From contig JADIMD010000082.1 in assembly GCA_017695015.1 (NCBI GenBank), positions 1-35,289 of the forward strand: DNA of 35,289 nucleotides. Reading direction: 5' to 3'. The stretch is from Candidatus Cryptobacteroides faecigallinarum (lineage in GTDB: Bacteria > Bacteroidota > Bacteroidia > Bacteroidales > UBA932). The notes beneath the pieces were generated by a model. The model did not search any database. It saw only the letters and a program-made list of their open reading frames with translations, and had not been told where the DNA came from. A program made the translations under genes and the position numbers. This document shows, piece by piece, positions 1 to 35,289 of this stretch. Positions within the stretch are counted from its first letter, which is position 1; each line of letters opens with the position of its first letter.

Positions 1-1760
1 GCACCTCCGAAATACTCGCTCAAATCCAATGAGTTGTCAACTCCCACTGCAGCAGTCAGACAAGGTGTCCCCTCTATCTGCATGAGGAGCCTCCATGTAT
101 CGATTGTCCCTGTGCCCATATTGTTGACATAACCGGGCAGATCCAAGGAGTAGACCTTGTTGTCAATGCCCAGAGACCGCTTGCTTCCCACCAACTTGCT
201 GTCAAGGTCATTGACAGAGGTCAGCAGCATGGACACGAATTCATCACGGGTATAATGCTTGTCAAGCTTCTTGGCATAGGCAAGACCGAGGGCTGCAATT
301 CCGCTGACATGAGGGCATGCCATGGATGTCCCCTCCATATATGCATATCCGTCTGCCGAAATATGTGAAGGCACAGTCGACAGGACGCACGCCTCCGGAG
401 TGCTGTATCCTCCCGTACCAGACTCTCCTCCAGGGGCAGCAATATTGGTCCCGTAGCCCATGCTGGTATACAGGGCAGGCAGACCGTCCGAACCCACAGC
501 CGTCACACAGACACATGGAGTATAAGCTCCTGGATAACCGGGGGCTGCTCCGTAGCTGTTGCCGGCAGAAAAGATGATGAGTCCTCCGTCGAGATATGGA
601 TAGAAATTCCGGTTATTGTTCATGAAAGCATCCATAGCCTCTTTTTCGACACGCGCAACGGAAGTGAACTCATTGTCGTTCTTGACATCTCCGCTTGTGA
701 AGCCGAACGAGCACTGGAGAATGACTGCACCGTTGTTCCTCGCATAGTTGATGGCGTCCGCAACTTCCGGAATCTCGGCAAAATCCTCTCCCTGAAGCAC
801 CTGGCATGACATCAGCCTCACACCGTCGTTATTGCCGGTACCGCCTGCCACTCCGCAGACACCGATACCATTGTTGTTGACAGCGGCGACCGTTCCTGCC
901 ACATGAGTACCGTGCCCCTGCTGGCTGACACCGTCCCATGAAAGGGCACCGTCGCTTACGAAATTATAGCCATAGATATCATCCACATATCCGTTGTCGT
1001 CATCATCCACTCCCGGCTGCCCGTTAAGCTCTTTCTCATTGACCCACATGTTGGCAGCAAGGTCAGGATGGTCATATGCCACCGCATCGTCCACCACAGC
1101 GACTATGATGTCCCTGTCACCTGCGGTGAGTCTCCATGCATCCATGACATTGATGTCTGCCCCTGGTACGGCTGCCCTGCAAACGGTCCCGTCATTGCTG
1201 TAATGCCACTGCAGAGACAGCTTTGGGTCATTGAACACCGGATCCTGCCCGACTGCGGCAGCATGCGAGGATATGGATGTGCCGGCAGAAGCGCTCGTGT
1301 AGACCACAGGCTCCACATCGCTGTGAATCCTGACATTGTACTGCACCCTCTGCACACCGTCAAGCCCGGCAAGAGCTTCTGCAACTTCGGTCAGGGAAAG
1401 CCCCTCATCGAAAGAAAGCCTGTACCAGTGACGGAGAGACATGTCCGCCTCGTCCATATTGTTCTCATCGATGCTACGGAACACCTTACGCGCCCCGTCA
1501 ATCCCCACTCCAGGGAAAATTTCAGAGAAATCAGGGTCGCTTTCCGCCCCTTTGGTCACGCTGCCAGAAGACATCCTGGCAAGCATGTCATCGTCAAGAT
1601 AGACAAGGATCGAACCTTTGACTGCATCTTCTCCGGGAGTGCCGAGAATCTTGGCCGCCGGAACTGTCACCGTCTCGTTTTCAAGAGACTCATTAACCGA
1701 GCATCCTGCTGCAAAGCAGGATGCCACGGCTAAAAACATAAAAGATATTCTGTTCATCAT
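1..1760 (-). CDS. S8 (subtilisin-like) serine peptidase, lipoprotein; C-terminus truncated by window edge
   Basis: Manual minus-strand translation from the ATG at 1760 (MMNRISFMFLAVASCFAAGC lipobox) stays open to base 1. It has an I9-like propeptide region and the S8 triad motifs VAVVDDAVAYDHPDL (Asp), GHGTHVAGTVAAV (His) and GTSMACPHVSGIAAL (Ser). It is missing from the ORF track because it runs off the edge. Confidence 0.95.
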   Translation of the reverse strand, partial: MMNRISFMFLAVASCFAAGCSVNESLENETVTVPAAKILGTPGEDAVKGSILVYLDDDMLARMSSGSVTKGAESDPDFSEIFPGVGIDGARKVFRSIDENNMDEADMSLRHWYRLSFDEGLSLTEVAEALAGLDGVQRVQYNVRIHSDVEPVVYTSASAGTSISSHAAAVGQDPVFNDPKLSLQWHYSNDGTVCRAAVPGADINVMDAWRLTAGDRDIIVAVVDDAVAYDHPDLAANMWVNEKELNGQPGVDDDDNGYVDDIYGYNFVSDGALSWDGVSQQGHGTHVAGTVAAVNNNGIGVCGVAGGTGNNDGVRLMSCQVLQGEDFAEIPEVADAINYARNNGAVILQCSFGFTSGDVKNDNEFTSVARVEKEAMDAFMNNNRNFYPYLDGGLIIFSAGNSYGAAPGYPGAYTPCVCVTAVGSDGLPALYTSMGYGTNIAAPGGESGTGGYSTPEACVLSTVPSHISADGYAYMEGTSMACPHVSGIAALGLAYAKKLDKHYTRDEFVSMLLTSVNDLDSKLVGSKRSLGIDNKVYSLDLPGYVNNMGTGTIDTWRLLMQIEGTPCLTAAVGVDNSLDLSEYFGG

Positions 1761-3490
1761 TACTGTCTGTTGGCATAGAATCCTGACGGGTCAGGATTGT
1801 TCTGATATTCGGAAATACCTGCATTGCTCTGGATTTCACTTCTCGGGATGACAATGTTCCACTGAGGAGACCTGCCCTGCGTGTCGAACGCGAAACGGTC
1901 ATCGAAATTGGAGGAGCTCCTTGTGATGCCGAGATCAAGTCTCTTGTAGTCATACATGAGCACTCCCTCTCCCCAGAATTCAATCCTCTTCTGGAGCATC
2001 ATTTCCTCGATGAAGTCATCGACGCGTGTAGCCTCGCATGTGTAGGAATTGTCGGTATACCTGTACTGGTTCATGAACTCCTCAAGCTGCTCGGGAGCGC
2101 TCGGAAGGTTGAGCTCGGTAATACCGCTCTGCGTGGTGTTCTGGCTCTTGACAGTGGCCTCCATCATGATGAAATACATCTCCTCGACCCTCATCAGAGG
2201 ATGATCCGAGCAGGAGCCCACGGCATAGTTGGAAATTTCCCCGGTCGCCGGACGGAACTTGATGTTGGTATACGGACGGGCATACGACTTGAAGTTGGCT
2301 ACATCATCATCATCGCCGCAGAACTTGTAGTCATATTTGTATGTCCTGTTGCCCGTAGTTCTGAATTCCTCCCAGTTAGGGTCAAGCCATGAATGCTTCC
2401 TGAAATCCGCTTCCGGAATCTGCTCGTAAAGCTTGTTGTTGATGGCCGGCAGAACCCTGCAGCCATAACCCCAGGTGGCTTCAGGAGCCATATATGTCGC
2501 GAAATTGGAGATGTTCATGATTCTCATCGCCGACACGGACAGACCCCATATCCAGGAGTTGTTGCTTGCACCGTTGTTGAAACCTGTAGTAGGATCTTCC
2601 CACTGAGCCTGAGTCAGAGGAGTCTTGCCGCTGGTGGTGATGGCAAGCTGGGCATATCTGGCAGCCTCCTTGTAGGCGGCGCGGCTTTCGGTGGTGTTAT
2701 ACTCCAGCTCCTCGTAGTTGGCTCCAATCTCCAGATAGGTCCTCGCATACAGTCCATACACAGCCCCAAGGGTAGGATAGAGATAGTTCTTGTCAGACGA
2801 GCCTCCGAAATATTCCTCAGCTGTCTTGAGGTCGCTCAGGATAAACTCGTACATTTCGAGCCAAGGAACTCTCGGGTTGTTGATGGCGTCCTGCTCTGTG
2901 GTCTTCTCAGTAACCTTAGGGACAGTCAGCCCGATGATGTCTCCATAGACCTGATACCCTGTCTCTGAAGGATTTTCAAGAGGGAGATAGAGACGGGCAA
3001 GGTCGAGATAGAACATCGCACGGAAGGTGTAGGCCTGCGCAAGAACCTTCTGCTCTTCCGCATCCTCTGTATTAGGGTCAATCTTCCCTATCACATCGTT
3101 GGCTCCCTTGATCCACATGTAGTAGCATGCCCAGAAGTAGCTGCAGTACTGGTAGTCTGCACTCATGTAAAGGTCAGCCACATATGTGTTGAACTGGTTG
3201 TAATTGCGGTTACCTACCGACACTATGTCCTCAAGCATGTATTCTGTCCTGAGATGGATTGACGGGATACCGAAATCTGTCTGGTCTCCGTATGTAGAAT
3301 AGAATCCTGCTGTATTTGCAGACATCATGGAAACTGCAATACCGTCTATCTGCATTGAGACAGGATAATCCTTGACCTGATCATCAGTCAGCGTGCCGTT
3401 GGAAGGAAAAACTTCCTTGACACATCCCGTCAGAAGCAGCGATGCGGCTGCCGTCACAAACAAAATTGTCTTTTTCGATATATAGTTCAT
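1760..3490 (-). CDS. RagB/SusD family nutrient-uptake outer membrane lipoprotein
   Basis: 576 aa; lipobox LLLTGC; SusD-type features (AQAYTFRAMFYLDLARLY, C-terminal EFWGEGVLMYDYKRL); directly downstream of SusC. Stop TAA overlaps the next start (TAATG). Confidence 0.95.
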   Translation of the reverse strand: MNYISKKTILFVTAAASLLLTGCVKEVFPSNGTLTDDQVKDYPVSMQIDGIAVSMMSANTAGFYSTYGDQTDFGIPSIHLRTEYMLEDIVSVGNRNYNQFNTYVADLYMSADYQYCSYFWACYYMWIKGANDVIGKIDPNTEDAEEQKVLAQAYTFRAMFYLDLARLYLPLENPSETGYQVYGDIIGLTVPKVTEKTTEQDAINNPRVPWLEMYEFILSDLKTAEEYFGGSSDKNYLYPTLGAVYGLYARTYLEIGANYEELEYNTTESRAAYKEAARYAQLAITTSGKTPLTQAQWEDPTTGFNNGASNNSWIWGLSVSAMRIMNISNFATYMAPEATWGYGCRVLPAINNKLYEQIPEADFRKHSWLDPNWEEFRTTGNRTYKYDYKFCGDDDDVANFKSYARPYTNIKFRPATGEISNYAVGSCSDHPLMRVEEMYFIMMEATVKSQNTTQSGITELNLPSAPEQLEEFMNQYRYTDNSYTCEATRVDDFIEEMMLQKRIEFWGEGVLMYDYKRLDLGITRSSSNFDDRFAFDTQGRSPQWNIVIPRSEIQSNAGISEYQNNPDPSGFYANRQ

Positions 3491-3510
3491 CTGTCTTCTG
3501 TTTGGTTACT

Positions 3511-6500
3511 TTAGAAAGTGATATTTATTCCTCCGGACAATGTACGCATAGGAGAATTGATTGCATAGTTGGTAGTTCCGCTGAAGCTGTATCTCGGATC
3601 GAGACCCTGGCGGACTGACCAGTATACGATGTTGTCGCAGGTCACATAGACCCTGAGACGGCTTATCTTCATCTTCTGGGTAATCTTGGCAGGAATCGTA
3701 TAGCCGATCTGCGCATTCTGGAAATTCAGATAGCTTGCATCGGTCAGGAACCTGTCTGAAGAAGCGGAAGAATACATGTCTCCGAGCTGGAAACGAGGAA
3801 TCTCGGAATCCGGATTATCAGGAGTCCATGCCTTGAACACATCCTTGTGGAAATTGTATCCGGCAGCACTTCCGTCAGGAGCAGTCATATATGAAGAATA
3901 TCCGCTGTCATATACCAGACCGCCTATCGAATAGGTGAATGCGACGGACACATCGAATCCGAAGAATTCAAGGGATGTACCGAAACCTCCGTAAAGCTTA
4001 GGTGTAGGATCTGCACAAAGATAATATGTAGCCTCGCTATAGTTAGAAGTTGTTTCAGTGCCGATAATTTCCCCTTCGTCATTTACAATGTTTTTCCTCC
4101 ACAGCTCCTGTCCGGTAGTGTGGTCTACACCTTCAGACACAGGCATGTAGAAAGTGTTAAGAGGAAGGCCTTCTCCGATGAAATAGCTTCCGGAAGCATA
4201 ACCGCCATGACCCTCCACTACAGATGTCTTGTTCTCGTCAGGAATCCTCAGCACCTTGTTGGTGTAATGGGTGAAGTTGAGATACATGTCCCAGTTGAAA
4301 TTCTTGGTCCTCATCAGGTTGCCGTTCAGGGACACCTCGATTCCGGAATTCCTCATGTCTCCGACATTGTCATAGTATCCGCCGTAACCGATGGACTGAG
4401 GAAGAGTGAAGAAATAAAGCATGTCCGAAGTCTTGCGGTAGAAGTATTCCACAGTACCTGACAATCTACCGGCAAACATGCTGAAATCCACTCCGGTGTT
4501 GAAGTTGGTGTTGGTCTCCCAGGTTATCTCCTCGTTTCCTTTCTGGAGGAATGAGATACCCGGCTGTCCCGCATTGTCCAGCAGGCTCCAGGTGTCCACA
4601 TAGAGGTAGTTAGGGATGTTGTCATTACCCTGCGAACCGATGGAAGCCTTGAGCTTGAGCATATCCAGCCAGGAAGCCCTGAACCATGGCTCATCGCTGA
4701 TAATCCACGCACCTCCGAGAGACCAGAAGTCTCCCCACCTGTGGTCAGGATGGAATTTGGAAGAAGCATCCCTCCTGTATGAAGCGCTGACAAACACTTT
4801 GTTGGCGAAATCATACTGTCCGCGGACAAAAAATCCCTCATTGTTGTATGTAGTGGTAAACGACTGGGATATTCCGCTGTCGATGATGGCCTCGTTGAGT
4901 TCCATGCTGGACCCGTCAAGCAGCATGGAGCGGCTTGCGCTGATGCTGTAGTCGGTAGAGTTGTAGAACTCGTGTCCGAGCAGCACGCTCACATGGTGCT
5001 GTCCGAATGTCCTGTCCCAGTTGAGCAGCTGCTGAAGGTTGTAGTAGAAGTTCCTTGCATGCGCCTTGGCAATGATACCTCCGTTGGAAGCGAACTGTCC
5101 ATAGTAAGGGTTGTTGATCTGAGTTCCTCTGGATTCGTCAAGACCGGCTCCTGCATTGAATGTGAACTTGAAGTCCCTCAGGAAAGAGATATCGACAAAA
5201 GCAGTCCCGGAAAACGAATTCCCCTCATTGTTGATCTTGTCGAGCACAGATGTCTGGAGCGCATTCGAATTGTAGAAGCTCGGGCGGACAGGCCCGTTTT
5301 CTCCCATTCCGTAGTCATACATGTTCCAGCCGTGGCTGTCCTGCATTATATTGCCGTGCTCATCCTTGACATACAGAGGATAGATCGGGGCAATCCTTGT
5401 CGCGGCGGCAAATACATTGTTGGAACTGTTGGATACGCCTTCGTCGGAATTGGCCGAATTGTAGTTGTAATTGGTATACGACATATTGGCCCCCACTTTC
5501 AGCCAACTCTTGGCCTGATAATCCGCTTTCAGACGGGCCGAGTAACGGTACATGTCCGAACCATTGATGATTCCCTTATTGTTGAGGTATCCGAAAGACG
5601 CATAGAAACTTGCCCTTTCCGATGACCCGGAAACACTTATGTTGTACTCCTGGCGGAGTGAATTTCTGTAGGCCTCGTCGAGCCAATTGTCAGGAGTGAG
5701 CCAATGCTTCTGCCCGTTGGCATCGGTATACATGTTACCGAGGGTGGCCTGGGGATTGAGCTTGCCGTCCAGCCCGATCAGATTCTGTCCTGCAGGGACA
5801 GTGTATACCTGATAGGCAAGGTCATCGAGCAGATCCCTGTTGGCATATGCATTCGCCATTTCAGGGGAATATCCCTGTGCATTGACATAATCATTGTATG
5901 CGGCAAGGTAATAAGCTTCATAATACTGCCCTGGATCAGTGATGATATCGTATGTCCTGAGAGCCCTGGAGTTCCAGCCCCATTTGGCATCGATGTTCAC
6001 TACCGCATCCCCGGCCTTCGCCTTCTTTGTGGTGATCATGATCACGCCGTTGGCGCCTCTTGCCCCATAAAGGGCATTGGAAGCCGCGTCCTTCAGGACA
6101 GTCATTGATTCGATGTCATTCGGATTGAGGTTGTTGAGGTCTCCGGAGAAAGGCACTCCGTCCACGATATAGAGAGGATCCGAGCCTGCATTGATTGAGC
6201 TTATTCCTCTGATAATGATCGAAGGCGAAGACTCAAGTGTACCGGAAGCGGTGGTCATCTGCACACCGGCAACCACTCCTTCAAGAGATCTCGTGACATT
6301 CGAGCTCTGCACTTTGGCAATGTCGGTGGATTTCACCACTGACGCCGATCCTGTGAACGACTCTTTTGTGGAAGTTCCGAAAGCCACGACTATGGTCTCG
6401 TCGAGAAGCTGGGTGTCAGGAGAAAGGGTCACATTGAGCACAGCGTTGCCGGCTACAGGGACTTCAGATGAAAGGTAACCTATGGAAGAAAAGACCAGTA

Positions 6501-6708
6501 CGGCATTCTCAGGTACGGTCATGGACCAGTAGCCGTCTGCATCCGTGCTGGCTCCGGTCATTGTCCCTTTAATCTGTATTGCAGCAAAAGGCACCGGAGA
6601 TCCGTTGGACGCATCGGTAACCTGTCCTTTGACAGTGATGTCCTGCGCCCATGCAAACAGACCTGAGCACAGAAGCAACGCTGTTATAAACAATATTTTA
6701 ATTCTCAT
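3511..6708 (-). CDS. SusC/RagA family TonB-linked outer membrane protein
   Basis: 1065 aa; signal peptide, carboxypeptidase-regulatory-like domain (VKGQVTDASNGSPVPFAAIQIKG), plug (DPLYIVDGVPFSGDLNNLNPNDIESMTVLKDAASNALYGARGANGVIMITTKK), C-terminal beta-barrel. Confidence 0.97.
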   Translation of the reverse strand: MRIKILFITALLLCSGLFAWAQDITVKGQVTDASNGSPVPFAAIQIKGTMTGASTDADGYWSMTVPENAVLVFSSIGYLSSEVPVAGNAVLNVTLSPDTQLLDETIVVAFGTSTKESFTGSASVVKSTDIAKVQSSNVTRSLEGVVAGVQMTTASGTLESSPSIIIRGISSINAGSDPLYIVDGVPFSGDLNNLNPNDIESMTVLKDAASNALYGARGANGVIMITTKKAKAGDAVVNIDAKWGWNSRALRTYDIITDPGQYYEAYYLAAYNDYVNAQGYSPEMANAYANRDLLDDLAYQVYTVPAGQNLIGLDGKLNPQATLGNMYTDANGQKHWLTPDNWLDEAYRNSLRQEYNISVSGSSERASFYASFGYLNNKGIINGSDMYRYSARLKADYQAKSWLKVGANMSYTNYNYNSANSDEGVSNSSNNVFAAATRIAPIYPLYVKDEHGNIMQDSHGWNMYDYGMGENGPVRPSFYNSNALQTSVLDKINNEGNSFSGTAFVDISFLRDFKFTFNAGAGLDESRGTQINNPYYGQFASNGGIIAKAHARNFYYNLQQLLNWDRTFGQHHVSVLLGHEFYNSTDYSISASRSMLLDGSSMELNEAIIDSGISQSFTTTYNNEGFFVRGQYDFANKVFVSASYRRDASSKFHPDHRWGDFWSLGGAWIISDEPWFRASWLDMLKLKASIGSQGNDNIPNYLYVDTWSLLDNAGQPGISFLQKGNEEITWETNTNFNTGVDFSMFAGRLSGTVEYFYRKTSDMLYFFTLPQSIGYGGYYDNVGDMRNSGIEVSLNGNLMRTKNFNWDMYLNFTHYTNKVLRIPDENKTSVVEGHGGYASGSYFIGEGLPLNTFYMPVSEGVDHTTGQELWRKNIVNDEGEIIGTETTSNYSEATYYLCADPTPKLYGGFGTSLEFFGFDVSVAFTYSIGGLVYDSGYSSYMTAPDGSAAGYNFHKDVFKAWTPDNPDSEIPRFQLGDMYSSASSDRFLTDASYLNFQNAQIGYTIPAKITQKMKISRLRVYVTCDNIVYWSVRQGLDPRYSFSGTTNYAINSPMRTLSGGINITF

Positions 6709-6751
6709 TATCTTGTAATGGGTCTTTGGTTAATAAAATTAAACATAAAGA

Positions 6752-6795
6752 AAGGGTGCAGCTGAAAATTCGAGTGAACTTCGGACAACACCCTT
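6752..6795 (-). promoter_or_regulatory. Hairpin in the only sizeable intra-operon gap, upstream of susC
   Basis: Arms AAGGGTG (6795-6789) and CACCCTT (6758-6752), extendable with wobble pairs, followed on the minus strand by TCTTTATG. Confidence 0.5.
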
Positions 6796-6812
6796 CCTCC
6801 TATCTTACGGGT

Positions 6813-9467
6813 TTATTTTGCATTGTCTCCCGGCACGATTTCGATACCGGAGCCACCTTCTACAGTACCTATGATATCCGAGCACAGGGTCAGATATGCC
6901 TGATGGTAGTTGCCTGTCTCGGTGTCAACCCACACTACTCCGACATATGCCTCAGGATATGCCCAGAATACCGTAACAGGTTGGTTAGGCTCTGTATAAG
7001 GACCTCCATTGTTGGTCATGGTCTCGGTAACGACATCTACGGTGCTGTTGTAGTAGTCCTCGACATGGATATCCTGGACCAGTCCCACATAATATTCCTT
7101 GCAGTTTGCCGGCATCTCCGTCACAGTGCAGTTGATATCATAAAAATTACCTGAAGGAGTTGCTGTAAACGTATATTTAGGACTTCCAATGGCATAGTCA
7201 GGATTCGGAGAGCCATCTGCCCCATTCTGACGGATCACTGTCCCTGAAAGAGTAGGGATGTACCTTTCTGTGACAGCCTTTGTAGGATTGCCGTCTGCAT
7301 CGAAACCTATCATATAGAAAGCATACTCTACTCCTGTCTGGAGCCACGACAGGCTGACTTGACCCGTCGAGATATCAGAGACATCCTGTACATTGCCGTC
7401 CCATGTGGTCATAGGGTCAAACCCGGCAAGATATGTCTCTATGACAGTAATGTCACCATATCCATAATTCATATTGTAGTTCAGCTGGTCTGCAGGCACG
7501 TTGAGATATCTCACGGACGCCACATTCCCGTCAGTCTCGAAAAGCACTGTCGCTGAATTAAGGGATATTTCGATATCTTCGATTGACACTGATGCATCAG
7601 AAAAAGAAAGGACTTTTGCATTTGCCTCGAGTACGGCAACTTTGCTGTATTTCCAGTCTTTGTCAATGGCCACGGCAACTATCCAGCCCTCTGCGCCAGG
7701 AGTAAGACCTGTGCCCCTGATGGTCATGTCATAGAGCGAACCTCTGGAGATAAGATACTGTGCAAGAGCATCTTCATCATCCTGATACTGGCTGTATTCA
7801 GAAGCAGGAAGATATGCGCCATACATCTTGTAGTACTCTCCGGATGCCGAAGCAGTAGCTGCCACGGACGCAAAATCCGAAGTGAAATTGTCGAGGGACA
7901 CTGTCACAGAACTTCCTGCCTCCGGCATAAGGGTGGAAACAGTCTCGCAGATAAAGTCGTCCACAGTGTATTCGCTCCATGACTTGCCTTCGATGAGAGG
8001 CAGGACATAGACCACATACTCCGTACCTACTCCGAGATTCTCTCCCCATGAACCATATTGCGACAGGGAGCCTTCATAAGAGGAAGAATATTCGAATTCA
8101 GCGCCAAAGTCCTGATATGAAGTAAGGATGGTTGCCAGGTCGGTAGCATCCGGATTGTAGAATCCAGGCACATATGAAGAGACTCCTTTGACATCCACTG
8201 TCAGCGTAATGTCATCCACAGTGACCGAAGTCACATTGATATCCACTGCCAGAGGCTGATATATCTCATAATAGATATCACCTGCAGTAAACACCCCCGT
8301 GTCGTTGGATGCTGCAGCCCATATGACATAGGTCACACCATCCGCTGGCTCAGCTCCAAGGATGTCGGCAAGGGACATTTGCACAGACTCCCATGAAGAA
8401 GTTCCGACAGTATAGTTTGATATGCCTTCTGCAATTTCGGACGGAGAATATTCATCCAGAGGTGTAGCTCCGTATGTAAAGCTTCCTCCATAAGGGAAGG
8501 ATGACGTCATGTCGATGCTCACGGTCTGGTCGAAAGAGACGGAGATGGTCAACTGTGCTTCTCCGACAGCCACATATACCTCAGAAATGAATGACGCCCC
8601 GTCGGCAGTGACTCCGAGTACCTTGATGACTCCTGACTGCTCTGCGTCCGAAACGGAAGAAGAAGGGGCTGTCACGGAAAGTACCGCTCCTGATGTCCTG
8701 GCCTTCCATCCGTCAGGTTTTTCTGTGACCGTAGTGTTTGTAATGCCTTCTGCCACAAGTTCCACCTCCCTGGTCTGCCCGGCCTTGAAAAACTGCTTCC
8801 CGGCGAGCGGATAGAAAGCATAGCCTGAATCATCAGCCTTGGCAACCTGAAGCTCTGTCCCGTCTGCAAGAGTGAGGACATAATAAGAGTCCTGCTCTTC
8901 CACTCCTGTGAAGATAGCCACATCTTCACCGGTCACTCCGAGTCCTGTCCAGGTCTTGCCGTCGGTAGAGATCATCCATTCACCGTCCTCACCGAGGCTC
9001 AGGGCAGGAATGGCAGCATTCACAGCCACCATATTGCCTGAAGCGTCAGTCAGAGGGGTCTTGGATCCGTCAGCAGACACTACAGCCCAATACTTGGTCC
9101 CGTCCTGCTCCACATAGGAGATGACAGGGGTTGCAGTGTTGCCGAGGGCAGGGATTTCTATCACTGTCTTGGCATCGGAAAGAGTGATTGTGTAGATTCC
9201 CGTGGTCTCGTCATAATTGCATCCGGCAATGGTATACTTGCCTTCAAGCATGGCAGACAGGGCCTCCACCTGGGATTTCAGGTCTTCCTCAAGGGCCGAG
9301 AGCCTGTTGTCTATGTCCGCGATCTGCTCCTTGAGAGCACTGTCATCATATTTGTCACATGACACCATCACCGGTGAAAGGCAGATGGCTGTCATCAATA
9401 TGGTTGCGGCGGACTTTGCCGCAACCATGCTAATTATACTGCTTTTCATATCTGTAAATTTTTTCAT
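6813..9467 (-). CDS. Large surface-type lipoprotein with DUF4988/PL29-N-terminal-like domain and repeated Ig/FN3-like modules
   Basis: 884 aa; lipobox VMVSC followed by DKYDD; short coiled coil (ALKEQIADIDNRLSALEEDLKSQVEAL) then GKYTIAGCNYDETTGIYTITLSDAKTVIEI, typical of DUF4988; repetitive beta-rich remainder. Confidence 0.75.
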   Translation of the reverse strand: MKKFTDMKSSIISMVAAKSAATILMTAICLSPVMVSCDKYDDSALKEQIADIDNRLSALEEDLKSQVEALSAMLEGKYTIAGCNYDETTGIYTITLSDAKTVIEIPALGNTATPVISYVEQDGTKYWAVVSADGSKTPLTDASGNMVAVNAAIPALSLGEDGEWMISTDGKTWTGLGVTGEDVAIFTGVEEQDSYYVLTLADGTELQVAKADDSGYAFYPLAGKQFFKAGQTREVELVAEGITNTTVTEKPDGWKARTSGAVLSVTAPSSSVSDAEQSGVIKVLGVTADGASFISEVYVAVGEAQLTISVSFDQTVSIDMTSSFPYGGSFTYGATPLDEYSPSEIAEGISNYTVGTSSWESVQMSLADILGAEPADGVTYVIWAAASNDTGVFTAGDIYYEIYQPLAVDINVTSVTVDDITLTVDVKGVSSYVPGFYNPDATDLATILTSYQDFGAEFEYSSSYEGSLSQYGSWGENLGVGTEYVVYVLPLIEGKSWSEYTVDDFICETVSTLMPEAGSSVTVSLDNFTSDFASVAATASASGEYYKMYGAYLPASEYSQYQDDEDALAQYLISRGSLYDMTIRGTGLTPGAEGWIVAVAIDKDWKYSKVAVLEANAKVLSFSDASVSIEDIEISLNSATVLFETDGNVASVRYLNVPADQLNYNMNYGYGDITVIETYLAGFDPMTTWDGNVQDVSDISTGQVSLSWLQTGVEYAFYMIGFDADGNPTKAVTERYIPTLSGTVIRQNGADGSPNPDYAIGSPKYTFTATPSGNFYDINCTVTEMPANCKEYYVGLVQDIHVEDYYNSTVDVVTETMTNNGGPYTEPNQPVTVFWAYPEAYVGVVWVDTETGNYHQAYLTLCSDIIGTVEGGSGIEIVPGDNAK

Positions 9468-9487
9468 AGTTTAAAATCCTGTCTATT

Positions 9488-11800
9488 CTACTGCTTTGCT
9501 ATGCCGAAGTCAGATATGTTGTAGTGGATCTTGCCGTTATAGTAAATAGCATACTTCAGATCTCCGAAGACTTCACCATATTCGTCCTCTCCGACAGGAA
9601 CGCAGAGCACGAAGCATGGACCTTCACCGGAATATGACAGAGGCACATCCGTGTAGTATGACAGACCTCCTGTCTCGCCGTCCTCTCCTGCTCCAATGAC
9701 GCGGTCTCTCATCATGTTGATATACTCGTTATAATAATACCTGTCGCTGCCGCTTAATATGAGCTCAGGATCAACTCCGATTTCAGCTTCTGTCTCTCCG
9801 TACATCACGAGCACTTTCGCAATGTCCTTGACAAGCGTCACCTGTCCGGTGAATCCAGGTGTACCCTGGCTCGGCTGACATACAAGGGTGATCTCAGGAT
9901 CAGGACCCGGATCCATGGCCTGGGTAGCCTGAGAGATTACTGTGGTCTCGCTAAGGTTGCCGTCCCAGTCTTCTGCTGCAAATGCAATCTCATATTGGGT
10001 TCCTGCCACCATGTCAGCGAATGTCCATGAATCGGTGACTGTACCGTCCCCGTTGTCCACGGTAGTCTCGTCGAACGGATTGTAGAACCATACATTGCAG
10101 AGAGGGTTATTGAACTGGTCTACTGCCTCGAAATAATATTTTACCCAATCAGCATGAGTAACAGGCGTGCCTGTATGCTCTCCTGTCAGATCGAGAGGCC
10201 TGTTGGCTTCCCAGAAACCAGGGATCTGAGGCTTGTTGCCGCTCGCAGGGTTTGCCTGACCGTTCTCGGTAGGAGAAACTATCTGCCAGTAGTAGGTAGC
10301 AACCTCTTCAGGATTGAATGTGAAATGGATTGTGAATCCAATAGGGGTCGGATTTTCCGTCTTCACCTCGAATTTCTTGTTGAATGCATCAGGATTGGTC
10401 ACATTCCTTGTCTTGGTGGTGACGACATCGCTGACTTTCAGATCGGATGCTATGTTGTAGAAGTTTCTTGCAACATAAACGACTGCATATTCCTCTCCTG
10501 ACAGGATAGATTTCATATCCACCTGGATGTCCCTGACGACTGCACCGTCACCGTCATCGAACGGTCTGTTGTTTTCCTCATCGAAATGGAAATTAGGGTT
10601 CTGGATTCTCCAGCCCTCCAGACAAAGATTTGCTGCAAGAGCATCCCTTTCCTCCTGTGTAGCGCTGCCGCCTTCCCTGTAGGCTTCTGCCTGGTCTGCA
10701 GGAAGCACTCGGATATTGACATCCCTCGTGAATTCATCCATATCAGCCTCTACCCAGAAAATCATGGATCCTACCTTATCTTCTACGATAGAGAGTGTCG
10801 CTGTCGCATCCACCATTCCTTCCGGAAGAGGTTTAAGCTGAGAATCAGCCTGCTCGAAATCTGCGGTCGGAGTACCGTTCACATCCACTGCCACAGCCGC
10901 CACCAGAGCCTTATCGTCTTCGCCCAGCTCGATCTGTATGGAAGCATTGGAACTCTCGAAGTCATATGCCTCTCCCATACGCCATGTACGGAGATAGTCG
11001 CGGTACATTCTGCGGCCGAAAGTATTCATATATTCCTCCACTTCTTCCTTGACTCCGATATATTCATAGAATCCTGCGGCAGAGGAGTTGTTTGCCCTGT
11101 ACCTTGCCTCAAATCCGGCATAATACGGGATAATCTGGATAGTCAGTCCAGGATTCCCGACCAGAGGCTTGCTGTCTGTCCTCAGATAGCATACGCTGAG
11201 CGCACCCTGCTCTCCCGCAGCCTCGTCCTCAAGATATGCAAGAGTGACGATAAGGTACTCGGCATCAGGCACAATCGGAGCAGAGTAGGTATAAGGTGCC
11301 TCTGACCATTTGAACTCGAGCTCGCTGTAATCATCACCGTTGACAGACTCGGAATAATATGCATCCGAACCGCCGACCATACCGCTGCTTGCTCCTGAGT
11401 TGCGCTCGTCAAGATACAGTCTGAGGGCTTCCTCCACATCTACTGGATCAGCTCCGAGCATGTCTTGTTCCAGAAGCACATTATATATCTGTGCAAGAGG
11501 ATAAGCACACATCTTGAATGACTTTACAGATGCTCCAGGACGGCAGATGAAAGTGAAATCTTTCTCCTCCACTGAAGTAACTTCAATAGATACTCCCAAT
11601 CCGCTCGCCTCCACACTGTACTCGCCCCAGTCGATCGGGATGTTTACATCGGAATGATCCAGAGGCTCAGGGAATGTGCCGGTCTGGCCACCGCCCGTGT
11701 TGCCCGGGTCATTGTTCAAATCTTCCGGCTGACAAGAAGTCAAGCTCACTGCTGCAGCAATCATGATCGCCGACAGGCAGAATTTCAAAACTCTTTTCAT
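9488..11800 (-). CDS. Large multidomain lipoprotein of unknown function (Ig/FN3-like)
   Basis: 770 aa; N-terminus MKRVLKFCLSAIMIAAAVSLTSC (lipobox); beta-rich repetitive sequence; no catalytic motif recognised. Confidence 0.7.
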   Translation of the reverse strand: MKRVLKFCLSAIMIAAAVSLTSCQPEDLNNDPGNTGGGQTGTFPEPLDHSDVNIPIDWGEYSVEASGLGVSIEVTSVEEKDFTFICRPGASVKSFKMCAYPLAQIYNVLLEQDMLGADPVDVEEALRLYLDERNSGASSGMVGGSDAYYSESVNGDDYSELEFKWSEAPYTYSAPIVPDAEYLIVTLAYLEDEAAGEQGALSVCYLRTDSKPLVGNPGLTIQIIPYYAGFEARYRANNSSAAGFYEYIGVKEEVEEYMNTFGRRMYRDYLRTWRMGEAYDFESSNASIQIELGEDDKALVAAVAVDVNGTPTADFEQADSQLKPLPEGMVDATATLSIVEDKVGSMIFWVEADMDEFTRDVNIRVLPADQAEAYREGGSATQEERDALAANLCLEGWRIQNPNFHFDEENNRPFDDGDGAVVRDIQVDMKSILSGEEYAVVYVARNFYNIASDLKVSDVVTTKTRNVTNPDAFNKKFEVKTENPTPIGFTIHFTFNPEEVATYYWQIVSPTENGQANPASGNKPQIPGFWEANRPLDLTGEHTGTPVTHADWVKYYFEAVDQFNNPLCNVWFYNPFDETTVDNGDGTVTDSWTFADMVAGTQYEIAFAAEDWDGNLSETTVISQATQAMDPGPDPEITLVCQPSQGTPGFTGQVTLVKDIAKVLVMYGETEAEIGVDPELILSGSDRYYYNEYINMMRDRVIGAGEDGETGGLSYYTDVPLSYSGEGPCFVLCVPVGEDEYGEVFGDLKYAIYYNGKIHYNISDFGIAKQ

Positions 11801-11824
11801 TGTTTCTGATTTATTAAGTTTGTT

Positions 11825-12886
11825 TTAGTTGTTTATCTGATAATCCACAGTGCCGGTGATCGGGCAGCTGAGGCAATTGTTTACAAATCCCGTATTGTCA
11901 TATGCAAGGGCGCAGACCGTAACATTCTCCAAATCCCAGTCCGAGCCTATCTCCACAGTGTATTCCTTGGACATCTCCTGTCCAGGGGCAAGCTGTCCCC
12001 AGCTTTCACCCTTATAGCTGGATGTCAGAAGGGAGCGCACTACATGCCTGTGGTCAAAGTCCTCCTCTTCTCCTCCCGTAATTGTCTTCTGGATAGAGGC
12101 CACATGGTCTTCCACCACGAAAAGGGCCACACGGTATGACGACTGGATGTCCGAAGTCAGCTTGACAGTGACCTTGGCGGAAGAGGACTGCTCGTCATAG
12201 GCAGAAGCGATGGAGAAACCGCAATGTGCGGCAGGAGATTCATCATAGGCGTTCCGCAATGCCCCCCTCTGGGTCATAAGGTCTCCTGCAACCCTCATCT
12301 CGAAGGCAAAGGAAGGAAGCGTCAGCAGCTTGAAATCATTCATCAGCTCTGCCGTAACAGGGATTGCGAGAGGGTCTTCCCCAAGGCTGTTGCCATGGAA
12401 AGCCAGGACGCATGCGTTGTCAAACCCGACAATCTCCCTGCAGAAATATCCCAGCAGATAACTGCTTCCGTCCGGACAGTTGATGCAGTATGCTTCAGTG
12501 AATTCTGCTATGAAATAGTTCTTCTTGTATTTGGAAGAACCGGCAGAAGCCGAGACGGCATTCACATTCGCCCGCTCCGAAGTCTCCCCCATATAGGTCG
12601 CCGTAAAGGCGTAAGAACCAGGAGTATTCGTGCTGAAAGACGCATTCTCCACCCTGCTGCCGTCGGAAATGCAGAGAATCTCCGCAGAAGCAGTCACATC
12701 CGCCCCTCCGTAAGTCACGGTGAAATTCACCCGGTCTTCCCCGTCGGCAGTTATCTGTGACTTGTCTGCGGTCAGGACGATTCCTGACGCCGAATCATCT
12801 ACAGTACCAGAACATGCCGCCGCTGCAAAAGCCGCCATGACGGCAGACACCATATATAATATCCTTTTCAACATATTCTCACTCAT
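11825..12886 (-). CDS. Omp28-like lipoprotein with thioredoxin-like CINC motif (paralog 1)
   Basis: 353 aa; lipobox AAAACSGTVDD; N-terminal Ig-like segment; FTEAYCINCPDGSSYL; C-terminal GTVDYQINN shared with the neighbouring paralogs. Confidence 0.8.
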   Translation of the reverse strand: MSENMLKRILYMVSAVMAAFAAAACSGTVDDSASGIVLTADKSQITADGEDRVNFTVTYGGADVTASAEILCISDGSRVENASFSTNTPGSYAFTATYMGETSERANVNAVSASAGSSKYKKNYFIAEFTEAYCINCPDGSSYLLGYFCREIVGFDNACVLAFHGNSLGEDPLAIPVTAELMNDFKLLTLPSFAFEMRVAGDLMTQRGALRNAYDESPAAHCGFSIASAYDEQSSSAKVTVKLTSDIQSSYRVALFVVEDHVASIQKTITGGEEEDFDHRHVVRSLLTSSYKGESWGQLAPGQEMSKEYTVEIGSDWDLENVTVCALAYDNTGFVNNCLSCPITGTVDYQINN

Positions 12887-14018
12887 CTATCTGATAATCC
12901 GATATACCTCCGTCAAGTACACATGCATTCACATTGTCGCTCCTGTATGACTGTCCGTCCTCTGTCTGGACAAGCACGGCCGCCACGACCCTCATATTGT
13001 CCGGATTCCATTCGTCCGACAGCTGGGCGGTCTTTGTCACCACGCATTCAGTGCCCGGATAGAGAGGCAGCCTGTTGTTGACTGGGTCTCCGGATACGCC
13101 GTTCGTCAGCACTGCACGCACGACATTGTCATGGACATAGTCAGGATCGTCAAGCTGCTGATAGACTATATCGTCTTCCACAAGGAACACTACAAGCCTG
13201 CAGACCTGCTGTATGTTGGATTTGATCCCTGCCGTCACAGTGACTGTCCCTGATGCTTCATCGTATTCGGAGGCTACCGAAATGCCGCATGAAGGGACAT
13301 AGCTGGCCAGTTCGGTCTCAAGTTCCGAGCGTATCACAGAAAAGCTGTTGTTCATCTGCTGGCCATGAGGCTGATGCAGGTTGTAGAAAAGCGCGGGCAG
13401 AATTACATTCGTACCGATAAAGTGGTTGGCAAAAGTGCTCGAAGCCGGGATGGTCATCGGGTCAGGTCCTTGATAATCCATATGGAAAGCAACCGGATAC
13501 AGCATATCAGGATTCTCCGACTGCAGCTGTCTGATTGCGCTGCTCAATGCAGGACATCCTATACATGTAGTTGAAGTGAACTGCACTGCCAGCACTTTCT
13601 GGCTCCACTCGGATGTCTCGGCATCACCCACAGGAAGGGCGGTGACAGTCACAGAATTGTCGGTAAACACGGCCGCTCCGTCATAATACCTTGCCGTGAA
13701 GATATAGGTGCCCGGTGTGGTTGTAGAGAACTCGTTCACACCTGCATCAAGACGGGAATCGTCCTCTTCATATTCGCGGATAAGGTTCATGGACATCGAT
13801 GTGCTGACATCCTCTGCCCCGTACATGACCCTGAATACGACTTTGTCAGTACCGTCCGCCTTTATGGTAGTGGACCCGTCCACAAAAATCCTGAGGACAC
13901 CTTCCGGTACGGTATTATTGTCATCTACTGTTCCCGTGCATGAGAACAGGCACGGAAACAGAATCAGCAATATGGCAAATATGGTACTCTTTGACATGCC
14001 GGGCTTAATTAAGGACAT
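12879..14018 (-). CDS. Omp28-like lipoprotein with thioredoxin-like CIGC motif (paralog 2)
   Basis: 379 aa (possible alternative start at 13997, MSKSTIF); CTGTVDD lipobox; FTSTTCIGCPALSSAI; C-terminal GGISDYQIDE; overlaps both neighbouring genes by a few bases. Confidence 0.8.
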   Translation of the reverse strand: MSLIKPGMSKSTIFAILLILFPCLFSCTGTVDDNNTVPEGVLRIFVDGSTTIKADGTDKVVFRVMYGAEDVSTSMSMNLIREYEEDDSRLDAGVNEFSTTTPGTYIFTARYYDGAAVFTDNSVTVTALPVGDAETSEWSQKVLAVQFTSTTCIGCPALSSAIRQLQSENPDMLYPVAFHMDYQGPDPMTIPASSTFANHFIGTNVILPALFYNLHQPHGQQMNNSFSVIRSELETELASYVPSCGISVASEYDEASGTVTVTAGIKSNIQQVCRLVVFLVEDDIVYQQLDDPDYVHDNVVRAVLTNGVSGDPVNNRLPLYPGTECVVTKTAQLSDEWNPDNMRVVAAVLVQTEDGQSYRSDNVNACVLDGGISDYQIDE

Positions 14019-15108
14019 AATCCACTGATGCGTCTATGTCACATGAAACGATATTGTCCACGATGGTTGCTCCACCGTCGATTCTCCTGAGAGCGAACAC
14101 GACTACCCTGCAGTTGTCCTTGTTGGCCGCAAGGTCAGCAACTTCCAGGTCGAATGTCTTGGTCTGCTCTGCATCTGCTGCAACTTCGAATGCCTGGGCA
14201 GTGTCGAAACGGGTGAAATTGTCTGTGACAGCCCTTACGATATTGTTGTAGATACCACTGGTCTCAGTCCCGCTCGGATATGACTGGTTGTCAAGGAGAA
14301 GTGCGCATCCGAGGTTGTAGGTGTCTCCAGTGCTGGATTTCAGGGTGGCAGAGATATGGAGGTTATTGTCTGCATATTCTGTAGTCACCTTGATTCCGCA
14401 GGTTGCCGGATAATCCCTCCTCTGGTCATTTATCATCTCTTCTATAGTGGAGGTAACCCTGTTGCCGGTCGCTGTGTTGAGATTGATCACAAGATAAGGG
14501 AATCCCTGACCGCCGAACTCGTTTACCAGATAATTGCCGAGGTCGGTATTACCGTAAGCTATTGCAAACGGGTCGTCTCCGCTTCCGTCGCCATGGCATG
14601 CCATAGTCACGGTGTGGCTCTTGATATTGTCGGACATGCCGTTGAGGGCAGATGTCAATGACGGGCAATATACGCACCATGTCCCTGTACATTTGTACAG
14701 TGCCACATTCTTGTGGAATATCTCGTATTTGCTGCGGTTGACGGACGTCACTGTAACGGTGTTCTGGGTGTCGATACCGTTGTATGAGCCGATGATGGTC
14801 ACAGTGGTGTTCTCAAACGCAGAATATGTGCGTGTACGGCGTGGAAGGAATGTATCTGTCTCCACTACCTTGAAATAGCAGGCTCCCAGATCAGTAGCCG
14901 TGACATCGTTACCTGACGCATCCCTGATCGTAAAAGTGGCCACTTCCTTTCCGTCTGCCTCGATCTGGGTCCTGTCTACGGAAATGGTGTACTCGGTCTC
15001 TTCCGGATTGAACGGATTGTCAGTGTTGTCATCAATCGTCCCTGTGCAGGACATTGCCGTCAGTGCCGCAGCAGCGACGGCTGCCGAAATAATGAATTTT
15101 CTGTTCAT
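14005..15108 (-). CDS. Omp28-like lipoprotein with thioredoxin-like WCVYC motif (paralog 3)
   Basis: 367 aa; SCTGTIDD lipobox; KCTGTWCVYCPSLTSALNGM; C-terminal ASVDYVLN. Confidence 0.82.
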   Translation of the reverse strand: MNRKFIISAAVAAAALTAMSCTGTIDDNTDNPFNPEETEYTISVDRTQIEADGKEVATFTIRDASGNDVTATDLGACYFKVVETDTFLPRRTRTYSAFENTTVTIIGSYNGIDTQNTVTVTSVNRSKYEIFHKNVALYKCTGTWCVYCPSLTSALNGMSDNIKSHTVTMACHGDGSGDDPFAIAYGNTDLGNYLVNEFGGQGFPYLVINLNTATGNRVTSTIEEMINDQRRDYPATCGIKVTTEYADNNLHISATLKSSTGDTYNLGCALLLDNQSYPSGTETSGIYNNIVRAVTDNFTRFDTAQAFEVAADAEQTKTFDLEVADLAANKDNCRVVVFALRRIDGGATIVDNIVSCDIDASVDYVLN

Positions 15109-15125
15109 ATCTTTAATCCTTTTTG

Positions 15126-16796
15126 TCAGAATGATGTCGTGATGGTGAAGTTCGCGCCCGTGTATGCAGGGATTGCGCGGCAGACGCCTCCCGAGCAGAT
15201 ATATCCTGCCTTATAGCGTCCGTAGGCAAGAGACAGGCGCACCCTCGACTTTGCATAGCTGACACCGACATTGTAATAATGGGTGCCTGTCTGGCCGTGG
15301 TTGACCATGTCGCTTCCGTACACACTCCAGTTAGGAGCGAAATTGAGTTCGAGCAGGGCTGCCATCCAGTCTTTCTGGTCCTCGTGAGTGGTCAGATACT
15401 GGAGTTCGAGACGGGCCGAAATCTTGGAGGTGAACTTATAGAGCAGGTCCGCCACGAAAATATTGGACAGATATGTGCTCTTGTTGGCTCCATAGCTCGG
15501 ATTGTATTCCTGCATGGACCACAGGAGGGTCATCTTGAACGCCCTTGTCCACTGCTTCTCCACATCTATGCTCAAATCCCTGTAGAGCAGGTTGCCGGCC
15601 TTGGCTGTGCCTTCCTCGGCAATGGTGTAATAGGTGGAGAAATTGGCATGGAGCTTCATTCCCCTTTTGCCTCCGAGCGCCGTACCTCTTTTGATATGAT
15701 AGAAGACATCGAGCTGTCCTCCTATCTCACCGCTGTTCACGAAATTTCCCATGAGGTCTCCGGTACGGGAAGTATACGGATGCAGGGTGGTGAGCAGATA
15801 GGTGTACTGGGTACACATTGCCGGCACATAATTCAGCATGTTGGAGGTCGAGCTGTTGTCGCGTAGAATCTTAGAGTCCATCCACTCTATCCTTCTGGCT
15901 GTCAGGTTGAGCCCGAGCCCGTGACCGTTATATCCTGTCTCTATCAGCTGTGCATTGCCGTGCTTTGTGAGATACATCGGATCGGTTGCGGAAGTGATAT
16001 ACGGGTTGTTGTAATATTTATCCCCGGAGTCGACATATTCTCCTTTCAGGAAAAATCCTCCTGTCTCAAGATTGAGCCTTCCGGACCAGCCAAAGGTGTT
16101 AGGCTTGCCGCCTGACTCCTCAAGGTCTACGGAGATGGCCTCGTAACGGTCCATCGCCGAACCTTCAAGGGCGAGATAGACATTGTTCCATCCTGCAAGG
16201 CTTGAAACAGCGAAGCTGACATCGGCACCTTTCACCTGTGTCTTGCTCCATTCCATCCCGAAACGCGGCATTCCCCACATCGCCTTGAAATGCACTATGT
16301 CCTTGTAATGATATGTGAACCTGGCACCTATCAGGGCGTTGTTGAGTCCGAGAGCCCTGTCTTCCCAGGTACGGAAAAGCAGACCGCTTCCGAACTGGTC
16401 ATAGAAGGACCCGGCCGTGATGGAGAAATCATCATCCTGCCATGCCGCATAGTAGTTGGAGAACGCGAAGCCGTCCAGTTCTGACGGATAGCCGACGATT
16501 GCAGGCTCATATGCCTCCATCTGGATTCCTGCCGAAAATTTCCCCTTGTAGTAATCCAGCTTCAGGTAATTGTTGGAGCCCCAATGGGAATCAGGCACGG
16601 AAGCATTGGTCTTCTCGTCCTCATGATACCATGTGGTATTGGTCTCGAAGCTGCCTTTCAGATAGCCTTTGTTGCTGTTTTCCTCTGTGGAGATGCTGTA
16701 GCTGTCATCTGTCTGGGCCACAGCTACCGCTGCAGGCAACAACGACAGGGCAAAGACAGCAGCTATAAATCTCATAGGTATTGCTGTGCTGTACAT
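15126..16796 (-). CDS. DUF6029-like outer membrane beta-barrel protein
   Basis: 556 aa; signal peptide ending VAVAQ; barrel-like alternating pattern; terminal Phe (FTITTSF); GSFYDQFGSGLLFRTWEDRALGLNNALIG resembles DUF6029 family members. Confidence 0.75.
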   Translation of the reverse strand: MYSTAIPMRFIAAVFALSLLPAAVAVAQTDDSYSISTEENSNKGYLKGSFETNTTWYHEDEKTNASVPDSHWGSNNYLKLDYYKGKFSAGIQMEAYEPAIVGYPSELDGFAFSNYYAAWQDDDFSITAGSFYDQFGSGLLFRTWEDRALGLNNALIGARFTYHYKDIVHFKAMWGMPRFGMEWSKTQVKGADVSFAVSSLAGWNNVYLALEGSAMDRYEAISVDLEESGGKPNTFGWSGRLNLETGGFFLKGEYVDSGDKYYNNPYITSATDPMYLTKHGNAQLIETGYNGHGLGLNLTARRIEWMDSKILRDNSSTSNMLNYVPAMCTQYTYLLTTLHPYTSRTGDLMGNFVNSGEIGGQLDVFYHIKRGTALGGKRGMKLHANFSTYYTIAEEGTAKAGNLLYRDLSIDVEKQWTRAFKMTLLWSMQEYNPSYGANKSTYLSNIFVADLLYKFTSKISARLELQYLTTHEDQKDWMAALLELNFAPNWSVYGSDMVNHGQTGTHYYNVGVSYAKSRVRLSLAYGRYKAGYICSGGVCRAIPAYTGANFTITTSF

Positions 16797-16802
16797 GGCC
16801 GG

Positions 16803-17285
16803 CTATTCGAGTCCTTTGATGATTTCTATAAGTTCTTCCTCGCTTCCCGGTGTGTATCCGGTGTGGGCATAGACAATCTTGCCGTTTTTGTCCACCACAT
16901 ATACCTGCGGAGTGACTGAGACATTCATCGCCCGTGCAAAAGCCTGGTTGGTGTCATATACACAGATAAAATCGCTCCAGCCATGTCCTTCCGCAAGAGA
17001 ACGGGCCTTGGTGGTGAACCTGCTGTCGTCAGTGGACACTGCCACTACCCTGAATTCCGCTTCATCAAGCCAGTCAGGCAGGACATCGTTGATGGCATCC
17101 AGCTCCCTGATGCAAGGCTTGCAGATTGTCGACCAGAATGAAATAATCATAGGGGTCTTCTCCTCGAGCAAAGCCGAAGTGTTGAACACATCGCCTTTAT
17201 GGTCATAGATGTCGACTGACGGCACCTGAGCTACTGCCGTGAATGACAGCAGGACCAATGATAAGGTAAGTAATATCTGTTTCAT
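16803..17285 (-). CDS. TlpA-like thioredoxin family protein
   Basis: 160 aa; signal peptide; FWSTICKPCIRELDAI (CxxC) and VTPQVYVVDKNGKIVYAHTGY cis-Pro region. Confidence 0.92.
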   Translation of the reverse strand: MKQILLTLSLVLLSFTAVAQVPSVDIYDHKGDVFNTSALLEEKTPMIISFWSTICKPCIRELDAINDVLPDWLDEAEFRVVAVSTDDSRFTTKARSLAEGHGWSDFICVYDTNQAFARAMNVSVTPQVYVVDKNGKIVYAHTGYTPGSEEELIEIIKGLE

Positions 17286-17371
17286 AACAATATTGTGTGT
17301 TTATCAGTGTTTCGTTCCTATCCATGCACAAACATGACATACCCGAGCAACAGCTGATGGGGATATGACAC

Positions 17372-17405
17372 AAAAAAGCCCTGATATCGCGTGATATCAG
17401 AGCCT
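17372..17405 (-). terminator. Intrinsic terminator upstream of the TlpA operon
   Basis: Minus strand AGGCTCTGATATC-ACGC-GATATCAGGGCTTTTTT: about 13-bp stem with two wobbles, 4-nt loop, T-tract. Confidence 0.8.
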
Positions 17406-17522
17406 GATAAATCGACTAAATCGGGCTTTGGAATTATCGGCTACGAGACAAATACCCCCCCTGAGAGAGATATTTTCTAGACTTATGTTAATAATACCTG
17501 CCATGATAATTCCTAAAAATAG

Positions 17523-17551
17523 TGGCTGTAATGCTTTCGACAGCCATTTTT
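17523..17551. terminator. Hairpin, probable (bidirectional) terminator downstream of TolC gene
   Basis: Perfect 7-bp arms TGGCTGT (17523-17529) / ACAGCCA (17540-17546), flanked by TTTTTG on plus and CTATTTTT on minus. Confidence 0.5.
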
Positions 17552-17566
17552 GTCTTTGAATCGCGA

Positions 17567-17597
17567 CAAATATAGGAATTATCTTATTGTATCCAAA
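17567..17597 (-). promoter_or_regulatory. Candidate Bacteroidetes housekeeping promoter (TTTG-N19-TATATTTG)
   Basis: Minus strand TTTG (17597-17594), 19-bp spacer, TATATTTG (17574-17567), matching the published Bacteroides consensus TTTG / TAnnTTTG. Confidence 0.6.
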
Positions 17598-17614
17598 ATT
17601 TTTACAGAAATTTT

Positions 17615-19066
17615 TCATAAAGAGGAATATCTGACATAGGCATTCCTGTATGCGATACGGGCATCCACGAGGGCATCTGCGCTCTGCCTGAGAGCCGTCT
17701 GGGCCTCAAGCAGCTCGGAAAGCGGCACAAGGCCTGCCCTGTAGCGGTCTTCCATCTGTCTGACAGTGGATTGGGCCGCCCTGACGCTCTCTTCTGCGAC
17801 CTGCGCCTGCTCCCATGACACTGTCAGCTCCAGCCACTGCTGCCTGATCTGAAGGAGCAGCTGGGACTCCAAATATTCCCTGTCATTCTCTGCTTTCTGC
17901 ACCTGATAGCCCTGCCTCCTGACCTTACGGGAATATTTTCCCCAGTCAGTTATAGGAATCCTGAGTGTGGCATATACCGCACCGTTGAGCCTTGCGTCAT
18001 CGAACATCATGTCGTTGTAGCCGTACGAAAGTCCAACCCCCAGCTGCGGAAGCACTTCCCCGAGAGCCATCTTCTTCTCCATCTGCTTGGCTTTCACCGA
18101 GATGTCCAGCAGTCTCGACTCTTCTCTCCCTGCCAATATCTCCTTCTCATCCCTCCAGCAGGAAGCCGGCTCTTCAAGGGACCCGAGGTCATCCGCCAAA
18201 ACGATGCTGTCTATATAAGGCAATGTGTCGGATGCCATCGTGGAATATGGAGAATAAGCCACTCCTATGGAATTGCAGAGATTCATCTTGGCAAGGCGGA
18301 TTCCTCCCTTGAGCTTGGTCCGGGTCGCTTGCAGCTCATTCTGCTTCAATCTGAGCTGCAACCTGTCCGTCTCAGTGGCGATTCCTGCCGACACGGCCGC
18401 ATTGACATCCTTTTCGAGATTGTCCAGCATCTTCTGCACCTCCTGCACCGTCTTCATCTTCTCTTCGAGAGACACCACCTGCCAATATTCTTCCTCCACT
18501 TCTTCCCTGCTCTTACGCTGCTGCATAGTGCTCTGGAGCCTGGCCGCCTCCACTCCGAGAGAGGCAAGCCTGTTGCCGTTCACTATCCTTCCGCCTGCAA
18601 ATACGGGCTGGATTACCGACACAGTGGCGCTATACCCCTGCTTCATGGTGGAATAGACAGGGTCTATACCGTACATGGGAGCAACCTGCCCTATCCAGCT
18701 GTTGATATTGTTGGCCAAATCGGAATCCCCGAGAATATCCTTGACTCCTATTTCCAGCATAGGGTCAAAGGCATAGTAGCCGAATGCGTTGATGGAGACC
18801 TTTGGGAAATATTCCGCCACTGCCTCCCCTTTCTGCGCTTGTGCTGCAAGCACATCGAGAGCGGCGTTCCTCACAGAGGCATTGTTGCGGAGCGCCAATG
18901 AACGGCAGTCTTCTATGGTCAGCACGACTTTGCCTCCGCTGACGGCACTGCTGTCCTGCCCTGTCATTGTCATTCCTGACGCCCGGCAGATACCTTCCTG
19001 GACACCGCCAAGGCAGAATCCTGCGGCAACCAATGCTGCCGCCATATATTTTATTGTTCTATTCAT
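17615..19066 (-). CDS. TolC family outer membrane efflux protein
   Basis: 483 aa; LTIEDCRSLALRNNASVRNAALDVLAAQAQ and the duplicated helical region YRAGLVPLSELLEAQTALRQSADALVDARIAYRNAYVRY. Confidence 0.93.
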   Translation of the reverse strand: MNRTIKYMAAALVAAGFCLGGVQEGICRASGMTMTGQDSSAVSGGKVVLTIEDCRSLALRNNASVRNAALDVLAAQAQKGEAVAEYFPKVSINAFGYYAFDPMLEIGVKDILGDSDLANNINSWIGQVAPMYGIDPVYSTMKQGYSATVSVIQPVFAGGRIVNGNRLASLGVEAARLQSTMQQRKSREEVEEEYWQVVSLEEKMKTVQEVQKMLDNLEKDVNAAVSAGIATETDRLQLRLKQNELQATRTKLKGGIRLAKMNLCNSIGVAYSPYSTMASDTLPYIDSIVLADDLGSLEEPASCWRDEKEILAGREESRLLDISVKAKQMEKKMALGEVLPQLGVGLSYGYNDMMFDDARLNGAVYATLRIPITDWGKYSRKVRRQGYQVQKAENDREYLESQLLLQIRQQWLELTVSWEQAQVAEESVRAAQSTVRQMEDRYRAGLVPLSELLEAQTALRQSADALVDARIAYRNAYVRYSSL

Positions 19067-22000
19067 TCCCTTTTCCCTCCTCTATTGTGTCCATCGCGGG
19101 CACTTCATTCTCCGAATGCTTGAAAATCTGCCAGTACGAAACCGGCATTATGAACACTATAAGGAATATGGACAGCATCGTGCCGAAGCATATGACTACT
19201 CCCATAGGCATCCACAATGCGTCCCTGCTGATTATCATAGGGAGCACTCCAAGCGCTGTCGTGCATGATGTGAGGAAAATAGGTCGCATCCTCCTCTTGC
19301 CCGACTCCTCTGCTGCTTCCTTGACGGACAGGCCATGCTTGAACCTCAGCTCTTCCGCATATTCGAACATGATTATGCCGTTCCTGACAATGATTCCGAC
19401 CAGGCTGATGAGCCCGAGTACGGAAGTGATGCCGAAATCGAAGCCGTAGACCCAGAGTCCGAAAGACGCCCCGAACAGACAGAGCATGCTGAGCACAATG
19501 GAAAGGACGGCCAGCGATATTTTCTTGAAATGGAAAAGCAGGAAGAAGAAAAGGACGGCCACCGCACAGATGAAGCTCAGCAATATTTCAGGGATTACGG
19601 CATTGTTCACCCCTGAGAGCCCTCCGTATTCTATGGTGACGCCCTCAGGCAATGCCGGCACGAGCTTCTCTTCCACATATTTTTCAATCCTCCTCATCGC
19701 TTCAGGCTGGCTTCTTCCCATCATCATGTCGGCATAGACCGTGACAGTCTGCTTGCCTCCTATGTGCGGAATGGTCTCAGGCTCCCAGCCAGGAGAAACT
19801 GAAGCCACCTGCCTCAACGGCACTGACACTCCGGGGACGGATGTCGGCACCATCTGGTTTTCCACTGTGTCATAGGACATGTCATCAGTCACGGAGTCGC
19901 TGTAGAGAGTCACGGGAACGGCATCGTTGCCCTCCCACACCGTCGCTATCGTCTGCCCGTTGAAGATGCTCGACAGGGAGAGGGAAAGCAATGTCCTGTT
20001 GATTCCGAGCCGTGCCGCCTCGTCGGTGTCCATATCTACTTCGACAGTGGAAATGTATTCGTCGAAATCGCTGTGTACCCATTTCATCAGGTCGGTCTGG
20101 GCTGCCATATAAGCACGCAGGGAATCGGAATACGGCTTCATCTGCTCCACAGTGCCTCCCTTGAAAGTCACAGCTACAGGGGCGGTGACTCCCTGATAGT
20201 CCATCTGCTTGAACCGGATCTGGGCTTCAGGGAAATAATGCTCGTATTTCGTCCCGTATTCGCGCAGGACCGCTTCCGTCTCCTTGGATGTCCTTGTATT
20301 GACTATGAACTGGGCAAAGTTAGTCCCTGGCTGCTTAGGGATGTATGTGGCATGGAAACGGGGCGCACCAGTCCCGACAAAAGCCGTCACTGACTTGACC
20401 CTCTCGTCAGCAAGCAGGATATTCTGGAGCGAATCGCTCACTGCTTCCGTCTTGTCGAGACCTGCATTGGCATCCAGATATATTTCCACAGCGAAGCAGT
20501 CCCTTTCCGCCATAGGCATCATCTGGATATTCAGCTGGAGGAACATCAGCACTCCAAGGACCACCGCAGCAACTCCTGCGGCAAGAGTGACATACGGATG
20601 TCTGAAGCATATTGCCTGCATCCTGTCGTATCCTGACTGCAGCAGGTCGAAGAATTTGTTCTGAATCTTAACGAATCGGCTGTCGCCTGTAGCCCTCGCC
20701 GTCTTGATGTATTTCACTTCAAGGGACGGGACAACTGTCACTGCATAGATGAGAGATGTGCCGAGGGAGAATGCTATGATCCAAGGGAAACTTTTGACAA
20801 AATCTCCGAGATAGCCTGTGATGATGCCTATGATAGGGAAGAACATCAGGCCTATTGCTGATGTGGCAAGTAGCATCGGAGGGAAAAGTTCCTTTGCGCT
20901 CGCACATGCGGCATCAACCCTGTCCATCCCCCGTCCGAGCTTGTCCATGTATCCGTCCATCGTGATGATGGAGTCGTCCACAATCATTCCGAGCACCACA
21001 ATCAGGGCGGCAAGGGTAACAGTATTCAAATCCATCCCCACAAGGTACATTATGCCTATGGCAACTGCCGTACACACAGGAACTCCGGAACTGGCTATCA
21101 GCGCCGACCTGACAGGGAATAGCAGCAGCATCACGAAAATCACTACAAGCATCGAAATGACCAGGTCTCTCAGGAACGACCACACGGATGTCCCCACGAC
21201 CTTTGGCTGGTCAGTGACCTTGGACACCTTCACGCTGTCAGGCAGCCCTTCGGTGAATGCTGCGAGGACCTCGTCCACTTCCTTTCCGAAAGCCACAATA
21301 TTGTTGTCGGGACGCATCTCCACCGAAATGATCAGAGCAGTATGACCGTTGTAGTTCACCAAAGAGGAAGGCTCCTTGTAGCGGCGTTCCACCGTGGCTA
21401 TATCCTTGAGCCTTATGATATTGCCCTGTCTGTCGGCATAGACTATCTTGTCTGCGACCTCCTTTTCGCTGTTCACGAGGCTGCTGATGTGGATAGGCGA
21501 GCTGGCATATTCCGTCTCGAACTTTCCGCTTGAAAACATCATCCCTGATGTCTGGTAGTCCAGCATAAGCATGGACGGGCTGATGCCGTATGCAGACAGC
21601 TTTTCCATGTCCAGATGGACGGCAATCTCTTCGCTCTGGCCTCCGTAGATGGTCGCCTTTGCAAGGTCAGGGATTTCATGCAGCCTGTCGCACAGGGCAT
21701 CCGCATATTCCTGAAGCTCCGAATAGCTCTTGTCTTCCGATTCCACAGTTATCAGAGCCGAGGATACGGAGCTGAAGTCGTCCAGCACGGCCACGGCAAG
21801 CACCCCCGGAGGCAGCAGCTGCTTTTTCTGGTTGATGCTGTGCCTTATCTTGGACCATACCTCGTCTTTCTTGCTGGCAGGAGAGGTAAGCTCCACATAG
21901 ATATAGCATATCCCGTCCTGGGAATAGGAATAAGAGCCCCTGTCCACTTCCGAGAAAGAGAACAGCAGGTCTTCAAGAGGCTTGGTCAGCTGTGCCTCGA

Positions 22001-22190
22001 CTTCCGCTGCCGATGCACCAGGGTAGACACCCACGACAAGCCCCTCCTTGATCTCGAATGTCGGGAATTCGTCCTTGTTGATTACCGCCAGTCCGTAGAC
22101 TCCGACTGCAACTAACAGGAAAAGAATCAGATAGACAATCTTCTTATATTTGATTGTCCCCCTTATGAACTGCCCTTCCCCACGCATCAC
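19059..22190 (-). CDS. Efflux RND transporter permease subunit (AcrB/CusA-like)
   Basis: 1043 aa; 12-TM RND layout; TM4 Asp pair in VVLGMIVDDSIITMDGYMDKLGRG; C-terminal VLGLISLVGIIVRNGIIMFEYAEELR. Confidence 0.96.
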   Translation of the reverse strand: MMRGEGQFIRGTIKYKKIVYLILFLLVAVGVYGLAVINKDEFPTFEIKEGLVVGVYPGASAAEVEAQLTKPLEDLLFSFSEVDRGSYSYSQDGICYIYVELTSPASKKDEVWSKIRHSINQKKQLLPPGVLAVAVLDDFSSVSSALITVESEDKSYSELQEYADALCDRLHEIPDLAKATIYGGQSEEIAVHLDMEKLSAYGISPSMLMLDYQTSGMMFSSGKFETEYASSPIHISSLVNSEKEVADKIVYADRQGNIIRLKDIATVERRYKEPSSLVNYNGHTALIISVEMRPDNNIVAFGKEVDEVLAAFTEGLPDSVKVSKVTDQPKVVGTSVWSFLRDLVISMLVVIFVMLLLFPVRSALIASSGVPVCTAVAIGIMYLVGMDLNTVTLAALIVVLGMIVDDSIITMDGYMDKLGRGMDRVDAACASAKELFPPMLLATSAIGLMFFPIIGIITGYLGDFVKSFPWIIAFSLGTSLIYAVTVVPSLEVKYIKTARATGDSRFVKIQNKFFDLLQSGYDRMQAICFRHPYVTLAAGVAAVVLGVLMFLQLNIQMMPMAERDCFAVEIYLDANAGLDKTEAVSDSLQNILLADERVKSVTAFVGTGAPRFHATYIPKQPGTNFAQFIVNTRTSKETEAVLREYGTKYEHYFPEAQIRFKQMDYQGVTAPVAVTFKGGTVEQMKPYSDSLRAYMAAQTDLMKWVHSDFDEYISTVEVDMDTDEAARLGINRTLLSLSLSSIFNGQTIATVWEGNDAVPVTLYSDSVTDDMSYDTVENQMVPTSVPGVSVPLRQVASVSPGWEPETIPHIGGKQTVTVYADMMMGRSQPEAMRRIEKYVEEKLVPALPEGVTIEYGGLSGVNNAVIPEILLSFICAVAVLFFFLLFHFKKISLAVLSIVLSMLCLFGASFGLWVYGFDFGITSVLGLISLVGIIVRNGIIMFEYAEELRFKHGLSVKEAAEESGKRRMRPIFLTSCTTALGVLPMIISRDALWMPMGVVICFGTMLSIFLIVFIMPVSYWQIFKHSENEVPAMDTIEEGKGNE

Positions 22191-23227
22191 TCTACAATAT
22201 TAACGGCGGTGCCTGTGCTCACTTTCTGGGTGCCTTCCACAATCAGAAGGTCCCCGTTCTCCAGCCCGGACTCGACCACGACCCCATTTCCTGAAAATCC
22301 ACCTGTCGATATGGACCTTTTCTCCGCCTTGCCGTCACTGACTATCCACACATACCTGCCGTCCATATCTGTCTTGACTATGGAGGTAGGTATCACGATT
22401 CCGCTGCCGGACTTGCCGACACTGACCTTGCAGACCATCCCGGGAAGAAGCCCGGCGACTTTTCCGTCAGGGACAAGGGTACACGAATAGCAATGGGAAA
22501 GGACTGATGCAGATATGCCTTTGACCGTCACTTTTCCACGGAATTCCCTGTCTCCAAGGGCAGGAACCGTGACTGCGACTTCCATCCCTTCCGTTATCTG
22601 CCCTATCTCCGATTCCGGCACAGGGAAAGATATCTCCAATGAGGAAATATCCATAAGTTTCGCCAGCGGCTCGGCCACTCCGACATCCACTCCTTCGTCG
22701 GCATACACTTCTCCGATGACCCCGTCATATGGAATCCTGACAGTGCAATCTTCATATGCCTGTCTTGCGGCCTTTTCCGAAGCCTCTGCCTTGGCAAGCT
22801 GGGTCTTTACATCGACCCACTGGACTTCGGACATGCTTCCGCTTTCATGGACAGTCTTTGCCCTTTCATACCCGTCCTGTGCCTGAGCCAGAGTCGCCTG
22901 CGCCATTTCCAGCATGCTTTCCACACTCTGTGAACTGATTTCCGCTGCCTTGTCTCCTGCAGACACCTGCTGACCTTCCTTTATATTAAGTGTTGCCAGA
23001 GTTCCCGAATATCGGCTGACGAGGACCGTGGTCCTGGAGGCTTCCACAGTGCCGACATATGTCATCGCATCCACATTGTCCGATGTCTGCGCCTTCATCA
23101 CCTTTACAGCAACGGCGGACGGCTTCACCACCTGCCTGTTGCGGTCGTTCCTGCCTCCGGAGCATCCTGCAAGCAGCAGGGACGACACCATTGCCATGAA
23201 TAAGAATGCCGATCTGTTCATCTCCAT
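22187..23227 (-). CDS. Efflux RND transporter periplasmic adaptor subunit (MFP), lipoprotein
   Basis: 346 aa; lipobox LLAGC; TVLVSRYSGTLATLNIKEGQQVSAGDKAAEI lipoyl-like and hairpin domains. Confidence 0.94.
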   Translation of the reverse strand: MEMNRSAFLFMAMVSSLLLAGCSGGRNDRNRQVVKPSAVAVKVMKAQTSDNVDAMTYVGTVEASRTTVLVSRYSGTLATLNIKEGQQVSAGDKAAEISSQSVESMLEMAQATLAQAQDGYERAKTVHESGSMSEVQWVDVKTQLAKAEASEKAARQAYEDCTVRIPYDGVIGEVYADEGVDVGVAEPLAKLMDISSLEISFPVPESEIGQITEGMEVAVTVPALGDREFRGKVTVKGISASVLSHCYSCTLVPDGKVAGLLPGMVCKVSVGKSGSGIVIPTSIVKTDMDGRYVWIVSDGKAEKRSISTGGFSGNGVVVESGLENGDLLIVEGTQKVSTGTAVNIVE

Positions 23228-23228
23228 G

Positions 23229-23765
23229 TCAGTTTTCTTTTGCCCAGCAGCTTACATCGCTGCTCACAATCTCGTATTCCACATCCTGGAAAGTGTATTT
23301 CCCCTCATATTCTATCCAGAACATCAGGGCATCGGCATATCTCTCCGCATAGCCGCTGACCGTGACTGAAGCAACAGGATAAGCCGTCTCCAGAAGGGAT
23401 CCCTCATCGGTGACAGGGATGGTCAGCTGCCTTGAAAACGGGGTGATTGTCAGCGTCTTGCCGTCAGCTACAGCATTGAATGTCAGGACACTTCCTCCGA
23501 GAATGTTCATGGCGACTATCATTTCACCTGTATTCTTGTCCGAGACCACCACATCCATCTGGCCGTTCTCGTCAAGAAGTTTCAGCTTCTGGGGTTCAGC
23601 GGATTCGTCTCCTGCCGGACTCACCGTGACAGTTCCGCTTGTCTTGAAGGTGTAGTTGCCCTTGAACCGCGGCGCTCCTTCCTTGGTGCAGGATACTGCC
23701 AGCATAGACAGAATGACAGCCGCCGCCATTAAAAATCTTTTCATCTCTTTTGTATTTATATCCAA
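23229..23765 (-). CDS. Small lipoprotein of unknown function, first gene of RND operon
   Basis: 178 aa; lipobox SMLAVSC; alternative start at 23744 (MKRFLMAAA); stop is 1 nt from the MFP start. Confidence 0.7.
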   Translation of the reverse strand: MDINTKEMKRFLMAAAVILSMLAVSCTKEGAPRFKGNYTFKTSGTVTVSPAGDESAEPQKLKLLDENGQMDVVVSDKNTGEMIVAMNILGGSVLTFNAVADGKTLTITPFSRQLTIPVTDEGSLLETAYPVASVTVSGYAERYADALMFWIEYEGKYTFQDVEYEIVSSDVSCWAKEN

Positions 23766-23832
23766 ATAAGCGCGGCTCGGCGTGCAAAGAGCATACCGAA
23801 AGGGCTTTATGTAAAGGCATTTTTGCTCCGTG

Positions 23833-26490
23833 TCAGATGCCGAGCTTTTCTTTCATTGACCTCAACAGGTCGAACGCCTGGAGCGGAGTGAGATTGTTGA
23901 TGTCCACATTGGCCAGGTCATCCCTGAGGGCCGAAAGCAGCGGGTCATCGAGTTGGAAGAAAGAAAGCTGGAGAGAGCCGTCGCTTTCCACCCTGCCTTC
24001 CTTGACATTATGGGCCTTTGTCATCCTTGACGGGCCTGACTGCCGGTCGGAAGACACCACGAGATTCCTGACTGTCCCGTCTTCAAGCGACTTCAGGGTC
24101 TTTTCGGCAGATTCTATCACCTGTCTCGGCATTCCGGCGAGCCTCGCCACATGGATACCGAAGCTATGGGCCACTCCCCCTTCCCTGAGCTTGCGGAGGA
24201 AGATGACATTCCTGCCCACCTCCTTTACTTCGATGTGGAAATTCTTCACCCTGTCATAGATGCCTTCGAGGTCGTTCAGCTCATGGTAATGGGTTGCGAA
24301 CAGGGTCTTTGCCCCATGTCCGTATTCATGGATGTATTCCACTATCGCCCTGGCTATCGACATTCCGTCGTATGTGGATGTGCCCCTGCCTATCTCGTCG
24401 AGCAGGACAAGGGAGCGCTCGGAAATGTTGTGGAGAATCATCGATGTCTCCAGCATTTCCACCATGAAGGTGGATTCTCCCCGTGAAATGTTGTCGGAAG
24501 CGCCCACTCTCGTGAAAATCTTGTCACAGTATCCTATTTTGGCAGAGGATGCCGGCACGAACGAGCCCACCTGCGCCATCAGCACGATGAGGGCAGTCTG
24601 TCTCAAGAGGGCTGATTTACCTGCCATGTTAGGTCCTGTCAGGATGATTATCTGCTGCGAGCTGTTATCGAGATAGACATCGTTCGGCACGAATTCCTCG
24701 CCTGTCTGCATCATGGTCTCTATCACAGGATGCCTGCCTGCCTTGATGTCTATCGCAAGCCCGTCATTCATCTCCGGACGGCAGTAATGGTTGTCCGTGG
24801 CCAGTTCCGCAAACCCTGCAAGCACATCCATTCTGGCTATGATGCGGCAGTTGGACTGTATGACAGGGATATTTTTCTGGATTTCAGCCACGAGAGAGGC
24901 ATATATTCTCGCCTCGATGATGTATATCTTCTCTTCTGCCCCGAGAATCTTCGATTCGTACTCCTTGAGCTCTTCAGTGATATATCTCTCGGCATTCACA
25001 AGGGTCTGCTTCCTTATCCATTCAGGCGGCACTTTGTCCTTGTGGGTGTTACGCACCTCTATATAATAGCCGAAAACATTGTTGTAGCTTATTTTCAATG
25101 ACGGTATCCCAGTCCTCTCGCTCTCCCTCTGCTGTATCCCGAGAAGCACTTCCTTGCTGTGGGACGATATTTCCCTCAATTCGTCAAGCTCGGCATCCAC
25201 ACCCGAAGCGATGACCTGTCCTTTGCCCACGGCTGCCGCAGGGTCCTGGCACATCGTCTTTTTCAGGACGGAAAGCAGGTCTGAGCATCCGTCCAGACGG
25301 GAAATCATGTTGTCGACTGCAGCAATACCGCTGTCTTTACACAGGTCCACAATCGGGGTCGTCTGGTCAAGGCCTCTTATCAGCTGCATGATTTCCCTCG
25401 GGGCTATCTTGCCTGCCGCTGCCCTGGAAATTATCCTCTCCAAATCTCCGACATCTCCGATGTGTTCCTGCAGCTGCCGCAGAAGCTCCTGACGGGATGT
25501 GAAATACGACACGGCATCGTACCGAGAGTTCAGTTCATCCAGATCCATCACCGGCATCGAGAGCCATGCACGGAGCAGCCTTGCGCCCATCGGTGAAGAG
25601 CACCTGTCCATCACATCCACCAGCGCCGTACCCTCTCCTCCCGATGCTGGGCTGAATATCTCAAGGTTGCGGAAGGTGAACCTGTCCATCCATACGAACC
25701 TGTTTTCGTCTATCCTGGATATAGAGCAGATATGCTTCAGTCCCGAATGCTGGGTCTGCTCCAGGTACACGAGCAGGGCTCCTGCCGATGTCACGCCAAG
25801 GGGATAGATGTCTATTGCAAAGCCTTTGAGAGAGTCGACTCCGAGCTGCCGTTTGAGCTTTTCCACCGAGGATTCGTAGACAAATGCCCATTCTTCGAGA
25901 GTGGAGACATAGTAGTGGTCTCCGAACTTGTCTTTCACTCCCTTTTCATATCCCTTAGGGACAAGGAGCTCTTTCGGGGCGAATGAGGACAGGAGGGTGG
26001 AGATGTAGTCGAGTGTGCCTTCCGCTATCTGGAAAGTGCCCGTAGAGACATCGAGGAAAGCCGCTCCGCATCTGTCTTTCTCGAAAGTCAGGCCTGCAAG
26101 GTAGTTGTGCTCCTTCTGCTCCAGCAGCTGGTCGTTGAATGCAATGCCAGGGGTGACAAGCTCCGTGACTCCTCTCTTGACTATCTTCTTGGTGAGTTTC
26201 GGGTCTTCAAGCTGGTCGCATACCGCAACCTTGTACCCTGCTCTCACAAGACGCGGAAGATACAGGTCTATGGAATGGTGGGGAAACCCTGCGAGAGGCA
26301 CGGACGAGGCCGACCCGTTTGCCCTCTTGGTCAACACAATACCGAGCACCTTGCTTGTGATGAGGGCATCATCGGCAAATGTCTCGTAAAAGTCCCCTAC
26401 ACGGAAAAGCAGCACAGCCTCTGGATACTGAGCCTTGACGCTGAAATACTGCTTCATCAGCGGGGTCTCTACTATCTTTTCATCTTTCAT
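23833..26490 (-). CDS. mutS: DNA mismatch repair protein MutS
   Basis: 885 aa; N-terminal TPLMKQYFSVKAQYPEAVLLFRVGDFYETFADDA; Walker A TGPNMAGKS; VLLDEIGRGTSTYDGMSIARAIVEY. Confidence 0.99.
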   Translation of the reverse strand: MKDEKIVETPLMKQYFSVKAQYPEAVLLFRVGDFYETFADDALITSKVLGIVLTKRANGSASSVPLAGFPHHSIDLYLPRLVRAGYKVAVCDQLEDPKLTKKIVKRGVTELVTPGIAFNDQLLEQKEHNYLAGLTFEKDRCGAAFLDVSTGTFQIAEGTLDYISTLLSSFAPKELLVPKGYEKGVKDKFGDHYYVSTLEEWAFVYESSVEKLKRQLGVDSLKGFAIDIYPLGVTSAGALLVYLEQTQHSGLKHICSISRIDENRFVWMDRFTFRNLEIFSPASGGEGTALVDVMDRCSSPMGARLLRAWLSMPVMDLDELNSRYDAVSYFTSRQELLRQLQEHIGDVGDLERIISRAAAGKIAPREIMQLIRGLDQTTPIVDLCKDSGIAAVDNMISRLDGCSDLLSVLKKTMCQDPAAAVGKGQVIASGVDAELDELREISSHSKEVLLGIQQRESERTGIPSLKISYNNVFGYYIEVRNTHKDKVPPEWIRKQTLVNAERYITEELKEYESKILGAEEKIYIIEARIYASLVAEIQKNIPVIQSNCRIIARMDVLAGFAELATDNHYCRPEMNDGLAIDIKAGRHPVIETMMQTGEEFVPNDVYLDNSSQQIIILTGPNMAGKSALLRQTALIVLMAQVGSFVPASSAKIGYCDKIFTRVGASDNISRGESTFMVEMLETSMILHNISERSLVLLDEIGRGTSTYDGMSIARAIVEYIHEYGHGAKTLFATHYHELNDLEGIYDRVKNFHIEVKEVGRNVIFLRKLREGGVAHSFGIHVARLAGMPRQVIESAEKTLKSLEDGTVRNLVVSSDRQSGPSRMTKAHNVKEGRVESDGSLQLSFFQLDDPLLSALRDDLANVDINNLTPLQAFDLLRSMKEKLGI

Positions 26491-26547
26491 ACCGATCCGG
26501 TGATATCATCTTTCACGGGCCGCTGTGGTTTTTCAGGCGGCTTTTCA

Positions 26548-26561
26548 GCCCTTGCAAGGGC
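26548..26561. repeat. 14-bp perfect palindrome GCCCTTGCAAGGGC in the mutS/glycosyltransferase divergent region
   Basis: Read directly; lies next to candidate TAnnTTTG elements for both divergent genes. Confidence 0.7.
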
Positions 26562-26590
26562 AACTCCGCAAATTTACAACAAATTTTTCT

Positions 26591-26598
26591 TACATTTG
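26591..26598 (+). promoter_or_regulatory. Candidate -7 element (TACATTTG) for the glycosyltransferase gene
   Basis: Exact TAnnTTTG 13 bp before the ATG at 26611; no clear TTTG -33 box. Confidence 0.35.
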
Positions 26599-26610
26599 GC
26601 GGTTAAAATA

Positions 26611-27933
26611 ATGAAAAGAGCGCTTATAATATCATACTACTGGCCCCCTACAGGAGGGTCCGGAGTCCAGCGGTGGGTGAAATTCGCGAAATACCTGCCG
26701 GCTGAAGGCTGGCAGCCTGTCATCTACACCCCATCCAATCCGGAGGCCCTCGCCATCGACAAGTCACTCGTGGACGAGATACCTCCTGAAGTGGAAGTCA
26801 TCAAGAGAAAAATATTCGAGCCTTACGGGATATACCGCCGGCTTCTCGGCAGGAAATCAGCCTCAGACGGAGGGAGCGACGAGGTCAACCCTGTCAACGG
26901 TCAGAAAAAGACCCTGAAGCAGAGGCTTTTCATGGCCATCAGAGGCAACCTGTTCATCCCGGACCCGAGATGCCTGTGGATAAAGCCTTCCATAAGGTTT
27001 CTGAAAAAATACCTGAAGTCCCATCCCGTGGACATCATCATCAGCACAGGACCGCCGCATTCCATGCACCTGATAGCTCTCGGGCTCGCGCGCGCAACAG
27101 GATTGCCGTGGATTGCAGATTTCCGCGACCCATGGACCAGACTGTTCTATTTCAAGCACCTTTCCATGACCGGACGGGTTGTTGAAAAGCACAGAAAATT
27201 GGAAAAGACAGTTCTGGACTCCGCTTCTGCCGTCGTGGCAGTCTCCCCGTTGGTCCGCCGGGATTTCATGGAAATGACAGGGACACGTGTGGAACTGATC
27301 ACTAACGGCTATGACGAGAGCGACTTCGACGATGCCGTGGTGGAGAATGACGGATATTTCAACATTACCCACACAGGACTGTTCGCCGCAGACGGGAATC
27401 CGACCGTGCTGTGGGAAATTTTAGCGGACAAATGCCGTAATGACAGGGAATTCAATAACATGCTCAGAATAAGGCTTGCCGGGAAGACCGACAAGGAAGT
27501 CATAGACTCCATCAAAAAGGCAGGTTTGGGCACCCATCTCAGGGACAACGGCTACCAGCCTCATCAGGTGGCTGTGAAAGAGCAGAAAAACTCCTCGGTC
27601 CTGCTGCTTCCTTTGAGGAAAGAGCCGGAATACAAGGCTGTCCTGCCAGGGAAACTGTTTGAGTACATGGCTGCAGGAAGACCGATTCTCGGCATAGGCC
27701 AGCCTGACGGGGCAATGGCAATGGTGATGGAGGAATCGAAAACAGGCAAGGTCTTCGACTGGGATGATTCGGCTGCCATCTCCGGATTCATAGACAAGTG
27801 CTGGGAAATGTTCAGGAATGACGACATGGAATCCAGTGCGGCTGACATTTCAAGCTACTCGCGCAGGGCCCTTACGGGGAAAATGGCGTCGCTGATGGAT
27901 TCCCTTATAGAAAATCAATCACAGGATAACTGA
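26611..27933 (+). CDS. Glycosyltransferase (GT-B / family 4-like)
   Basis: Starts MKRALIISYYWPPTGGSGVQRWVKFAKYLPAEGWQPVIYTP; C-terminal LPGKLFEYMAAGRPILGIG. The ORF-track start at 26107 is an artefact of antisense mutS sequence. Confidence 0.9.
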   Translation: MKRALIISYYWPPTGGSGVQRWVKFAKYLPAEGWQPVIYTPSNPEALAIDKSLVDEIPPEVEVIKRKIFEPYGIYRRLLGRKSASDGGSDEVNPVNGQKKTLKQRLFMAIRGNLFIPDPRCLWIKPSIRFLKKYLKSHPVDIIISTGPPHSMHLIALGLARATGLPWIADFRDPWTRLFYFKHLSMTGRVVEKHRKLEKTVLDSASAVVAVSPLVRRDFMEMTGTRVELITNGYDESDFDDAVVENDGYFNITHTGLFAADGNPTVLWEILADKCRNDREFNNMLRIRLAGKTDKEVIDSIKKAGLGTHLRDNGYQPHQVAVKEQKNSSVLLLPLRKEPEYKAVLPGKLFEYMAAGRPILGIGQPDGAMAMVMEESKTGKVFDWDDSAAISGFIDKCWEMFRNDDMESSAADISSYSRRALTGKMASLMDSLIENQSQDN

Positions 27934-27940
27934 CAATACA

Positions 27941-30580
27941 ATGAAATACTCCAAGAATCTGAAAGAAGCATTGACATATCTCGGAATTGCCGTACTCTTC
28001 GTGGTGCTGGCATATGCTTTCGTGCCGGATGTGCTTTCCGGCAAGATAATGAACCAGTCGGACACTTCCGCATGGAGAGGGATGACTCACGAAATAGCCG
28101 AGCACAATGCCGCAAATCCTGACGACAAGACTCTGTGGACCAATTCCATGTTCGGCGGCATGCCTACGGTGGCGATGTATGACGAATTCCACGGGGACTG
28201 GACCAATCCTCTATACAAGGCGCTGATGACAGGGGCAAGACCCGCCAATTTCCTTTTCATCTCGCTGATCGGGGGCTTCCTGTTGATGCTCGCTTTCGGA
28301 GTGGACAAGTTCCTGGCCATCGCCGGTGCCATCGCCATCACCTTCTGCTCATACAATCTGCAGATTATCCAGGTGGGGCACAACACCAAGATGCAGGCAA
28401 TCGCCTTCATGCCATGGGTGCTGGCAGGAGTGGTATTCACCTACAGAAGCGCCCTTGCATCCCTGAGAAAAAAAGAGGAAGGAACTGCAGGCTGGAAGAA
28501 CTGGCTTCCCAAAACTGTCCTCGGGTCCGTGCTGTTTGCCATGGCATTGAGTTTCCAGATTAAGGCCAACCATCCGCAGATAACATATTATCTTGCCATC
28601 ATCATTTTCCTGTATGCTATCACCTTATTCATCTGGCTGTGCTGCAACAGGGACAGGCGCAAGGCATTCGCCAAATTTTTCACGGCAAGCGCCCTGCTGC
28701 TCGTTATAGGAGGAATAGGTATCTCCACTAATCTCAACAAGCTGATTCCGACTTACAGATACGCTGAATACACCATGAGGGGAGGTTCCGAGCTGACGCC
28801 AGATTCGGATACCCACAATGACGAGGGGTTGGATCTCGGATATGCCACAGCCTGGTCCTACGGGATAGAGGAGACCCCTAATCTGCTTATTCCGGATTTC
28901 AATGGAGGCGCTTCATCGGGAGAGCTGAAAGGCAGGAGTTCGGAAACATACAGGCTGCTGCAGAGGGCAGGACAGCCTGGACTCGACCAGGTGATGAAAG
29001 CACTGCCTCTGTACTGGGGACCGCAGCCTTTCACGGCAGGACCGATGTATATGGGAGCCATAACTGTTTTCCTTTTCGTGCTCGGTCTCTGTCTCTATAA
29101 GGGGAAGGAGAAATGGTGGCTGGCAGTTGCATCGGTGATCGCGATATTCCTTGCGTGGGGCAACCATTTCATGTGGTTTACAAGACTGTGGTTTGAGTAT
29201 GCTCCGATGTACAACAAGTTCAGGACAGTGTCCATGGCACTTGTCGTGCTTCAGGTCACACTCCCTGTGCTCGGATTCGTGATGCTCGACAGAATACTGA
29301 AAAACGGATATCCCAAAGCGGAAGTGATAAAATCGACTGCCATAGCATTTGCCGTCACTGCCGGATTCTGCTTCATATGCATCCTTTTCCCGGGAATTGC
29401 AGGAGATTTCAGAGGCGCAGGAGACGCCCAGCTGCCTGAAATGCTGTCCGACGCCCTTGCCGCCGACAGAAGAGGACTGCTGGTCAGCGATGCATGGAGA
29501 TCATTGCTTTTCATTTCGCTTACGGCAGGTCTCCTGGTATTCATTTCAAAGTCGGAGAAATTTTCGGGGAAATCAGCAACTGCCATTACTGCCGCTGCCA
29601 TCTGCCTCATGGTGCTGTTTGACCTTTGGGGAGTCGGCAAAAGATACCTCAACAGCAGCCATTTCGTCACTAAGAGGGATTTCAGCGGTCAGTTTGCCGA
29701 AAGGCCTGTGGACAGGATGATTCTGGAGGACACCGATCTTGACTACAGGGTGCTCGACATCAGCGTAAACACTTTCAATGATTCTCACCAGAGCTACCAT
29801 CACCGCTGCATCGGAGGCTACAGCCCTGCAAAGCTGCAAAGGTATCAGGACCTGATAGAAAGATATCTCATGGGCGAGATAAATTCTGTCATCAGGACTG
29901 TGAATGAAGAGCAGACAATCGAGGGGACACAGGAGAATCTTCCTTACCTTCCTGTTGTCTCAATGCTGAACGGCAAATATATAATCGTCGGGGCGGAATA
30001 CCCTCCTGTAGTCAACGGCCATACTTTCGGGAATGCGTGGTTTGTGGACAGTTTCGTGGCGGCAGACTCTCCTGACGATGAAATAGCACTTATCGGAGAG
30101 GTGGATCTGCACGACACTGCGGTGATAGGAGATGATTTCTCCTGGGCACAGGAAGCCTTCCCTGCAGGAGCATCCGGCTCAGGACAGGCCGGGACCGTCG
30201 CCTCCCATGACGGGCTCGCGGAATCAGAAAGCATCGTCATGACTCATTATGCCCCTAACGAGCTGAGATACAGCTACAGCACAGGAAGTGACAGGGCTGT
30301 GATATTCAGCGAGATATATTATCCTGAAGGCTGGACCCTCACCTGCATTCCTGCCGGTGAAGGGACTTCCTCTGAAGAGCTTCCTCTTTTCCGTGCCGAC
30401 TGGATTCTCCGCGGAGCAATCATCCCTGCCGGTGAAGGGGAGCTTGTGATGCGTTTCGACCCGCAGTCCTACAGGACGGGTGAAGCCCTGTCAAGAGCGT
30501 CGTCCATCACGCTTCTGCTACTTCTCATCCTTTCCGCAGGAGGAATGGCCTTCATCTCCAGCAGAAAGGACGAGGCATGA
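27941..30580 (+). CDS. YfhO-like polytopic membrane protein
   Basis: 879 aa; many TM segments; GHNTKMQAIAFMPWVLAG and C-terminal VIFSEIYYPEGWTLTC resemble the YfhO family. Confidence 0.8.
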   Translation: MKYSKNLKEALTYLGIAVLFVVLAYAFVPDVLSGKIMNQSDTSAWRGMTHEIAEHNAANPDDKTLWTNSMFGGMPTVAMYDEFHGDWTNPLYKALMTGARPANFLFISLIGGFLLMLAFGVDKFLAIAGAIAITFCSYNLQIIQVGHNTKMQAIAFMPWVLAGVVFTYRSALASLRKKEEGTAGWKNWLPKTVLGSVLFAMALSFQIKANHPQITYYLAIIIFLYAITLFIWLCCNRDRRKAFAKFFTASALLLVIGGIGISTNLNKLIPTYRYAEYTMRGGSELTPDSDTHNDEGLDLGYATAWSYGIEETPNLLIPDFNGGASSGELKGRSSETYRLLQRAGQPGLDQVMKALPLYWGPQPFTAGPMYMGAITVFLFVLGLCLYKGKEKWWLAVASVIAIFLAWGNHFMWFTRLWFEYAPMYNKFRTVSMALVVLQVTLPVLGFVMLDRILKNGYPKAEVIKSTAIAFAVTAGFCFICILFPGIAGDFRGAGDAQLPEMLSDALAADRRGLLVSDAWRSLLFISLTAGLLVFISKSEKFSGKSATAITAAAICLMVLFDLWGVGKRYLNSSHFVTKRDFSGQFAERPVDRMILEDTDLDYRVLDISVNTFNDSHQSYHHRCIGGYSPAKLQRYQDLIERYLMGEINSVIRTVNEEQTIEGTQENLPYLPVVSMLNGKYIIVGAEYPPVVNGHTFGNAWFVDSFVAADSPDDEIALIGEVDLHDTAVIGDDFSWAQEAFPAGASGSGQAGTVASHDGLAESESIVMTHYAPNELRYSYSTGSDRAVIFSEIYYPEGWTLTCIPAGEGTSSEELPLFRADWILRGAIIPAGEGELVMRFDPQSYRTGEALSRASSITLLLLLILSAGGMAFISSRKDEA

Positions 30581-30615
30581 TACAATGTTATATTTAATTG
30601 AATGTTAATTATTTA

Positions 30616-31437
30616 TCACTCATTCTCCTGTTCTTGGCCTTGATCCGGTCTGCGACCTACAAGGGCGATAGAGAGTTCGTAGAGGAGATAGAGAGGGATA
30701 AATACGAGAGACAGGGTGAACGGGTCTCCCGTAGGGGTGATGACGGCCGCCAGTACAAGCAGTACCACCACTGCATATTTTCTGTATTTCTTCAGCATGT
30801 CCTTGTCCACAAGACCGAGCTTGGACAGAATCCAGGCAAGAAGCGGCAGCTCGAACACGGCTCCCATGATAAAGACCATGATAAGGAATGTGTTGATATA
30901 TGAGTTGAGGCTGATCTGGTTGACTACTGAAGCACTCAACTGATATTCCACAAGGAAACGGAATGTGAACGGAAACACAATGCAGTACCCCACTGCGCAT
31001 CCGACATAAAACATCCCTGTCCCAAGCAGAAATGCTGTCCTCATGTTTCTGACTTCCTGTGGGAACAGGGCTGGACGGACAAATTTCCAGATCTGATAAA
31101 TCAGGTACGGGAACACCAGCACAAGGGCAAGCCAGAAGGATGTGCTGACATGGGTCATGAACTGGGACGCGACATTGATGTTGATGATATCCACGGAGAA
31201 TGTGCTGTCCCCGAAATCTGGAAGAAAAGGAAGTCTGCCTCCGACAGAGGCGAACATCCTGTAAAGGAAGAAATCGGAAGAGGTCGGGCCGAGGATGAAC
31301 TTGTCGAAGATGTAGGGCATGGCAACGAATGTGGCGACAACAAGCACCACAAGGGCTACTGCCACCCTTATTAGAGCCCACCTCAACACCTCAAGATGTC
31401 CCCAGAAGGACATCTCATTTTCTTCCTGGCTTTTCAT
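30616..31437 (-). CDS. tatC: Sec-independent protein translocase TatC
   Basis: 273 aa; [22 protein letters not shown], multiple TMs, [39 protein letters not shown]. Confidence 0.97.
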
Positions 31438-31615
31438 CTCCTGCCTCTTCGATATCCTTTTCTATTTCGTTCATCCCGTTCTTGAAGCTCCTTACGCCTT
31501 TGCCGAGACCGCGCATCAGCTCGGGAATCTTTTTCCCTCCGAACAGGAGGAGCACCACAAGGGCTATCAGAATTATTTCCCCTGCCCCGAGATTGAATAT
31601 AAGCAGACTGCTCAT
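31415..31615 (-). CDS. tatA: Twin-arginine translocase TatA/TatE family subunit
   Basis: [50 protein letters not shown]. Start at 31615 preferred over the ORF-track start at 31654, which overlaps the DHFR gene. Confidence 0.95.
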
Positions 31616-31619
31616 TTCA

Positions 31620-32117
31620 TTATTTGTTATAAGGTTTTCTCCTGTAGACCACAAATTCGTATTCTATTCCGGATTCCGCGTCAGTCTGTGGGGCAGTCCT
31701 TGATTCCTCCTCCCATTGCCCGGCATCAATCTCCAGGAAAAATGTGTCGGCATCTTCCACTGTGACATGGACTTCTGTGACATAAAGCCTGTCGGCCAAA
31801 GGCAATGCCTGCCTGTATATCTGACCGCCACCTATCACGAACATTTCGTCCCCTTCCGCCTTGCTGACTGCTTCTTCAAGCGACCCTGCAGGAAGGACTC
31901 CTTCAGGCAATGCATGGATTCCCGATTTGGAGACGACTATGTTCTGCCTGCCGGGAAGAGGGCGTCCTATTGATTCGAATGTCCTGCGCCCCATGATGAC
32001 AGGACATCCCATGGTTACTTTCTTGAAATATTTCAGGTCCTCCCTGATGTGCCACAACAGGGAATTGTCTTTCCCTATTGCCCCATTATCGGCCACCGCC
32101 ACTATAATATTCACCAT
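31620..32117 (-). CDS. folA: Dihydrofolate reductase
   Basis: 165 aa; [63 protein letters not shown]. Confidence 0.97.
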
Positions 32118-32147
32118 CTTCTGTGTTCTTTACAATAATACAATGTG

Positions 32148-32942
32148 TCAGACAGCGACGGGAGCTTTGATTGCCGGCCACGGGTCATAGCCTTCAAGGG
32201 AGAAGTCCTCGTAACGGAAACTGAAGATGTCCTTTACTTCAGGATTGATCTTCATTACCGGCAGGGGGCGAGGCTCGCGCGAAAGCTGGAGGGCGACCTG
32301 TTCGAAATGATTCTGGTAGATGTGGGTGTCACCGGTTGTATGGATGAATTCTCCCGGCTTCAAGCCGCATACCTGGGCTATCATCATGGTCAGAAGAGCA
32401 TAGGAAGCGATGTTGAAAGGCACCCCGAGGAACACATCGGCGCTTCTCTGGTACAGCTGGCATGAGAGTTTTCCGTCCGCCACATAAAACTGGAACATGG
32501 TGTGGCACGGAGGCAGAGCCATCCTGTCAACTTCGGCAACATTCCATGCCGACACTATCATCCTTCTTGAATCCGGATTCCTGCGGATCATCTCTATCAC
32601 ATTGGACAGCTGGTCTATCGTCTTGCCGTCAGGAGTCGGCCAGCTGCGCCACTGATGCCCGTAAACAGGACCGAGATCCCCGTTTTCATCCGCCCATTCA
32701 TCCCATATGGACACTCCGTGGTCTTTAAGATATTTAATGTTGGTATCTCCTGAGATAAACCACAGCAACTCATAAATTATGGACTTGAGATGCACTTTCT
32801 TGGTAGTGAGAAGGGGGAATCCCTGCTGGAGGTCGAAGCGCATCTGATAGCCGAACACGCTCTGGGTGCCCACCCCGGTCCGGTCAGACTTCATCACTCC
32901 GTGCTCCCTTATATGGCGTAAAAGGTCAAGATACTGTTTCAT
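32148..32942 (-). CDS. thyA: Thymidylate synthase
   Basis: 264 aa; [69 protein letters not shown]. Confidence 0.99.
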
Positions 32943-32999
32943 GATACGATTATCACATTAGTAATGCACAAACATACAAAGATAATCATAGTTCCGGAA

Positions 33000-33992
33000 T
33001 CAGCCTGCAATGGAAGCGAGGAAAGTGAAGACGCGCTGGTCGGGAGCATCCTTCATCAGGACTGTCTTGTCCCTGTCGAGAACATAGAGCGACGGGATTG
33101 CGCGGACATTGTAGAGAATATCGTTGCGGATAATGCCGTTGGGGTCGTAACCATTGTACCATGCAGACGGATAGAGGGACATATAGTCATACCATGCCGC
33201 AATATCTTCGTCTATATAGACATTCACCACCGCCAGCCGGCCTGATTCTATCAAGGAGTCCACCGCCAGTGCATCCGTCAGCACCCTTATTATCTCTTCA
33301 CATGCATTGCATCCCGGATTGCTGAAAAACAGAAGGGTGTACTCGGCATCTATGCCATAGAGAGAATGCATCCTGCCTGAAGCATCGCTGAAAACAAAAT
33401 TGGCGGCCCGTGAACCGACCTCATTGAGGGAACACATTTGGGCATCATATGCATAAGCCTCCCGTTCCGTCTCTGAAATGCCATCATACCCTGCCATCCT
33501 GGCCGCATAGACCCCGTAAAGGTCTTCATCCCTCAATGGAGAATTGGGGTCATAGAGATACCTTTCCGCAAATTCAGTGACTGTCTCGAATATGTTGGAG
33601 GATGTGTCGGCCCTTTCACATGCTGAGGCCCTGTCGAAAAGCCTTGCCATTGCCTTCCGGGCCTGGCGGTAATCCACAGCCTGAAGCACAGCGGTGAAAT
33701 TGGCGAATTCCTGCTCCACATCGCCTTTCTTCACTCCGCTTACCAAGGAAGAATCGCATGGATAATGCCGCGAAGTGTCCGTGAAGTCATCCCAGAAATG
33801 CTCGGACAGGTAGACGAACGCCTCCGCCTGATCATCCGCATACATCACCGGAACTTCCACCGCAGGGAATTTCAACGGAACGAATTCCTGCTGTCTGACG
33901 CAGCCCTGATACGCCACGACAGACATGACAGCCAACAGCATGACCGGAATCCTGAATCTGACAGGGACAGACCTCATACCCTTGAAAGTCAT
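33000..33992 (-). CDS. DUF5106-like lipoprotein with thioredoxin-like C-terminal domain
   Basis: Starts MTFKGMRSVPVRFRIPVMLLAVMSVVAYQGC; CxxC in LLFFSNPGCNACEEIIRVLTDAL; IPSLYVLDRDKTVLMKDA. Its ATG at 33992 forms an ATGA overlap with the upstream stop. Confidence 0.85.
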   Translation of the reverse strand: MTFKGMRSVPVRFRIPVMLLAVMSVVAYQGCVRQQEFVPLKFPAVEVPVMYADDQAEAFVYLSEHFWDDFTDTSRHYPCDSSLVSGVKKGDVEQEFANFTAVLQAVDYRQARKAMARLFDRASACERADTSSNIFETVTEFAERYLYDPNSPLRDEDLYGVYAARMAGYDGISETEREAYAYDAQMCSLNEVGSRAANFVFSDASGRMHSLYGIDAEYTLLFFSNPGCNACEEIIRVLTDALAVDSLIESGRLAVVNVYIDEDIAAWYDYMSLYPSAWYNGYDPNGIIRNDILYNVRAIPSLYVLDRDKTVLMKDAPDQRVFTFLASIAG

Positions 33993-35289
33993 TTCCTGTT
34001 CACTCCTTCCTGCTCCGCCTGGGAAATGTTGATGATAAAGTCTCCTATCCTTTCGAGCTCGGCCACAACATCCATATAATAGACTCCAGTCTGATAGTTG
34101 TAGCTGTCGTTCTCGATATTGGCGATATGCTCCTCGCGCAGATTGTTCCTGCATGAATTTATCTGGTCTTCCGCATCCTGGGCATTGGAAATGTCCTTCA
34201 ATGACGGATTCTTGAGATTGTCGAGCATTGCAACATATGCTTCCTCCACTGTGTCGAGCATCCTGTTTAGCCTCTTCAGCATCTCGGCGTCGAAAATCTT
34301 GCTGTGGGCATTCTTCCTCTGGAGAATCCTTCCGATAGCCTCTCCCGAATCTCCAAGGCTCTCCATCTCGCCGATAATCTTGTACATCGCCTTCATCCTG
34401 TTGTCGGAATTCTCGCTGAGCTCGCCTTTGGACACCTCGTTGAGATAGGATGCAATCTCGTACTCTATCCTGTCGGTAATCTCCTCGTATTTCACGAGCT
34501 TCTGGTTCAGCTCCGAGAACTTGTCGTTGTCCTGCTCGTTGATAGCCAGTCTGATATAGGCGAAATCCTTGTAGCACAACTCGCCGAAATGTATTATCTC
34601 CTGCTGTGCCTCATCGAGAGACAGCTCTGCGGTGTTGAGAGGACCGCCCTGGATATATTTCAGTCTGAAAATCTCTTCCTCGCCTTCAGGATTCTTGATA
34701 ATGAACTTCACGACTTTCTCTATGACAGGGACGAACCATATCAGAATCAATGTATTGCAAAGGTTGAACAGAGTATGCAGCATCGATACTCCATACAGGA
34801 ATGATGTCTGGACCTCAGTATTGCCGCTGCCTGCTGAAAGGTCGGCAGTCATTGGATTAGGAAGCCCGAAAGAAGCCACGATGATTCCCACAAGCTTCAG
34901 GAAAGGATGGAAAAGTATCAGCAGCCAGAACACTCCGAACACATTGAACACGGTGTGTGCCATTGCCGCCCTCTTTGCAGAGACATTTCCGACCGCGGCC
35001 GCTATGTTGGCCGTGATGGTGGTTCCTATATTTTCTCCAAGCACCATGGCCGCAGCTATTTCAAACGGAATCCATCCGAAATTGACCATCACAAGGGTCA
35101 GGGCCATTGTTGCACTGGAAGACTGCAGGACGATGGTAAGAAGAGACCCGAGGAGCACGAAAAGCAGAACCGAGCCGAAGCCGAAATCCGTCCATTTCTG
35201 GATGAATGCAAGAGTTTCAGGATGGCTGCTCAGGTCCGGAACCGAATCCTTGAGGGCCGCAAGTCCCATGAAAAGGAGGGCAAATCCGA
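33989..35289 (-). CDS. Na/Pi cotransporter family protein with C-terminal PhoU-like domain; N-terminus beyond window
   Basis: LLFVLLGSLLTIVLQSSSATMALTLVMVNFGWIPFEIAAAMVLGENIGTTITANIAA (QSSSA and GxNIGTT motifs) followed by a PhoU-like helical domain; frame open to the window end. Confidence 0.93.
   Translation of the reverse strand, partial: GFALLFMGLAALKDSVPDLSSHPETLAFIQKWTDFGFGSVLLFVLLGSLLTIVLQSSSATMALTLVMVNFGWIPFEIAAAMVLGENIGTTITANIAAAVGNVSAKRAAMAHTVFNVFGVFWLLILFHPFLKLVGIIVASFGLPNPMTADLSAGSGNTEVQTSFLYGVSMLHTLFNLCNTLILIWFVPVIEKVVKFIIKNPEGEEEIFRLKYIQGGPLNTAELSLDEAQQEIIHFGELCYKDFAYIRLAINEQDNDKFSELNQKLVKYEEITDRIEYEIASYLNEVSKGELSENSDNRMKAMYKIIGEMESLGDSGEAIGRILQRKNAHSKIFDAEMLKRLNRMLDTVEEAYVAMLDNLKNPSLKDISNAQDAEDQINSCRNNLREEHIANIENDSYNYQTGVYYMDVVAELERIGDFIINISQAEQEGVNRK

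Follow-up and report, generated by a model that had tools for sequence, protein, structure and literature searches.

The leader upstream of the tlpA operon in the window, the whole 35,289-nucleotide stretch of DNA that was analysed, is probably a phase-variable leader-peptide transcription attenuator, in which the length of a G tract within a short open reading frame (ORF) would set the fate of transcription at a terminator. The sequence basis for this is a kept layout, a leader ORF, ON as well as OFF reading frames in each leader, and differences in tract length; from these we infer translation of the ORF, reversible switching within a population, and ribosome-mediated antitermination. The host draft genome comprises 2.08 Mb in 125 contigs and belongs to a large genus. 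The features of the locus are as follows:

17615-19066: outer-membrane efflux gene, the upstream neighbour; the leader lies between it and tlpA, on the minus strand
17594-17597, minus strand: -33 element TTTG of a Bacteroidota-type promoter, kept in the five tlpA leaders
17567-17574, minus strand: -7 element TATATTTG, N19 after the -33 element
17523-17546, minus strand: 5′ hairpin TGGCTGT...ACAGCCA, 7 bp with a loop of 10
17505-17513, minus strand: GGAATTATC, 5′ arm of a 9-bp helix bracketing the G tract
17397-17504, minus strand: leader ORF of 35 amino acids, MAGIINISLENISLRGGICLVADNSKARFSRFIRL, from ATG 17504 to TGA 17399-17397
17455-17461, minus strand: G7 tract inside the leader ORF, the proposed variable tract
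17441-17443, minus strand: TAG, the stop with a G6 or G9 tract, 38 nt before the terminator, OFF-like
17434-17436, minus strand: TAA, the stop with a G8 tract, 31 nt before the terminator, OFF-like
17430-17438, minus strand: GATAATTCC, 3′ arm of the 9-bp helix bracketing the G tract
17429-17423, minus strand: AAAGCCC
17372-17405, minus strand: intrinsic terminator, a 12-13 bp stem (17405-17376) with six Ts (17377-17372)
16803-17285, minus strand: tlpA, operon gene 1, for a TlpA/redoxin-like exported protein, ATG 17285
15126-16796, minus strand: gene for a DUF6029 family protein
11825-15108, minus strand: three Omp28-family genes (14005-15108, 12879-14018 and 11825-12886)

An earlier note on this DNA had placed the promoter, the hairpin, GGAATTATC, GATAATTCC, AAAGCCC and the terminator on the minus strand, and all of them are where it put them. 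Its description of the leader as structured also holds: the 196-nt leader folds at -59 kcal/mol, compared with -39.1 ± 3.9 in dinucleotide shuffles (z -5.1). The terminator was detected independently of that note, with a hairpin of about -17 kcal/mol (-17.7 in one computation), and the tlpA ATG at 17285 lies 86 nt past its T-run. What had been missed is the G7 tract, which is the sole G or C run of at least 7 in the window, and the 35-codon ORF that contains it. The TGA of this ORF falls inside the 5′ arm of the terminator stem, so that with seven Gs the stop is 6 nt into the stem. Around the promoter, a second GATAATTCC at 17583-17575 abuts the -7 element, so that GGAATTATC (17513-17505) is perfectly complementary to two segments; when flanking bases are included, GATAATTCCTA/TAGGAATTATC make an 11-bp inverted repeat around the expected transcript start, and the -33 element lies outside the short inverted repeat formed by the upstream GATAATTCC and GGAATTATC. 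There is also a 19-codon ORF in another frame, MAVESITATIFRNYHGRYY (17548-17489, minus strand), that overlaps the start of the leader ORF and was not seen in orthologues.

In the mechanism that we propose, transcription would begin near 17561, and a ribosome would translate the short leader ORF through the G7 tract, the length of which would be altered by slippage during DNA replication. With 7 (or 10) Gs, the ORF would stop inside the terminator stem, the ribosome would cover the stem, and the polymerase would read through into tlpA-DUF6029-Omp28 and express it (ON); the window genome, with G7, would be in the ON state. With 6, 8 or 9 Gs, the ribosome would leave 31-38 nt before the stem, the terminator would form, and operon expression would be low (OFF). 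To our knowledge, transcription-translation coupling strong enough for such antitermination is not established in Bacteroidota.

A DNA similarity search with the leader in 100 relatives matched only itself; the leader sequence evolves too fast for such a search to find its relatives. Protein searches with the window's TlpA, whose closest relatives are from Bacteroidales metagenome assemblies, led to four further species with TlpA 81-85 % identical. There the layout of the window is kept 5′ of tlpA, and the leader sequence has diverged. All five species have a TTTG-N19-20-TANNTTTG promoter at -264 to -291 of tlpA and a terminator 52-95 nt 5′ of the gene. Between these lie an ATGG start in all five leaders, with an equivalent leader ORF in the four orthologous ones, and, at -166 to -180, a tract of 7-9 G, which in one leader reads GGGGAGGGG. 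Thus promoter, leader ORF, G tract and terminator are kept across the five leaders. The leader peptide is not conserved, and Pfam and NCBIfam searches with the leader peptides gave no match. A 5′ hairpin is also present in three other leaders (L033, L034, L003), with no conservation of sequence. Nor is the sequence of the 9-bp helix bracketing the tract conserved, and in 30 leaders, helices in that position did not exceed chance (mean z -0.4). At a mean column identity of 58 %, the alignment of the five tlpA leaders is too diverged to judge covariation. Amid this divergence, a 29-nt block, GTATGGAATTCYGTAGTATGGAATACTGA, is almost invariant upstream of tlpA in L032, L033 and L034; the one change within it and the base change that follows both leave the ON-frame peptide (VWNSVVWNTD) unaltered.

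The gene upstream of the leader differs between species: an efflux protein in the window, an AraC-type regulator (a label from reading the sequence) in L032-L034, and another gene in L035. Among 53 tlpA orthologues, 35 have a consensus promoter 13-130 nt before tlpA, and only the five-species group has its promoter solely beyond -260 with a terminator between. Because the promoter is distal only and the upstream genes differ, we take the leader to be linked to tlpA and to have replaced its direct promoter. The earlier proposal of an attenuator in cis of the operon is therefore supported: in five species the leader precedes tlpA despite the differing upstream genes, and it takes the place of the proximal promoter of most other orthologues. 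In the window, a weak promoter-like CATGTTTG (17336-17329), 51 nt 5′ of tlpA and with 1 mismatch to the -7 consensus, is possibly a decayed ancestral proximal promoter.

The effect of tract length on the reading frame was computed for each of the five tlpA leaders. In all of them, one-third of tract lengths are ON-like, with a stop no earlier than -2 counted from the base of the terminator; two-thirds are OFF-like, with a stop 25-60 nt short of the terminator. For these five leaders alone, the frame test did not exceed chance. One of them, L032, is in an OFF frame at present, and since its tract is interrupted (GGGGAGGGG), it is probably locked.

We searched Bacteroidales genomes with a loose pattern (TTTG, a G run and a T run), taking the reversed pattern as the control. 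The genus gave 10 matches against 1 for the control, and a second genus search 17 against 6; 14 selected Bacteroidales genomes gave 12 against 1, and another Bacteroidales family 41 against 7. No enrichment was found in a sample of 268 genomes from the phylum, almost all of them from other orders and with the window's own genome left out (11 against 15). Six matches were dropped for having no promoter, no following gene or a repetitive context. We also filtered matches for a terminator hairpin, a filter that is independent of reading frames. An ATG-started ORF open into the tract is present in 26 of the 28 unique Bacteroidales matches with a terminator and in 22 of the 46 without (Fisher p = 5 × 10−5); outside the order, 1 of 11 matches has a terminator and 3 of 11 have the ORF. 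When non-redundant leaders were compared with shuffles, the leader ORF ran into the tract in 28/30 (12.5 expected, p = 7 × 10−10). One or more ON frames, which reach the terminator, were combined with one or more OFF frames, which stop 20 nt or more before it, in 30/30 (21.9 expected, p = 5 × 10−5). Two other candidate signals were rejected: selection for reading wholly through the terminator (23/37 against 19.5 expected) was not significant, and a conserved peptide after the tract (GKSLI.NEL-like) was dropped, its frame being often closed. In the other family, many copies (L117, L157, L162, L163, L173 and others) have GUAANNNN...NNNNUUAC complementarity just past the tract and a UCAA motif about 15 nt past it; this may be a further RNA element.

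Of 37 leaders, 31 are on the same strand as, and 30-250 nt before, a gene that is mostly for an exported protein, and a hydrophobic signal-like N-terminal segment is present in 29 of the 31 detectable downstream ORFs. Apart from the window operon, we identified these genes by eye from the sequence; SusC-type receptors, lipoproteins and barrels are among them, and the variants are an MBOAT protein and a DNA methyltransferase-like gene. In the window's genome, an outer-membrane barrel gene is preceded by a second leader (L099; contig C72, 27297-27479, minus strand); the tail of L099 past the terminator (TTTTTTGTGTCATAT) is identical to that of the window's leader. The poly-G leader L174 precedes the DNA methyltransferase-like gene, and DNA methyltransferase genes are a class that is often phase-variable in other bacteria. 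In one genome, diverged leaders with G9 and G11 (L165 and L187) each precede near-identical lipoprotein genes, an arrangement as expected of duplicated contingency loci.

This placement bears on the possibility that the unit is a stand-alone small RNA of about 190 nt or a small-protein gene, with tlpA expressed by read-through or from its own promoter. A promoter and a terminator do delimit the unit, an ORF is present, and multicopy small RNA families exist in Bacteroides, such as FopS (PMC11697453). We nevertheless think this unlikely, since the leader accompanies tlpA in place of a proximal promoter, most leaders sit on the same strand before a gene that is mostly for an exported protein, the peptide is not conserved, and 3 of the 5 tlpA orthologues lack any promoter-like site past the terminator. 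The small RNA suggested earlier fits poorly: the tlpA linkage, the leader ORF and the many copies upstream of genes for exported proteins speak for a leader that acts in cis. FopS and GibS resemble the leaders in being multicopy, SusC-linked short transcripts that end at a terminator. However, they are not leaders: they are about 65-70 nt long and act in trans through a single-stranded seed, and no ORF was found in their loci (PMC11697453). The window leader is about 190 nt long, has an ORF and has no Rfam match, and would not be counted among them.

The tracts of other copies have 7-11 G, and loci that are otherwise near-identical, with few gaps or none outside the tract, have tracts of unequal length. 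L154 and L158 have G7 and G9, with flanks 97 and 99 % identical and no gaps; the pairs L128/L179 and L117/L203 have G8/G9 and G7/G8, and L191/L184, two copies in one genome, have G9/G10. These comparisons are among close relatives and paralogous copies in assembled genomes, many of them metagenomic, and we excluded L161/L164, whose upstream sequences differ. At present, 14 non-redundant leaders are ON-like and 13 OFF-like, an even split that is as expected of a drifting switch, with neither state visibly kept, and that is no independent proof of one. Long G runs can slip, and RNA polymerase or ribosome slippage at the tract could instead give each cell a constant mixture of frames, tuning expression with no heritable switch. 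Such tuning would also explain the out-of-frame copies. We find it quite improbable, however, because the tract length itself changes between close relatives and because little slippage would be expected at short G7 tracts or at the interrupted tract of L032.

A conventional attenuator or riboswitch, in which a signal or ligand decides whether the terminator or an antiterminator (for example AAAGCCC:GGGCTTT) forms, had been suggested for this leader. The strong overall fold agrees with it, and AAAGCCC is able to pair with GGGCTTT, with the forced fold just 2.1 kcal/mol above the best. But the 7-bp pairing (-9.3 kcal/mol) is weaker than the terminator hairpin (-17.7), specific to the window genome and missing in the orthologues. 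At gathering as well as permissive thresholds, the window and 22 related loci gave no Rfam match at the leaders (a weak sau-41 match was judged to be chance). The structure before the terminator is not shared: leaders are not consistently structured once the terminator is left out, two tlpA leaders then having z above 0. Finally, the fast divergence of the sequence is unlike that of a ligand pocket. On these grounds, a riboswitch or the AAAGCCC antiterminator is a very improbable explanation, and control more likely resides in a G tract of variable length within a translated leader ORF. Also very improbable is a leader peptide that senses amino acids or antibiotics, where ribosome stalling in the ORF (e.g., at Gly codons or RF.RF) would relieve termination: the tlpA leaders have in-frame Gly codons, and their two groups have tandem RF and VWN motifs, but the leaders share no regulatory codons, many copies have a stop directly after the tract in the present frame, and the downstream genes are neither biosynthetic nor resistance genes.

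The closest known parallel to a phase-variable attenuator of this type is in pil1 and pil3 of Streptococcus gallolyticus (PMC3894217). At pil1, GCAGA repeats in a leader ORF set where the ORF ends; an end 39-49 nt before the terminator gives low expression, an end at or within it high expression, and removing the start codon of the leader ORF acts as predicted (PMC3894217). The Bacteroidales leaders likewise have a promoter and an intrinsic terminator enclosing the leader, an ORF with a simple repeat, a stop position set by the repeat number (at or through the terminator for ON, some 30-50 nt before it for OFF) and a surface-protein operon downstream. They would work like pil1, an analogy that claims neither membership by descent nor sequence homology. 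The repeat there is GCAGA, whereas here it is poly-G behind TTTG/TANNTTTG promoters; here there are many loci with varied downstream genes. The poly-G/C contingency loci of Neisseria and Campylobacter also have a G tract of at least 7, a length-variable frame switch and surface genes, but their tract lies in the gene's own ORF or promoter, whereas here a separate leader ORF would act through the terminator. In the same order, invertible promoters of Bacteroidales similarly turn SusC-type and capsule loci on and off; they do so by recombinase-driven DNA inversion, in contrast to the tract slippage proposed here. Inverted repeats there flank the promoter as a whole; the short repeat near the window's expected transcript start leaves the -33 element outside.

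In the open-access literature, we found phase variation of Bacteroides by DNA inversion and poly-G switches in other phyla, but no poly-G leader attenuator in Bacteroidota; a poly-G leader-peptide attenuator is apparently unreported in Bacteroidales. Short ORFs in long 5′ untranslated regions, reminiscent of attenuation leader peptides and untested, were described in the B. thetaiotaomicron transcriptome (PMC7366714). On the sequence comparisons made here, the chances seem about even that these leaders constitute a class of phase-variable attenuators that is dispersed in Bacteroidales and evolves fast, with a variable poly-G tract in a leader ORF governing a terminator before outer-membrane, lipoprotein and occasional DNA-modification genes, and thus a second route to phase variation besides DNA inversion. 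Most of what is known of phase variation in Bacteroidales concerns invertible DNA. If the proposal is true, a slippage switch would add surface-protein loci that annotation has missed, the leader that holds the switch being unannotated, and ribosomes of Bacteroidota would follow RNA polymerase closely enough to prevent termination.
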